Source: Methylohalomonas lacus (GTDB lineage: Bacteria > Pseudomonadota > Gammaproteobacteria > Methylohalomonadales > Methylohalomonadaceae). Taken from it: a stretch of DNA of 64,000 bases. A model generated the notes under the pieces. It had not been told where the DNA came from, ran no database searches, and saw only the letters and a program-made list of their open reading frames with translations. Location: positions 186,001-250,000 of the forward strand of contig NZ_JANUCT010000001.1 of the NCBI RefSeq assembly GCF_024808875.1. The letters are read 5' to 3'. The position numbers and the translations under genes are program-made. Below are positions 1 to 64,000 of this stretch, one piece after another; positions within the stretch are counted from its first letter, which is position 1; each line of letters begins with the position of its first letter.

Positions 1-2
1 AA

Positions 3-695
3 GAAGTTAGAATTTTCAAGGGATTTTGCCGCAGGGATCCATCTAACGAAAGTCAGCCGGCAGACTTTTCGGGGAATCGAATGTGGTTGCCGGCAAGCGA
101 GGTGATCGGAGAGGGTATATTCCTAGAGTTTAATCCCCGCACCATGTGTGCATGGGAATCTAATAACGGTGAACAGCTGGAAGAATGGATAAAGGTGCAG
201 GTAAAAATAGCCTTGGCCAAGAACTACATGGATAGGCTGCAATTACATCCGTCTCCTCGGTTCGTGATGATGCACACGCTTGCGCACCTGCTGATCAGGG
301 AGCTGGCATTTGAATGCGGCTATTCATCGAATTCCATAAGAGAGCGGATCTACATCGCTTCTTCAGGCACAAGCCCGGGTGGAATATTGCTTTACACGGC
401 GGATTCCGATTCCGAGGGCTCGATGGGGGGGCTGGTCGAGCTAGGTTATGTGAATAGATTCTGGCCCATCTTTACCAGCGCAGTCAGAAATGCACTCTGG
501 TGCTCATCGGATCCCGTGTGCCGGGAAGCCAAGGAGCAGGGATTATTTGGGCTGAACAAGGCCGCTTGCCACGCATGTGCTTTGGTAGGAGAAACGAGCT
601 GTGTGCACGGCAACAGCTTCCTGGACCGGTTACTTGTATCAGGCAGCAGTGACAATGAGATACCGGGTTACTTCCAAGAACTTATAGATTGCTAA
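3..695 (+). CDS. DrmB-like DUF1998 protein, C-terminal part
   Basis: The reading frame is open from the first bases of the window, so this is the C-terminal ~230 residues of a longer protein. The visible part matches the DUF1998 domain of DrmB (a DISARM anti-phage component) and related helicase-associated proteins. It has the WLPASEVIGEGIFLEF entry, the helix MMHTLAHLLIRELAFECGY, the serine-rich SSNSIRERIY and SPGGILLYT strands, and a cysteine cluster (CSSDPVC, then CHAC, then ETSC) that fits a zinc site. DUF1998 proteins work with helicases in phage defence. The helicase gene starts 11 bases downstream. Which DUF1998 subfamily it belongs to cannot be settled without the N-terminal half. Confidence 0.85.
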   Translation, partial: EVRIFKGFCRRDPSNESQPADFSGNRMWLPASEVIGEGIFLEFNPRTMCAWESNNGEQLEEWIKVQVKIALAKNYMDRLQLHPSPRFVMMHTLAHLLIRELAFECGYSSNSIRERIYIASSGTSPGGILLYTADSDSEGSMGGLVELGYVNRFWPIFTSAVRNALWCSSDPVCREAKEQGLFGLNKAACHACALVGETSCVHGNSFLDRLLVSGSSDNEIPGYFQELIDC

Positions 696-706
696 CGTAG
701 CGTACC

Positions 707-1963
707 ATGCGATTACCGAGCCTGTCTGACCTAGACAAGGAACAAGAACGAATTTACATGAATGCGCCACTCGACGGTGCCATTCTAGTTACTGGCCCGC
801 CAGGTTCTGGTAAGACCGTCATGGCCTATTACCGCTGCGAGGTGTTGGCACAGCGTAAACAAAGTATCAATCTCTTGATGTATAACCGAGTGCTACGAAA
901 GTATGTTGGAGAGAGTAACAACAAGCATGTAGATGTAGACACGATGGAAACTTGGCTGGGAAATTGGTGGCGGAAAGCTTTTAATAAGGGGGTTCCCAGA
1001 CAGTCAAATCAAGGAGGATCAAGATATAGCCCAATCGACTGGGATCGAGTGCTCACCCACGCACTCGAGAATAGCTCAAATAAAGGAATAATGGAAAAGT
1101 TAAAATGGGGGCACCTTGTCATAGATGAAGGTCAAGATTTCCCAATGGAACTATACAGGGTAATGTATTCTATCGGAATGGCAGCAAACCCGGGTAATGA
1201 GCCCTGTATTACAGTATTTGCCGATGATAACCAGCAATTGAATGAAGCCCTAAATGCCACTACGTGGCAGATTAGGAAGTCTCTCTGCATTAATAAAGAA
1301 CCCAAGAGAAACTTGTCACTTACTAAGAATTACAGAAACACCCTTCAGATACATAACTTTTCCACGTATTACAAAATATTCGAAGCAGAGGCGGATCCCC
1401 CTCAGAAAGAGGGGGAGCTACCCACGGCGCGAATATACAAGAGTGATAGCGATTGCATGGATAACGTAACAAGATTGTGCCGTCTGTCGACAGGGAAAGA
1501 AATCGGTATCATAGTACAAACAACCAAGAGAAGGGTGAAGCAAATCTATAATAAAATCTCAACTAGGCTAAAATCTAGCAATTTTAAGATACAGGCTTAT
1601 ATGAGCGGTGATAGGGTTCACAGTGATTCGGCACTCACTTTTGATACTAATGACACGATAACCATAGTACATACAAATTCTGCGAAGGGTTTGGAGTTTG
1701 ACGTGGTATTCTTAATGGACATGCAAGATGTAGGTGTTCATGACGATAGGCTCGAGCAAGCAGCAAAAAGCGTGTACATGCTGAGCTCACGTGCTAGAGA
1801 GCAACTGCACTTATGTTACTTAGTTGACGAGGGCGATGAGTTGCCTGAATCGATCGGCTTGCTACCCCCTTTCTCTAACAATCTCTACAAGGTGTATCCT
1901 AACGATTACACCGATAAGGTGAATAAGATAGCAGGCTCGCTCGAGTTACCCAGGCATACATAG
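707..1963 (+). CDS. Compact UvrD/PcrA-like SF1 helicase
   Basis: This 418-residue protein has the SF1 helicase motifs in order: Walker A GPPGSGKT near residue 31, DEGQD (motif II) near 140, ADDNQQLNE (motif III) near 172, the KNYRN arginine motif near 208, TNSAKGLEFDVVFL (motif V) near 325 and SSRARE (motif VI) near 363. It is much shorter than UvrD or PcrA (~720 residues) and has little room for 1B/2B subdomains, so it may be a DNA-dependent ATPase or translocase rather than a processive helicase. It starts 11 bases after the DUF1998 gene and is probably co-transcribed with it. The role in a defence complex is inferred from context. Confidence 0.85.
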   Translation: MRLPSLSDLDKEQERIYMNAPLDGAILVTGPPGSGKTVMAYYRCEVLAQRKQSINLLMYNRVLRKYVGESNNKHVDVDTMETWLGNWWRKAFNKGVPRQSNQGGSRYSPIDWDRVLTHALENSSNKGIMEKLKWGHLVIDEGQDFPMELYRVMYSIGMAANPGNEPCITVFADDNQQLNEALNATTWQIRKSLCINKEPKRNLSLTKNYRNTLQIHNFSTYYKIFEAEADPPQKEGELPTARIYKSDSDCMDNVTRLCRLSTGKEIGIIVQTTKRRVKQIYNKISTRLKSSNFKIQAYMSGDRVHSDSALTFDTNDTITIVHTNSAKGLEFDVVFLMDMQDVGVHDDRLEQAAKSVYMLSSRAREQLHLCYLVDEGDELPESIGLLPPFSNNLYKVYPNDYTDKVNKIAGSLELPRHT

Positions 1964-2001
1964 CCTTGTCCAGAAATAGCGCATGAAAAAGAGAGATATA
2001 C

Positions 2002-3642
2002 ATGGCGAGCAAAAAGGATAAGAAACAGGCAACAATGTTTCCAGACGAGGTAGATGTCAAAAATGGCGAGGTTACGATGTTGTACGTACCTGTTTCCATA
2101 TCCTACCTGGCACGTAACCTCGCACTGTGTTCCCTTAGTGCCAGAGAGGGTGACAAGCTTACCGGTTATACGGAAACCGTGCCCAGTGAGGATCTGGAGC
2201 ACTGCGCGCTTGATGAAAGTCAACCAGTAATCGTCAGGGTCTCAGTACCACAAGGCACGGCAACCGATCAAAACGGCGCCTACGAGATTAAGGCTCCGCT
2301 TCCATGCTCCTCTATCAAGGAAATTGTGTTCCAATCTGAGGACATGAAAAACGAGCTCGGTGACAGGCTGAGAATGTTTGCTGATGTGCCCCTGCACCTG
2401 TTCGACTTAGCTGTGAGGCCGGGATGTTTTGATGACGCATTCACGTTCGACCAAGAGCGCATGGCAGGAGACGCAAACGAGTCATCCGTACACAATCCTG
2501 TCATGGACGAACTTGGTAAGCTAGGTGGAGTCCTGGCCTCAATAAAGTTCATGTTACAGAAAACCAGAGACCACGATGAGCATGCCGAGAAGTTACTGTC
2601 GACGTTGTCATCCCGCGACGAGCTCGGCATAAATGCCTACGAAGTAGCAGTGGGCACGGACAACAGGAACTACGAGGAACTGGATGCACTTGCGTGGAAA
2701 AGCGTCTGGAATATTGTCCGGGAGAGAGGTATTAACAGGGGGGTTACGCCTAATCACATATTGTCAGGGGCGGATAATCTTACTGGCGAGTTGTCTCAGC
2801 AAAACGCGGAGAAGATACACAAGTGGATCGATTACGTTAAGCGTATACAGGATGGTGATAAGGAGATACCTACTAGGCTCGACGATTCGTCCACACCTGC
2901 GTTGCGGGCAGCCTTAGCATTCATGTTCACGAAGAAAATTGAAGCAATAGAATCATTTCAGAACGATCATCGGCTTGGTGCCACCGTCCAATTCCTGGTA
3001 TACGTCCTTGGAGGGTTGTACGAGGGGCTCGGACGTTTCCACGCGGGGCTAAAGGGTAAGACTCGGGAGGAACTAGATACGTTTAGCGAAATGCTCATTG
3101 ATCTTTACTCCGGTAAACCCAAAAAACTGAGTTATTCGGAGATAGATTCCACCGAATATTATTCTACGGTAGACACCGTTTACTACGGTGATAAGTGTTT
3201 CCTGTCACGTGATATTAAACTGGACTCTTCTCACTTGATGCTCATTGCCCTTGCCAGAGGGCAGAATTATAGGGTGGGCTATAACGTGGAGGCAGCTTCC
3301 TATTACATTGAACCACTGGGCGGGGGAGAAAAGGAAAAGAAGCAGAAAATATACTTCGAGATTCTGGACAAGAAACCCGGGGATGAAACTAGTATCGTCC
3401 GATACTACACGCCGTTACGCAAGCTGGGCAAGAAGGGGTTGCTTAAGAAAGAGTATGAGGAGTATCTTTCCGGTGCCTGGCAATCAGGTCTAGCATTGGC
3501 CATCACCGAAATATCAGGTGCCAACTATCTGGTCGTCTATTGGCTCCAACCCATTAGCACCTTCGACGACGAAGAATTTCAATACCTGGTATCACGTTTC
3601 TCCAATTTCTATTCCTATTACGAGGTAGATACTGATATATAA
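2002..3642 (+). CDS. Unrecognised 546-residue protein in the defence operon
   Basis: I do not recognise a family. The ATG lies 38 bases after the helicase gene and follows a GAGAGAT ribosome-binding stretch. The protein is soluble, acidic, and has no signal peptide, membrane segment or obvious nucleotide-binding motif. The N-terminal ~130 residues look beta-rich, the middle (about 150-350) is helical and charged, and the C-terminal third (about 370-546) alternates short strands rich in Tyr and Phe, ending YYEVDTDI. It carries no HEXXH, PD-(D/E)XK or HKD signature that I can see. Its place between the helicase and the glycosylase suggests a system-specific subunit. Protein-level composition is unremarkable, so it is not obviously broken. 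Confidence 0.8.
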   Translation: MASKKDKKQATMFPDEVDVKNGEVTMLYVPVSISYLARNLALCSLSAREGDKLTGYTETVPSEDLEHCALDESQPVIVRVSVPQGTATDQNGAYEIKAPLPCSSIKEIVFQSEDMKNELGDRLRMFADVPLHLFDLAVRPGCFDDAFTFDQERMAGDANESSVHNPVMDELGKLGGVLASIKFMLQKTRDHDEHAEKLLSTLSSRDELGINAYEVAVGTDNRNYEELDALAWKSVWNIVRERGINRGVTPNHILSGADNLTGELSQQNAEKIHKWIDYVKRIQDGDKEIPTRLDDSSTPALRAALAFMFTKKIEAIESFQNDHRLGATVQFLVYVLGGLYEGLGRFHAGLKGKTREELDTFSEMLIDLYSGKPKKLSYSEIDSTEYYSTVDTVYYGDKCFLSRDIKLDSSHLMLIALARGQNYRVGYNVEAASYYIEPLGGGEKEKKQKIYFEILDKKPGDETSIVRYYTPLRKLGKKGLLKKEYEEYLSGAWQSGLALAITEISGANYLVVYWLQPISTFDDEEFQYLVSRFSNFYSYYEVDTDI

Positions 3643-3669
3643 TGTGGATAAAAAGCGGAGTGAGATGTA

Positions 3670-4347
3670 TTGATCCGTGTTTCAGAAAGAAGGATTACCT
3701 CGTTCAGGAATAAAATCTACAATTGGTACCTAGTCAATGGTCGGATATTCCCGTGGCGAACGAGTGACGCCGACACCTACCGATTAATCGTGACAGAGAT
3801 ACTCCTGCAGAGAACTAGGGCAGCAAACGTTGCAGCCTTCTATGATGATTTCTTTAGCCATTATCCGGATTGGTATAGCCTGACCAACGCGGACTCCGAG
3901 GGTTTGGAGAGCTTTTTAAGGCCGCTGGGTATTTGGCGACGCCGTACAGCAACACTGGTAAACCTCGCCAATGCCATCATGGAAATGGATGGCCGAGTAC
4001 CCCACGATAGGGTAGAAATTGAAAAGCTCCCTGGCGTGGGCCAGTACGTGGCCAACGCGATCCAGTTACTGGCTGCCGGCACCCCGGCCCCACTGCTCGA
4101 CGCTGGTATGGCGCGGGTCTTGGAAAGGTATTTCGGACCACGGACGCTCGCAGACATCCGTTATGACAAGTACCTACAAGATCTAGCGTGGCGAGTTGTT
4201 TCTTGTGATAAAGCTATTGAGGTTAACTGGGGCATACTTGATCTAAGTGCAGTTCTTTGCAAGAACAGAGAACCCTTATGTAGTCAATGTCCTCTCAAGA
4301 AAGGCTGCAATTATTATCAAGGAAACGTTTCAGAAAGACTCGTCTAG
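3670..4347 (+). CDS. MIG-type T/G mismatch DNA glycosylase (HhH-GPD, Fe-S)
   Basis: 225 residues from a TTG start; an in-frame ATG is absent nearby, and the ATG at 3665 is stopped at once. It is a helix-hairpin-helix glycosylase: FPWRTSDADTYRLIVTEILL near residue 27, the hairpin LPGVGQYVANAI near 118 and LLDAGMARVLERYFG with the catalytic Asp near 140. A C-terminal Fe-S loop has spacing C-X6-C-X2-C-X5-C (CKNREPLC, CPLKKGC). Endonuclease III has Lys after the hairpin and MutY has Ser; here it is Tyr, as in Mig.Mth, the plasmid-borne T/G glycosylase that repairs deaminated 5-methylcytosine beside a restriction-modification system. Last gene of the operon. Alternative: a MutY relative. Confidence 0.85.
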   Translation: MIRVSERRITSFRNKIYNWYLVNGRIFPWRTSDADTYRLIVTEILLQRTRAANVAAFYDDFFSHYPDWYSLTNADSEGLESFLRPLGIWRRRTATLVNLANAIMEMDGRVPHDRVEIEKLPGVGQYVANAIQLLAAGTPAPLLDAGMARVLERYFGPRTLADIRYDKYLQDLAWRVVSCDKAIEVNWGILDLSAVLCKNREPLCSQCPLKKGCNYYQGNVSERLV

Positions 4348-4764
4348 CAGATCCGCCATCTACAAATGTCATAAACCTGTAAATAGTTGATTAGCCAAGC
4401 TAAGTCATGGAAGAGTACAGGTGGTTAATAATATAGGTACATACGGCTGACGGTATTATATTGTAATCCTTGATCTCAATAAATTTGGCCGGATAATCAT
4501 TGACTATATATATTAGGAGCTGAGTGTAACAGTGAAGGCATGGCGTTATTACGTCAGATTCTGCTAGGAATTTATGCAACATCCTGTCCTTCTTCCGGAA
4601 TTAAGCCTCTTACAAGAATAACTACTTTCCTATATATGACCATTTTCGGGAAAGTCTGCGAGCCACTTCCCCGCGATGCCGCAATTTCAGCCGCCTGTTC
4701 AGGTTTTTCCCAATGTTCGAAAATGGGAAAGTTTGATTTTCCCAATTTGATCTAGCCGCCCTGA
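4348..4764. other. Intergenic stretch with repeated TTTCGGGAAA / TTTCCCA motifs
   Basis: No credible gene lies here; the two short open frames have no recognisable protein. The right half carries TTTCGGGAAAGTC at 4644-4656, which recurs exactly at 13797-13809, and TTTTTCCCA (4704-4712), TGGGAAA (4724-4730) and TTTTCCCA (4737-4743), which form an inverted and then a direct arrangement. This is a boundary between the defence operon and the SOS cluster, so the motifs may be recombination scars or binding sites. Confidence 0.5.
4644..4656 (+). repeat. Distant direct copy of the 13-base TTTCGGGAAAGTC motif
   Basis: Identical to 13797-13809, same orientation, 9153 bases apart. The two copies bracket the SOS cluster, the small-protein genes, the AT-rich pair and the small recombinase. 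A 13-base match may arise by chance in a GC-balanced context, so linkage to recombination is inference. Confidence 0.4.
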
Positions 4765-5640
4765 TCAGGCTTCACATCGCTGGCCCCAGATGAGGTTCGC
4801 CCAGCCGGGCTCGTCGATGAAGGGATTGCGGTTGCCCTGGATGGCATGGACCCGGTCATTGCGCCGGCGCTCGAAGTCGGTCGGTCCGTACTGGTTGTGC
4901 CAGTCGAGCAACGTGCACAGTCGGCCGATGCGGGGCTCATCGGTCAGCTCGGTGCGGTTGACGAGTTCCAGATCTGGCATGTCGCCGTCACCCTCGTAGC
5001 GCACCGCCATGTAGAAGAGCATCCGGGCGACCTGCCCCTTGGCGCGGTCCGGCGGCTCGAAGGACGCACGATCGCGGTCGAGCCGGGCCGTGGTGGCTAC
5101 CTCGCTGCCATCGGACAACCGGTCCATGACCCGCTCACCGCCATCGTCGTAGCCGTAGTTGCGGTGGGCACCGTTCAGACTGCGATCGGCCGGGCGCAGG
5201 TGATGCAGATCCGTGTAGCCGTCCTGGGACTGGCGCGGGAAGCCGCGTGACTTGGGCCAGATGTGCTCGCGGGACCACTTGTCAGGCCCGCGTCCGCCGC
5301 GGTACGCCATATCCAGATGCCGGAAGTCATCCAAGTACAGCAGCTGGACCAAGCCGCATTCCGGCCGGTAGTCCGGGCAGGCCGAGTCGGTGTAGAGCAG
5401 TGCTTCCCAGACATCCCGGTCCTCGCCATCCAGCCAGTCGTCGTTGCCGCTGCGGGTATACGGCAGGACCTCATGGTCGCGGATGATTGCGTGCAGGGCC
5501 TCACGCAGTGCCGCTCCACTTTTGCCGCGGGCATCCTCGTAATAACCGCTGGGCGGGTCGGCCTGCAGCCCGCCGGCGAACAGGCCGAGCAGAACAACGC
5601 CAATCAGGATCCGTATGGATTTGAAGGCAACATCACGCAT
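4765..5640 (-). CDS. Secreted endonuclease I family nuclease
   Basis: About 291 residues. Signal peptide: basic start, then a hydrophobic segment ending near GGLQADPP. The endonuclease I (EndA/Vvn) beta-beta-alpha-metal core is clear: [13 protein letters not shown] with the catalytic His, then DLHHLRPAD, with NRNPFIDEP near the C-terminus. These enzymes are periplasmic or secreted, non-specific, Mg-dependent nucleases; [16 protein letters not shown] and PECGLVQ could supply disulfide cysteines. The ATG at 5640 overlaps the end of umuC by 8 bases, so it appears translationally coupled to an SOS polymerase, which is unusual. A GTG six bases upstream is a less likely start. Confidence 0.88.
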
Positions 5641-6919
5641 GGGCACATACCAGGCCGTTCCAGTCGGTCGTAAAGGTGGCCGTCAGGTTCTCGCGCCGCA
5701 TCCGCCAGCCTTGCGTAAAACCTGCCGAGGCCCGCCGCAAACAACCCTGCCCGTAGCGCCTATTCAGCTGATCGACCAGATCATTCAGTCGGTCGGTCGC
5801 ATAGTGGTCATTATATGTATCCCCGTACAGGTCGGCCTGGATCTGATCGCCATCGATTAAGTCCATTAGCATCACCCCCGCCTTCTTGTACCGATAGCCG
5901 GGCCGATAGATTTTCCGTAATCCCACCAGTGCCTGTCGGGTCAGGGCACCGGTATCGCTGGCTGGTTGCGCCAAGCGTGTGACGGCCCCGTTATGGTACT
6001 GCGGCTCGCCGGGGATGAACGGGTTAGTCTCGATGAACACCTGCAGCGCGCCGCACACGCTGCCCTGGCCCCTGAGTTTTTCGGCGGCGCGGGCGACATA
6101 GTCGGAGACCGCCTCTTCCAGCTCACGCTGCTCGGTAACGGGCCGGCCGAAGGACTTCGACGAGACGATCTGCTGTTTCGGCGCAGGCTCGCTCTCCAGC
6201 GGGTAGCAGGCGATGCCGTTCAGCTCTCGGATGGTGCGTTCCATGACAACGCCGAAGCGGGCGCGCAGCGTTGCTGCCGGCTCCTGTTTCAGGTCGAGCA
6301 CGGTCTGAATGTTGTAACCAGCCAGGTGCTCGGTCAGGCGACGACCCACGCCCCAGACCTCGCCGACCGGCGTGTCGGCCAGCAATGCATCAACCTGTCT
6401 CGCATTCAGCACCGAGAGATTACAGACACCATTAAAAGCGGGACGCTTCTTGGCGTAGTGATTGGCAAGTTTCGCGAGCGTCTTGCTCGGACCGAGGCCG
6501 ACGCACACCGGGATGCCGATCCACTGCTTCACCTGCTCGCGTAGCTGCTGGCCATGAGCCGTGAGGTCCCAGTGCTCGAAGCCACTAAAACGCAGGAACG
6601 ACTCGTCGATGGAGTAGATTTCCTGGTCGGGGCTGTACTGGCCGATGAGCGTCATCATGCGCCGCGACATGTCACCATAGAGCGTGTAGTTCGACGACAG
6701 CGCTACCAGGCCGTGGCTTTGAGCCAGGTGGCGGATCTTGAACCAGGGCGCGCCCATGGCAATGCCCAGTGCCTTGGCCTCGTTCGACCGGGCCACGGCA
6801 CAGCCGTCGTTGTTCGACAGCACGACGACGGGTTTGCCCTCGAGCGCCGGGTTGAACACCCGTTCGCACGAGACATAGAAGTTATTGCCGTCGATGAGCG
6901 CATACTGGGTGGTCATCAT
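5633..6919 (-). CDS. umuC: DNA polymerase V catalytic subunit UmuC
   Basis: A 428-residue Y-family translesion polymerase, of normal length for UmuC (~422). The N-terminus [16 protein letters not shown] carries the first catalytic Asp, and [13 protein letters not shown] carries the catalytic Asp-Glu pair near residue 105. [16 protein letters not shown] and the HhH region [10 protein letters not shown] follow, with the little-finger domain and the C-terminal DUF4113-type tail ([12 protein letters not shown]) intact. It is normally made with UmuD on SOS induction. Here umuD is not adjacent: an unknown gene and a small zinc-ribbon gene lie between them, all on the same strand. The two start ATGs are at 6919 and 6916. 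Confidence 0.95.
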
Positions 6920-6939
6920 GGTCGCTGAATGGCTCGTGG

Positions 6940-7122
6940 TTAATGTTCGGGTTCATTCCGGCCTTGCCCGGGGTCGCGTTTCAGCCAGCGGCGCACGCAG
7001 CTATACAGGCTTTCCAGGACTTTTGTCGGCGGCCTGGGTGGTGCCATACGCAGCTGTTGCTGGCAGGCTGTGCAGTAGCACTCACCGACGCAGACCAGCC
7101 GATGACAGTTGCGGCAATACAT
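6940..7122 (-). CDS. Small cysteine-rich (zinc-ribbon-like) protein
   Basis: 60 residues, beginning 148 bases after the unknown gene at 7271-7999 and ending 20 bases before umuC. The first 20 residues hold seven or so Cys/His in CRNCH, CVGEC and CTACQ patterns, a plausible single zinc ribbon, followed by a basic Pro/Arg-rich tail. No family is recognised. Its position in the SOS cluster, same strand and tight spacing to umuC, is the main argument that it is expressed. It could be a small DNA- or polymerase-binding protein, or a spurious frame; no homology can be claimed from sequence alone. Confidence 0.5.
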
Positions 7123-7270
7123 GGTGGCGACTCCGTCCGTGGGTGAAGCGCCACTCTAGCCAGTCATACCCACCTACGCGTCCCCCATATGGGGTATGTA
7201 CGTCCCGTGATGAGCGGGTGCGATACTGCCTCGCAGGTCGCCCCTGGCTACGGATTCAGCGAACCGGCCA

Positions 7271-7999
7271 TCAGCGCGATCGCGGCAATTGGGCCCGCAG
7301 CGAGTCGAAAATGGCGGGCCTTAAAACCTTGCGGTACATCATGTCGATGTCCTCCAACAGGATCGCCCGGATCTCGTCACTGTAGAGCACCTGGTTGAAT
7401 GCCTCATCGGCACTGATCGCTTCGCCCTGTTCATCGGCGATAGGTTCGTCTGTGTTGTAAATGTCATCGACCAGGCCCCGCACGAGGTGCTCCAGCCTGA
7501 AAAGGCTCTTGCCGATGGCCTCATGATAGGTACTTACGGGCACAATCAGTCCGCCGTCGCCCTCCTTGTCTGCCCGCGTAACCCGGTCGTGCATCAGCGC
7601 ATAGCCGCCTTCCTCGAAGCGTTGCTTGTAGAGTTCGAGTGTTACCTCGCTGAAGACGACGCCCTCATCGTCGCCTATATAGCTGACTTCCGAGTCATCG
7701 GCCAAATGCCAGATGACCAGATAGGCATCCCCGGCCGCCAGTTCGTACTCGAGCGGGTCATGGCCGTGTTCGAGTTCGTCTGAACCCGGTTCGTAAAACG
7801 GGTACGTCCTGTAAATCGCGTCTCTGCTGCAAACATACAGGAGCTGCCCTTCGTCATCACCGACGCAGTACGGATAATCACCGTGCGTCTGGCCCGCTTT
7901 CTCGAGCAGCGCCAGGTAATCAGGGGCATGTTGCAGGGCCGTTTCCTGGCGCTTTCTGAGGCGCACGAGGTACGCTTCGGCAATTGAATCAATATCCAT
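7271..7999 (-). CDS. Unrecognised 242-residue acidic protein in the SOS cluster
   Basis: I do not recognise this protein. It is acidic and soluble, without signal peptide or membrane segments. Visible features are an aromatic, Asp-rich N-terminal half (YPYCVGDDEGQLLYV, GDAYLVIWHLADDSEVSYI, GDDEGVVFSEV), which could be an open beta-sheet fold, and a helical C-terminal third (about 165-242) ending in basic residues. It lies between umuD (8105) and the zinc-ribbon gene and umuC, reading the same way, which suggests it is part of the SOS operon. No catalytic motif can be named. Confidence 0.7.
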   Translation of the reverse strand: MDIDSIAEAYLVRLRKRQETALQHAPDYLALLEKAGQTHGDYPYCVGDDEGQLLYVCSRDAIYRTYPFYEPGSDELEHGHDPLEYELAAGDAYLVIWHLADDSEVSYIGDDEGVVFSEVTLELYKQRFEEGGYALMHDRVTRADKEGDGGLIVPVSTYHEAIGKSLFRLEHLVRGLVDDIYNTDEPIADEQGEAISADEAFNQVLYSDEIRAILLEDIDMMYRKVLRPAIFDSLRAQLPRSR

Positions 8000-8104
8000 A
8001 CGACATCCCCTCGAATCAGTCCTTGTGGCCTATGGCCATTCTGCCTGTCGCTTTAACTACCGAGCCAGCAGGGCCTTCATTAGTGACATCCTGCGCACGA
8101 CGGC

Positions 8105-8689
8105 TCAGAACGAATGGATGGCGTGCTTGACCACGCCCCAGATGTCACAGCCAGTCTCCGGATCCAGCTTTATGGGCGCGTAGGCCGCGTTCTCGGCATG
8201 CAGCCAGACCTCGCCCTTGTGCTTGATGAGCCGTTTGACGGTCAGCTGACCGTCGATGACGGCGAGCACGATGTGCCGGTGCTTGGGCTCGATGGCGCGG
8301 TCCACGACCAGGGTGTCGCCGTCATGGATCCCGGCGTCGATCATGGAGTCACCTTTCACGCGCACGAAGAAGGTCGCCTCCTTGTGCTGAATGAGCTGTT
8401 CGTTCAGGTCGATGGTCTTCTCGACGTAGTCCTCGGCCGGCGACGGGAAGCCGGCCGGCACCCGGAAGGCGAACAGCGGCCGCCGCAGGCGTTGCGGATT
8501 GGCCGCCGGCGCCAGCAGCTCGGCCGTGTCAGCCGCGGCGCGGCCCTGCCGGTTGCGGTACGCGGCCAGGACCGCCTGCAGCTCGGGCACCAGGCTGGTC
8601 GGTACCCGAACCGGGCGCGTCGGTTCGCCGTAGTCGTTGCTGCCGGGCTTGCGGCCGGCACCGGGCCGTTGGCCCCCGCGTGGACTCAT
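8105..8689 (-). CDS. umuD: UmuD-like S24 autopeptidase with N-terminal extension
   Basis: About 194 residues against ~139 for E. coli UmuD. The C-terminal part is a typical UmuD: AGFPSPAEDYVEKTIDLNE contains the Ala-Gly self-cleavage site, GDSMIDAGIHDGDTLVVDR the catalytic Ser, and AVIDGQLTVKRLI the catalytic Lys. The extra ~60 residues start with a Gly/Arg-rich GGQRPGAGRKPG and continue as PVRVPTSLVPELQAVLAAY, which resembles a ribbon-helix-helix strand and helix. Similar long UmuD proteins are known in mobile elements and in Acinetobacter, where one acts as a repressor. ATG 8689 is preferred because GGAGG sits 5 bases before it. A 24-base near-palindrome lies directly upstream. Confidence 0.9.
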   Translation of the reverse strand: MSPRGGQRPGAGRKPGSNDYGEPTRPVRVPTSLVPELQAVLAAYRNRQGRAAADTAELLAPAANPQRLRRPLFAFRVPAGFPSPAEDYVEKTIDLNEQLIQHKEATFFVRVKGDSMIDAGIHDGDTLVVDRAIEPKHRHIVLAVIDGQLTVKRLIKHKGEVWLHAENAAYAPIKLDPETGCDIWGVVKHAIHSF

Positions 8690-8696
8690 GTACACC

Positions 8697-8701
8697 TCCG
8701 T
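8697..8701 (-). promoter_or_regulatory. Ribosome-binding site of umuD
   Basis: GGAGG on the minus strand, 5 bases before the ATG at 8689. It decides the start in favour of that ATG over the GTG at 8695, which overlaps the site's downstream spacer. Confidence 0.7.
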
Positions 8702-8703
8702 TC

Positions 8704-8727
8704 TCTGATTCCCGTACGGTAATCAGA
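8704..8727. promoter_or_regulatory. 24-base near-palindrome before umuD
   Basis: The arms TCTGATTCCCGT and ACGGTAATCAGA are complementary at all but one position pair, centred at 8715/8716. It lies between the SRAP gene and umuD, abutting the umuD ribosome-binding site, where an operator would block transcription. It is not a LexA box (no CTGT-N8-ACAG). A likely ligand is the RHH-like N-terminus of the UmuD protein itself; this is inference. Confidence 0.5.
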
Positions 8728-8745
8728 AATGGCGGCCGATGGCAA

Positions 8746-9417
8746 TCACTCACCGCCCGGGGCGCCCTGCGGCTGGACGAGGTCGGGACTGTCGTTGCGG
8801 GGATTGTTCACGCGGGTACTGATGGGATGGTGATGCCAGGCCGTAATGGGCGCTTCGAGCAGTGTCTGGCACTCGGCCCGTGATGTGGCCGGGTCCAGCC
8901 AGGCCGACCAGACCCGCTCGGGCAGCGCCAGCGGCATGCGCGGGTGGAGGTCGGCCACCGCCTCGGCCGCCGGGCCGGTGATGATGGTATAGGATTCGAA
9001 GGGCTCGGCACCGTCACCGGCCCAGGTCTCCCAGAGACCGGCGAAGGCGAAGAGCTCGCCGCCCTGGTGGATGTAATACGGCTGCTTGCCGTCCCCCGTT
9101 TTGCGCCACTCGTAGTAGCCGTCGGCCGGGACCAGGCAGCGGCGCTGGCGGAAGGCGTCGCGGTAGAACGGCTTGTCGGCGACCGTCTCGACCTTGGCGT
9201 TAATAGTGGAATACTGGGTCTTGGGCTCCTTCAGCCAGTGCGGGACCAGCCCCCACTGGAAAAGGCCCAACTGGTAGCCGGCAGCAGTGGCATGAATGAT
9301 TGGATTAGCCTGACCGGGAGCAATATTGTAGCGCGCCTCCAATTCAGGCAAAGTTACTTTGAGGGCTTGCTCGAAGCGGGTCAGTTTACAGCTGGCCAGT
9401 GTGTAGCGTCCGCACAT
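8746..9417 (-). CDS. SRAP domain protein (HMCES/YedK family)
   Basis: 223 residues, beginning MCGRYTLAS so that processing of Met exposes the catalytic Cys2, which forms a covalent thiazolidine with abasic sites in single-stranded DNA. The other active-site positions are present: ARYNIAPGQ (Asn), GYYEWRKTG (Glu) and DLHPRMPLAL (His). The length matches YedK (222). The family shields abasic sites at stalled forks and is often SOS-regulated; here a LexA box lies 15 bases upstream of the start. It is the first gene of the minus-strand SOS cluster, 57 bases ahead of umuD. Confidence 0.94.
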   Translation of the reverse strand: MCGRYTLASCKLTRFEQALKVTLPELEARYNIAPGQANPIIHATAAGYQLGLFQWGLVPHWLKEPKTQYSTINAKVETVADKPFYRDAFRQRRCLVPADGYYEWRKTGDGKQPYYIHQGGELFAFAGLWETWAGDGAEPFESYTIITGPAAEAVADLHPRMPLALPERVWSAWLDPATSRAECQTLLEAPITAWHHHPISTRVNNPRNDSPDLVQPQGAPGGE

Positions 9418-9431
9418 GTCGAATATAGATG

Positions 9432-9447
9432 CTGTTCAAGGATACAG
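9432..9447 (-). promoter_or_regulatory. LexA (SOS) box upstream of SRAP gene
   Basis: CTGTTCAAGGATACAG matches the gammaproteobacterial LexA consensus CTGT-N8-ACAG. It sits 15 bases upstream of the SRAP start, within the expected promoter region. It indicates that at least the first gene of the cluster is under host LexA control. Confidence 0.75.
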
Positions 9448-9611
9448 CCACGTTAGCAAAAGCCCATAAGAAAATAAGAAGGAGTTAGTCAGATTGGCTG
9501 AGTGCCTACGGAACCGTCAGCAGGCCATTGGCCGGGCGCATTGCATAGGCCATATCGATCGTTATATTGGGCACCCTGTTTGCTCATGTAAACATAGGGG
9601 AAACTGAGACC

Positions 9612-9821
9612 ATGACACTTGCCGAGCGTGTCGTCGAATTCCTGAACAGCAGGCGACCATCCGCTTTCTGCGATGACTGTATAGCGGATGAAATGGGCTC
9701 AAACCGGCATCACACGCAGCAAACCACGCACCCGCTGGGGTTAACACGGGGTTACGAGCGCGCCCGCAACCACTGCCACCGGTGCGGGGCCGATAACAAG
9801 CTGGCTATCAGGGGTCTCTAA
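9612..9821 (+). CDS. Small FCDDC/CHRCG zinc-binding protein
   Basis: 69 residues. It has an N-terminal helix (MTLAERVVEFLNSR), then FCDDCIADEMG, then CHRCGADNKL near the end. Two Cys pairs about 40 residues apart fit a zinc-ribbon fold. Short proteins with this FCDDC...G...C..CG layout are widespread in proteobacterial accessory DNA, with no assigned function. The ATG follows a purine-rich GGGGAAACTGAGA stretch. It is the first of three small plus-strand genes. The central region (QQTTHPLGLTRGYERARNHC) matches the family's repeat-spaced linker only loosely. Confidence 0.7.
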   Translation: MTLAERVVEFLNSRRPSAFCDDCIADEMGSNRHHTQQTTHPLGLTRGYERARNHCHRCGADNKLAIRGL

Positions 9822-9860
9822 ATACCCAATCATCAGATTCAGCCTACTGGGGGACCAAGG

Positions 9861-10316
9861 ATGGAAAATCAGCCACATATTCGGATATTTCCCCACAACC
9901 GGGATGAGTTTCCAACAATTGATACACTGACGACTTGGTTACTGACCGGGCTGAAGGCGCGTGGTGGGCACTACCACATGCGCTCAGGCAGGGCCGTGAA
10001 GTCGCTCAGCACGGGTTCCATTGTCCTGTTCCGCTATAATGACAAGATAGTTGGGGAAGGCGTCATAACTGGTTACTCACGAAGTACCGATGGGCAGGCA
10101 GTGGACAACGACGAACCATTGTATGCCTCCATGGCCAAGTTTGCGCCGACATCCATCCGTATCTATTCACCACCGGTGTCTGTTACCGATTTACAGGCCA
10201 TTATTGGTGATGAGCCCAATATTGTTCCCAGTGCACAGCCCTACTTCATCATCAAGGACTGGGCGGTCTATCCCAAGTTGATCGCCTTTGTCACTGCGCG
10301 GGGGCAGTTCATGTAA
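9861..10316 (+). CDS. Unrecognised protein with a possible EVE/ASCH-like fold
   Basis: 151 residues, starting 39 bases after the previous small gene with a GGGGACCAAGG site before the ATG. The segment GSIVLFRYNDKIVGEGVITGY near residue 52 looks like the strand-turn-strand core of PUA-superfamily (EVE/ASCH) domains, which bind modified bases or RNA. Only the pattern is seen, so this is a suggestion. There is no signal peptide or membrane segment. The C-terminal half ends in aromatic strands (PYFIIKDWAVYP). Confidence 0.6.
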   Translation: MENQPHIRIFPHNRDEFPTIDTLTTWLLTGLKARGGHYHMRSGRAVKSLSTGSIVLFRYNDKIVGEGVITGYSRSTDGQAVDNDEPLYASMAKFAPTSIRIYSPPVSVTDLQAIIGDEPNIVPSAQPYFIIKDWAVYPKLIAFVTARGQFM

Positions 10317-10404
10317 GGATGGATAACGAGCCGGCTCCCGTAACATTGGCAAATCCATTCATCGCTCCGAACCAGATCAAACATGCTTGGCAGGAAGCTA
10401 TCTC

Positions 10405-10728
10405 ATGAACAATAACCTAGAAGACAGGTTTCACGCCGACATGCTGAATATTTATCAGCGCGCGATGTCCGAGGCCGGTTATCACGCAACACGTTTCCTG
10501 CACATGGTCGGCGAAAACGGTGGCATACAGGCAGCACGTACACTGCTTCATGCAAATGGCGTTTCGGAGGGGTACACGGCCCTATGGGAGCTTGGACGGC
10601 TCGACCTGACGGTAGAAGCGTTGATCGTCGACAATCCAGACTATCATGGCCTTTTCACCGATGATGAATTGGCCATTTGTCGTCAGAGATTGCGGGAATA
10701 CAATTATAAGAACCTGCAATCTGGATAG
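10405..10728 (+). CDS. Conserved small helical protein of unknown function
   Basis: 107 residues from ATG 10405, chosen because AGGAAG lies 8 bases upstream; a TTG at 10387 would add six residues. The pattern YQRAMSEAGYHATRFLHMV, then GGIQAARTLL, then SEGYTALWELGRLDLTVEAL is that of a small protein family common in bacterial islands (xxATRF...GG..AA..LL...SEGFT.LWE..RLDLTVE). Its function is unknown, though it is often carried beside nucleases or restriction genes. It is soluble and all-helical. Confidence 0.75.
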   Translation: MNNNLEDRFHADMLNIYQRAMSEAGYHATRFLHMVGENGGIQAARTLLHANGVSEGYTALWELGRLDLTVEALIVDNPDYHGLFTDDELAICRQRLREYNYKNLQSG

Positions 10729-11479
10729 AGTACAGAAAGTGTCGTTAGTTAACCTGACGGATGACGCTGACTTTCTCCGGAGTACTGGTCAGCATACAAA
10801 GTAAGTCATGTCATTATATGAACAGTATCACACAGCATCATCACGCCGTGTTCCTGCAACATCCGCTGTTTGTGATCAGTCTGGTCAAACGGAGCTATTC
10901 CAGTGGAAGCCTTTTGAAGGCTACCAGAAGTTCTCTGCAGCATGGTCGGCCAGCTGCTCCCAAGACACTTCAAAAAAAACGAACAGGGGCGGGAAACTAA
11001 GCAGTCTCGGGACAATTACTCTGAGCTTGCGGCCTTGATCAAACAATCTGGAGGGATTTGAAACACTGTACGCGCAAGGTCATTTACGGGTGCCACCTGC
11101 CTGAGAAAGACGTATGTGCTCAGGCATGATACCTGCACTCAGTCAGAGAATGTGTCCGTTACGGGCATGCAGTCACGTCTACAAATGCTCAAGAAGCAGC
11201 AATACATTTTGCCATAGATATTATTCGGGCTACCTGCTGTCTGATCTGTCGTCTAGTTCATCTCTTCGATTCGATCAGCTCGGGACGCCAGAGTTATATT
11301 TTGATCTACATTTATGTGCAGCTATTTAGTTGGCAAAGTAAAATTTAATGATTTTTTGGACTTATTATTCATAGCTAGAAGCTAATACTCCGATACTACA
11401 GCATTTTTTATTATCTACTCACCGAAATGGTGGCTGAAATACTTAGGAAAAAACTTATAAATAATTGGGATAAAACAGG
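10729..11479. other. 750-base stretch without a credible gene
   Basis: Several short open frames occur on both strands (for example around 10806-11038), but none has a recognisable protein, a good ribosome-binding site or consistent codon use. Base composition shifts from mixed to AT-rich towards 11340-11480, where promoter elements for the AT-rich pair would lie. This may be decayed DNA at the join between two acquired segments. Confidence 0.5.
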
Positions 11480-11986
11480 ATGGACAGAAAACTTACTAAA
11501 AAGCATATAGAACTAATATCCAGAACAATTGGCAATATTAAATCACCTAACTATGAAAAATTACTAAATGTATTAAAAGGAAAAGAAGAGTTTGAAGACA
11601 TAACCTTAGATACAACTGATCTTAAAAACATTCATAAAATTATAAATAATTATGATACGGCCGAAGAGGCTGCAGCAGACATTTTAAATAATGAAGACAG
11701 CAGCCTCGAATATATTGCTAATAATATAAATGAGATTTCAAGCAATAAACCTGTCAGCAACAAAACATATAACCAAACAAATTCATCCAATCCTACTATA
11801 CATGAATCTATGAAAATCAAGGATTACGTCATAAAGTCATCAAAGACACAAGCTGGTTTGTGTGAAGAAGTTATGAATGCCATGAAATTCGGCTGGGTGC
11901 CTCTGGGTGGGGTGAGTTCTGCAGCATTTGGGATGTCGCCTGTAGCTGGTAATCAATACATACAAGCAATGGTCAAATACGAATAA
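11480..11986 (+). CDS. DUF1737-like domain protein, AT-rich
   Basis: 168 residues. The N-terminal ~105 residues are helical, charged and Asn-rich (a low-complexity linker near 90-105). The C-terminal ~50 residues, KSSKTQAGLCEEVMNAMKFG then WVPLGGVSSAAF and YIQAMVKYE, have the pattern of DUF1737, a small sticky domain often found at the end of bacterial proteins. The gene is far more AT-rich than the chromosome, showing recent transfer. It ends 11 bases before the next gene, with which it forms a pair. Function is unknown. Confidence 0.75.
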   Translation: MDRKLTKKHIELISRTIGNIKSPNYEKLLNVLKGKEEFEDITLDTTDLKNIHKIINNYDTAEEAAADILNNEDSSLEYIANNINEISSNKPVSNKTYNQTNSSNPTIHESMKIKDYVIKSSKTQAGLCEEVMNAMKFGWVPLGGVSSAAFGMSPVAGNQYIQAMVKYE

Positions 11987-11997
11987 GGATATAAATT

Positions 11998-12978
11998 ATG
12001 TCTGATTTGAATAACGATATATTAAATCCAGAAACCAACTCATTAGAATCTATAGCGCTTTTAGTAGGCATAATTTATACGATTGGAGTTCTGGATGAAG
12101 CCAACTCTTCAGAATCTGAGATAGAGGAGCGAAATGATATTGTATTTCATGCAATTGTGCCTGCACTGTATACATTATACTTTCGTATAAAAAATCCAGA
12201 AAAAGTTGGGGCTGACATCATCGAGCCTCTTATGCCTCTTATGGATGGGATTTCTTCCGAGCCTGGCACCATTCCTGAAAGGAGAGAAGTTTTTAGACGT
12301 AGAGATATGATGGAAATAATTAACCATCTTTCAACTGAATTAAACGTAGATAATTTCGAATTCATAATCACCCAGAGTTGTGATTATATCAAGCATCCTG
12401 TATTACGTACTGCGGCTTGTATATATTGTGTTGAAGTTGCTTCAGCTGGCGACGGCATCGGAAAAATCGAAGAAGGAGCCTTGAATTTCATTACGCAAGA
12501 ACTCAACTTACAAAATAGTGATGGCACTTTGAATGAAGTAGCAATAGGTGCTACACGAATGTTCCTAGCATTGGATGACGTTCCCGAACATGACAATTTT
12601 GGGCATCTGAACCCAAAAGTAAGGCAAAAGATAGAACAAAATTATAACCAGATTGAAGAAAAAGATGCCTTTGATGAACTTTTCGAGGAGATGGAAAAAG
12701 CTCGTGAAGAAGCTAAAAATGAAGCAAGAGCTAATTCAAAATGTTTTATTGCAACAAGTCTTTTAGGTAGTACTCATCCGGACTTGGATGTCTTAAGAAA
12801 TTTCAGGGATACTGTTCTAAGTAAAGCAGCTGCTGGCAGGCTATTCATAGATTGGTATAACGAAAATGGAGAGTATTTAGCTACCCGTATAAAAAGAAAT
12901 TCTCTAGCGTCTATAATAATTAGGCAGCTAATTCTTAAGCCTATTATTTTCATAATAAAAATGACTAAAAGAAAATAG
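11998..12978 (+). CDS. CFI-box protein with possible TerB-like middle domain
   Basis: 326 residues, same AT-rich codon use as its neighbour. Around residues 135-175, RTAACIYCVEVASAGDGIGK then EEGALNFITQELNL, is reminiscent of TerB-type helical domains. Near residue 250 it has KCFIATSLLGSTHPDLDVLR, then FRDTVLS and a hydrophobic, basic C-terminus: this is the CFI-box C-terminal region found on many otherwise unrelated bacterial proteins and proposed as a sorting or anchoring signal. The hydrophobic stretch near 300-320 followed by KMTKRK would suit membrane attachment. The TerB assignment is weak; the CFI-box is clear. Confidence 0.75.
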   Translation: MSDLNNDILNPETNSLESIALLVGIIYTIGVLDEANSSESEIEERNDIVFHAIVPALYTLYFRIKNPEKVGADIIEPLMPLMDGISSEPGTIPERREVFRRRDMMEIINHLSTELNVDNFEFIITQSCDYIKHPVLRTAACIYCVEVASAGDGIGKIEEGALNFITQELNLQNSDGTLNEVAIGATRMFLALDDVPEHDNFGHLNPKVRQKIEQNYNQIEEKDAFDELFEEMEKAREEAKNEARANSKCFIATSLLGSTHPDLDVLRNFRDTVLSKAAAGRLFIDWYNENGEYLATRIKRNSLASIIIRQLILKPIIFIIKMTKRK

Positions 12979-13129
12979 TTATAAAAGTAATAAATCTGTA
13001 ATACTGTCTTAATAGATGATCTGGGTTTCTACTCCCGCTCTACTATATAGCGCGTGATGACTCAGCATCCTGCACTGCTGATACAGGGTTCAAGTTTTAA
13101 TTTGCACGCCGGACGCTGACATCGAATCG

Positions 13130-13753
13130 CTAGTCACCCCAGAATCCATTGAACCGTTGGGCATTCAGCTCAGTGTAGCGCACCGTGTGCTGGATATTGC
13201 GGTGGCCCAGGTAGTGCTGCAGGGCCCGGGTATCCTGGCCGTCGTTGGCCAGCTTAAACCCGCAGGCGTGTCGCAGCATGTGTGGATGGACCGGGAACGG
13301 CAGGCCCGCGGCCTGACCGGCCCGCGCGACCAGCTTGCGGACGTTTGACGCCGTCATCGGGCCCCGGCGCTCGGTCACGAAGACATACGGCGTGTCCGGG
13401 TAGTCCCGCTTCAGCCGCCGCAGAGCGCGTAGTTCGGGGCCCCGAAGCGGGTGGGTAGACGGGGTGCCGTTCTTCAGGCGGGTGATGTGCAGCAGGCCCT
13501 GCTTCAGATCGACCTGCTCCCAGCGCAGGCTGACCAGCTCCGAGACGCGTAGGGCGTGACGGTAGGCCAGCAGGATCAGCGTGGTGTCCCGGTGGCCATG
13601 TCGGCCCTGGTTGCCAGCGGCCTTCTGCAGCGCCTGGACCTCGTCTTCGGTCAGGTATTCGCGGCTGCGGAGCTCGGCGTTTGTCGGCCGGCGCGGCAAC
13701 TTTCCCGAAAACGAACGCTGGTTGAGCGGGATAACCTTCGCTTCAGCTCCCAT
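13130..13753 (-). CDS. Small FimB/XerC-like tyrosine recombinase
   Basis: 207 residues from ATG 13753, preceded by GGGGAGG 9 bases away; the frame extends upstream but that start is better. Catalytic residues are all present: Arg in HALRVSELVSLRW, Lys in ITRLKNGTPS, HxxR in HPHMLRHACG, His in YLGHRNIQHT and Tyr in VRYTELN. The length is that of FimB/FimE (about 200) and lacks a full core-binding N-terminal domain. Such enzymes invert or excise short segments. An inverted repeat just upstream (ACTTTCCCG/CGGGAAAGT) and a distant copy of one arm at 4644 could be its sites. Confidence 0.92.
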   Translation of the reverse strand: MGAEAKVIPLNQRSFSGKLPRRPTNAELRSREYLTEDEVQALQKAAGNQGRHGHRDTTLILLAYRHALRVSELVSLRWEQVDLKQGLLHITRLKNGTPSTHPLRGPELRALRRLKRDYPDTPYVFVTERRGPMTASNVRKLVARAGQAAGLPFPVHPHMLRHACGFKLANDGQDTRALQHYLGHRNIQHTVRYTELNAQRFNGFWGD

Positions 13754-13776
13754 TGTGGCTGTCCTCCCCGTCGTGA

Positions 13777-13808
13777 ACTTTCCCGTTTTGGGGTGATTTC
13801 GGGAAAGT
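13777..13808. repeat. Perfect 9-base inverted repeat before the small recombinase
   Basis: ACTTTCCCG at 13777-13785 and CGGGAAAGT at 13800-13808, spacer 14 bases. It lies 24-55 bases upstream of the recombinase start. Its right arm, extended to TTTCGGGAAAGTC (13797-13809), recurs exactly at 4644-4656. It could be a recombination site or an autoregulatory operator. Confidence 0.55.
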
Positions 13809-13833
13809 CGGTTTGGTTTATGGCTGTGTCTTA

Positions 13834-13856
13834 TATGCGTTACAATGTAACGCATA
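13834..13856. promoter_or_regulatory. Perfect 23-base palindrome before the RHH gene
   Basis: Arms TATGCGTTACA and TGTAACGCATA flank a single central A. It ends 19 bases before the RHH start at 13876 and contains TACAAT, a plausible -10 element, so binding would block transcription. Autoregulation by the RHH protein is the simplest reading. It also lies between that gene and the divergent recombinase, which could be co-regulated. Confidence 0.65.
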
Positions 13857-13875
13857 CTTTCACGAGGTGCCAACC

Positions 13876-14079
13876 ATGACCGCCCGCAAAGTCGCCACCC
13901 TGAACCTGCGCATCGACCCCGGTCTCAAGGAGGCCGCCCGCATCGCCGCCGAGCGCGAGCACCGCAGCGTGGCCAACTGGATCGAGGTGCTCATCCGCGA
14001 GCGCTGCGACACCCTCGGTATCCCCGTCCCCGAACAGCAGGCACTGTTCACGGACACACCGGATGCGCCCGAGGATTGA
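13876..14079 (+). CDS. Ribbon-helix-helix (Arc/CopG-like) regulator
   Basis: 67 residues. VATLNLRIDPGLKEAARIAA near residue 6 is the ribbon strand and first helix, and HRSVANWIEVLIRERC the second helix, as in Arc/MetJ-fold repressors and antitoxins. GAGG lies 8 bases before the ATG. A perfect palindrome with an embedded -10-like element stands just upstream. It is followed after 18 bases by a small unknown gene and then by an HEXXH protein, so it could regulate these. Whether it is an antitoxin is undetermined; no toxin is recognised beside it. Confidence 0.85.
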   Translation: MTARKVATLNLRIDPGLKEAARIAAEREHRSVANWIEVLIRERCDTLGIPVPEQQALFTDTPDAPED

Positions 14080-14097
14080 AGAGACCCCGTTTGCGCC

Positions 14098-14304
14098 ATG
14101 AGTGAACGCCCCAAACCCTATGCGATCACCGAGGACCGCAAGGTCGTGTGGCTGCCCATGCAGGGCCATTGCCTGATCGACTGCACCCAGCGCCCGGATG
14201 ATGCACCGTCGTCGTCGGGTTCGTTGACGGCGGATGGTCAATACAATGTCCGGCCCAGGCGGTCCGCCGCGATTATTCCGTTCCCGCGTTTACACAAAAG
14301 CTGA
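14098..14304 (+). CDS. Small protein of unknown function
   Basis: 68 residues, 18 bases downstream of the RHH gene. The N-terminal half (PYAITEDRKVVWLPMQGHCL) looks structured, while the rest is Ser/Arg-rich. No family recognised. It ends just before the start of the HEXXH gene. Operon position supports it, sequence alone does not. Confidence 0.5.
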   Translation: MSERPKPYAITEDRKVVWLPMQGHCLIDCTQRPDDAPSSSGSLTADGQYNVRPRRSAAIIPFPRLHKS

Positions 14305-14314
14305 ATGGCCCGTC

Positions 14315-14920
14315 ATGCCGATGGAGCGCAGCAGACAGGGTTATGTCGACATTGAGCTGACGGCCTGGCACGAGGCCGCACACGCGGTGGTCGCTCTGCA
14401 TCACCGCCGGCCGGTGCAAGACATTCGGGTTTCGACACGGCTGCCGGGCGATGGCTGCACCCGGCTTGGGCCCAGGATGCGTTGGCCGGTCTTTGAACCC
14501 ACCCCCGGCAACATCCGTGCGGTCTGGTTGCAGACCCTGGCGAAGTACCAGGCTGACATACGGATTTTTCTGGCGGGGCCACTGGCCGAGGCAAAGCTGT
14601 TGGCGACGCCGCTGCGCTCGCTGGGTGCCCGATCGGACCTGCAACGGGCCGAGCGCTGTCACGACTTCCTGGTCGATGCGTACCGCTACCTGTCGCGGTA
14701 TTGCGCCTTACCGAAACCCCTGCCGGCCGATTGGCTGGCCTGTGAACGCCGTTACACGCGGCGCCTGGTGGCCCGGCCTCGACACTGGCAGGCCATCGGT
14801 GCCGTCGCGGCGGCGCTGCTCCGGCAACGACAGGTTCACGCGGTGGAGTTGACCGCCCTGATTCAGTCCGCTCTGGATTCCCACCGCAGCGACAGGACCA
14901 TGGGATTATTCATGAGCTGA
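14315..14920 (+). CDS. Solitary HEXXH protein related to FtsH peptidase (M41-like)
   Basis: About 201 residues. AWHEAAHAVVALHHRR near residue 19 has the HEXXH zinc motif in the form used by FtsH (HEAGHAVVA), and GARSDLQRAERC near residue 107 resembles the FtsH segment that supplies the third, acidic zinc ligand. The AAA ATPase and membrane segments of FtsH are missing, so this would be a stand-alone peptidase domain. Such small ImmA/M41-like proteins in islands often cleave a regulator; the RHH protein encoded two genes upstream is a possible substrate, which is inference. Starts at 14315 or 14321 are both possible; 14234 is unlikely because it overlaps the previous gene. Confidence 0.75.
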   Translation: MPMERSRQGYVDIELTAWHEAAHAVVALHHRRPVQDIRVSTRLPGDGCTRLGPRMRWPVFEPTPGNIRAVWLQTLAKYQADIRIFLAGPLAEAKLLATPLRSLGARSDLQRAERCHDFLVDAYRYLSRYCALPKPLPADWLACERRYTRRLVARPRHWQAIGAVAAALLRQRQVHAVELTALIQSALDSHRSDRTMGLFMS

Positions 14921-14977
14921 TCCGCTGAATATCGTTCAGATGGACTAGGGCCGGCAGCATCTGACGACGACGGCCCG

Positions 14978-15265
14978 CTACCAGTCGTAGCCAGTATCAA
15001 AGTCCGTGTCGTAGCCGCTGTTGGTGCCGTAGTCCGATTCCAGATCGGGGCTGCTGAACTCGTGATCCTTATAGCCGGGCTCGCCGGTATAGGGATTGGT
15101 ATTGCCCTCGGCCGAGTAGTTATCGAACTTGAACTCATTAGGCTCGGTCCGGTAGTGCCCTTCGACACGCGTACCGTCATCCCGGGTGTAGCCCTCGACA
15201 TACGTGTCAGCCACAACCGGCATGGTCACGGCGGCCAGGAGCGTTGTCAGAACGAGACGTCGCAT
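14978..15265 (-). CDS. Small periplasmic protein with NTNPYTGEPG motif
   Basis: 95 residues. ATG 15265 is preferred because GGGGAGG lies just upstream; it begins with a clear signal peptide (MRRLVLTTLLAAVTMPVVA, cleavage after ADT). The mature part, VEGYTRDDGTRVEGHYRTEP then NTNPYTGEPGY, matches short periplasmic proteins with a Y..DGT.V..H.RT.P......N....GN.NPYTG pattern, function unknown. The tail is Asp/Tyr-rich. It lies in the island between the M41-like gene and the satellite remnant. Confidence 0.8.
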   Translation of the reverse strand: MRRLVLTTLLAAVTMPVVADTYVEGYTRDDGTRVEGHYRTEPNEFKFDNYSAEGNTNPYTGEPGYKDHEFSSPDLESDYGTNSGYDTDFDTGYDW

Positions 15266-15352
15266 TGTGTCACCTCCCCGTATAACTGGACTGATGACCG
15301 CAAGGCTAGGAGTCACCCGCGGAATACGTCAATGACGGGTAGGTCAGACAGC

Positions 15353-15916
15353 TCATTGCTCATCCGCCGCTGACAAGTCGTGGTTTATATAGACTTTGAC
15401 ACGTTGTTCGGTATTCCCGTCGTTATTGAACAAGCCAAGACGTTGCCCCAAAAGATAAAGGGCTTCACGTTTCTGTAACTTAACGCTCACGCTATCACGA
15501 GTCTGCCTCAGCTCCACGATACCAGCTTGTTGCATGGCATCGAGTGTCTTGCAATCTCTGAGGCTGATCCCTTCAGGACCCCAATACATGAAATCAGAAA
15601 GGCGCGCGAACGCCATCGCCGAAAGTTCGCGGATGATGTTGTCTTCGTTGGCCTCATATTGGGCCATTAGCCTGTCGTGAATTTCCTGTTCCTTCTGTTC
15701 AACATAAGCTGAAACGTTAGCATTTGCTAGCATCCGGGAGGCATTGGCCCTTGCGGTCTTATCGTTAACTTTGGGATGAAGCTGCTTGTAGACCCGAGTG
15801 CCGTTTCTTTCGGGATCAGCGAGATAAGCGTCACAGAAGCGCTGCTGCGCTTTTGTGAGCTTGATTCCGTTGTGTGTTCGACTGGTGTTGGCCTTGTCGT
15901 TCTTGTTGGTAGCCAT
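15353..15916 (-). CDS. Phage terminase small subunit (TerS)
   Basis: About 187 residues from ATG 15916. The N-terminal LTKAQQRFCDAYLADPERNG, then ASRMLANANVSAYVEQ, is the DNA-recognition region of terminase small subunits (terminase_2 type); the C-terminal half (REALYLLGQRLGLFN) is typical of these proteins. TerS selects the packaging site on phage DNA and needs a large subunit, which is absent here. A lone terS next to alpA and a P4 integrase resembles gram-negative phage satellites, which use terS to redirect helper packaging. An upstream ATG at 15943 would add nine residues. Confidence 0.85.
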   Translation of the reverse strand: MATNKNDKANTSRTHNGIKLTKAQQRFCDAYLADPERNGTRVYKQLHPKVNDKTARANASRMLANANVSAYVEQKEQEIHDRLMAQYEANEDNIIRELSAMAFARLSDFMYWGPEGISLRDCKTLDAMQQAGIVELRQTRDSVSVKLQKREALYLLGQRLGLFNNDGNTEQRVKVYINHDLSAADEQ

Positions 15917-15947
15917 GTGGTATCTCCCCTTGATCGATTTCATACGT

Positions 15948-16805
15948 TTAATTCTCAGACCTATCGATAGGCTGGATCCTCATTGCATCTGGATGTTCAG
16001 CCAGTATCTCCTCGTACGTCGCTTGAGGCGCACACTTAAACCGATGGATTTCCTTGCCGTTGGGCAGACATATATGCCATCCATAGCTATATGTATTTAG
16101 AGAGGGGGGACTATCCTGAGGTATCTGCGCGCCTGGGTGACTGGGGATCTGTGCAGTATTCGTGTCATGCACCTCTGTATCGCTGCAAAGCCCATCTGCC
16201 GGGGATTGTGGAGTATTGCCCGTGCCTGGAGCATGTGCGTGCTCTGTGCGATTCTTGTGCGGTTTTTGTGCTTGCTTTGTGCTCGCCTCAAGTGATCTGA
16301 CCGGCTCAATAGACTTGATCTTCAAGTATGGTTGCTCGTTGCTGTCCCGGGCCGTTTCGACTCTCGCCGAGAACACGAATCGTGATAATTGGCGTTCCAG
16401 CTCTTCATGGACACGGCACCACCTACGAGGTTTTTTACCAACTACCCGAAACCAGAATTTCCTGAAATGGCTCCTCTTTTTCGAGTTGAACTGCCCGTTT
16501 GTGCCAGTTCTGTAAGTTCTACCGTTCCTGCCTTTCAGCGAAATATTGAAAAACAGGGTTGCCTCTTCACCGGTTTGTGCGTCCACAAAAGAAAGCGCCA
16601 GGGTACTTTTTCGAGTTGTGCGGTGTTCCTGGTACAGCATTTCACGAGTTTGGCGGCCATGCCCCGGGTTGCCCTCTGAACCATTTAAACAGGATCGTTC
16701 GGCTGTAGAGGCGCCGTCATACTCGGCAAGCCACTCACCGGTCGATTGATCGTGAACACGATCGGTATCTGGCTTCACTGGGGATTCAGCGAGTATCTTA
16801 ACCAT
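15948..16805 (-). CDS. Unrecognised protein of satellite remnant
   Basis: 285 residues from ATG 16805, chosen because it overlaps the AlpA stop by 8 bases, a common coupled arrangement; a further upstream start would run inside alpA. No family recognised. The N-terminal part contains basic, aromatic strands (FRKFWFRVVGKKPRRWCRVH near 120), the middle (about 180-230) is Pro/Ser/Thr-rich and probably disordered, and the last 45 residues (YGWHICLPNGKEIHRF, then YEEILAEHPDA) form a second short domain. Lacks transmembrane segments. It lies between AlpA and TerS, so a satellite replication or regulation role is possible. Confidence 0.65.
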   Translation of the reverse strand: MVKILAESPVKPDTDRVHDQSTGEWLAEYDGASTAERSCLNGSEGNPGHGRQTREMLYQEHRTTRKSTLALSFVDAQTGEEATLFFNISLKGRNGRTYRTGTNGQFNSKKRSHFRKFWFRVVGKKPRRWCRVHEELERQLSRFVFSARVETARDSNEQPYLKIKSIEPVRSLEASTKQAQKPHKNRTEHAHAPGTGNTPQSPADGLCSDTEVHDTNTAQIPSHPGAQIPQDSPPSLNTYSYGWHICLPNGKEIHRFKCAPQATYEEILAEHPDAMRIQPIDRSEN

Positions 16806-17019
16806 GCGTACCGTAATACGTTGCAGTATTGTCGGAAGGACGTTCAGAGATTCGGGCTGCGATCCACTCATCTACTTCAGATTCCAGCCATCCGACAGCA
16901 CGGCCGCCCAGTGGAACTGGACTAGGGAACAAGCCTTGGGATACACGCAGGTAGATGGAGCTTCTGGACAAGCCAGTTCGTGCTTTTACTTCTGGAAGCC
17001 TAAGGATTTTATTTTTCAT
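16798..17019 (-). CDS. AlpA-family helix-turn-helix activator
   Basis: 73 residues: MKNKILRLPEVKARTGLSRS then SIYLRVSQGLFPSPVPLGGR and AVGWLESEVDEWIAARI, the standard AlpA layout with HTH and a wing. AlpA proteins activate excision or module genes of P4-like elements and satellites. Its stop codon overlaps the next gene by 8 bases. Likely promoter lies in the AT-rich segment upstream. Together with the integrase it defines a P4-like regulation module. Confidence 0.9.
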   Translation of the reverse strand: MKNKILRLPEVKARTGLSRSSIYLRVSQGLFPSPVPLGGRAVGWLESEVDEWIAARISERPSDNTATYYGTHG

Positions 17020-17346
17020 TATTAGTTATCCTCGGTTATTCATGTATTGCGCAGGATAAACATAAGAAAAATAGAAATTCTATAGCCTTTAAGAGCTCAT
17101 AAAGTGATATGAAAGGTTGTGCCCAAATATAGAATAGCTTATTGATTATATTGATAAATTGTCTGTTGGCAAAGATACTGAATTCGACCTAAAAAGACTC
17201 TTTTTGTCTTTTTTGTGCACTTTCGGGAAAACAAAAAAATTTTCCCTATAACAAATCGATCTAGCCTTTAACGGCAATTGAAAAGGGAATAACCACGTAT
17301 CATCGAGCTGTGATCAGCTCTTGTGGAACAGGTAGGGAGGGCTTGA
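17020..17346. other. AT-rich intergenic region between alpA and integrase
   Basis: No gene seen. It holds an inverted repeat AAAAAGAC (17191-17198)/GTCTTTTT (17206-17213), which could be a terminator or operator, and GGGAAAA/TTTTCCC around 17225-17244, related to the motif near 4644 and 13797. The alpA promoter is expected here, reading leftwards. Confidence 0.4.
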
Positions 17347-18528
17347 TTAGGAGGCAGATTTGATTTGGTCGAGGTGATCAGCCCATGCCTGCATCAGGCT
17401 TTGGCGCTTGGTTAAGTATTCTGCGCGGTTGTAAGCGGCCCTGACCTTGTTTTTGGGCACATGGGCAAGCTGTCTTTCGATGACGTCCGGGTCCCAGCCC
17501 TGCTCATTGAGAATGGTTGATGCAGTAGCTCTGAAACCGTGTGCAGTAGCCTTGGAGTGGTAGCCCATCCTGTGCAGGGCGTAGGTCAATGTGTTCTCGC
17601 TGATGCACTTGTGCAAGTTGCTGCGGCTGGGCAGCAGGTAAGGGCTCTTCCCTGTTAAGGCATACAGCTCGTTCAGTACGGCGAGGCTCTGGCGGGACAA
17701 TGGGACTATATGCTCGGTCCTCATTTTCATCCGGGAAGCCGGGATCCGCCATTCACAATGATCAAAATCAAATTCTTCCCAGCGAGCGCCCCTTAACTCA
17801 CCGGGCCGAACAAAGGTGAGGGCCAGTAGTTGCAAGCCGAGCCTGGTTTCAGGTTTGGCGTCGCAGGTGTCAATTTTCTTGAGCAGTTCGGGCAGTTCCT
17901 TACCATGAACAGCAGCCCGGTTGCCTCTCTTGGGTGCCTTGAGTGCTCCTTTGAGATCGGATGCTGGATTTTCTGTGCAGATGCCCGAGGCGATACCGTA
18001 GCGAAACAGCATGTTCACCCGCTGCAGGATCCGCTGCGCGTAATCATGCGCGCCGCGTTTCTCAATTTTACGCAGTGCCATCAAGAGTTCCGGCGCGGTG
18101 ATGTCGGCTATGGGCCGCTTGCCCAAATCCGGAAATAAATTCCTCTCTAAAGAATCCTGGACCCGCTTGGCATGCTTTTCGGTCCATTCATTGCGCTTAT
18201 TCTCGATCCATTGCTTGGCAACCTTTTCAAAGGTATTGGCGGCTTTGATTTCCGCTTCGTGTTTTTGGATCTTCCGGACGACAACCGGGTCTTCACCCCG
18301 CTTGATAAGCCGTTTGGCGTCTTCGCGCGCTTCCCTGGCTTCCGCCAATGGGACTTGAGGATAGATGCCCAGGGCAAGGGTTTTCTCTTTGCGGGCATGG
18401 CGGTATTTGAGGCGCCAGTATTTGCTGCCATTGGTATGGACAAGCAGGTAGAGTCCCCCACCATCAAATAACTTATAGTTTTTATCACTGGGCTTGGCGC
18501 GTCGTATGGCGACGTCAGTCAGCGGCAT
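17347..18528 (-). CDS. P4-type site-specific integrase
   Basis: 393 residues, full length for the P4/CP4 integrase family. It has the N-terminal DUF4102 arm-binding part (RRAKPSDKNYKLFDGGGLYL), a SAM-like core-binding region, and the tyrosine recombinase catalytic domain: Arg in FVRPGELRGARWEEF, HxxR in TAHGFRATAST, His in LAHVPKNK and Tyr in AAYNRAEYL. These enzymes integrate at the 3' end of tRNA genes. A tRNA-Leu lies 244 bases upstream with its 3' end towards the integrase, exactly the expected geometry. Host codon use is moderate; the gene appears intact and may be active. Confidence 0.97.
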   Translation of the reverse strand: MPLTDVAIRRAKPSDKNYKLFDGGGLYLLVHTNGSKYWRLKYRHARKEKTLALGIYPQVPLAEAREAREDAKRLIKRGEDPVVVRKIQKHEAEIKAANTFEKVAKQWIENKRNEWTEKHAKRVQDSLERNLFPDLGKRPIADITAPELLMALRKIEKRGAHDYAQRILQRVNMLFRYGIASGICTENPASDLKGALKAPKRGNRAAVHGKELPELLKKIDTCDAKPETRLGLQLLALTFVRPGELRGARWEEFDFDHCEWRIPASRMKMRTEHIVPLSRQSLAVLNELYALTGKSPYLLPSRSNLHKCISENTLTYALHRMGYHSKATAHGFRATASTILNEQGWDPDVIERQLAHVPKNKVRAAYNRAEYLTKRQSLMQAWADHLDQIKSAS

Positions 18529-18638
18529 AAACTACTCGGCGTCTATTGGGTTGGTTGCTTGTACCCCCGCATCAGCGAATTCGAGTTCGAATTGCGAGTT
18601 TGATTCCGGGATTATCGAGCGATGCAGGGGAAATTCTG

Positions 18639-18668
18639 TGCCCCCAAATCTGCCCCCAGATACCCCCG
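18639..18668 (+). repeat. TGCCCCCA direct repeats between integrase and tRNA
   Basis: TGCCCCCAAATC (18639-18650), TGCCCCCAGATA (18651-18662) and a trailing CCCCCG occur in tandem. Similar CCCCC repeats are found between P4-type integrases and their target tRNA and are likely arm-type integrase sites. Function inferred. Confidence 0.4.
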
Positions 18669-18772
18669 GATTTTAGCAAATTTGCTTGGATTTTCTAGGA
18701 CGGCGAGATCGTCTGAAATGCCCGTATGGTATGGCTTTTATGGATTTCTTTGGAAGTCGTTGGAAGGTGTAA

Positions 18773-18859
18773 TGGTGCCGGGAGCGAGAGTCGAACTCGC
18801 ACTCTGTTGCCAGAACCGGATTTTGAGTCCGGCGCGTCTACCAGTTCCGCCATCCCGGC
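18773..18859 (-). tRNA. tRNA-Leu (CAA)
   Basis: A full cloverleaf on the minus strand: acceptor GCCGGGA/TCCCGGC, D-arm, anticodon loop CTCAAAA with anticodon CAA (decodes UUG), a long variable arm as expected for leucine tRNA, the GTTCGA T-loop and an encoded CCA at the 3' end. The gene is the attachment site of the island integrase; the island lies on its 3' side. Confidence 0.95.
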
Positions 18860-18962
18860 ACGGTGATGCGAAGGGGGCAGAGTATAACAACAACAGCGCT
18901 GAATCCCAGAGGTTTGCACGTCCGCCGCCCGCGGGCGGATGTTTCTGGTAGTATCGCGCGCC

Positions 18963-21127
<2,165 letters not shown>

Positions 21128-21159
21128 TACGCGGCCTTTAAACAGCAAAAGAGCAAACT

Positions 21160-21486
21160 ATGGACTTCTTCATATCCAATGCTTGGGCGCAGGATGCCCC
21201 GGCCGGCGGTGGCGGTATCAGCCTGCTCATCTGGACGCTGATCTTCATCGCGTTGATGTATTTCCTGATGATCCGGCCGCAGATGAAGCGCGCCAAGGAA
21301 CACAAGCAAATGGTCGAGGGTCTGTCCAAGGGCGACGAGATTGTCACCAGTGGCGGACTGCTCGGTCGCATCAAGGAAATCGGTGACAACTTCCTGCTGC
21401 TGGAAATCGGCAAGGAACTGGAAGTGAAAGTGCAGAAACAGGCAGTGTCTGCGACCCTGCCCAAGGGCACGATGAAATCCCTGTAA
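21160..21486 (+). CDS. yajC: Sec translocase accessory subunit YajC
   Basis: 108 residues. One transmembrane helix near residues 18-38 (ISLLIWTLIFIALMYFLMIR), then the conserved RPQMKRAKEHKQMVEGLSKG and GDEIVTSGGLLGRI, which define YajC. It binds SecDF in the inner membrane. It lies between tgt and secD, the conserved order in gammaproteobacteria, and a 49-base gap leads to secD. Confidence 0.95.
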   Translation: MDFFISNAWAQDAPAGGGGISLLIWTLIFIALMYFLMIRPQMKRAKEHKQMVEGLSKGDEIVTSGGLLGRIKEIGDNFLLLEIGKELEVKVQKQAVSATLPKGTMKSL

Positions 21487-21535
21487 ACAAACAACCTGCG
21501 CTCGCCGGCCACAACAATAACAAGTTGACTGACGT

Positions 21536-23386
21536 ATGAACCGCTATCCGCTCTGGAAATATCTGCTGCTGCTGATCGTCGTGCTCGTCGGCGCTGTTTA
21601 CGCGTTGCCGAACCTGTTCGGCAAGGACCCGGCCATCCAGGTGTCGCCCACTTCCGGCGAGGTCAGCGAGCTGACCGAACTGGAGGTCACCGGCGTGCTG
21701 GACGAGGCGGGTATCACGCCTACCGCCGTCGAGCGTCAGCCGGACAGCCTCATCCTGCGCTTTGCCGATTCCGACGCCCAGCTCGAAGCCCGTGATCACC
21801 TGCTCGATGAACTCGGTCGCAGCCATACCGTGGCACTGAACCTGGCGCCGGCAACACCGGACTGGTTGCGGTCACTGAATGCCGAACCGATGTTTCTCGG
21901 TCTCGATCTGCGTGGCGGTGTTCACTTCCTGCTTCAGGTGGACATGGAAGCGGCGATCGACAAGGCCGAGGAACGCTATGTCAGCGATATTCGCGCGTTG
22001 CTGCGCGAGGAGCGTGTGCGTTACAAGTCCGTGCGCGAAGCCGACGACGGCGGTGTCGAGCTGGTGCTGCGCGACCAGGCGGATAGTGACAAGACGGCCA
22101 GCCTGGTGAGCAATAATTTTCTCGATCTGAATGTCGAGGAAGCTGATGCCGAATACACACTGCGGGCAACGTTGAGCGAACAGAGCATCAAGGAAACCCG
22201 CGACTTCGCCCTGCAGCAGAACATCACCACCCTGCGCAAGCGCGTCAACGAACTCGGCGTGGCTGAACCGATCATCCAGCAGCAGGGCAACAGCCGCATT
22301 GTCGTGCAGCTGCCGGGCGTGCAGGACACGGCCCGCGCCAAGGATATCCTCGGCGCCACGGCGACGCTGGAATTCCGCATGGTCGATACTGACAACAGCG
22401 TCCAGGATGCGGTCGATGGCCGCGTGCCGGCCGGTTCGAAACTCTATTACGAGCGTAACGGTAGCCCGGTACTGCTGGAACGCGAGATCATGCTGACCGG
22501 TGACTCGATCACGGATGCCTCGTCCGGTATCGAACAGACCACTGGCGGGCCGATGGTCTCGATCACGCTGGACAGCAAGGGCTCACGCATCTTTTCGCGG
22601 CGCACCGCCGACGAGGTCGGCAACCCGATGGCAACGGTCTACATCGAGAACAAGACGGTGACCGAGCGCAACGACGACGATGAACTGGTGCAACGCAAGG
22701 AAACGGTCGAGGAAGTCATCAATATCGCGACCATCCGCGAGCAGCTCGGCCAGCGCTTCCAGATCACCGGCCTGGAATCCACCCAGGAAGCGCGCAACCT
22801 GGCGCTGTTGTTGCGCGCCGGCGCACTGGCCGCCCCGGTAACCATCATCGAGGAGCGCACCATCGGTCCCAGCCTGGGACAGCAGAACATTGACCAGGGC
22901 TTCATGTCGGTCTTGATCGGTTTCGTGCTGGTCCTGCTGTTCATGGCCGTGTATTACCGCGTTTTCGGTCTGGTCGCGAACCTGGCATTGACCCTGAACC
23001 TAGTGCTGCTGGTTGCCTTGCTGTCGTTGTTGCAGGCCACGCTGACGCTGCCGGGTATCGCCGGTATCGTGCTGACCGTGGGCATGGCGGTGGACGCCAA
23101 CGTTCTTATCTTCGAACGCATTCGCGAAGAAGTACGCAACGGCAATTCGCCGCAGTCGAGCATCCACGCCGGTTACGAGAAAGCGTTCTCGTCGATCGCC
23201 GACGCCAATATCACAACCCTGATTGCCGCGGTGGTGCTGTTCAGCTTTGGTACCGGGCCGGTCAAGGGCTTTGCCGTAACGCTGTCGCTCGGCATCCTCT
23301 GCTCCATGTTTACCGCCATTTTCGGCACCCGCGCCGTGATCAACCTGATCTATGGCGGTCGGCGGTTGAGCTCCATTTCGATTTAG
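21536..23386 (+). CDS. secD: Protein translocase subunit SecD
   Basis: 616 residues, matching E. coli SecD. With SecF it uses the proton motive force to pull exported proteins through SecYEG. One N-terminal TM helix, then a large periplasmic P1 domain, then five TM helices (from about residue 455). Conserved segments are FLGLDLRGGVHFLLQVDM, NELGVAEPIIQQQG, and FERIREEVRNG just after TM4 motif DANVLIFERI. Followed 15 bases on by secF. Confidence 0.97.
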   Translation: MNRYPLWKYLLLLIVVLVGAVYALPNLFGKDPAIQVSPTSGEVSELTELEVTGVLDEAGITPTAVERQPDSLILRFADSDAQLEARDHLLDELGRSHTVALNLAPATPDWLRSLNAEPMFLGLDLRGGVHFLLQVDMEAAIDKAEERYVSDIRALLREERVRYKSVREADDGGVELVLRDQADSDKTASLVSNNFLDLNVEEADAEYTLRATLSEQSIKETRDFALQQNITTLRKRVNELGVAEPIIQQQGNSRIVVQLPGVQDTARAKDILGATATLEFRMVDTDNSVQDAVDGRVPAGSKLYYERNGSPVLLEREIMLTGDSITDASSGIEQTTGGPMVSITLDSKGSRIFSRRTADEVGNPMATVYIENKTVTERNDDDELVQRKETVEEVINIATIREQLGQRFQITGLESTQEARNLALLLRAGALAAPVTIIEERTIGPSLGQQNIDQGFMSVLIGFVLVLLFMAVYYRVFGLVANLALTLNLVLLVALLSLLQATLTLPGIAGIVLTVGMAVDANVLIFERIREEVRNGNSPQSSIHAGYEKAFSSIADANITTLIAAVVLFSFGTGPVKGFAVTLSLGILCSMFTAIFGTRAVINLIYGGRRLSSISI

Positions 23387-23401
23387 GTCGGGTAACACAT
23401 C

Positions 23402-24337
23402 ATGGAATTTTTCAAACGGGCGACACATATCGATTTTCTCGGCCAGCGCCGGATAGCCGCGGTTTTGTCCGCCGTGCTCATCCTGGTATCGGTCGGCTCG
23501 CTGGCGATCCGCGGCCTTAATCTCGGCGTCGACTTTACCGGCGGCACCCTGGTAGAGGTCGGTTACAGCGCGGCAACCGAGCCGCAGACCACGCGCGATG
23601 CGCTGGCCGGTACCGAGTTCGCCGACGCCCAGGTCCAGGCCTACGGCAGTACCCGCGATATTCTCATCCGGGTGGCACCGCGTGCTGACACGAGCAGTGC
23701 CGAGGTCAGCAACCAGGTCATCCAGACCCTGCGCTCGGCCGGTCAGGATGTCGAACTGCGCCGGGTCGAATTCGTCGGTCCGCAGGTCGGCGAGGAACTG
23801 ACCGAGGATGGCGGTCTGGCGATGCTGTACGCGCTGTTCGGCATTCTTATCTATGTCGGCCTGCGCTTTGAAACGCGCCTGGCGGTGGGCTCGGTGGCGG
23901 CCCTGCTGCACGATGTGGTGCTGATCATCGGCTTTTTCTCGCTGACGCAGCTGACTTTTGATCTGACCGTTCTGGCGGCAATCCTGGCGGTTATCGGCTA
24001 CTCGCTCAACGACACTATAGTGGTCTTCGATCGTGTGCGTGAAAATTTCCGCATCCTGCGCGAGCGACCGCCGGTGGAAGTGTTCAACATCGCCCTGAAT
24101 AACACCCTGAGCCGGACCATCATGACCGGTGTCACGACCCTGCTGGTGCTGTTCGCGTTATTTATCTTCGGCGGTGAAACGCTGCGGGGCTTCTCGCTGG
24201 CACTGATCCTCGGCGTGATTGTCGGTACCTATTCGTCGATTTATGTCGCCGGTGCCACATCGCTGGTGCTCGGCGTCAGCAAACAGGACCTGATGCCGGT
24301 GGCCAAGGAAGGCGCCGAGGTCGACGATCGCCCCTGA
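23402..24337 (+). CDS. secF: Protein translocase subunit SecF
   Basis: 311 residues. Six TM helices with the RND-like domain shared with SecD; LGVDFTGGTLVEVGY near residue 41 opens the periplasmic part, and IGYSLNDTIVVFDRVREN carries the conserved Asp-Arg pair that couples to protons. Acts with SecD. Ends 33 bases before the likely pdxB start. Confidence 0.97.
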   Translation: MEFFKRATHIDFLGQRRIAAVLSAVLILVSVGSLAIRGLNLGVDFTGGTLVEVGYSAATEPQTTRDALAGTEFADAQVQAYGSTRDILIRVAPRADTSSAEVSNQVIQTLRSAGQDVELRRVEFVGPQVGEELTEDGGLAMLYALFGILIYVGLRFETRLAVGSVAALLHDVVLIIGFFSLTQLTFDLTVLAAILAVIGYSLNDTIVVFDRVRENFRILRERPPVEVFNIALNNTLSRTIMTGVTTLLVLFALFIFGGETLRGFSLALILGVIVGTYSSIYVAGATSLVLGVSKQDLMPVAKEGAEVDDRP

Positions 24338-24370
24338 TACCGGCGCGTGGTAGGCCATAAGGCAACTGCC

Positions 24371-25504
24371 TTGAAGATTGTCGCCGATCAGTACATTCCC
24401 GGTCTGCCGGCGGCATTTGCCGACGTTGCCGAGCTAACCCTGCTGGACCCGGCGGCCATCGACCGCGCCAGCCTGCATGATGCCGATGCCCTGCTGGTAC
24501 GCACCGTCACCCGGGTCGATGCCGCGTTGCTCGCCGGCACGCCGGTACGCTTCGTAGGCACCGCGACCAGCGGTTGCGACCATGTCGATCGGGATTATCT
24601 CGATGCTCATGATATCGGCTTTGCCGATGTCGCCGGCTGCAACGCGCGGCCGGTGGCCGAGTACGTGCTCAGTGCGCTGGGCGTGCTGAGCGAGCAGCGC
24701 GGCTGCCGCCTGGCCGATCTCAGCGTCGCCATCATCGGCTGTGGGCATGTGGGCGGTCAGCTGCGCGCATTCCTGCAGGCGCTGGGCGTGACCTGTCTGT
24801 GCAATGACCCGCCGCTGGCGGAGCAGGCGGGGACGGCAGCCGGCTACTGCGATCTGGCCACGGCCCTGACGGCCGACGTGATCAGCCTGCATGTGCCGCT
24901 GACCGATGAAGGACCACACGCGACCCGGCATCTGCTGACCAGTGATCGACTGGCTGATCTGCGTGACGGTGCCATTGTCATCAATACCGCCCGGGGCGAA
25001 GTCATCGATGAACGCGCGCTCAAGGCGCAGTTGCACGAGCGGCGGCTGACGGCCGCGATCGATGTCTGGCAGAACGAGCCGGCGATCGATATTGGTCTGG
25101 CTGCCGATGCGGCCATCGCTACGCCGCACATCGCCGGCTATAGTCTCGATGCCAAGCTACGCGCCAGTAATCACCTGCGGCAGGCATTCGCCGAGCATTT
25201 CGGGCAGGCACCCGGTGCGGCCCAGCCACCACCACCGGCCCTGCAGACGCTGTCTCTCGATGCCGACGATCTTGATGAACTGGTGCGGCTGGCCGTGTTA
25301 ACCAGCTATGATGTTCGCGCTGACGCGGTGGCGCTGCAGCGGCTGGCGGCTATTCACGGCGAACGCTCGGCCTATTTTGCCGGCCTGCGCCAGGATTATG
25401 CGCTGCGGCGCGAATTTTCATCGCTTCGACTGCATCTGCGCGGTGGCGCCCGCGATCATGCCGCAACGCTGCGGCAGCTCGGCTTTGCCGTAGAAGCTAA
25501 TTGA
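24371..25504 (+). CDS. pdxB: Erythronate-4-phosphate dehydrogenase
   Basis: 377 residues from TTG 24371, giving the family N-terminus MKIVADQYIP; a GTG at 24347 would add eight residues not found in relatives. It is a D-isomer 2-hydroxyacid dehydrogenase of vitamin B6 synthesis, second step of the DXP-independent branch. Visible are the Rossmann motif IIGCGHVGGQLR near residue 118, catalytic Arg in INTARGEVIDERAL, Glu in WQNEPAIDIGL and His in ATPHIAGYSL, and the PdxB-specific C-terminal dimerisation region. Convergent gene order with purN is chromosomal. Confidence 0.93.
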   Translation: MKIVADQYIPGLPAAFADVAELTLLDPAAIDRASLHDADALLVRTVTRVDAALLAGTPVRFVGTATSGCDHVDRDYLDAHDIGFADVAGCNARPVAEYVLSALGVLSEQRGCRLADLSVAIIGCGHVGGQLRAFLQALGVTCLCNDPPLAEQAGTAAGYCDLATALTADVISLHVPLTDEGPHATRHLLTSDRLADLRDGAIVINTARGEVIDERALKAQLHERRLTAAIDVWQNEPAIDIGLAADAAIATPHIAGYSLDAKLRASNHLRQAFAEHFGQAPGAAQPPPPALQTLSLDADDLDELVRLAVLTSYDVRADAVALQRLAAIHGERSAYFAGLRQDYALRREFSSLRLHLRGGARDHAATLRQLGFAVEAN

Positions 25505-25523
25505 CCATGGTGGTAAGTGAAAC

Positions 25524-26138
25524 ATGATCCGACTGGGCTTTTTGGCCTCGCATCGTGGCACCAATATGCAGGCCGTGGTCGATGCCTGTCTGGCCGGACG
25601 CCTGGCGGCGACGCCGGCCGTGGTCGTCAGCAACAACCACACCGCCGGCGCGCTGACCCGGGCGCAGGCGCTGGGCATTCCGGCCTACCACCTGAGCCAG
25701 AAGACGTTTGCCGATGCCGACGCTCTCGACCAGGCGATCGTGCGCACCATGGAACGCCATCTGGTTGACTGGATCCTGACCGTTGGTTACATGAAGAAGC
25801 TGGGGCCGCGGCTGCTGGCCAGCTATCACAACCGCATCATCAACATTCATCCATCGCTGCTGCCGAAATACGGCGGCCAGGGCATGTACGGCGAGCATGT
25901 GCATGCCGCGGTACTGGCGGCCGGCGAGTTCGAGACCGGTGTCACCGTGCATCTGGTCAACGAGGAATACGATCAGGGACCGATCCTGGGGCAGGCGCGG
26001 GTACCGGTCATGCCGGGTGATACGCCGGCCAGCCTCGGCGCGCGCGTGCTCGAGACCGAACACGTATTCCTGGTCGAAACGCTGGGCCAGCTGCTCGCCG
26101 GCGAAATCGAGTTGCCGGCGGCATCGGCTGACAGCTAG
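25524..26138 (+). CDS. purN: Phosphoribosylglycinamide formyltransferase
   Basis: 204 residues. PurN transfers a formyl group from 10-formyl-THF to GAR in purine synthesis. The catalytic Asn-His-Asp set is present: IINIHPSLLPKYG and EEYDQGPILGQARVPVMPGD. The HPSLLPKYGGQGMYGEHVH form is a common variant of the classical HPSLLPKYKG. The N-terminal start at LGFLASHRGTNMQ matches the family. Twenty bases follow pdxB's stop. Confidence 0.9.
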   Translation: MIRLGFLASHRGTNMQAVVDACLAGRLAATPAVVVSNNHTAGALTRAQALGIPAYHLSQKTFADADALDQAIVRTMERHLVDWILTVGYMKKLGPRLLASYHNRIINIHPSLLPKYGGQGMYGEHVHAAVLAAGEFETGVTVHLVNEEYDQGPILGQARVPVMPGDTPASLGARVLETEHVFLVETLGQLLAGEIELPAASADS

Positions 26139-26216
26139 CTGAAATACGAACCGTGGCGGAGCGGCCCGCGTTGCTGACCGCTCGTCGCCGGAATCCCTGT
26201 GCTGGTGACGCGCGTC

Positions 26217-26639
26217 TTACTCTTCGACGGTGATGGTGATTTGTTCCGACATCACCGGCGGATCGTGCGGTATGTGGTTATGGTCGCCGAGCAGCAGCTG
26301 CAGGGTATGTTCGCCGGGCGGCAATTCCAGTGTGGTTTCGGTCTGGCCGCCGCCGAAGTGACGGTGCTGTTCGTTGCTGGGGACGGGCTTGTCCAGTGCC
26401 GGTAGCCCGGTGTTGACGAGCAGGTGATGATGACCGGTGGCCGGTTTGTCCACGCCGGCTGGTGCCACGCCCATGTTTTTCAGACCGAAACGCACCGTCA
26501 CCGGGCTGGTCACCGTATCGCCGTCGCTCGGACTGATGAAGTAGGCCTGGGCGGCAGCGGTGTCGGCTTCGGCGGCCAGCCACGGGCTTGCCACGACCAG
26601 CAACAGCCCTGCCAGTATAGGTTTGAAGGATATCTGCAT
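26217..26639 (-). CDS. Periplasmic DUF4399 protein
   Basis: 140 residues with signal peptide (PILAGLLLVVASPWLAAEA). The rest matches DUF4399: AYFISPSDGDTVTSPVTVRF, GHHHLLVNTGLPALDKPVP, then GGGQTETTLELPPGEHTLQ and LLGDHNHIPHDPPVMSE. The histidine-rich, beta-sandwich domain is unassigned in function; metal binding is a possible guess. It is convergent with purN and divergent from mla. Confidence 0.88.
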   Translation of the reverse strand: MQISFKPILAGLLLVVASPWLAAEADTAAAQAYFISPSDGDTVTSPVTVRFGLKNMGVAPAGVDKPATGHHHLLVNTGLPALDKPVPSNEQHRHFGGGQTETTLELPPGEHTLQLLLGDHNHIPHDPPVMSEQITITVEE

Positions 26640-26833
26640 GGTGTTCTCCTCGTCGGCAATGCCGGTCTTGATGCTTTGACGCCGTGCTGTTGTTCTGTGT
26701 CTGTATCTAGTGACTCATGATGGGCCATGGGGTTCAGCCGTGAAAGACCGTTGGCGCACTCTTGGTTGACGCCAGCCAGACGCTACCGGAGAATATCGCT
26801 CTTTGCCAACCATCCGGCGTAACCCGTTCGCCA

Positions 26834-27676
26834 ATGACAGAAAACAATAATGCCAGCGCGGCGGCTGACCAGCCGCTGGTCAGGATCCGTAATCTGAGCT
26901 TTCGCCGCGCCGGGCGGCTGATTTTCGACGACGTCGATATCGACATTCCACGCGGTCGTATCACCGGCATTATGGGCCCCAGTGGCTGTGGCAAGACCAC
27001 CCTGCTGCGGCTCATCGGCGGTCAACTGAAACCGGCGGCCGGCAGCATCGATTTCGACGGCATGATCATCAACCAGCTGCGGCGGAAATCGCTGTTCGAG
27101 GCACGCAAGCGCATGGGCATGCTGTTCCAGAGCGGCGCGTTGCTGACCGACATGAATGTCTTCGACAACGTCGCCTTTCCGCTGCGCGAGCACACCGAAC
27201 TGCCGGAATCGATGATTCATGATCTGGTCATCATGAAACTCGAGGCGGTCGGTCTGCGCGGCGCGCGCAATCTCATGTCGAGCGAACTGTCCGGCGGTAT
27301 GGCGCGGCGCGTGGCGCTGGCCCGGGCCATCGCGCTGGACCCGGACATGATCATGTACGACGAGCCATTCACCGGTCAGGATCCGATTTCCATGGGCGTG
27401 TTGATCCGGTTGATCAAGCGCACCAACGATGCGCTTGGCCTGACCAGCATGCTGGTTTCGCACGACGTCGCCGAAACCGCCTCGATCGCCGATTACATCT
27501 ACGTGCTGTCCGACGGCAAGGTGGTCGGTCAGGGTAGCCCCGACGAGATACGTGATTCCGAATCCGAATGGGTGCGCCAGTTCATGGATGCGCGGCCGGA
27601 CGGCCCGGTGCCGTTCCACTATCCGGCGCCGGCGTTCGAGGACGAACTGCTGGCCGGCACGCGGGAGTCGTCATGA
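26834..27676 (+). CDS. mlaF: Mla phospholipid transport ATP-binding protein
   Basis: 280 residues from ATG 26834. ABC ATPase of the MlaFEDB inner-membrane complex, which moves phospholipids to keep the outer membrane asymmetric. Walker [11 protein letters not shown]-loop [13 protein letters not shown], signature [15 protein letters not shown], Walker [13 protein letters not shown] and His in VSHD are all present. Stop overlaps the mlaE ATG by 4 bases. An upstream frame extension (26762) lacks conservation. Confidence 0.96.
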
Positions 27677-28473
27677 TGAACGCGGTTCTGGCTGGCGTGA
27701 TCGGCTTCATTCGTTACCTGGGACGCTTCGGCCTCGGTTTCTTCGAGCGCCTCGGCCGCGCGCACCTGTTCCTGATCAGCCTGCTGCTGGCGCTGCCGGC
27801 CGTGCTGGCGCGCTTCCGGCTGACGGTCGTACAGATGTACTCGGTCGGCTTTCTGTCACTGGTAATCATTGTCGTATCCGGACTGTTCGTCGGCATGGTG
27901 CTGGGGCTGCAGGGCTACAATACTCTGGTTGATTTCGGCGCCGAGGAATCGCTGGGCGTACTGGTGGCACTGTCGCTGGTGCGTGAGCTGGGTCCGGTCG
28001 TCTCGGCACTGTTGTTCGCCGGGCGGGCGGGTTCGGCGCTGACCGCCGAAATCGGCCTGATGAAGGCGACCGAACAGCTATCGGCAATGGAAATGATGGC
28101 CGTGGACCCGTTCCGGCGTGTGCTCGGCCCACGCTTTCTCGCCGGCTTCATATCCATGCCGTTGCTGGCGGCCATGTTCAGTGCTGTCGGCATCATCGGT
28201 GGCTACTTCGTCGGTGTCGGCCTGCTGGGTGTGGATACCGGTGCGTTCTGGGCGCAGATGCAGTCGGCCGTCGGTGTGCGCGAGGACATCATGAACGGCG
28301 TTATCAAGAGCATTGTCTTTGGTTTTGCCGTGACCTGGATCGCCGTGTTCGAGGGCTATGACACGATTCCGACCTCGGAAGGCATCAGCCGGGCGACCAC
28401 GCGAACGGTGGTCAATTCCAGCCTCGCCGTGCTCGGGCTGGATTTCATCCTCACGGCACTGATGTTCAATTAA
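27673..28473 (+). CDS. mlaE: Mla lipid transport permease
   Basis: 266 residues. MlaE (DUF140/YrbE) permease with five or so TM helices; conserved [19 protein letters not shown] and [20 protein letters not shown] coupling region, and [17 protein letters not shown]. Starts with ATGATG overlapping mlaF (ATGA). Operates with MlaF, MlaD and MlaB. Confidence 0.96.
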
Positions 28474-28568
28474 TGGGTCTGCTGTGGCGTATAATGATTA
28501 TTCCGGATGGTCCCGTTTACTGCGATAGATCGACTGCGACGCCAGCGTCGTAAGACAGAGAGAAAGCT

Positions 28569-29069
28569 ATGCTGCAATCGAAAACGATAGAGATCATCGT
28601 CGGCATCTTCGTGCTGCTGGGCCTGGCCGCCCTGCTGATGCTGTCGATGAAGGTAAGCAATATCGGCGGTCCGGGCGAGGGCTCCGGCTACAAGATCGAG
28701 GCCGAGTTCCTGAACATTGGCGGTCTCAAGACCCGTGCGCCGGTAAAAATGGCCGGCGTGACCATCGGCCGGGTGCATGGCATCAGTATCGATGAGGATA
28801 CCTATAACGCCGTTGTGGTCATGAATATCAGTAATGATTACAAGAATATACCGATGGACACCTCGGCCAGCATCTATACTGCCGGTCTGTTGGGCGAGCA
28901 ATATATCAGCCTGCAGCCGGGCGGTTCGGAAACCTATCTGGCTGAAGGTGACCAAATACAGATAACGTCTGACGCGGTGGTGCTCGAGGAGATCATCGGT
29001 CAGTTCATGTACAACCAGGCCGCCGGCGGTAACGAGGATGGCGGCAATGGCGGTGGCCTGGATTTCTAG
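28569..29069 (+). CDS. mlaD: Mla periplasmic substrate-binding subunit (MCE domain)
   Basis: 166 residues. One N-terminal TM helix (IIVGIFVLLGLAALLMLSM), then a single MCE domain with GLKTRAPVKMAGVTIGRV and LLGEQYISLQPGG. MlaD forms a hexameric ring receiving lipid from MlaC and MlaE. The 95-base gap after mlaE contains TATAAT at 28490-28495, a possible internal promoter without a good -35. Confidence 0.95.
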   Translation: MLQSKTIEIIVGIFVLLGLAALLMLSMKVSNIGGPGEGSGYKIEAEFLNIGGLKTRAPVKMAGVTIGRVHGISIDEDTYNAVVVMNISNDYKNIPMDTSASIYTAGLLGEQYISLQPGGSETYLAEGDQIQITSDAVVLEEIIGQFMYNQAAGGNEDGGNGGGLDF

Positions 29070-29097
29070 ACGGCCAGGCCGCGCAGGAGGAAGAATA

Positions 29098-29739
29098 ATG
29101 AGTTTGATGAGGTTGAGTCCGGTTTCAGTCTTACTGGCATTGTCGCTATTGCTGGCGCCCGTGGGGGCGATCGCGCACCCGGCCGGCGAAGTGGTCAAGG
29201 ACACCGCCGATGAAGTGCTGGAACGATTGCGTGCCGAAAAGGAGAAACTCGAGCAGGACAGCGACCAGATCTACGCGCTGGTGTATGAAATGATCATCCC
29301 GCATTTCGACTTCGAGGGCATGTCAAAGTGGGTGCTCGGTCGCAACTGGCGCCAGGCCAGCGAAGAACAGCGCGAACAGTTCACCAAGGAATTCCAGACC
29401 CTGCTGGTGCGCACCTACGCCAAGGCTCTGCTGGAATACTCCGACGAGGAGATCAAGTACTCGCCGGTGCAGAAAAAGGAAGGTGCCAAGCTGGTCAAGG
29501 TGCAGACCGAGGTCAAGCAGTCGAGCTCGTCGAACATCCCGATCAACTACACCATGCACCAGGTTGATGGCGAGTGGAAAGTGGTCGACGTATCGGTCAA
29601 TGGAGTGAGCCTGGTGTCGACCTACCGCGGCTCGTTCGCCTCGGAAGTGCGGCGTGATGGCATGGAAGGCCTGCTGGAGAAACTCGCCAAGCGTAATGCC
29701 GGTTCCAATGCCGCGGTCGAGGCGCACGAGTCCGAATGA
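29098..29739 (+). CDS. mlaC: Mla periplasmic lipid carrier
   Basis: 213 residues from ATG 29098 with an AGGAGG site. Signal peptide ending near AIAHPAG. MlaC (Tol-Tic/ABC toluene tolerance) signature: PHFDFEGMSKWVLGRNWRQA, EEQREQFTKEFQTLLVRTYA and the C-terminal YRGSFASEVRRDGMEGLLEK. Shuttles phospholipid between outer-membrane MlaA and inner-membrane MlaFEDB. Overlaps mlaB start by 4 bases. Confidence 0.95.
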   Translation: MSLMRLSPVSVLLALSLLLAPVGAIAHPAGEVVKDTADEVLERLRAEKEKLEQDSDQIYALVYEMIIPHFDFEGMSKWVLGRNWRQASEEQREQFTKEFQTLLVRTYAKALLEYSDEEIKYSPVQKKEGAKLVKVQTEVKQSSSSNIPINYTMHQVDGEWKVVDVSVNGVSLVSTYRGSFASEVRRDGMEGLLEKLAKRNAGSNAAVEAHESE

Positions 29740-30032
29740 GCGACGCGGTGCTGCATACGGCGACCGGCGACACGTGGAAGGTCGAGGGTGACCTGAATTA
29801 CGCCACCAGTGCCCGGCTCCATGAGTCGGCGCGTGCCGCCATGGCCGAACAGTTGCCCGGCAGCGTCGACCTGGCTGCTGTCGAGCGGGTGGACAGTGCC
29901 GGCGTGGCGCTGATGATCGACTGGATCCGCGCGGCCCGTGCCCGCCAGCAGAATCTGACACTGCATAACGTGCCGGAGCATATGCGGCGGATCGCCGATC
30001 TTTGCGGCGTCGCTCACCTGTTCAAGAGTTGA
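29736..30032 (+). CDS. mlaB: Mla STAS-domain subunit
   Basis: 98 residues. Short STAS domain with the family core DLAAVERVDSAGVALMIDWI, which in MlaB binds the ATPase MlaF. ATG overlaps the mlaC stop (ATGA). Ends the mla operon. Confidence 0.92.
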   Translation: MSDAVLHTATGDTWKVEGDLNYATSARLHESARAAMAEQLPGSVDLAAVERVDSAGVALMIDWIRAARARQQNLTLHNVPEHMRRIADLCGVAHLFKS

Positions 30033-30175
30033 AGCGGGCTGCCACTCGGATCACGGTCCGCGTGATTCCCCGGTAATCATTCCCGCCAATCCGTGCGATA
30101 ATTCGCGCCCTGACGCCGCTACTGGCCAGCGCCGGTAGCGGCGATAGTCCTATTTCAATTCCGTGGTACCTAGTT

Positions 30176-30433
30176 ATGATGCAGCCAGAGACGATCAAAC
30201 AGTTGATAGAAGCCGGCATCGCTGACAGCGAAGCCATCGTCCAGGGTGACGACGGCACGCACTTCGAGGCGATCATCGTCAGCGACGCGTTCGCCGGCAA
30301 GGGCCCGGTACAACAGCATCAGCTGGTTTACCAGGCACTGGGCTCGAAAATGGGCAACGAGATCCACGCCCTGTCGATCCAGACCTATACGCCCGAGCAG
30401 TGGGCCGAGGTACGCGAACTGCGCGGCTTGTAA
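30176..30433 (+). CDS. ibaG: BolA-family protein IbaG
   Basis: 85 residues. BolA-like: the class II fold with the DGTHFEAIIVSDAFAGKGPV loop and conserved His in QQHQLVYQALG. IbaG works with monothiol glutaredoxins in Fe-S handling and is often found beside mlaB and murA, as here. ATGATG start at 30176/30179 leaves start ambiguous by one codon. Confidence 0.92.
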   Translation: MMQPETIKQLIEAGIADSEAIVQGDDGTHFEAIIVSDAFAGKGPVQQHQLVYQALGSKMGNEIHALSIQTYTPEQWAEVRELRGL

Positions 30434-30480
30434 GAACCGGTGGCGTAGCGGACAACGCCGCCACACTAACGTCCCGATAA

Positions 30481-31746
<1,266 letters not shown>

Positions 31747-31765
31747 GTCGCTTGCGGGATTCGCC

Positions 31766-32407
31766 ATGAACGATATGTTGACCATTGCCATGTCCAAGGG
31801 CCGTATCTTCGAGCAGGCGATGCCGCTGCTGGCGCGCGCCGGTATCGAGGCGGCCGAGGACCCGGACAAGTCGCGCAAGCTGGTTTTGCCGACCAGCGAT
31901 CCGCAGGTGCGGTTGCTGATCATCCGCGCCAGCGATGTGCCGACCTATGTCGAGCACGGCGCCGCCGACGTCGGCGTGGCCGGCAAGGACGTGCTGCTCG
32001 AGCACGACGGTGACGGCCTGTACGAACCGCTGGACCTGAAGATCGCCCGCTGTCGACTGATGCTCGCCGGCCGCGCCGGCGACACGACGCCGCTGCACGA
32101 TCACATGCGCATCGCTACCAAGTACGTGCAGACCACGCGCCGTTACTTTGCCGCGCGCGGCCTGCAGGTCGAGACGATCAAACTGTACGGCTCGATGGAA
32201 CTGGCGCCGCTGATGGGACTGGCGGATCGCATCGTCGATCTGGTCGATACCGGCAATACCCTGAAGGCGAACGGCCTCGAGGCGACCGAGACGATCGCCG
32301 AGATCAGCTCGCGCCTGATCGTCAACAAGGCGGCGCTGAAGATGAAATCGGCGCGCGTCAAGCCGCTGCTGCAGCAGCTGGACGCGATCGTTTCGGCAGA
32401 TAACTGA
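31766..32407 (+). CDS. hisG: ATP phosphoribosyltransferase, short form (catalytic)
   Basis: 213 residues from ATG 31766. First step of histidine synthesis. [19 protein letters not shown] opens the protein, with [13 protein letters not shown] and [16 protein letters not shown] being the PRPP-binding loop. It lacks the C-terminal regulatory ACT-like domain (~80 residues), so it is the HisG-S form that requires HisZ; no hisZ lies in this window. Confidence 0.96.
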
Positions 32408-32410
32408 AGT

Positions 32411-32440
32411 CCGCAAATACACGCGAATCAACGCGAATGA
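32411..32440 (+). repeat. Intergenic ACGCGAAT-type repeat copy
   Basis: Contains ACGCGAATCA followed by ACGCGAATGA, resembling the ~30-base inverted copies at 34931-34958 and 35272-35299. It lies between hisG and hisD and is followed by TATAAA at 32451-32456. Confidence 0.5.
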
Positions 32441-32513
32441 ATGAATGGGGTATAAAAGTCGGCAGTAATTCGCAGATAGCCGAGAGCAACACGAGCCAGA
32501 CAGGACGAACGGC

Positions 32514-33818
32514 ATGACCAGTCACAGCATCAACCGACTCGCCCACGACGATCACGATTTTGACGTCCGCCTCGAGGCCATTCTCGAGCGCAGCGAGGGC
32601 AATGACCCGGCCATCGAGGGGCGCGTGCGCGAGATCATCGCCGGCGTGCGCGAGCGCGGCGACGATGCCCTGCTCGAGTACACCAATCGCTACGACCGGC
32701 GCCAGGCGCAGTTGGCCGACCTGACGATCCCGCAGGCGGCGCTGACCGCGGCACTGGACGGTCTCGATGCCGAACTGCGCGCCGCCCTGCAGGATGCCGC
32801 CGACCGCGTGCGCCGCTACCACGAAAAGCAGGTCCAGCAGTCATGGCGCTACGTCGACGACGACGGCATCGAGCTCGGCCAGCAGGTGACGCCGCTGGAC
32901 CGCGCCGGTGTCTACGTGCCCGGCGGCAAGGCGGCGTATCCGTCGTCGGTGCTGATGAACGTGATCCCGGCGCGCGTCGCCGGCGTCGGCGAGGTGGTCA
33001 TGGTGGTGCCAACCCCGGACGACCAGCGCAACCCGCTGGTACTGGCGGCGGCGGCCATCGCCGGCGTCGACCGGGTGTTTGCCATCGGCGGCGCCCAGGC
33101 GGTGGCGGCGCTGGCCTACGGCACGGAACTCGTGCCCCGGGTCGACAAGATCGTCGGCCCGGGCAACGCCTACGTCGCCATGGCCAAGCGGCTGGTGTTC
33201 GGCCGCGTCGGCATCGACATGATCGCCGGTCCCTCGGAAGTGCTGATCGTCGCCGATGCCAGCGCCGATCCCGACTGGGTGGCGATGGATCTGTTTGCCC
33301 AGGCGGAGCACGACGAACTGGCGTCGGCGATCCTGATCACCGCCGACGCCGATTTTGCCGAGCGCGTCGCCGCCAGCATCGAGCGCCTGCTGCCGGAGAT
33401 GGAACGCGCCGAAATCATTGCCACGGCGTTGCGCGACAACGGCGCGATTGTCACGGTGGCGGACGCAGACGCGGCGGCGGCGCTGGTCAACCGCATGGCG
33501 CCGGAACACCTGGAACTGGCGCTGGCTGATCCGGAAGCATTCCTGCCGCGGGTGCGCCATGCCGGTGCAATCTTTCTCGGCCATTACAGCGCCGAGTCGC
33601 TGGGCGACTACTGTGCCGGCCCGAACCACGTCCTGCCGACCTCGCGCACGGCACGGTTTTCCTCGCCGCTGGGCGTTTACGACTTCCAGAAGCGCTCGTC
33701 GATCATCGGCTGCAACGCCGCCGGGGCCGATAAGCTGGCGCAGACAGCGTCGGTTCTGGCACGCGGCGAGGGCCTGACGGCGCACGCGCGCTCGGCCGAG
33801 TACCGGCGCAAGCCGTAA
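32514..33818 (+). CDS. hisD: Histidinol dehydrogenase
   Basis: 434 residues. Catalyses the last two oxidations to histidine with zinc and [23 protein letters not shown] and [30 protein letters not shown] and [11 protein letters not shown] all match HisD. Glu and His near [10 protein letters not shown] are catalytic or zinc-binding. Located in the hisG-hisD-hisC cluster. Confidence 0.98.
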
Positions 33819-33841
33819 CCGGGCGGCCGGACCGGCCAATA

Positions 33842-34915
33842 ATGATGAACGACCGCCTACAACGCATCATCCGCCCGCAGACGCTGGCCGCCAGCGCCTA
33901 TCAGGTGCATGACGCCGGCGATCGCATCAAGCTCGATGCGATGGAAAACCCGTACCCGGTGCCTGCGGCACTGCGCGCCGAACTGGCCTCGCTGCTGAGT
34001 GCGGCGCCGCTGAACCGTTACCCCGACCCGCAGGCCCGGCGGCTGAAGGCGCGTATCCGCGCCAGCTTCGGTCTGGCCGCCGACCAGCCGCTATTGCTGG
34101 GCAACGGTTCCGATGAACTGATCCAGATCATTGCCCAGGCTGTTGCCGGTCCGGACGTCACGCTGCTGGCGCCGGAGCCCGGCTTCGCCATGTACCGGTT
34201 GATCGCCGCCGCCACCGGCAGCCGTTATGCCGGTGTCGATCTGAACGCCGCTGACTTCTCCCTTGATATCGACGCCATGCTGGCGGCGATCGAACGTGAA
34301 CGGCCGGCGGTGGTATTTCTCGCCTGGCCGAACAACCCGACCGGCAATCGCTTCGATCTGAACGCCGTGCGCCGGGTCATCGAAGCGGCGCCCGGCATCG
34401 TCGTCATCGACGAGGCTTACCACGCTTTCGCCGGCAACAGCTGCGTCGATCTGCTGGCCGAGTACGCGCACCTGATCGTGTTGCGGACACTGTCGAAGCT
34501 CGGCCTGGCGGGGCTGCGCATCGGCTTCATGGCCGCCGCCGGCGACTGGATCGAGCAGTTCGACAAGCAGCGCCTGCCCTATAACCTGGGCACGCTGAAC
34601 CAGCTTGCCGCCGATGCCATCCTCGCCCGGCACGAATTGCTGGATGAACAGGTCGCGGCGATTCTCGCCGAACGCGAGCGCCTGCACACGGCACTGCAGG
34701 CACTGAGCGGGGTGCAGGTCTGGCCCAGCGACGCCAACTTCCTGCTGTTTCGCGTAACCGACGCCGACCGGGTCTACGCCGGTTTGCTTGAGCGGGGTGT
34801 GCTCATCAAGAAGCTGCACGGCAGCCATGCGCTACTCGACAATTGCCTGCGGGTCACGGTGGGTACGCCGGAGGAGAATGATGCGTTTCTGGAAGCGTTG
34901 CGCACCAGCCTTTGA
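33842..34915 (+). CDS. hisC: Histidinol-phosphate aminotransferase
   Basis: 357 residues. PLP-dependent class I/II aminotransferase. MENPYPVP, NPTGNRFDL, VIDEAYHAFAG and TLSKLGLAGLRIGFM, the last containing the PLP Lys near residue 220, identify HisC. The ATG at 33842 (with ATGATG) lies 23 bases after hisD. Confidence 0.97.
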   Translation: MMNDRLQRIIRPQTLAASAYQVHDAGDRIKLDAMENPYPVPAALRAELASLLSAAPLNRYPDPQARRLKARIRASFGLAADQPLLLGNGSDELIQIIAQAVAGPDVTLLAPEPGFAMYRLIAAATGSRYAGVDLNAADFSLDIDAMLAAIERERPAVVFLAWPNNPTGNRFDLNAVRRVIEAAPGIVVIDEAYHAFAGNSCVDLLAEYAHLIVLRTLSKLGLAGLRIGFMAAAGDWIEQFDKQRLPYNLGTLNQLAADAILARHELLDEQVAAILAERERLHTALQALSGVQVWPSDANFLLFRVTDADRVYAGLLERGVLIKKLHGSHALLDNCLRVTVGTPEENDAFLEALRTSL

Positions 34916-34977
34916 TTGGATGTTAAGGAAACCGCCAATGAACGCGAATTAACGCCAATAAAGAAAGGATGCCATTG

Positions 34978-35060
34978 GTAGGAGCGGCGACCCCGCCGCG
35001 AAAAGTTTGAATGTCACGCCGTAACCGGCCGCCTGTTCGGCCCGGGGTCGGGCCTCCTAC
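34978..35060. repeat. REP-like palindromic hairpin
   Basis: Starts GTAGGAGCGGCGACCCCGCC and ends GGGTCGGGCCTCCTAC; the ends GTAGGAG / CTCCTAC pair. GTAGGAGCGGC is the usual head of REP elements in Xanthomonadales and related gammaproteobacteria. No transposase is near. Confidence 0.65.
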
Positions 35061-35124
35061 GGTGTGGTTGCTTAGTGATTGTCGATGCCTACCCTAGCGG
35101 AAGCGCCATCTTCATTCCTTCCTC

Positions 35125-35142
35125 TTTTTTTTTTGGGGGGGG
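35125..35142 (+). repeat. T10G8 homopolymer run
   Basis: Ten Ts followed by eight Gs in a non-coding stretch. Such runs slip during replication; no adjacent start codon makes phase variation likely. Confidence 0.6.
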
Positions 35143-35331
35143 TACGGATGGGGTGAATGAAATATACCCGATATATACGGTCCCCATCTGAAAGCCGCGA
35201 CGCCTCCGGCGCGTGTTTCGCCGGCTGAAGTCGATGCCTACACAGAAATATTCAAAATGGAGTATTTACGGTTTGCGTTAATTCGCGTTTATTAGCGGTC
35301 TGAAACAGGTTGATTGGCCGCCCGTTTACAG

Positions 35332-36492
35332 CTAGCCGCGATCGAAGCTGGGCCGTTCGGCGACCTCGGGCTTGAATTCCATGACGTCCCAGCCGCGCAG
35401 CACCTCGAGGCTGATCTCGGTGCCGGGGTCGATGCTGGTGATGCGACGGATGGTCTCTTCCGGGCCGGTGACCGGCTCGTCGAGGATACTGATGATGATG
35501 TCGCCCGGCTGCAGGCCGACCTGGTCGGCGGGGCCGCCGGGCATGATGCCGGCGATGAGCACGCCGTTGTCGGCGATGTCCTCGGGGATCGAACCCGGCG
35601 GCGCGATCTGCGCCTCGATGCCGAGCCAGCCACGGGTCACGCGACCGTTCTCGATCAACTGTTTCATTACGTTGGTGGCAATATGCACCGGCGTGGCCAG
35701 GCCGATGCCCTGCGAACCGCCGGTATTGGAGATGATCGCGGTATTGATGCCGATCAGCTCGCCGCTGGCGTTGACCAGGGCGCCGCCGGAATTGCCCGGG
35801 TTGATGGCGGCGTCGGTCTGAATGAAGTCCTCGAAGGTGCTGATGCCGAGGCGCTTGCGGCCGGTGGCGCTAACGATGCCCTGGGTGACGGTTTGGCCGA
35901 AGCCATAGGGGTTGCCGATGGCGAGCACGACATCGCCGATGCGCAACCCGGTCGAGTCGGCGATGGTCAGGGCCGGCAGGTTGTCCAGTTTGACCTTGAG
36001 CACCGCCAGATCGGTGTCCGGATCGCTGCCGATGACGCGGGCGTTGGCCTGGCGGCCGTCGCGCAGGGTTACCTGTATTTCATCGGCCGTGCTGACCAGG
36101 TGGTTGTTGGTGAGAATATAGCCCTGGTCGTTGAGGATAACGCCGGAGCCGTAGTTGTCGTCGCGCTTGGCGCGCGGCTGTTCGGGCAGCTCGCCGCCGA
36201 GAAAGTCGCGCATCTGCGGGTCGTCCAGCAGCGGATTGTGCTCGACCGGGGTGATGGTGGTGGCGAGCACGTTGACCACGGCGGGTGCGGCTTTTTCCAC
36301 CGCCGCGTGGTATGAAGCCGGCCCCTGTGTGCTAGAATTGCCGGCTTTCGTCGCCGGGGTGGCGGATTTTTCGCCATCGTGGTTGTCGGCGGAGTCCAGC
36401 AGTTCCGGACGGATGATCAGGATCAGCACAGCGGCAATCAGGCCGATGAGTGCTGATTGCACAACGAACAGCAGTATTTTTTTGACACTCAT
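35332..36492 (-). CDS. degS: DegS/AlgW-like periplasmic serine protease
   Basis: 386 residues from ATG 36492. An N-terminal TM anchor (ILLFVVQSALIGLIAAVLIL) precedes a trypsin-like S1C domain with catalytic His (YILTNNHLVSTA), Asp (DPDTDLAVLKVK) and Ser (AAINPGNSGGALVN), and then one PDZ domain (about 280-370, with GVLIAGIMPGGPADQVG). One PDZ and an anchor fit DegS/AlgW, which trim the anti-sigma factor of the envelope stress response; DegQ is the alternative. It stands between hisC (convergent) and petA (divergent). Confidence 0.93.
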   Translation of the reverse strand: MSVKKILLFVVQSALIGLIAAVLILIIRPELLDSADNHDGEKSATPATKAGNSSTQGPASYHAAVEKAAPAVVNVLATTITPVEHNPLLDDPQMRDFLGGELPEQPRAKRDDNYGSGVILNDQGYILTNNHLVSTADEIQVTLRDGRQANARVIGSDPDTDLAVLKVKLDNLPALTIADSTGLRIGDVVLAIGNPYGFGQTVTQGIVSATGRKRLGISTFEDFIQTDAAINPGNSGGALVNASGELIGINTAIISNTGGSQGIGLATPVHIATNVMKQLIENGRVTRGWLGIEAQIAPPGSIPEDIADNGVLIAGIMPGGPADQVGLQPGDIIISILDEPVTGPEETIRRITSIDPGTEISLEVLRGWDVMEFKPEVAERPSFDRG

Positions 36493-36666
36493 TGGTCGCG
36501 ATCCGGTAACAGACTGGACATGTCCTGAGCCGTCGTCCCTGACGTGATCCGCGTGGTCGGACGGCCAATCAGCGCAATCTAACATGATATACTGCCGGCC
36601 GCAGATTCGGGCGACAATCCACTTTTACAGACTAAAAGCAGAAAGATATCGGGAGCGCGTTCATCC

Positions 36667-37263
36667 ATGTGTAGTGACGAAGTCAATCGCAAGCGGCGAA
36701 ACCTGATCGCGGCAACCACCGTGGTTGGCGGTGCTGGTGCTGCGGCGACGGCGGTGCCGTTTCTATCCTCCTGGCAGCCGAGCGCCCGCGCCCGGGCCAT
36801 CGGTGCACCGGTCGAGGTCGATATCAGTGACATGCAGCCGGGTGACCTCAAGCGGACCCAGTGGCAGGGCAAGCCGGTCTGGGTACTGCGCCGCGGCGAC
36901 GAAACCATCGATGAGCTGGCCCGTATCGAGGGCGAATTGCGTGATCCCGACTCCAGCGTCGAGCAGCAGCCCGCCTATGCCCGGAATGAATACCGTTCGC
37001 TGAAGCCGGAATACCTGGTCGTCGTCGGCCTGTGCACGCACCTGGGTTGCTCGCCTTCGTACAAGGCGCCGGACGAGGACAACGATTTCGGTGACGACTG
37101 GATCGGCGGCTTTTTCTGTCCCTGTCACGGCTCGCGCTTTGATATGGCCGGCCGCGTTTACAAGGGTGTACCAGCGCCGACCAATATGGTCGTGCCGCCA
37201 TACAAGTTCATCAGCGACAACCGTATTCTGATAGGCGAAGATTCCAGCGAGGGGGTGGCATGA
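36667..37263 (+). CDS. petA: Ubiquinol-cytochrome c reductase Rieske Fe-S subunit
   Basis: 198 residues. [17 protein letters not shown] forms the N-terminal anchor and looks like a Tat-type signal. The 2Fe-2S ligands are CTHLGC near residue 122 and CPCHGSRFD near residue 141, the disulfide Cys included. Subunit of the bc1 complex transferring electrons from ubiquinol. Overlaps petB by 4 bases (ATGA). A TATACT at 36588-36593 is a possible -10 element. Confidence 0.96.
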
Positions 37264-38495
37264 GCCGGTTTGGCAAGGCAGTAGACAGTACCATCGGCTG
37301 GATTGACGCGCGCTTTCCGCTGATCAAGATGTGGAATGATCATCTGGCGCAGTATTATGCGCCGAAGAATTTCAATTTCTGGTATTACTTCGGATCGCTG
37401 GCGCTGCTGGTGCTGGTGCTGCAGTTTTTGACCGGCATTTGGCTGACCATGAATTACAAGCCGTCGGCGGAAAACGCGTTCGCCTCGGTCGAGTACATCA
37501 TGCGTGATGTTGAATGGGGCTGGCTTATACGGTACATGCACTCCACCGGGGCATCGGCGTTCTTTATCGTCGTCTACCTGCACATGTTCCGCGCCATGCT
37601 CTACGGCTCGTACAAGAAACCGCGCGAGCTGATCTGGATCCTCGGCATGTTCATCTATCTGTGCCTGATGGCTGAAGCGTTTTTTGGTTATCTGTTGCCG
37701 TGGGGGCAGATGTCCTACTGGGGCGCGCAGGTCATTATCTCGCTGTTTGGCGCGATACCGTTCATCGGCGAGGAACTCACGCTGTGGATACGCGGTGATT
37801 TCAATGTTTCCGATATCACCCTGAACCGCTTCTTTGCATTGCACGTCATCGCCCTGCCGTTGCTGCTGGTCGGGCTGGTATTCCTGCACATCATTGCGTT
37901 GCACGAGGTCGGTTCCAACAATCCCGACGGGGTCGAGATCAAGAACAAGAAGGATGCCAATGGTGTGCCGTTGGATGGCATCCGTTTCCATCCCTACTAC
38001 ACGGTCAAGGACATGGTCGGCATGGTGGTCTTTCTGATCCTCTTCGCCATGGTCGTATTCTTTGCGCCGGAGATGGGCGGTTATTTCCTTGAGCACGCCA
38101 ATTTCGAACCGGCGGATCCGCTGAAAACACCCGAGCATATCGCGCCGGTATGGTATTTCACGCCGTTTTACGCGATTTTGCGTGCGGTTCCGGACAAGCT
38201 GTTCGGCGTGCTCGCCATGGGCGCGGCGGTAATGCTGTTCTTTGCCTTGCCCTGGCTGGACAAGAGCCCGGTCAAGTCAATTCGCTACCGCGGCTGGAAA
38301 TACCGTGGCGCGCTGACGGCCTTCGCGATCAGCTTTGTTGCCCTGGGCTGGCTCGGACTGCAGGCGGCAACACCGACCTATACCTGGTTGGCGCGTTTCT
38401 TCGCCGTGGTGTACTTCGGTTTCTTCCTGTTGATGCCGTTTTATACCCGCAATGATAACGATAAAACTGTGCCGGAACGGGTGACCGACCGATGA
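37260..38495 (+). CDS. petB: Cytochrome b of the bc1 complex
   Basis: 411 residues, with eight or so TM helices. The four heme-ligand His are in [15 protein letters not shown] and [16 protein letters not shown], and the quinol site contains the [10 protein letters not shown]-like [14 protein letters not shown]. Contains both cytochrome b N- and C-terminal parts in one gene. Overlaps petA and petC by 4 bases each. Confidence 0.97.
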
Positions 38496-39223
38496 TATGT
38501 TCTATGTTACGTTCAATTTCCGCCGTCAGCCTGTTGTTGCTCGCCGGCATTGCCAGCGCGGCCAGTGATGGCCCAATTTACCACGTCGACGTGGATATGG
38601 ATGACGAGGCTTCACTGCAGCGTGGCGCCCGGCTGTTTGTCAATTATTGCATGGGCTGCCATTCCGCCAAGTTCATGCGCTATAACCGCATGGCCGAAGA
38701 CCTCGGCATCCCGGAAACGGTGCTCGAGGACAACCTGATGTTCGGCACCGACAAGGTGGGGGAAACCATGCAGACGGCGATGCCGGCCGAGCAGGCGGAA
38801 GAATGGTTTGGTGTGGCACCGCCCGACCTGACCCTGACGGCACGTTCGCGTGGTGCTGACTGGATATACTCGTACCTGATGACGTTCTATCGCGACCCGG
38901 CCAGCTCGACCGGTTTCAACAACCTGCAATTCCCGGATGCCAGCATGCCGCATGTGCTGGCCGAGCTGCAGGGCATCAAGGCACCGGTTTACGAGGACGG
39001 TGACGACGAGCACATCGCGGGTCTGGAAACCGTCGTCGAGGGCAGTATGAGTGATGACGAGTACGCCCGCGCAATGCGCGATCTGGTCAATTTCATGGCG
39101 TACATCAGTGAGCCGGCACAGATGCAGCGCTACCAGATTGGTTTCTGGGTAATCTTCTACCTGCTGATCCTGCTGGGTGTGGTTTATGCACTGAAAAGGA
39201 ATTTCTGGCGGGATATCCACTGA
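38492..39223 (+). CDS. petC: Cytochrome c1
   Basis: 243 residues. Signal peptide (VSLLLLAGIASAASD), the heme motif CMGCH near residue 54, the Met ligand region in TAMPAEQAEEWFG, and a C-terminal TM helix (IGFWVIFYLLILLGVVYALK). Completes petABC. ATG at 38492 overlaps petB; a second ATG at 38504 is possible. Confidence 0.96.
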   Translation: MICSMLRSISAVSLLLLAGIASAASDGPIYHVDVDMDDEASLQRGARLFVNYCMGCHSAKFMRYNRMAEDLGIPETVLEDNLMFGTDKVGETMQTAMPAEQAEEWFGVAPPDLTLTARSRGADWIYSYLMTFYRDPASSTGFNNLQFPDASMPHVLAELQGIKAPVYEDGDDEHIAGLETVVEGSMSDDEYARAMRDLVNFMAYISEPAQMQRYQIGFWVIFYLLILLGVVYALKRNFWRDIH

Positions 39224-39287
39224 GCCGGTCTGGCCGTCGAACGGTGCCAACTGGTAAGGTGACAGACAATATGGAGGTAGTAACGAC

Positions 39288-39917
39288 GTGAGCACGACGA
39301 ACAGGCGTTCGGTGATGATGCTGTATTCGGATAAGATGGATCCGGTCGGCCACGCTGTACGCATCGTGCTGGCGGAAAAGGATATCAACGTCGAGATTCA
39401 GTACATCGATGCCGGTGATCCGCCGGTCGAGTTACGTGAACTGAACCCGTATACCGATACGGATACGCTGACCCTGGCGGATCGCGATCTGGTGCTGTAC
39501 GACATCCAGGTAATCATGGAGTATCTGGATGAACGTTTCCCGCACCCGCCATTGATGCCGGTGGATCCCGTTGCCCGGGCCACCTGTCGGCAACTGTGTT
39601 TTCGCGTGCGCCGTGATATCTACGTGCCACTGGCGCAGCTGCAGGGCGGCAATGAAATCGCTCTGGCGAATGCCCGCAAGACCATTCGCGACAATCTGAC
39701 CGCGATTGCCGGCGCTTTTGACCAGAAGCCCTATTTCATGTCTGATGAGTACTCGCTGGTGGATTGCTGTCTCGCGCCGGTGCTCTGGCGCCTGCCCTAT
39801 CTGGGCATCAAGCTGCCGGCCGCGGCCAAGCCCCTGCAAAAATATGCCGAGCGCCTGTTTGCGCGACCGGGTTTCCGCAAGAGCCTGTCGGACGCCGAGC
39901 GCGAACTGCAGCCCTGA
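39288..39917 (+). CDS. sspA: Stringent starvation protein A
   Basis: 209 residues. GST-fold protein binding RNA polymerase in stringent response; MLYSDKMDPVGHAVRIVLAE and LVDCCLAPVLWRLPYLGI are SspA signatures. Its GTG start at 39288 is followed by sspB 29 bases after the stop, as in E. coli. SspA proteins lack glutathione-transferase activity. Confidence 0.93.
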   Translation: MSTTNRRSVMMLYSDKMDPVGHAVRIVLAEKDINVEIQYIDAGDPPVELRELNPYTDTDTLTLADRDLVLYDIQVIMEYLDERFPHPPLMPVDPVARATCRQLCFRVRRDIYVPLAQLQGGNEIALANARKTIRDNLTAIAGAFDQKPYFMSDEYSLVDCCLAPVLWRLPYLGIKLPAAAKPLQKYAERLFARPGFRKSLSDAERELQP

Positions 39918-39946
39918 CCCGCAACCTCCAAGCGCCGAGATTTCTT

Positions 39947-40387
39947 ATGGCCGAAACACCCGAAATGAGTTCCAGTCGCCCGTACCTGATACGGGCACTG
40001 CATGAGTGGATCAGTGATAACGGTATGACACCGTTGCTGCTGGTGGACGCCGATGCCCCGGCCGTGGACGTGCCGCGAGCCTTTGTCGAGGACGGCAAGA
40101 TCATTCTCAATGTCTCCATGAGCGCGGTGCAGGGCCTGGAGCTTGGTGATGAGCTGATCCAGTTTCGCGCCCGCTTCAGTGGTGCCGTTAAGCAGATCAG
40201 TGTACCGGTGACGGCCGTACTGGCGGTCTATGCGCGTGAGACCAGTGCCGGCATGATGTTTCCGGAAACGGAGTCTGACGCCGAGCAAACTGATGAGGCT
40301 GGCGCCGAAGCGGATGCGACGAACAGCGATACAGACACCCAGCCAGACGACAAGCCGTCGCGGCCACACCTGCGCGTTATCAAGTAA
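39947..40387 (+). CDS. sspB: ClpXP adaptor SspB
   Basis: 146 residues. SspB binds ssrA tags and delivers them to ClpXP. RPYLIRALHEWISDNGMTPL near residue 11 and ILNVSMSAVQGLELGDELIQ, FSGAVKQISVPVTAVLAVYA are the substrate-binding domain; the acidic linker (EQTDEAGAEADATNSD) and C-terminal RPHLRVIK, the ClpX-binding peptide, complete it. ATG 39965 is a possible alternative. Confidence 0.95.
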   Translation: MAETPEMSSSRPYLIRALHEWISDNGMTPLLLVDADAPAVDVPRAFVEDGKIILNVSMSAVQGLELGDELIQFRARFSGAVKQISVPVTAVLAVYARETSAGMMFPETESDAEQTDEAGAEADATNSDTDTQPDDKPSRPHLRVIK

Positions 40388-40410
40388 ACCGGCGTCTGCG
40401 AGGCGGATCG

Positions 40411-41193
40411 TTACGCTGTCGCGTTGCGTTCCCACCAGTCCGGCAATTCGGCTATCGAACCCAGCACGGCGTCCGGCCGGGTTTCTCCCTGCAAATCCTC
40501 CGGCCTGAATTTACCGGTTTGAACCAGTGCCGCCTTCAGTCCGGCCTGCTGGGCGCCAGCGATGTCGCCGCGAATGTCGTCACCGACCATCAACGCTTGT
40601 TCCGCCGTGACGCCGAGTTTCTCCAGTGCCGTCTTGAAAAAATCCGTGGCCGGTTTGCCCAGCACGGTTGCCGTTCGACCACAGGCGAATTCCAGTGCCC
40701 GTACGAACGGGCCGGTGTCGAGGCTCAGCCCGGCTGCTGACCGCCAGTAACGCGTCATGCCCAGCGCCAGCAATGAACATTGCGGATTATCCTGCAACAG
40801 GCGGAAGGCGTGGTTGAGGCGCCGGTAATTCCAGTCCTCGCCGAGATCTCCGACGATCACGACCCGGGCATCCGCCTCGGCCGCGGTGAAGTCGGCGAAA
40901 TCCTCACGGGTGGCTACAGGGACGAACAGGGCGAGATTATCCAGTGCCCGCTCGTGCAGCCAGTGACAGGCGGCCACGGCGGGTGTCAGGATGGTTTCGG
41001 CATCGACCTGCAGGCCCATGTCCGCCAACTGGGCGTGGACGGCCTGGCGCGGTTTTGAACTGGTGTTGGTGACGAACAGGCAGTCGATGGTGTGCTCATG
41101 CAGCCATTCCAGGGTTGCGGCGGCGCCGTCGATCAAGCGCCCGTCCTGATAGACGACGCCATCGAGATCGCATAGAACGGCGTGCATCGTCAT
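40411..41193 (-). CDS. HAD-superfamily IIA phosphatase
   Basis: 260 residues, related to LHPP/HDHD2. The motifs DLDGVVYQDG (DxDx nucleophile), VTNTSSKP (motif II), GKPATDFFKTAL (motif III Lys) and MVGDDIRGDIAGAQQAG (motif IV) are present. Substrate is unknown; related enzymes dephosphorylate histidine or small sugars. Convergent with sspB. Confidence 0.9.
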   Translation of the reverse strand: MTMHAVLCDLDGVVYQDGRLIDGAAATLEWLHEHTIDCLFVTNTSSKPRQAVHAQLADMGLQVDAETILTPAVAACHWLHERALDNLALFVPVATREDFADFTAAEADARVVIVGDLGEDWNYRRLNHAFRLLQDNPQCSLLALGMTRYWRSAAGLSLDTGPFVRALEFACGRTATVLGKPATDFFKTALEKLGVTAEQALMVGDDIRGDIAGAQQAGLKAALVQTGKFRPEDLQGETRPDAVLGSIAELPDWWERNATA

Positions 41194-41237
41194 GTCTGCT
41201 TACATGAGCCAGATTGATTGCAATGGCTGCATGGTAG

Positions 41238-41822
41238 TCATGAATCTTCGTAAGTCTCGAACAGTTTAACCACCTTTTGTACGCCGCCGACCCGGCGTGT
41301 TCTCTCGACCGCGCGTTCACCCTCTTCGGCGGTCAGCAAACCCATGAGGTAGACGATACCGCGCTCGGTCACCACCTTGACATGGGTGGACTCTATGCCG
41401 GCCTCGCCGAACAGTGCCGCCTTGACCTTGGTGGTGATCATGCTGTCGCTGCTGCGGGACATGAAGGAACTGGGTGAGGCGATAATAACCTCGTTATAGA
41501 CGCGACTGACCTTGGGGATGTTGCGCACTATTTCAATGGCGCGGTCGCGCAGTTCCTCGGTCGGCGCTTCACCGGCCATCAACACCTTGGTGTTATAACT
41601 GGTGACATTGATGTGCGCATCATCGCTGAGCTCGGTGTCCGCATTGAACGCACGCGACGCCTTGACCTCAATGGCCTGGTCTTCCATGACCGTGCCGGTG
41701 GTGCGACGGTCATAGGCGACGGCGGCACCGGTTGCCGCACCGCCCACGGCCACGGCCGCGCAGCCGCTGATCAAGCTACAGAGCAATACGATGGTTAGGG
41801 CTTTAAGCAGTTGACTGGACAT
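41238..41822 (-). CDS. dolP: BON-domain lipoprotein DolP
   Basis: 194 residues. Lipoprotein signal with lipobox LISGC near residue 20, then two BON domains (about 45-115 and 125-190, each with IxVxxxxGxVxLxG-like strands: INVTSYNTKVLMAGEAP and VKVVTERGIVYLMGLL). DolP (YraP) supports outer-membrane and division-site integrity. Followed in operon order by diaA; 6 bases separate them. Confidence 0.92.
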   Translation of the reverse strand: MSSQLLKALTIVLLCSLISGCAAVAVGGAATGAAVAYDRRTTGTVMEDQAIEVKASRAFNADTELSDDAHINVTSYNTKVLMAGEAPTEELRDRAIEIVRNIPKVSRVYNEVIIASPSSFMSRSSDSMITTKVKAALFGEAGIESTHVKVVTERGIVYLMGLLTAEEGERAVERTRRVGGVQKVVKLFETYEDS

Positions 41823-41828
41823 ATCTGG

Positions 41829-42422
41829 TTAATCCTCCTGTCCGAGTAGGTGGCGATCAATCAAGTCACAGATTGAATGAATCACTGTCACATGTGTTTC
41901 CTGAATACGGGCCGCGACCCAGCTGGGTACACGAATTTCCAGGTCTTCTTCTTCAAGCAGACCGCTGCAACGACCACCATCCTGGCCGCTGAGCAGGATG
42001 ATACGCATCTTGCGATCATGCGCTGCGTCCAGGGCATGGACGAGGTTGCTGGCGCTGCCGTTAACGCTGATAGCCAGTAAGATGTCTCCCGGACTGGAAA
42101 GTGCCCGAATCTGTTTCGCAAATACATCGGCAAACTGGTAATCATCGGCAATGGACGTCAGCGTCGTGCTGTCGGCGGTCAGTGCAAAAGCGGGCAGTCC
42201 CGGGCGTTCCATTTCAAAGCGATTGACCATGAGGCTGGTGAAATGCTGGGCACAGGCCGCGGAAGCGCCGTTTCCGCAGGCCAGAATACGGTGGTCGCCG
42301 AGCAGCGCCGAGGCCAGCATGTCGCCCGCCTGTACGATACCCGGCGCGAGCTGTTCACTGGCTTCTGTCTGTACCGCGATCGTGTCCTTAAACAGTTGGC
42401 GGACCTTGCTCACGGCATCCAT
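41829..42422 (-). CDS. diaA: SIS-domain protein DiaA
   Basis: 197 residues. Single SIS domain: ILACGNGASAACAQHFTSLM and LLAISVNGSASNLVHALDAA, LEIRVPSWVAARIQETHVTV. Order diaA-dolP with lpoA/yraN is the conserved E. coli arrangement, favouring DiaA (DnaA initiation regulator) over GmhA, a sedoheptulose isomerase with which it shares the fold. Confidence 0.88.
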   Translation of the reverse strand: MDAVSKVRQLFKDTIAVQTEASEQLAPGIVQAGDMLASALLGDHRILACGNGASAACAQHFTSLMVNRFEMERPGLPAFALTADSTTLTSIADDYQFADVFAKQIRALSSPGDILLAISVNGSASNLVHALDAAHDRKMRIILLSGQDGGRCSGLLEEEDLEIRVPSWVAARIQETHVTVIHSICDLIDRHLLGQED

Positions 42423-42484
42423 GGTGACTCCTCGGTAAAAAAACAGTGATTAATGATTATGGCTGATGCGCTGGCCGTTGCTGC

Positions 42485-42868
42485 TCAGAACGCATTGCGC
42501 ATCCAGTTGTAGGCAGGGGACTGTTGCGGCCCGGACAGGGTGATGACATCAAAGCGACAGTCGTACTTGTGTGCCTGACGTTGTTGCTGCAGATAGTGCT
42601 CGGCTGTTGTACGAATGCGTTGCTGCTTGGTACGGCTGATCGTTTCAACTGCCGGGCAGAAGGTCTCGTTGGCACGATAGCGTACCTCGATGAAGACCAG
42701 CGATGCATGTTCGCGCATGATGATATCAATTTCACCAAAGGGCGAGTGATAGTTGCGATCCTGCAGCGTCAGGCCCTGCCGCTGCAGGTAGTCGACCGCT
42801 GCCTGCTCGGCCCAGCGGCCACGCTGATAGGTGGCGCGGCGCGCGTCAGTGCCGGGCCATGCTGTCAT
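42485..42868 (-). CDS. yraN: YraN/UPF0102 family nuclease-like protein
   Basis: 127 residues from ATG 42868, overlapping the end of lpoA by 23 bases. YraN motifs: RGRWAEQAAVDYLQRQGL, then SPFGEIDIIMREHASLVFIE and EVRYRANE, an RNase-H-like/PD-(D/E)XK core with D/E-X-K residues. Function unknown; suggested in Holliday-junction or DNA processing. Confidence 0.92.
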   Translation of the reverse strand: MTAWPGTDARRATYQRGRWAEQAAVDYLQRQGLTLQDRNYHSPFGEIDIIMREHASLVFIEVRYRANETFCPAVETISRTKQQRIRTTAEHYLQQQRQAHKYDCRFDVITLSGPQQSPAYNWMRNAF

Positions 42869-44747
42869 CAGCCGGCACTTGCTGTTGCAGCGGTTGTGGC
42901 GCACCGTTAACGAACCGGGCCCATTGCAGCTGCCGGCGAACATGGCCGCTGGCAGTAACCGACAGGCGGCCGCTGGCACCGGTGATCTGCATGCCCGGAT
43001 CCATGGTCATACGGCTGATCCGATCGAGCAGGCGATAGGCGTCGATGCCGAATGCAAACAATCGCGGGTTGTTGCCCATCGCATCCGGCCAGAACCGCTC
43101 GATGCGCTGATGCAGGGTGGTCTCTCCGTCGCTGTTCAGAAGCCAGGGCATGTCGGCAAAGACGAAACCGTTCATGTCGGCGTCGGCGTTACGGTCGATG
43201 ACGCCCGCAAAGATGTGCGAGGTCGCGTAAACCGGCAGGTTGCCGGCGTAGTTGTACTGCAGTTGCGGTCCGACCTGGCGTCCGACCGGTGGGTAACCGG
43301 CGAGCATGATGAAATCGGCATCCTGGCGCCGGCGCACATTGCCTTCCAGGTTGCGCTGCAGTTGATCGCGCAATGCCTTGTAGCGGCGCTCGCTTTCATC
43401 GATATTCAGCAACGTTTCCACGACTTCAGCGAACTGACGTTCACGCGGCGCATAGTCAACCCGTTCGAGCACTTCGCCACCGAGCGCCGTGAAGCGTTCG
43501 CTGAATGCCTGGTGAATGCGTTCACCCCATTCGTTTGCCGGCACCAGCGCCAGGGCGTGGCCGTGGCCGTCGAACCAGGCACGTTCGGCCACCTGACGTG
43601 CCTCATCTTCCGGCGCCAGGCTGAACTGATAAAGCCGGGGCAGCCGGCCCTGCTCGTTGATCGCCTGGACCGCGGCGCTGTCGCCCTCGTGATAGTTCAG
43701 CGCCAGCGTGGGCACGTCGAGTTCTGCATATTCGACCAGCGCGGCTACGGCCTCCTTGCGTAGCGGACCGACGACGAATTCGGCGCCGTCGCTTACGGCC
43801 TGTTCATACACCTCGACGATGTTGTCGCTGTCGGCGGTGTAAATTTCCAGTTCCGGACGTTCATCGTCGTCTTCATACCAGCCGGCAATAAAGCCGTCGC
43901 GAATGGTGCGTGCGACCTCGTCGTAGTTGGATCCAAACGGCAGCAGCAACGCCACCCGGCCCGGTTGCCGATCGATATTGCGGGCGAATTCACGCAGGTC
44001 CGGGAGGACGGTGTCCACGGCCGGATGGTTGGAATATTGCAATTGCCAATCGTCGAGCGTGCGCCGCAGGTTATCGGCATTGGTCAACTGGGCGCGTTCG
44101 ATCTGTGCCAGATCAATCCAGCCGGCAGTAGGCTTCCCGGCGCCGTCACGCAGCCGTATCAGCGCATCGCGGTCCAGCTGCCGCAGGCCCTGCCACAGCG
44201 CTTCCGCCAGCTGACGCCGGCGTTCCGGGTCGACTTCCGCGAGAGCGGCATCGGCTGACAGGCGGGCTGCCACTGCCGCCTGCGGTTCTTCCTCGTGTTC
44301 GTGTAGCGCGGCCCGGAGCAGGTGATAGTCGGCCTGCAGCTGTGGCTGGTCCTTGGGTTCGGCAAGGGACTCGAGACGTTTGCGCGCGGCGGCGGTATCG
44401 TCGTCGGCGAGAGCGAGACGCACCTGCAGCAACTGTTCACGGGCATACAGTTGCGGCTGTTCTTCGGCATCAAAGTCCAGACGCTCCAGCAGCAACCGTA
44501 CCTGGGTGGTATCGTCGGCCTTGCTATAGGCCTCGGCGGCATTCAGGCGATAGCGCTCGGCGAGTGGTCCGCGCGTGTCATCGGCGAGCTGGCGAAACGC
44601 CTCGCCGGCGGCCGTGTAGTTACCGGCATCCAGTTTGTCGCGGGCGTCTCTTTCCGCGGCGGCCTGATCGGTATCAGGCTGGGTCGGACCGGTACCGCAG
44701 CCGGCAACCAGCGCGGCCAGCAGGGTCAGCAACAGGAGTTTACGCAT
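42846..44747 (-). CDS. lpoA: LpoA, lipoprotein activator of PBP1A
   Basis: 633 residues. Lipobox region LAALVAGCGTG at residue 16, a TPR-like N-terminal helical part (about 30-250), and a Periplasmic-binding-protein-like C-terminal domain (RVALLLPFGSNYDEVARTIR near 265, FVVGPLRKEAVAALV near 330, DADFIMLAGYPPVGRQ near 480). LpoA activates PBP1A from the outer membrane. Divergent from rsmI; downstream yraN, diaA, dolP read with it. Confidence 0.93.
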   Translation of the reverse strand: MRKLLLLTLLAALVAGCGTGPTQPDTDQAAAERDARDKLDAGNYTAAGEAFRQLADDTRGPLAERYRLNAAEAYSKADDTTQVRLLLERLDFDAEEQPQLYAREQLLQVRLALADDDTAAARKRLESLAEPKDQPQLQADYHLLRAALHEHEEEPQAAVAARLSADAALAEVDPERRRQLAEALWQGLRQLDRDALIRLRDGAGKPTAGWIDLAQIERAQLTNADNLRRTLDDWQLQYSNHPAVDTVLPDLREFARNIDRQPGRVALLLPFGSNYDEVARTIRDGFIAGWYEDDDERPELEIYTADSDNIVEVYEQAVSDGAEFVVGPLRKEAVAALVEYAELDVPTLALNYHEGDSAAVQAINEQGRLPRLYQFSLAPEDEARQVAERAWFDGHGHALALVPANEWGERIHQAFSERFTALGGEVLERVDYAPRERQFAEVVETLLNIDESERRYKALRDQLQRNLEGNVRRRQDADFIMLAGYPPVGRQVGPQLQYNYAGNLPVYATSHIFAGVIDRNADADMNGFVFADMPWLLNSDGETTLHQRIERFWPDAMGNNPRLFAFGIDAYRLLDRISRMTMDPGMQITGASGRLSVTASGHVRRQLQWARFVNGAPQPLQQQVPADDSMARH

Positions 44748-44864
44748 AATGATATGTTAACAGTTTGTTGAAACGGGTCGTTAGCCTGTCGTTATAGACT
44801 GTGACAGGCGCCAGGGTTTCATGAAATTTTACTACTGTTGAACCAACGGGGTTTTGCCCAGCCT

Positions 44865-45710
44865 ATGACCGATCACGATGGTTGTCTTTACGTTGTTGCC
44901 ACGCCTATCGGCAATCTGTCCGATTTCAGTGAGCGTGCGCGAACGATACTGGGCCAGGTGACGCAGATCCTGGCCGAAGACACGCGCCACAGCTACAGGC
45001 TGCTGAGCCATTATGCGATCACGACACCACTGCAGTCGCTGCATGAGCACAACGAACAGCAACGCATTGAACAGTTGCTGGCGCGGCTGACGGCTGGTGA
45101 ATCGCTGGCGCTGATCAGCGATGCCGGCACACCGCTGATCAGCGACCCGGGCTATCGTCTGGTGCGGGCGGCGCAGGCTGCCGGTGTCCGCGTCGTCGCG
45201 ATCCCCGGCCCGAGTGCGTTGACCGCTGCGCTGTCGGTCGCCGGCCAGCCGACCGATCGGTTCGTGTTCGAGGGCTACCTGCCGGCGAAGCAGGCCGCCA
45301 GGCGCGCACGCCTGGCCGAGCTGGTCGCGGAGCCGCGTACGCTGGTGTTCTACGAGACGCCGCACCGGCTGAGCGCCATGCTGGCTGACGCGGTGACGCA
45401 GTTCGGCGGCAGTCGCGAGGCGACCCTGGTCAAGGAACTGACCAAGCAGCATGAGTGCAGTATCGCGACGACGCTGGCCGGCCTGCAGGACTGGCTGGCG
45501 GCCGATGCCCGGCGCGGCCAGGGTGAATTCGTGCTCGTCGTCGCCGGCAATCCGCAACCGCCGGCGGCCGACGACCCACGCCCCCTGCTGCGCAGCCTGC
45601 TGGCGCACGTGCCGGTGAAAACGGCGGCAGCGATCGTCGCCGAGGTCAGTGCTCACTCCAAAAATGAAATTTATAAATTGGCGCTTGAGATGATGGAGGA
45701 ACGCAGTTAG
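44865..45710 (+). CDS. rsmI: 16S rRNA (cytidine1402-2'-O)-methyltransferase
   Basis: 281 residues from ATG 44865. RsmI (tetrapyrrole methylase fold): YVVATPIGNLSDFSERAR, LAEDTRHSYRLLSHY, LISDAGTPLISDPGYRLV, PGPSALTAALSVAG and ETPHRL signatures. Divergent from lpoA, as in E. coli, which shares the intergenic promoter region. Confidence 0.95.
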   Translation: MTDHDGCLYVVATPIGNLSDFSERARTILGQVTQILAEDTRHSYRLLSHYAITTPLQSLHEHNEQQRIEQLLARLTAGESLALISDAGTPLISDPGYRLVRAAQAAGVRVVAIPGPSALTAALSVAGQPTDRFVFEGYLPAKQAARRARLAELVAEPRTLVFYETPHRLSAMLADAVTQFGGSREATLVKELTKQHECSIATTLAGLQDWLAADARRGQGEFVLVVAGNPQPPAADDPRPLLRSLLAHVPVKTAAAIVAEVSAHSKNEIYKLALEMMEERS

Positions 45711-45734
45711 CGCAGTGCGCTTGGCGCACTGCGC
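45710..45734. terminator. Perfect 11-base hairpin at the rsmI stop
   Basis: GCGCAGTGCGC, loop TTG, GCGCACTGCGC; begins at the last base of the rsmI stop codon. There is no T-tract after it, so it may act as a factor-dependent terminator or stabilising hairpin rather than a classic intrinsic terminator. Confidence 0.5.
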
Positions 45735-46011
45735 GTATCTCGTTAGGGCTGCGCCCGTATCTCGTCGCTCGTGAAGCGTATCTCGGGGGCAGGACGCGAG
45801 CTTGACAGTATAACCCTGGCGGCCAAGCTTCATTGGCAAACGAGGAACGAGCAGTCGGCTTTGCCGGGTGAATGCTGGCCAGCTGTCGGCGATACACGAT
45901 CTGAAGAATCGCGGATTTCAATCCGCTCCCACAATAACCGGGCCCAGCCAGTCACCCCTAGCTACGAGCACAGCTTGCAGCCAAACGCCGGCTGCGCCAC
46001 ACTGACGCCGC
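45735..46011. other. Non-coding region between rsmI and rnpB
   Basis: No gene seen. It begins with three copies of CGTATCTCG in the first 60 bases. The rnpB promoter should lie here but no clear -35/-10 pair can be named. Confidence 0.4.
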
Positions 46012-46366
46012 GGAAAGTCGGTCAGACAATCGCTCCGTGTTCACACGGGGAGGAAAGTCCGGGCTCCACAGGGCAGGGTGCCAGATAACCTCTGGACGGC
46101 GTGAGCCGATGGAAAGTGCCACAGAAAATATACCGCCGACATGTTCGGTAAGGGTGAAATGGTGCGGTAAGAGCGCACCGCGCAGCGGGCAACCGCTGTG
46201 GCAGGGTAAACCCCACCCGGAGCAAGACCAAGTAGAGGGGCCGGCGCTTACGAGCGCCGAGGCGCGGCCCGCGCCGCCCCCGGGTAGGTCGCAACAGGTG
46301 TGCGGTGACGCACATCGCAGATGAATGGTTGTCCCAGACAGAACCCGGCTTATCGGCTGGCTTTCC
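46012..46366 (+). ncRNA. rnpB: RNase P RNA (type A)
   Basis: Catalytic RNA of RNase P, processing tRNA 5' ends. Core blocks are unmistakable: GAGGAAAGTCCGGGCTCC, CAGGGCAGGGTGCCAG, GGTAAGGGTGAAATGGTGCG, GTAAGAGCGCACCGCGC and near the end GACAGAACCCGGCTTATCGG. The ends GGAAAG...CTTTCC form the P1 helix. Boundaries are approximate within a few bases. Confidence 0.96.
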
Positions 46367-46552
46367 GCTCCTTCCTAAGTCGTCCTGAACAAGTCCTTCA
46401 TTAGGGGCTGACTTTAACTTGTCTTCTCAAGTTAATGATATAAATAAAATTATTATTCCGGGTATTCGTCGAAAGTCAGGGATTCAACATAGTTTCCTCT
46501 CTAAGTTACTGTTCAAAAAGCGAGAATTCTTTCCGGGAATGCAAAAGTCTGC

Positions 46553-46582
46553 TTGACACCGTAGCGCCGCAGTTCCTATAGT
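46553..46582 (+). promoter_or_regulatory. Sigma70 promoter of the dcw cluster (Pmra)
   Basis: TTGACA at 46553-46558 and TATAGT at 46577-46582 with an 18-base spacer; the likely start is near 46589. It precedes mraZ by about 70 bases and is directly followed by MraZ boxes. Confidence 0.75.
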
Positions 46583-46590
46583 TCTTTCAG

Positions 46591-46615
46591 TGGGGAATTG
46601 TGGGGCATTGTGGTA
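46591..46615 (+). promoter_or_regulatory. MraZ operator: three TGGxx boxes
   Basis: TGGGG at 46591, TGGGG at 46601 and TGGTA at 46611, exactly 10 bases apart, as in the TGGGN-N5 repeats bound by MraZ to repress its own operon. Located just downstream of the -10 element. Confidence 0.75.
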
Positions 46616-46651
46616 GTCCATTGAGTTTAGAATGCATTTCGGGAGAAGCGC

Positions 46652-47110
46652 GTGTTTCGTGGCTTAAGTTCACTCAGCGTCGACAGCAAGGGCCGGATCG
46701 CCGTGCCCAGTCGCTATCGCGAGCGTCTGGCCGGGATGGCCGAGGGCGCGCTGGTGCTGACCTTGAGTCCGCTGGACCGCTCATTGTGGCTGTATCCGCT
46801 GCCGGAATGGGAGCTGATTGAAGCCAAGCTCGCCGATCTGTCCGATTTCGACGTCCAGAGCCGCCGCACCAAGCAGATGATGCGCGGCTATGCCAGCGAC
46901 TGCCAGCTCGACGGCCAGGGCCGCATCCTGCTGGCGCAAGAGCTGCGCGACTACGCCGCCCTGGGCAAGGAAGTCATCCTGCTTGGCCAGGGCAACAAAT
47001 TCGAATTGTGGGATGCCGGTGTCTGGAACGAACAGCGCGATGCCTGGTTGCGCGCGGTGGGTGACGACGCCGGCGAACCTTCCGAGGCACTGCGATCACT
47101 GTCGCTATAA
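46652..47110 (+). CDS. mraZ: Transcriptional regulator MraZ
   Basis: 152 residues from GTG 46652 with GGGAGAAG upstream. Two AbrB-like SpoVT domains; FRGLSSLSVDSKGRIAVPSR and QLDGQGRILLAQELRDYAAL mark the paired DNA-binding strands. It binds TGGGN repeats that lie in its own leader and represses the division cluster. First gene of the dcw cluster. Confidence 0.96.
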   Translation: MFRGLSSLSVDSKGRIAVPSRYRERLAGMAEGALVLTLSPLDRSLWLYPLPEWELIEAKLADLSDFDVQSRRTKQMMRGYASDCQLDGQGRILLAQELRDYAALGKEVILLGQGNKFELWDAGVWNEQRDAWLRAVGDDAGEPSEALRSLSL

Positions 47111-47168
47111 ACAATGGCGGACGCGCGACGGTGATGGTCCATGACATAACGCTTGGCAGCGCTGGCTG

Positions 47169-48113
47169 ATGGTAGTCAGCGACGCGCATGTACCGGTACT
47201 GCTGGATGCGGTACTGGCCGGGCTGGCAATGCGCCCGGACGGCCATTATGTCGACGCCACTTTTGGCCGCGGTGGCCACAGTGCCGCCATGATTGAACGA
47301 TTGAATAGTCAGGGCCGGTTGCTGGCCCTGGATCGCGATCCGGAAGCGGTCGGTGCGGCACGCCAGCGCTACGCCGACGACAACCGAATCACAGTGACAA
47401 AGGCTTCATTCAGCCTGCTTGCGCAGGCGGTCGAGACAGCGGGAATGATGGGACAGGTTCATGGGGTATTAATCGATCTGGGCGTCTCCTCGCCCCAGCT
47501 CGACAACCCTGAGCGTGGCTTCAGCTTCACGCACGACGGCCCGCTCGACATGCGCATGGACCCGGGCGCCGACGAACCGGTGAGTGAGTGGCTGATGCGC
47601 GCGGAAGAGGCCGAGATCAAGCGCCTGTTGCGCGACTATGGCGAGGAAACGCACGCCGGTCGCATCGCCCGGGCGATCGCCAGGGCCCGCGAGCAACAGC
47701 CGATCACGCGTACCCATGAACTTGCCGACATCATCAGCGCAGCGGTGCCGAAACGTTTTCATGAACCGGGCCGGCATCCGGCGACCAAGACCTTTCAGGC
47801 GTTGCGCATTTTCATCAATGGCGAACTTGATGAACTGCGCGCGGTATTGCCGCAGACGCTGGATGTGCTTGCCGCCGGTGGTCGGCTGGTCATCATCAGT
47901 TTCCATTCGCTTGAGGATCGCATCGTGAAGCGTTTCCTGCGTGAAGCGAGCCGCGGTGATCCGTATCCCATCGATCTGCCGGTGCCGGCCGATGCCCTGC
48001 AGCCGCAGCTGAAGCTGGTTGGCGGCGTACACCGACCGACGCCGGCCGAAGTTGACGAAAACCCACGCGCGCGCAGCGCCGTGTTGCGCGTCGCCGAGAG
48101 GTGCGCGGCATGA
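47169..48113 (+). CDS. rsmH: 16S rRNA (cytosine1402-N4)-methyltransferase
   Basis: 314 residues. RsmH (MraW): HVPVLLDAVLAGLAMRPDG, YVDATFGRGGHSAAMIERL (AdoMet motif), LIDLGVSSPQLDNPERGFSF and RALRIFINGELDEL... region (seen as QALRIFINGELDELRAVLP) and ISFHSLEDRIVKRF. Modifies the base whose ribose is methylated by RsmI, encoded nearby. Overlaps ftsL by 4 bases. Confidence 0.97.
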   Translation: MVVSDAHVPVLLDAVLAGLAMRPDGHYVDATFGRGGHSAAMIERLNSQGRLLALDRDPEAVGAARQRYADDNRITVTKASFSLLAQAVETAGMMGQVHGVLIDLGVSSPQLDNPERGFSFTHDGPLDMRMDPGADEPVSEWLMRAEEAEIKRLLRDYGEETHAGRIARAIARAREQQPITRTHELADIISAAVPKRFHEPGRHPATKTFQALRIFINGELDELRAVLPQTLDVLAAGGRLVIISFHSLEDRIVKRFLREASRGDPYPIDLPVPADALQPQLKLVGGVHRPTPAEVDENPRARSAVLRVAERCAA

Positions 48114-48373
48114 AGACAACCCTGTTCTCCGCCCTGGTGGCCGCTGTGCTGATTTCGGCATTGCTGGTGGTGTATGCCCGCCATCAGTCGCGCGTGGTGT
48201 TCGTGCAGATCCAGACGCTGGAGAGCGAGCGTGACGCGTTGAACGAGGAATGGAGCCGCCTGCAGCTGGAGCAGAGCACCCAGGCCATGGCCAGTCGCAT
48301 CGAGGGTCTGGCCCGCGAGCAGCTCGATATGCGTTCACCGAAGCCGGAACAGCTCGTGCTGGTGCCGCAATGA
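48110..48373 (+). CDS. ftsL: Cell division protein FtsL
   Basis: 87 residues from ATG 48110. One TM helix (LFSALVAAVLISALLVVYA) then a periplasmic coiled coil ending in LEGLAREQLDMRSPKPEQ-like sequence, typical of FtsL/DivIC. Bridges FtsB and FtsQ at the divisome. ATG overlaps rsmH stop, stop overlaps ftsI start (ATGA). Confidence 0.93.
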   Translation: MKTTLFSALVAAVLISALLVVYARHQSRVVFVQIQTLESERDALNEEWSRLQLEQSTQAMASRIEGLAREQLDMRSPKPEQLVLVPQ

Positions 48374-50133
48374 GCCGGCAGCCCGCCCTGCATCGCGACT
48401 TTGCCCTGCGCCGCTGGCTGGTGCTGATGGTTTTTGGCGTCGGTGTGCTGGTGCTGATCGGCCGCGCGGTGGACCTGCAGATCAAGCACAAGGATTTCCT
48501 GAAGAATCATGGCGACGCGCGCGCCCTGCGGGTGGTGGAGACGCCGGCGCATCGCGGCATGATCAATGATCGCCACGGCGAACCGCTGGCGATCAGTACC
48601 GCCGTGGAGTCGCTCTGGACGGTGCCACGCCAGCTGCTCGATGCGCCGCAACGCGATCAGCTGGCGACCCTGCTGGGGTACACGCCGGCCGGCCTGAAGC
48701 AGATGCTGGTCGAGCGGCTGGATCGCGAGTTCGTCTACCTGCGCCGGCATGCCGATCCCGAGCTGGTCGCACAGGTCAAGCAACTGAACGTTGCCGGCGT
48801 GTTCACCCAGCGCGAGTACCGGCGCTACTATCCCGGCGGTGAGGTCACCGCGCACCTGACCGGTTTTACCAACATCGATGACATCGGTCAGGAAGGTCTG
48901 GAGCTGGCCTATAACGACTGGCTGCAGGGCAAGCCCGGCGCCAAGCGCGTGCTGCGCGATCGCTACGGCCGCACGGTGGAAAACGTCGAAAGCATTCGCG
49001 AAGCGAAAGCGGGTCAGGCGCTGACCCTGAGTATTGATCGGCGCCTGCAGTACATGGCTTACCTGGAGCTGAAATCGGCGGTCAAGCATCACAATGCCCG
49101 AGCTGGCTCGATCGTCATGCTCGATGTCACCACCGGCGAAGTTCTGGCGATGGTCAGCCAGCCGTCGTTCAACCCGAACAACCGCGCCGGCCTGGAAACG
49201 GCGGCGTTACGCAACCGTGCCCTGACCGACGTCTACGAGCCCGGTTCTACCCTGAAGCCGTTCACCATTGCCGCGGCGCTGGAGTCCGGCCTGTACACGG
49301 CCGACCAGGAGCTGGATACCAATCCCGGCTATTACCGCGTCGGCGGTCATACCATTCGTGACCATCACAATTACGGCGTGCTTGACCTGTCCGGGGTGAT
49401 CAAGAAATCGAGTAACGTCGGTGCCAGCAAGATCGCCCAGACCCTGCAGAGCGAACGCCTGTGGAACCTGTTCAACGAGCTCGGCTTCGGCAGTGTCACC
49501 GGCAGCGGTTTCCCCGGCGAGGCCAGTGGCCGGCTGGCCCTGCCGGCTGGCTGGTCGGAAGTTGAACTCGTGACCGCAGCGTTCGGCTACGGCCTGTCGG
49601 TAACCAGCCTGCAGCTGGCGCAGGCCTACGCCATGCTCGGCGCCGGCGGCGTGCTGCGGCCGGTATCGCTGCTGCGCCAGGATGACGAGGTGGCGGGCGA
49701 ACGGGTGCTGCCGGAAAAGGTTGCCCGCCAGGTGGTACACATGCTCGAGGGCGTGGTGTCGACCGAGGGCACCGGCAGCCGCGCCGATATCAAGGGCTAC
49801 CGGGTTGCCGGCAAGACCGGCACGGTGCGCAAGGCGGTCGCCGGCGGTTATGCCAGCGACCGTTACCTGTCGCTGTTTGCCGGCCTGGCACCGGCCAGCC
49901 GCCCGCGTCTGGCGATGGTGGTCATGATCGACGAGCCGCGCGGCGACGATTACTACGGCGGCCTGGTTGCGGCGCCGGTGTTTTCCAAGGTGATGGCCGA
50001 CGCCCTGCGACTGCTGAACCTGCCGCCGGACGATCTGCCGGCGCTGTCGCCACAGTCGATCGCCCATAAGGGCGATGATCGCGATCCGGCGGCGGATAAC
50101 GCCCTGTCGAAGATTGCGGAGTCGACGCAATGA
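48370..50133 (+). CDS. ftsI: Division transpeptidase FtsI (PBP3)
   Basis: 587 residues from ATG 48370. One TM anchor, then PBP dimerisation and transpeptidase domains: RGMINDRHGEPLAIS near residue 56, active-site Ser motif GSTLKPF near residue 293 (SxxK), KSSN near 349 (SxN), and KTGTVRKAV near 484 (KTG). Cross-links septal peptidoglycan with FtsW. The next gene overlaps it by 4 bases. Confidence 0.97.
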   Translation: MSRQPALHRDFALRRWLVLMVFGVGVLVLIGRAVDLQIKHKDFLKNHGDARALRVVETPAHRGMINDRHGEPLAISTAVESLWTVPRQLLDAPQRDQLATLLGYTPAGLKQMLVERLDREFVYLRRHADPELVAQVKQLNVAGVFTQREYRRYYPGGEVTAHLTGFTNIDDIGQEGLELAYNDWLQGKPGAKRVLRDRYGRTVENVESIREAKAGQALTLSIDRRLQYMAYLELKSAVKHHNARAGSIVMLDVTTGEVLAMVSQPSFNPNNRAGLETAALRNRALTDVYEPGSTLKPFTIAAALESGLYTADQELDTNPGYYRVGGHTIRDHHNYGVLDLSGVIKKSSNVGASKIAQTLQSERLWNLFNELGFGSVTGSGFPGEASGRLALPAGWSEVELVTAAFGYGLSVTSLQLAQAYAMLGAGGVLRPVSLLRQDDEVAGERVLPEKVARQVVHMLEGVVSTEGTGSRADIKGYRVAGKTGTVRKAVAGGYASDRYLSLFAGLAPASRPRLAMVVMIDEPRGDDYYGGLVAAPVFSKVMADALRLLNLPPDDLPALSPQSIAHKGDDRDPAADNALSKIAESTQ

Positions 50134-51620
50134 TGGCCGCCGAGACGCTGAAACCCGGCATGCCCCTGAGCCAGTTGCTGGCCGACTGGGCCAGCGTGCC
50201 GATCGCCGCCGATGTGCGCGTGACCGGCATCGCGCTCGACAGCCGCCAGGTCCGGCCCGGCGACGTGTTTGTCGCCTGCCGCGGCGAACAGGCCGATGGG
50301 CGCGCCTTCATAGCCGATGCCCTGCACGCCGGCGCTGTTGCCGTACTGCTGGAAGGCGAGGTGCCGGAAACGCTGGCCCGGCAGAATGTTGCCGCCGTCA
50401 GTGTGCCGGATCTGGCGCAGCAGGTTGGTGGCATCGCCGCACGCTTTTATGGCGATCCGAGCCAGGCCATGAATGTCATCGGCGTGACCGGCACGAACGG
50501 CAAGACCAGCATCACCAGCTACGTTGCCCAGGCCCTGGGTGCCGCCGTCGGCGATTGCGGTGTGTTCGGCACCCTGGGTTACGGTCGCTACCGGCAGCTG
50601 CAGCCGGCAGCGACCACGACACCGGACCCGATCACGTTGCAGCGGCTGCTGGCCGAACTGCACGCCGCGGCGATCAGCAACGTCGTCATGGAAGTCTCGT
50701 CGCACGCCCTGGCGCAGGGGCGTGTCGGCGGCACCGCCTTCGACATTGCCGTGTTTACCAATCTCAGCCGCGACCACCTCGATTATCATGCCGACATGGC
50801 GGACTACGCTGCGGCCAAGCGCCGGCTGTTCGCCTGGCCCGGCCTGCGCCATGCCCTGATCAACGTCGACGATGATTTCGGCCGGGCGCTGCTGCAGGAA
50901 CAAAGCGACGCGCAGCGGCTGGCTTACAGCCTGGAAGACAGCAGTGCCGATCTGTACGCGCAGATCCGGGCGCGCGATCGCCAGAGCATGACCCTGGCGG
51001 TGACCACACCCTGGGGGCAGGGTGAATTCAGCGCGTCGCTCAGCGGTTCATTCAATGCGGCCAACCTGCTCGCCAGCCTCGGCGTACTGTGCCTGTCCGG
51101 CGTTGCATTCGACACGGCGCTGGCGTGCCTGGCGCAGATCCAGCCGGCACCCGGGCGCATGCAGTCGTTCGGTGGCGACGGTCAGCCGCTGGTCGTGGTC
51201 GATTACGCGCATACGCCGGCAGCGCTGGCGCAGGTATTGGCCGGACTGCGCGCCGATTGCGGCGGAGAACTCTGGTGCGTGTTCGGTTGCGGGGGCGATC
51301 GCGATCGCGGCAAACGGCCGCTGATGGCGCAGGCCGCCGAGGCGCATGCCGATCGGCTGCTGGTCACCAGCGACAATCCGCGCTTCGAGTCGCCGCAGCA
51401 GATTGTCGCGGAAATCTGCACCGGTCTGCAGCAGCACCGGCAGGTCCGCGTCGAGGTCGATCGCGCCGCCGCGATACGCCACGCCATCGAACATGCCGCG
51501 CCCGCCGATACGATTCTCATCGCCGGCAAGGGCCACGAGGACTACCAGGACATTGCCGGTGTGCGCCAGCCATTCAGTGACAGCCAGATCGTGCAGCAAT
51601 GCCTGCGGGAACGGTCATGA
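50130..51620 (+). CDS. murE: UDP-MurNAc-tripeptide synthetase
   Basis: 496 residues. Adds meso-diaminopimelate to UDP-MurNAc-L-Ala-D-Glu. ATP site GVTGTNGKTSITSYVAQAL near residue 115, carbamoyl-Lys region and DYAHTPAALAQVL; the DNPR-type sequence TSDNPRFESP near 413 selects mDAP. Starts overlap ftsI; stop overlaps murF. Confidence 0.97.
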   Translation: MMAAETLKPGMPLSQLLADWASVPIAADVRVTGIALDSRQVRPGDVFVACRGEQADGRAFIADALHAGAVAVLLEGEVPETLARQNVAAVSVPDLAQQVGGIAARFYGDPSQAMNVIGVTGTNGKTSITSYVAQALGAAVGDCGVFGTLGYGRYRQLQPAATTTPDPITLQRLLAELHAAAISNVVMEVSSHALAQGRVGGTAFDIAVFTNLSRDHLDYHADMADYAAAKRRLFAWPGLRHALINVDDDFGRALLQEQSDAQRLAYSLEDSSADLYAQIRARDRQSMTLAVTTPWGQGEFSASLSGSFNAANLLASLGVLCLSGVAFDTALACLAQIQPAPGRMQSFGGDGQPLVVVDYAHTPAALAQVLAGLRADCGGELWCVFGCGGDRDRGKRPLMAQAAEAHADRLLVTSDNPRFESPQQIVAEICTGLQQHRQVRVEVDRAAAIRHAIEHAAPADTILIAGKGHEDYQDIAGVRQPFSDSQIVQQCLRERS

Positions 51621-52968
51621 TCGCACTGAATACCGCCGAACTGGCACAGCTTCTGACCGCCCAGCAGCACGGTGGTGCCGCCGATTTTCGCGGTGCCTGC
51701 ACGGACTCGCGCCAGCTGACCGGCGGCGAACTGTTTATCGCCCTGCGCGGCCCAAATTTTGACGGTCATGACTTTGTCGCCGCGGCGCAGTCGGCCGGCG
51801 CCAGCGCCCTGCTGGTGGAGCGCGTACTGGACAGCGAGTTGCCGCAGGTGGTGGTGCCGGATACGCGCCGCGCCCTGGGCACGCTGGCGGCCGCCTGGCG
51901 GCAGCGCTTTGACCTGCCGTTGATCGCGGTTACCGGCAGCAACGGCAAGACCACCGTCAAGGAAATGCTGCGCGCGATCCTCGGCAGTGCCGGTACGGTG
52001 TTGTCGACCCGCGGCAACCTGAACAACGATATCGGCGTCCCGTTGACCCTTTACGGACTCGGCGATGAACACGACTACGCGGTCATCGAGATGGGCGCGA
52101 ATCACCCCGGTGAAATCGACTATCTCAGCCGCATCAGCCAGCCCGATGTGGCGCTGATCACGCAGTGTGCGCCGGCGCACCTGGAAGGGTTCGGCAGTAT
52201 CGAAGGCGTTGCCCGCGCCAAGGCCGAGATCTTCAACGGTCTGGGGCCGCAGGGCTGTGCTGTGATCAATGCCGATGATGACTACGCCGGGCTCTGGCAG
52301 GAATGCAACAGCGAGCGCAAGCGCCTGAGCTTCGGCATCGATCGGCCGGCGGATGTGCACGCCGACAACATTCACATCGAGGCTGATGCCAGCAGCCGTT
52401 TCCAGCTGGTGACGCCGATCGGTCAGGCCGAACTGCGGCTGCCGCTGCCCGGCCGTCACAACATCATGAATGCACTCGCCGCCAGTGCCGCGGTGACGGC
52501 GCTGGGCTTCGAGCCGGCGGCGATCGCCGCGGCATTGGCTGAACTCGAGCCGGTGGCCGGGCGCCTGGCGCGCTATAGCGGTCCGGACGGCAGCCTGTTG
52601 CTCGACGACAGCTACAACGCCAACCCCGGTTCGCTGGCCGCCGCGATCGCAGTCGTCATCGCGCTGCCGGCACGGCCGTGGCTGGTGCTCGGCGACATGG
52701 GTGAACTCGGCGAGCAGGCCGAGGCCATGCACCGCGCTGCCGGCGAACAGGCGCACGCGCTCGGCATCGAGCGGCTCTACGCGGTCGGTGAACTGAGCCG
52801 CGCCGCAGTGGCCGGTTTCGGTGACGGCGGGCGCCATTTCGATGCGCTCGAGACATTGATAGACACGCTTCGGGATGAGCTCGGCAACGGCGTCGCCGTG
52901 CTCGTCAAGGGATCGCGTTCCGCCCGCATGGAACGCGTCATCGACGCCCTGACCCGGGAGACTGCCTG

Positions 52969-52969
<1 letters not shown>
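51617..52969 (+). CDS. murF: UDP-MurNAc-pentapeptide synthetase
   Basis: 450 residues from ATG 51617. Joins D-Ala-D-Ala to the tripeptide. ATP motif [19 protein letters not shown] near residue 103, [32 protein letters not shown]. Stop overlaps the start of mraY (TGATG). Confidence 0.96.
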
Positions 52970-54054
<1,085 letters not shown>

Positions 54055-54060
54055 TCGGCC

Positions 54061-55449
54061 GTGGCATTAACCGCAGACACAGATTCGATGATTGACAGCG
54101 ACGCCAACCGCCAATTCGACAGTATGGTTATCGGCCTCGGCCTGACCGGGCTGTCGTGCGCGCGTTACCTGGCCAGTCGCGGCGAGCGCATTGCGATTGC
54201 CGACAGCCGCGCGCAGCCGCCACAGCTGGCGGCATTGCAGGACATGCTGCCGGATGTGCCGCTGTACCTCGGCGATCTGGCCGCTGCGCCGCTGCAGCGT
54301 GCCGGGCGCCTGATTGTCAGTCCCGGCCTGTCGCTGCAGGACCCGGCTATCGCCGCGGCGGTCGCCGGCGGTGTGCCGGCGCTCGGCGATATTGAACTGT
54401 TCGCCCAGGCACAGGCGGTACGGACGCGGCCGGTACCGGTGGTCGCGGTGACTGGCGCCAACGGCAAGAGCACGGTAACGACGCTGGTCGCGGCAATGGC
54501 GCAGGCGGCGCGGCGGCGGCCGGCGGCCGGCGGCAACCTGGCACCACCGGCGCTGGACCTGCTCGACGAGCCGATGGTCGACCTCTACGTGCTCGAGTTG
54601 TCGAGCTTCCAGCTGGAAACGACCCGGTCGCTGAACGCCAGCGCCGCGGTGGTCCTGAACATCAGCGCCGATCACATGGATCGCTACGCCGGGCTGGACG
54701 ATTACGCTGCCGCCAAGGCGCGCATCTACGCCGGTGACGGCGTCATGGTGATCAACCGCGACGACCCGCTGGTGGCGGCAATGCAGGATCCGGCGCGCAC
54801 CAGCCTCGCCTTTACGCTGGCCGATCCGGGTGACGATGACAGCGTCTTCGGTCTGCGCGACGGCTGGCTGGTGCGCGGCAGCCGGCGCCTGCTGCCGGTG
54901 GCCGAGGTGTCGCTCAAGGGGCAGCACAATCTGGCCAATGCGCTGGCGGCGCTGGCGCTGGGCACGGCCACGGGCCTGCCGATGCTGGCGATGCTGGAAA
55001 CGCTGCGCAACTATGCCGGGCTGCCGCATCGCTGCCAGTGGATCGCACGGCGTTGCGGTGCCGACTGGTATGACGATTCCAAGGGCACCAACGTCGGTGC
55101 CAGCGTTGCCGCCATCGAGGGTCTGGCCGGCAGCAACGATACCATTCTCATCGCCGGCGGTGACGGCAAGGGTGCCGATTTTAGCGCGCTCGCCGCGGCC
55201 GCCCGTGGCCGGGTGCGCGTCGCCGTGGTGCTCGGTCGCGATGCCGAACGGATCGCTGCCGTGTTGGAGAACGATATTCCGGTCGTGCGTGCCACCGACA
55301 TGCCGGCGGCGGTCGCCGCCGCCGCCGAACAGGCGCACACGGATGACAAGGTATTGCTGTCGCCGGCCTGTGCCAGCCTCGACATGTTCCGCGACTACAA
55401 GCAGCGCGGCGAAGTCTTCGCCGCCTGCGTACGGGAGCTGGACGCATGA
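54061..55449 (+). CDS. murD: UDP-MurNAc-L-alanine:D-glutamate ligase
   Basis: 462 residues from GTG 54061 or 453 from ATG 54088. ATP site VTGANGKSTVTTLVAAMA near residue 133, ELSSFQLETT, DHMDRYAGLDDYAAAKARIY and DDSKGTNVGASVAAIEGL. Contains the Rossmann UDP-binding start SMVIGLGLTGLSCARYL. Stop overlaps ftsW (ATGA). Confidence 0.96.
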   Translation: MALTADTDSMIDSDANRQFDSMVIGLGLTGLSCARYLASRGERIAIADSRAQPPQLAALQDMLPDVPLYLGDLAAAPLQRAGRLIVSPGLSLQDPAIAAAVAGGVPALGDIELFAQAQAVRTRPVPVVAVTGANGKSTVTTLVAAMAQAARRRPAAGGNLAPPALDLLDEPMVDLYVLELSSFQLETTRSLNASAAVVLNISADHMDRYAGLDDYAAAKARIYAGDGVMVINRDDPLVAAMQDPARTSLAFTLADPGDDDSVFGLRDGWLVRGSRRLLPVAEVSLKGQHNLANALAALALGTATGLPMLAMLETLRNYAGLPHRCQWIARRCGADWYDDSKGTNVGASVAAIEGLAGSNDTILIAGGDGKGADFSALAAAARGRVRVAVVLGRDAERIAAVLENDIPVVRATDMPAAVAAAAEQAHTDDKVLLSPACASLDMFRDYKQRGEVFAACVRELDA

Positions 55450-56657
55450 GCGCGGTGCTGAAACGCCAGCAGGCCGCACCCGGCCCGGCGACGCGGCGTA
55501 CGCCGGCAACGCCGCTGGCCGGTTACGATCCATGGCTGCTGGGCGTGGCCCTGCTGCTGCTGGCTCTGGGCCTGGTCATGGTGGCGTCGGCGTCGATCAC
55601 GATCGCCGACCGCAGTTTCGATGCGCCGCTGCACTATTTCTGGCGCCAGAGCTTCGCCGCCGTGCTGGGTATCGCCTTGGCTGCCGCGGCCATGCGCCTG
55701 CCCCTGAAACTGTGGGAGCAGACCAGCCTGGCGCTGTTGCTCGCCGGCCTCGGCCTGTTGCTGCTGGTGTTGATTCCGGGACTGGGCGTTGAGATCAATG
55801 GCGCCATGCGCTGGATCCGGCTGGGTCCGGTGAACCTGCAGGCATCGGAGCCGGTGAAACTCTGTGTCATTGTTTATATGGCCGGTTATCTGGTGCGTCA
55901 GGCCGAGGCCATGCGCGCGACCCTGTCCGGTTTCATCCGCCCGGTGCTGGTGCTGACGCTGGTCGCGGCGCTTCTGCTGCTACAGCCGGATTACGGCGCG
56001 GCGGTGGTGCTGTTTGCCACCGGGCTGGGCATGATGTTCCTCGGCGGCGTGCCGCTGGGGCGCTTCTTCGCCTGGATGGGCGTCGCGGCGGCGGCATTGA
56101 TCAGCCTCGCCATCCTGTCGCCGTACCGCATGCAGCGCCTGATGAGTTTTACCGACCCGTGGCAGGACCCCTACAACACCGGCTTTCAGTTGACGCAGGC
56201 GTTGATCGCCTTCGGTCGCGGCGACTGGTTCGGTGTCGGCCTCGGTGGCAGCGTGCAGAAACTGTTCTACCTGCCGGAGGCACACACCGACTTCGTCTAT
56301 TCGGTCATCGCCGAGGAACTCGGTTTTGTCGGTTCGACCGTGGTGATCCTGCTGTTCTGCTTCATCGTCCGGCGCGCGTTCACGATCGGTCAGCTGGCCA
56401 TTCAGGCCGGCCAGGCGTTCGCCGCTTACCTGGCCTATGGCATCGGTCTGCTGATCGGCATCCAGACGTTCATCAACATCGGCGTCAACATGGGCATTCT
56501 GCCGACCAAGGGCCTGACCCTGCCGTTATTGTCCTACGGCAGCAACAGCCTGGTCATCACCTGCCTGATGATCGGTCTGCTACTGCGTATAGACTACGAA
56601 ACCCGGAACAGCACCCGCGCCCGCGTACCGGCGAAGGCAGGTCGGCATGGTGGCTAA
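55446..56657 (+). CDS. ftsW: Lipid II polymerase FtsW
   Basis: 403 residues, ten TM helices, SEDS family. GAMRWIRLGPVNLQASEPVK and LQPDYGAAVVLFATGLGMM flank the catalytic Asp region; GVGLGGSVQKLFYLPEAHTD and LPLLSYGSNSLVITC are family-specific. Polymerises septal glycan with FtsI. Overlaps murG by 11 bases. Confidence 0.96.
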   Translation: MSAVLKRQQAAPGPATRRTPATPLAGYDPWLLGVALLLLALGLVMVASASITIADRSFDAPLHYFWRQSFAAVLGIALAAAAMRLPLKLWEQTSLALLLAGLGLLLLVLIPGLGVEINGAMRWIRLGPVNLQASEPVKLCVIVYMAGYLVRQAEAMRATLSGFIRPVLVLTLVAALLLLQPDYGAAVVLFATGLGMMFLGGVPLGRFFAWMGVAAAALISLAILSPYRMQRLMSFTDPWQDPYNTGFQLTQALIAFGRGDWFGVGLGGSVQKLFYLPEAHTDFVYSVIAEELGFVGSTVVILLFCFIVRRAFTIGQLAIQAGQAFAAYLAYGIGLLIGIQTFINIGVNMGILPTKGLTLPLLSYGSNSLVITCLMIGLLLRIDYETRNSTRARVPAKAGRHGG

Positions 56658-57729
56658 GGTGCGCATATTGATCATGGCGGGGGGCACAGGCGGCCATGTG
56701 TTCCCCGGTCTTGCCGTAGCCGAAACGCTGCGCGAGCAGGGCCATGAAGTCGTCTGGCTGGGTACGCACCGGGGGCTGGAAAACCGGCTGGTGCCGGCGG
56801 CCGGTCTACAGCTGGAACGCATCAGCATCAGCGGCCTGCGCGGCAAGGGCATGCTGTCGCTGCTGGCAGCGCCGGTCAGGCTGCTGCGGGCACTGTGGCA
56901 AAGCCTGTTGCTGTTGCGACGCCTGAAACCGAACGTGGTACTGGGCATGGGCGGCTTCGTCAGTGGGCCCGGCGGCCTGGCGGCCTGGCTGCTGCGACGG
57001 CCGTTGTGCCTGCACGAGCAGAACGCCGTCGCCGGCCTGACCAATCGCCTGCTGAGCAGGTTCGCGGTGCGGGTTATGGAAGCCTTTCCCGGTGCCATGC
57101 CGGCCACGGCCCAGGCCTCCGCTGTCGGCAACCCGGTACGCCGCACGCTGCATGAACTGCCGGCACCGGAGACGCGCCTGACCGGGCGCGACGGCCCGCT
57201 ACGCCTGCTGGTGATCGGTGGCAGCCAGGGCGCGCGCAAGCTGAACCAGGCCGTCCCGGCAGCCCTCGGCCAGATCGGCGCGGCGCCCGCTATCGAAGTC
57301 TGGCACCAGACCGGCGAAGCCGACCGCGATCTGGTGCGTCGCAATTACGCGACGCTGTCCGTACAGGCACGCGTCGATGCCTTCGTCGAGGATATGGCTG
57401 CCGCCTACGCCTGGGCGGACCTGGTGATCTGCCGCGCCGGCGCCCTGACCCTGACCGAGCTGACGGCCGTCGGACTGGGTTCGATCCTAGTGCCGTTCCC
57501 GCACGCCGTCGACGATCACCAGACCGTCAACGCCCGCTGGTTGAGCGACAACGACGCCGCGATCCTGTTACCGGAGCCGGAACTTGCCGCCGGCACGCTG
57601 GCGGCGCGGCTGCGCGAACTCGCCGGCGACCGTCAGCACCTGCAAGGCATGGCCGTGAACGCGCGTGCGCTGGCGCGGCCGGACGCCGCCGCCGAGGTTG
57701 CCGCCATTTGCCTGGAGGCCGCCGCCTGA
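56647..57729 (+). CDS. murG: UDP-GlcNAc:lipid I transferase
   Basis: 360 residues from ATG 56647. GT28 family. [19 protein letters not shown] (G-loop), [39 protein letters not shown] and [20 protein letters not shown] (UDP-binding) define MurG. Makes lipid II. Ends with TGATG overlapping murC. Confidence 0.97.
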
Positions 57730-59150
57730 TGCCGGTCGGACACGATCACACCATGGGCCGGGTACGGCATATCCACTTCATCGGTATCGGTGGTGCCGGC
57801 ATGGGTGGCATCGCCGAGGTGCTGCACAATCTCGGCTACACCGTCTCCGGTTCGGATCTGTGCGCCAACGCCATGACCCGACACCTGCAGCAGCTTGGCG
57901 TCAATATCCTGCAGGGGCACTCGCCGCGGCATATCGCCAGCAGCGACGTGGTGGTGATCACCAGCGCCGTGCAGCCGGACAATCCCGAATTGCTGGCGGC
58001 ACGCCAGGAGCGTATCCCGGTTGTGCCACGCGCCGAGATGCTCGCCGAGCTGATGCGCTTCCGCCAGGGTATTGCCATCGCCGGCACCCACGGCAAGACG
58101 ACGACGACCAGCCTGATCGCCAGCGTGCTGGCCGAGGCGGAACTCGATCCGACCTATGTCATCGGCGGGCTGCTGAACAGTTCCGGCACCCACGCCAAGC
58201 TCGGTACCGGCCGCTACTTCGTCGCCGAGGCCGACGAGAGCGACGCCTCGTTCCTGCACCTGCAGCCGGTACAGGCGGTGCTGACCAACATCGATGCCGA
58301 TCATCTCGGCACCTACGGTGGTGACTACGCCAACCTGCGCGAGCATTTCATCGAATTCATCCACCGGCTGCCGTTCTACGGTCTGGCGGTGGTCTGCAAT
58401 GACGACCCTGGCGTGCGTGACATCCTGCCCGACGTCGGCCGCCAGGTGTTGACCTACGGTATCGACGCCGAGGCCGATATACAGGGCCGGCTGTTACGCC
58501 AGGAGGGTAGCCGCACCTGGTTTGCCGTGCGCGGCGCCGGCGCTGACGACTGGATCGAGTACGAACTCAACCTGCCGGGCAAGCATAACGTCATGAATGC
58601 GCTGGCGGCGGTGGCCGTGGCCACCGAACTGGAGCTCGACCCGCGGGCGATCGCCCGTGGCCTGACACAGTTCCAGGGCATCGGCCGGCGCCTGCAGGTG
58701 CTGGGCAGGCTCGATGTCGACGGCAACGAAGTGCTGCTGATCGACGACTACGCCCACCATCCGCGCGAGTTGGCCTGCACTATCGAGGCAGTGCGCCACG
58801 GCTGGCCGGGCCGGCGGCTGGTGGTGATTTTCCAGCCGCACCGTTACACGCGCACGCGCGACCTGTTCGAGGACTTCAGCCGCGAGCTGTCCGAGGTCGA
58901 CGTATTGCTGATGACCGAGGTCTACCCGGCCGGTGAAGCGCCGATAGCCGGTGCTGACAGCCGTTCCCTGTGTCGCGCGATTCGCCTGCGCGGCCAGGTC
59001 GACCCGCTATTCATTGAACAGCGCGACGCGATCTTCAGCCTGCTGCCGGGCCTGCTGGCCGACGGCGACATCGTGCTGCTGCTCGGCGCCGGCGACATCA
59101 GTTCGCTGGCACCGGAACTGAAACGGCGTTACGGCGGTGAAACGGATTGA
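57729..59150 (+). CDS. murC: UDP-MurNAc:L-alanine ligase
   Basis: 473 residues from ATG 57729. [20 protein letters not shown] start, [19 protein letters not shown] (ATP site) near residue 120, [15 protein letters not shown] and [19 protein letters not shown]. Overlaps murG by one base and murB by 4 (TTGA). Confidence 0.97.
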
Positions 59151-60166
59151 GCGATCGGGAAACGATGCGACATGTCAGAGCAACCACGCATGCAACGGCG
59201 GCCACGCGCGGCGCCATCGATGTACGCGATCTCAACAGCGTTCACGGCGCGGTGGATGTCATGAGCCTGCGCGGTGAACTGCGGCTGAACGAATCGCTGG
59301 CGCGGCATACCTCGTGGCGGGTCGGCGGACCGGCGGATCGTTTCTACGTGCCGGAAGACGTCGCCGCGCTGAGCGAATTTCTCGCCAGCCTGGCAGCGGA
59401 CGAGCCGCTGACTTTTATCGGTCTGGGCAGCAATCTGCTGGTCCGCGACGGCGGCGTGCGTGGCAGCGTCGTCTCGCTGGCACGGTTGCCCGAGGAGTTG
59501 CAGCACAGCGGCGATCTGAACCTGACCGTCAGTGCCGGCGTGGCCTGTGCCAAGGTGGCGCGTTTCGCCGCCGATGCCGGTCTGACCGGGGCCGAGTTTC
59601 TCGCCGGCATACCCGGCACCATGGGCGGTGCCCTGGCGATGAACGCCGGTGCCTGGGGCGGCGAAACCTGGGCCATCGTCGACTGGGTCGAGACGCTGGA
59701 TCGCCATGGCCGGGTCCAGCGCCGCGGTCGCGATGATTTCCGCATCGGTTACCGCAGCGTGCGTGGCCCGCGCGACGAGTGGTTCCTGCGCGCCGGTCTG
59801 GTGCTCGCGCCGGACCGCCAGGGCCAGGCGCGGGCGCGGATTCGCGAACTGCTGGCGCAGCGTGCCGCCAGCCAGCCAATGGGCCAGCCGAGCTGCGGTT
59901 CGGTATTCCGCAATCCGCCCGGCGATCACGCCGCCCGCCTGATCGAGGCCTGCGGCCTGAAGGGTTTCAGCGTCGGCCGCGCCCGGGTCTCGGACAAGCA
60001 CGCCAATTTCATCATTAACACGGGCGCTGCCACGGCAGCGGACATCGAGGCGCTCATCGAACACGTTCAGGAAGCGGTACGGCTGCAGACCGGTGTCGAG
60101 CTGATCGCCGAAGTGCGCATCATCGGCGAAGCCGCCGCGCCCACCAGCGAGGAAGACAGGCTGTGA
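59147..60166 (+). CDS. murB: UDP-N-acetylenolpyruvoylglucosamine reductase
   Basis: 339 residues from TTG 59147; ATG 59165 is an alternative. FAD-binding: [39 protein letters not shown] and [20 protein letters not shown]. Catalytic Ser-containing [20 protein letters not shown] near 240. About 30 residues precede the usual type I N-terminus. Confidence 0.95.
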
Positions 60167-61113
60167 GTCGTTTGCCGGAACAATACGGAAAGGTCGCGGT
60201 ACTGCTGGGTGGCACCTCCGCCGAGCGCGAGATATCGCTGAAGAGCGGCAACGCGGTGCTGGCGGCGTTACAGGCCGCCGGCGTCGACGCGCAGGCGATC
60301 GATCCGCGCGACGGCTTGTTCGCGCCGCTGCAGGCCGGCGGTTTCGACCGCGCCTTTATCGCCCTGCACGGCCGCGGCGGCGAGGACGGCCTGATCCAGG
60401 GCGCGCTCGAATGGCTCGGCCTGCCGTACACCGGCAGCGGCGTGCTCGGTTCCGCCATCGCCATGGACAAGCTGAAGACCAAGCAGATATGGCTGCAATC
60501 GGACATCCCGACGCCGCCGCACGCGGTCGTCACCAATGCCGGCGAGCTGGTCGCGTTCGCCGAGCAGGTCGGTTATCCGCTGGCGGTCAAGCCGGCGCAC
60601 GAAGGCTCGAGCATCGGCATGTCGCGGCTGGAAAGCGCCGCCGATGCCGAGGCGGCCTATGCCGCGGCGGCCGGCTGTGACGAGGTAGTGCTGGCCGAGC
60701 GCTGGATCCAGGGCACCGAGTACACCGCCAGCATCATCGGCGAGCAGGTATTGCCGCTGATCCGGCTGGAAACGCCACGCACGTTTTACGACTTCGAGGC
60801 CAAGTACCTGGCGGATAACACGCAGTACCACTGTCCCGCGGGGCTCGACGCTGCGCGCGAACAACAGCTGGCGGATCTCTGCCGGCGTTCGTTCGCCGCG
60901 ATCGGTGCCGGCGGCTGGGGCCGCGTCGACCTGATGCTCGACACCGCCGGCGAGCCGTGGTTGCTGGAAGTGAATACGGTGCCGGGCATGACCGATCACA
61001 GCCTGGTGCCGATGGCCGCCAGCCAGGTGGGCATGGACTTCGCCGCGCTGGCGCTGCGCATTCTCGATACGACCTTCGACCGGCCGTTGCTGGCCGGGCG
61101 GGAGACGCCATGA
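60163..61113 (+). CDS. ddlB: D-alanine:D-alanine ligase
   Basis: 316 residues from GTG 60163, overlapping murB (GTGA). ATP-grasp: GKVAVLLGGTSAEREISLKS, HGRGGEDGLIQGALEWLGLP, LPYTGSGVLGSAIAMDKLKT, YHCPAGLD, and EVNTVPGMTDHSLVPMAASQ. Makes D-Ala-D-Ala for murF. Confidence 0.97.
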   Translation: MSRLPEQYGKVAVLLGGTSAEREISLKSGNAVLAALQAAGVDAQAIDPRDGLFAPLQAGGFDRAFIALHGRGGEDGLIQGALEWLGLPYTGSGVLGSAIAMDKLKTKQIWLQSDIPTPPHAVVTNAGELVAFAEQVGYPLAVKPAHEGSSIGMSRLESAADAEAAYAAAAGCDEVVLAERWIQGTEYTASIIGEQVLPLIRLETPRTFYDFEAKYLADNTQYHCPAGLDAAREQQLADLCRRSFAAIGAGGWGRVDLMLDTAGEPWLLEVNTVPGMTDHSLVPMAASQVGMDFAALALRILDTTFDRPLLAGRETP

Positions 61114-62120
61114 GTACGCTGGATCCGCTCAGCGATTTCCACCTGCCGGGGCCGGCGGCGCGCGACGACGATCACGATCGCGATACCGCCGATCTGCACC
61201 TGCGTGGTCGTGATGATGCCGCGCCTGCGACACAGGCCGATGCGTCTGCCGAGGTGCCGGAACATGATTTTGAGGCCGCCGCGGCCATGGACGACTTTGA
61301 TGACGTCGCCGATGGCGCCGCGGATACCGATGTCGATAGCGCGGTGGACGTCGATGGCGGGGCGCCGGTCGCTGCGGCCGGCAGCCGGCGCGGCAGCCTG
61401 GCGACCGCGGCCCTGATCGCCGCCGGTCTGATCGGACTGGGCTGGTATCTGGCGCAGCCGGAAACGCTGCCAATTAAACAGGTGAGTGTTGAAGGCGAGT
61501 TTCGTGAACTGAGCCGGCAGGAATTACAGGCGCTGGTAAGCAACGAACTGCAGGGCGGCTTCTTCAGCGTCGACGTCAGCGCCATACGCAATGCGCTGAC
61601 GGCCAATGCATGGGTCAGCGATGTGCAGGTCCAGCGGGTCTGGCCGGATGCATTGAAGATCGCGGTGCGTGAACAGGTGCCGCTGGCGCGCTGGAACGAC
61701 ACGGGCCTGGTCAACGCCGCCGGTGACTACTTTGAGCCGCAGTCGGTCAGTGGTTTCAGCGATTTGCCGCAGATTAACGGCCCGGCCGGCCAGCAGGCCC
61801 AGCTCAGCGAACGCCTGCAAGAGCTGCAGCAGACCCTGGGCGAACTGCAGCTTGCGGTACGCGAGCTTAACCTGAGCGAACGCCGGGCCTGGTCGTTCAC
61901 CACCACCGGGGGGCTGCATGTGGTTCTCGGTCGGCAGGATTTCGACACCCGGCTGCAACGTTTTGTCGAATTGGTAGCGACCAGTCTCGGCGAGCGGCTG
62001 GACAGCGCGGCTTACATCGACATGCGTTACACCAACGGCTTTGCCGTGCGTTTCAACGACGCCGCGGCCGAGGGCAAAGATAACGCCAGTAAAGATAACG
62101 ACGGTAACGGAGCAGCTTAA
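61110..62120 (+). CDS. ftsQ: Cell division protein FtsQ, with long acidic N-terminus
   Basis: 336 residues from ATG 61110, overlapping ddlB (ATGA); E. coli FtsQ has 276. The first ~95 residues are highly acidic (HDRDTADLHLRGRDDAAPAT, then DDFDDVADGAADTDVDSAVD) and precede the TM helix (SLATAALIAAGLIGLGWYLA). The POTRA domain follows (PIKQVSVEGEFRELSRQELQ, VDVSAIRNALTANAWVSDVQ), then the beta domain (VREQVPLARWND). Anchors FtsBL in the divisome; the acidic cytoplasmic tail is larger than normal. Confidence 0.92.
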   Translation: MSTLDPLSDFHLPGPAARDDDHDRDTADLHLRGRDDAAPATQADASAEVPEHDFEAAAAMDDFDDVADGAADTDVDSAVDVDGGAPVAAAGSRRGSLATAALIAAGLIGLGWYLAQPETLPIKQVSVEGEFRELSRQELQALVSNELQGGFFSVDVSAIRNALTANAWVSDVQVQRVWPDALKIAVREQVPLARWNDTGLVNAAGDYFEPQSVSGFSDLPQINGPAGQQAQLSERLQELQQTLGELQLAVRELNLSERRAWSFTTTGGLHVVLGRQDFDTRLQRFVELVATSLGERLDSAAYIDMRYTNGFAVRFNDAAAEGKDNASKDNDGNGAA

Positions 62121-62124
62121 CGGC

Positions 62125-63360
62125 ATGGGCAGAAAAACGGACAAGAACCTGATCGTCGGACTCGACATCGGCACCTCCAAGGTGGTGGCGATCGTCGGGG
62201 AAATCGTCGGCGAGGATGAGGTCGAGATTATCGGTATTGGCTCGAACCCGTCGCGCGGTCTGAAACGCGGCGTGGTGGTCAATATCGAGTCGACTGTGCT
62301 TTCGATCCAGCGCGCCATCGAGGAAGCCGAACTCATGGCCGGCTGCGAGATTCACTCGGTCTACGCCGGCATCGCCGGCAGTCATATCCGCAGCCTGAAT
62401 TCGCACGGCATCGTTGCCATCCGCGACAACGAGGTTACGGCCAGTGACGTCGACCGGGTCATCGACGCCGCGCGCGCGGTGGCCATCCCGGCGGACCAGA
62501 AGATCCTGCACATTCTGCCGCAGGAATTCGTCGTCGACTCGCAGGAAGGCGTGAAGGAGCCGATCGGTATGTCCGGCGTGCGCCTCGAGTCCAAGGTGCA
62601 CATGGTTACCGGCGCGGTCAGCGCTGCACAAAATATCATCAAGTGCGTGCGCCGCTGCGGATTGGAGGTCGACGACATCATTCTCGAACAGCTGGCCTCG
62701 AGCCAGTCCGTGTTGACGGATGACGAGAAGGAACTGGGCGTGTGCCTGGTCGACATCGGCGGCGGCACCACCGACATCGCGGTGTTCACTGAGGGTGCCA
62801 TCCGCCATACGGCTGTTATTCCCATCGCCGGCGACCAGGTCACCAACGACATCGCGGTTGCCCTGCGCACGCCGACGCAGCACGCCGAGGACATCAAGAT
62901 CCAGTACGCCTGCGCGCTGACCCAGCTGGCCAGCCCCGACGAGACCATCGAGGTGCCCAGCGTCGGCGACCGGCCGGCGCGGCGGCTGGCGCGCCAGACC
63001 CTGGCGGAGGTCGTCGAGCCCCGCTACGAGGAACTGTTCACGCTGGTGCAGGCGGAACTGCGGCGCAGCGGCTTCGAGGACATGATCGCCGCCGGCATCG
63101 TACTCACCGGCGGCAGCGCCAAGATGGAAGGTGCGGTCGATCTGGCCGAGGAGATTTTCCACATGCCGGTACGTCTCGGCGTACCGCAGTACGTCACCGG
63201 TTTGTCCGACGTCGTTCGCAACCCCATCCATGCCACCGGCGTCGGTTTGTTGCTGTTCGGTTTACGCCAGCAGCGCGAGAGTCTGCCGAACTTCCAGTCG
63301 GAAGGCGGCCTGAAGGGCGTCTGGGAACGCATGAAGGGTTGGTTCCAGGGCAATTTCTGA
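62125..63360 (+). CDS. ftsA: Cell division actin homologue FtsA
   Basis: 411 residues from ATG 62125. NLIVGLDIGTSKVVAIVGEI (phosphate 1), VCLVDIGGGTTDIAVFTEGA (phosphate 2), and VLTGGSAKMEGAVDLAEEIF (adenosine) with 1C subdomain between; C-terminal amphipathic helix GVWERMKGWFQGNF for membrane binding. Tethers FtsZ. Only 4 bases follow ftsQ. Confidence 0.97.
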   Translation: MGRKTDKNLIVGLDIGTSKVVAIVGEIVGEDEVEIIGIGSNPSRGLKRGVVVNIESTVLSIQRAIEEAELMAGCEIHSVYAGIAGSHIRSLNSHGIVAIRDNEVTASDVDRVIDAARAVAIPADQKILHILPQEFVVDSQEGVKEPIGMSGVRLESKVHMVTGAVSAAQNIIKCVRRCGLEVDDIILEQLASSQSVLTDDEKELGVCLVDIGGGTTDIAVFTEGAIRHTAVIPIAGDQVTNDIAVALRTPTQHAEDIKIQYACALTQLASPDETIEVPSVGDRPARRLARQTLAEVVEPRYEELFTLVQAELRRSGFEDMIAAGIVLTGGSAKMEGAVDLAEEIFHMPVRLGVPQYVTGLSDVVRNPIHATGVGLLLFGLRQQRESLPNFQSEGGLKGVWERMKGWFQGNF

Positions 63361-63499
63361 TGGTTCTTTTGAAAACAGGCAAGGATTGGCGGGCAACGGG
63401 ATGGCAGCGGACATACAGCGTAGGCAAACGGTTTGAATTCACACAGGCAAGCGGCAGCTCAACAAATTCAGTAGTAAGGCTTCGAGGAGGAATCGAGTC

Positions 63500-64000
63500 A
63501 TGTTTCAACTAGTCGATGCAGACAATCAGGCAGCAGTTATTAAAGTCATCGGCGTTGGCGGCGGCGGCGGTAACGCCCTGCAGCATATGGTCAACGCCAA
63601 TATCGAGGGCGTGGATTTCATCTGCGCCAATACCGACGCCCAGGCGCTGAAAAATTCCACAGCGAAAACCATGCTGCAGCTGGGCAGCAATATCACCAAG
63701 GGCCTCGGCGCCGGCGCGGATCCGGATATCGGCCGGCAGGCGGCGCTGGAAGACCGCGATCGCATCATGGACGTGCTGGAAGGCGCCGACATGGTGTTCA
63801 TTACCGCCGGCATGGGCGGTGGCACCGGCACCGGCGCGGCGCCGATCGTCGCCCAGGTGGCGAAGGAGATGGGCATACTCACCGTCGCCGTGGTGACGCG
63901 GCCGTTCAGCTTCGAGGGCAAGAAGCGCGGCGCCGTGGCCGATGACGGCATCAAGGAACTGACCGAGTACGTCGATTCGCTGATTACCATCCCCAACGAG
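63500..64000 (+). CDS. ftsZ: Tubulin homologue FtsZ, N-terminal part
   Basis: First 167 residues; the gene continues past the right edge. GAGG lies before the ATG. GTP-binding loops: [19 protein letters not shown] (T1), [30 protein letters not shown] and [20 protein letters not shown] (tubulin signature). Forms the Z ring. The 139-base gap from ftsA may hold an extra promoter, but none is clear. Confidence 0.97.

Follow-up and report, generated by a model that had tools for sequence, protein, structure and literature searches.

A seven-gene operon of Methylohalomonas lacus, which begins beyond the left edge of the 64,000-nucleotide stretch of DNA analyzed here (the window; contig positions 186,001 to 250,000) and ends inside it, is, judged by its sequence, a real, recurrent, and conserved variant related to DISARM, whose defensive function we infer. 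The evidence that can be read from the DNA and from its relatives is the genes themselves, their motifs and order, their recurrence, the interchange of a MIG-type glycosylase with Vsr, and the linkage of both to a methyltransferase. Reading 16 kb leftward of the window (stretch L002; window coordinate = L002 coordinate − 16000) revealed three genes ahead of base 1, encoding an m5C (C5-cytosine) methyltransferase (MTase; L002:8758-10008), a NERD-domain SF1 helicase (L002:10035-11720), and DrmA (L002:11720-14872). They are followed by drmB, which encodes a DUF1998/MZB protein and has its 3' part at window positions 1 to 695 (to L002:16695) in an open reading frame (ORF) open at the left edge; by a compact SF1 ATPase of 418 amino acids (SF1c; UvrD/GajB/HelD-like) at 707 to 1963; by a 546-amino-acid protein, here called X, at 2002 to 3642; and by a MIG-type HhH-GPD mismatch glycosylase of 225 amino acids with a TTG start at 3670 to 4347. 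The longest drmB ORF opens at L002:14812, and the gene starts near window position −1128, with a probable ATG at L002:14872 that overlaps the drmA stop by 1 base. All seven genes lie on the plus strand in the order m5C MTase–NERD-SF1 helicase–DrmA–DrmB–SF1c–X–MIG with spacings of 26, −1, about −1, 11, 38, and 27 bp, and a single operon is therefore likely. An earlier note on this DNA, made from the window alone, had described a four-gene operon; the four genes that it named are collinear with gaps of 11, 38, and 27 bp, in agreement with its 11 to 38, and the count rises to seven with the three genes upstream. Its expectation of DISARM-type partners to the left was borne out by the C5-MTase, NERD-SF1 helicase, and DrmA genes that precede drmB, in place of the unrelated housekeeping genes that would have spoken against it.

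The core shared with DISARM consists of DrmA and DrmB as separate, adjoining genes. DrmB matches the NCBIfam model NF038324 (DrmB_fam) with 419 bits against a cutoff of 240, a Pfam MZB model, and PADLOC DrmB with 292 bits; DrmA, which carries the motifs TGGGKT, IQDELH, and QATSRVGR, scores 630 bits against PADLOC DrmA and 788.6 bits against NF038325 (DrmAS), below the cutoff of 950. The MTase contains the motif PCQGFS and matches the PADLOC DrmMII profile with 164 bits, compared with 283 bits for a generic type II MTase. In the operon and the ten flanking genes scanned, no match to DrmC or another PLD protein, to DrmD, or to DrmE was found, and none of the class 1 set (DrmD, DrmMI, and DrmC) is among the PADLOC matches of the operon proteins. 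The PADLOC definitions of DISARM require DrmC plus DrmE/DrmMII or DrmD/DrmMI (PMC9252829), and because DrmC, DrmD, and DrmE are absent the operon belongs to neither defined class; DrmC is dispensable and missing from many DISARM operons (PMC9142583). The earlier note had supposed that a methyltransferase, an SF2 helicase, or a PLD nuclease lay out of view: the MTase and DrmA are indeed upstream, whereas the PLD nuclease is absent where scanned and a NERD nuclease-helicase is present instead.

Relatives of the operon were collected through an alignment of DrmA proteins, which yielded 80 genome-contig loci, and 97 stretches in all (genome-contig, plasmid, and genome loci) were annotated with custom-built profiles. 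Among these annotated loci, a single-sequence search with the X protein of the window recovered L052 (E value of 2.9e-11), L056, L057, and L105, each at the equivalent operon position, and an iterative profile search found 24 loci with X in genome contigs, plasmids, and searched genomes. An IMG/VR contig (L188), with the order DrmA-DrmB-SF1c-X-<MT, provided an independent 25th. SF1c was called in 22 of the 24 loci, and X lies directly behind it in every one of these, with an overlap or gap of at most about 80 bp apart from one start-codon artifact; DrmB is found about 1.1 to 1.5 kb upstream of X in 23 of the 24. Where SF1c or DrmB was not called, the probable cause is the use of longest ORFs as gene calls in DNA of high GC content. 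Loci with the SF1c-X pair span Pseudomonadota, Acidobacteria, Chlorobi, Bacteroidetes, Actinomycetota, Planctomycetes, and Deinococcus. The earlier note had proposed co-occurrence of the gene families as a check, and X does stand behind DrmA-DrmB(-SF1) in the 24 genome and plasmid loci as well as in the IMG/VR contig; each neighboring family likewise comes back in a constant order in related loci, which speaks against a chance arrangement. Searched for with the window protein alone, X was found only in its own genome among 369 genomes of the class and on no plasmid, and BLASTP against Photobacterium hypothetical proteins, which iterative profiles later joined to the family, gave nothing significant; since the class-wide search met only the genome of origin while the DrmA route found relatives, X seems to evolve too fast for single-sequence searches.

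A FastTree phylogeny of DrmA placed all 24 X loci inside a single clade of 64 rows that has full local support, and the seven class 1 DISARM DrmAs formed a separate clade of their own. The X-bearing loci are not a single clade within the larger group (seven changes), which indicates several gains or losses of X, and many actinobacterial members of the clade have kept SF1c, with X not detected. Eight loci of a gammaproteobacterial type (L098, L102, L103, L105, L111, L118, L126, and L129) carry DrmAB-SF1c-X, mostly together with the NERD-helicase, and have no C5-MTase within the 20 to 23 kb read, which shows that methylation is not essential to this core and is either optional or supplied elsewhere. 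In L098, L103, L105, L111, L118, L126, and L129, the NERD-helicase gene is shifted behind X. Other arrangements include an uncultured Erythrobacter locus, in whose DrmAB-SF1c-X operon a DruH-like protein (L066:17797-21126; PADLOC DruH3, 521 bits) separates X from the MTase-Vsr pair, and actinobacterial loci, such as L071:3728-8395 and L122:3736-8454, with a protein of about 1,570 amino acids that has TmtA-like and PbeA-like parts and precedes NERD-helicase/DrmAB. A second cluster, made up of a C5-MTase, a hypothetical protein, and a DUF2357 (McrC-type) protein, adjoins the DrmAB operons of L037 (1-3637) and L045 (1-5276), the latter with Vsr.

The NERD-helicase of the M. lacus operon has an intact PD-(D/E)xK motif (EID...EVK), read directly in the protein. 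A pattern for this motif matched 17 of the 20 NERD proteins of X loci, the match in Marinobacter L051 being doubtful, and the three that escaped it, including the M. lacus protein, show the motif by eye. SF1c contains Walker A (GPPGSGKT) and Walker B (VIDEGQD) motifs, with Walker motifs present in its family; it matches SF1/UvrD, GajB, and HelD-type models and is homologous to the gene at the equivalent position in Photobacterium, Deinococcus, and Streptomyces loci. Two Photobacterium plasmids have no NERD-helicase in the stretch read and carry DrmAB-SF1c-X alone, which points to these four genes as the core of the system.

The X protein of the window has no match in Pfam, PADLOC, or NCBIfam, consistent with the earlier note, which had called it unrecognized. 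Structure prediction suggests an N-terminal domain with an ADP-ribosyltransferase (ART) fold like that of DarT/2CompART, a helical domain, and a small alpha/beta domain. AlphaFold2 models of the window protein (pLDDT 75, pTM 0.71) and of its relative in L102 (pLDDT 85, pTM 0.86), two proteins that are about 16% identical, were both matched first to DarT by Foldseek against the PDB (4 of 4 and 8 of 8 top matches), with a probability of 1.00 but E values of 2e-3 to 7e-3 and target TM-scores of 0.4 to 0.5; for the L102 model DarT is followed by Tpt1, also of the ART fold, and then weakly by DraG/ARH3. Four X relatives match Pfam 2CompART weakly (best score 25.4 bits, under the cutoff of 27; best E value 1.8e-5), and a genome search with this Pfam model returned no match, the controls likewise giving none. 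Profile-profile comparison of X with DarT gave P values of 0.004 to 0.005 over 25 to 29 columns, compared with 0.2 to 0.77 for six unrelated profiles. In this weak alignment the DarT strand with the catalytic glutamate, QAEFLV, lies opposite CLWLPA in the L102 protein, which corresponds through a shared APLP motif to AYEIKA in the window protein, with no conserved glutamate, and the HITH motif of DarT is TN in most members and unrecognizable in the window. The predicted N-terminal domain is thus ART-like and probably inactive, and because the alignment does not show the catalytic glutamate of DarT and the likeness of the helical domain to DraG/ARH3 is weak, a pseudoenzyme or noncatalytic sensor or adaptor is more likely than an active ART. 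A reading of the helical domain as ADP-ribosylhydrolase (ARH)-like was set aside, with no support from sequence (P = 0.67). On a plasmid of Azospirillum ramasamyi, a gene annotated as a DarT ssDNA thymidine ADP-ribosyltransferase (L040:14810-15412) directly follows a UvrD-DrmA-DrmB-NERD operon and is a second link between DrmAB and ADP-ribosylation.

MIG is an HhH-GPD protein whose best solved relative is 1KEA ("possible G-T mismatches repair enzyme"), at 132.6 bits versus 101.8 bits for the best MutY. A GVGQY motif with tyrosine after GVG-X, the conserved catalytic aspartate, and the C-X6-C-X2-C-X5-C motif of a 4Fe-4S cluster are all present, the C-terminal domain of MutY is absent, and among solved structures the protein is most like Mig.Mth; in the tree of the family MutY is not cleanly separated from the MIG group, and PADLOC lists the family as a Type II nicking endonuclease. 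The M. lacus genome encodes its own Nth and MutY elsewhere, so MIG comes in addition to these. Vsr is a nuclease and MIG a glycosylase, and these unrelated folds have the repair of T:G mismatches in common. Of the 24 loci with X, only two, the window and Marinobacter L051, have MIG next to it, in both cases behind X, and Vsr takes this place in Chlorobium L056, Hymenobacter L059, and Xenophilus L092. Where a relative is linked to an MTase and has a mismatch enzyme, that enzyme is in most cases Vsr. Of the 81 DrmAB loci that span at least about 14 kb, 26 of the 49 with a C5-MTase have Vsr or MIG, compared with 1 of the 32 without (23 have the MTase alone and 31 neither), for a Fisher p of 8e-7 that is optimistic because the loci are related. 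Close plasmid homologs of MIG lie beside C5-MTases in five of the six loci read, among them pFV1 mig itself, with type II endonucleases in two. Since Vsr and MIG interchange and occur together with the C5-MTase, MIG probably repairs T:G mismatches left by deamination of the system's own m5C. Two class-2-like loci (L125:5723-8269 and L110:6546-9158) combine Vsr and a C5-MTase with DrmAB, a NERD-helicase, and a protein that weakly matches DrmE, so NERD and Vsr are partners beyond the X clade as well.

The GC content of the operon genes is 0.35 to 0.50, compared with 0.61 to 0.66 for neighboring host genes (cinA-like and endonuclease I). The earlier note had placed the operon on an integrase island, which found no clear support, since the tyrosine recombinase gene (13130-13873) has a host-like GC content of 0.633 and lies 8.8 kb from the operon, outside the low-GC block; minus-strand genes for endonuclease I, UmuC, an S24 peptidase (UmuD/LexA-like), and SRAP (window positions 4765-9417) intervene next to the operon. 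Just before the recombinase gene, two plus-strand ORFs at 11480 to 12978 have a GC content of 0.352, far under that of their surroundings, and the 326-amino-acid protein of this pair has no Pfam or PADLOC match. To the left, a 299-amino-acid protein with no assigned family (L002:6379-7278; GC, 0.504) is encoded between the cinA-like gene and the operon, and about 1.5 kb without clear genes separates it from the MTase.

Several known systems resemble the operon in part. With class 2 DISARM (DrmA, DrmB, DrmC, DrmE, and DrmMII) it shares a split YprA-type DrmA, a DUF1998 DrmB, and an m5C MTase, but it lacks DrmC and DrmE and adds the NERD-SF1 helicase, the compact SF1 ATPase, X, and MIG; with class 1 (DrmD, DrmMI, DrmA, DrmB, and DrmC) it shares the DrmA-DrmB core but has neither DrmD, the adenine methyltransferase, nor DrmC, and its DrmA belongs to a separate clade. 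ARMADA type II is similar in its YprA helicase, GajB-like UvrD helicase, methyltransferase, and Vsr-type domain; it differs in having BrxHII and PglX-type genes, neither family being among the matches listed for the operon proteins, and in that DUF1998 is typically part of the helicase chain, whereas here it is a separate gene. The operon is not a Druantia system (DruE with DruM/F/G or DruH): for DruE there is only a marginal match of 15 bits, made by DrmA, and the match to DruM models is a general one of the MTase. Mig.Mth of Methanothermobacter plasmid pFV1, with 34% identity to MIG, is likewise a T:G glycosylase of the HhH-GPD family and adjoins an m5C restriction-modification system, but its partner is a type II pair, and that of MIG is a DISARM-like operon. 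X, despite the predicted fold of its N-terminal domain, departs from DarT/2CompART in its weak scores, in having no evident catalytic glutamate, and in its fusion to helical and C-terminal domains. A survey of YprA helicases (Bell et al. 2025, PMC12458937) describes many uncharacterized classes within the DISARM-like clade, of which the operon is presumably one, and its main text, as searched, mentions neither a glycosylase nor this gene set; in the literature searched on DISARM with a glycosylase, NERD, or Vsr, we likewise found no description of the seven genes together.

X could instead be an active DarT-like effector that ADP-ribosylates DNA or protein, with its helical part as a counteracting or regulatory ADP-ribosylhydrolase-like domain and phage replication blocked by ADP-ribosylation rather than by a nuclease alone. 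The lead of DarT for both models, with Tpt1 and weakly DraG/ARH3 behind it, the 2CompART matches, and the Azospirillum DarT gene all fit such an effector, but the weak alignment shows no conserved glutamate opposite the catalytic one, HITH is TN in most members and unrecognizable in the window, the best 2CompART score stays below the cutoff, and the ARH likeness has no support from sequence, so that we regard it as unlikely. We are more doubtful still of a separate class of DISARM-like systems, with a DarT-type ART that is fused to an ADP-ribosylhydrolase-like helical domain and cooperates with DrmAB, so that ADP-ribosylation of DNA or phage protein, or its sensing, takes part in immunity, and with an antimutator enzyme of its own. 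MIG, and Vsr with it, might also be the restriction effector, excising bases from or nicking invader DNA and thereby leaving AP sites or nicks for the helicases and the NERD nuclease to enlarge. Base-excision restriction enzymes exist (PMC10273834), ARMADA fuses Vsr-type domains to YprA helicases as predicted active nucleases (PMC12458937), and the PADLOC assignment agrees; such a role nevertheless appears improbable, given that two unrelated folds share T:G repair next to m5C MTases, interchange, and occur together with the MTase, and that neither is in view in many X loci.

The short DrmA, DrmB, and m5C MTase are class 2-like, and the MTase matches DrmMII profiles, as expected if drmC and drmE had been lost from an ordinary class 2 DISARM and SF1c, X, and MIG were its passengers. 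This is nonetheless very unlikely: SF1c and X recur in 24 to 25 diverged loci across phyla and inside one DrmA clade, the loci examined that have weak DrmE matches (L110 and L125) branch elsewhere, and the DrmA score falls short of the NF038325 cutoff. Least credible of all is a DNA repair cluster of MrfA/YprA-like helicases and a glycosylase with no part in immunity, although MIG is a repair enzyme, the adjoining UmuC, S24, and SRAP genes are of SOS type, and one branch of the YprA/MrfA helicase family does function in repair (PMC12458937). The same survey gives split DrmA and DrmB genes as a trait of the DISARM branch, and patchy distribution, low GC content, and carriage on plasmids and viral contigs also argue against a repair cluster.

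A horizontally acquired DISARM-like restriction operon remains our preferred reading, and we consider the following scheme as a whole somewhat more probable than its failure. The m5C methyltransferase would mark host DNA, and DrmA-DrmB, by analogy with DISARM, would be loaded onto DNA that is unmethylated and has free or single-stranded 5' ends, and would then translocate; the ATPase of DISARM DrmAB is stimulated by unmethylated DNA and lowered by 5mC (PMC9142583). SF1c and X, a fixed pair by gene order, may provide a further motor and a nucleotide- or DNA-sensing adaptor, and the PD-(D/E)xK nuclease of the NERD-helicase would degrade the invader in place of the absent PLD nuclease DrmC. MIG would act as the housekeeping partner of the MTase, removing T from T:G after deamination of the system's own 5-methylcytosines, the task of Vsr in relatives. 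Defense itself, the nuclease role of the NERD protein, sensing by X, and repair by MIG are the steps that we infer.

A DISARM-like architecture that recurs and includes a nuclease-helicase of its own bears on how DISARM may destroy DNA where DrmC is missing or dispensable. That MIG and Vsr replace each other at a single place in the operon suggests that defense systems based on m5C bring along their own antimutator. Finally, X, by its predicted structure, would be the first link of DrmAB systems to an ADP-ribosyltransferase-like fold.
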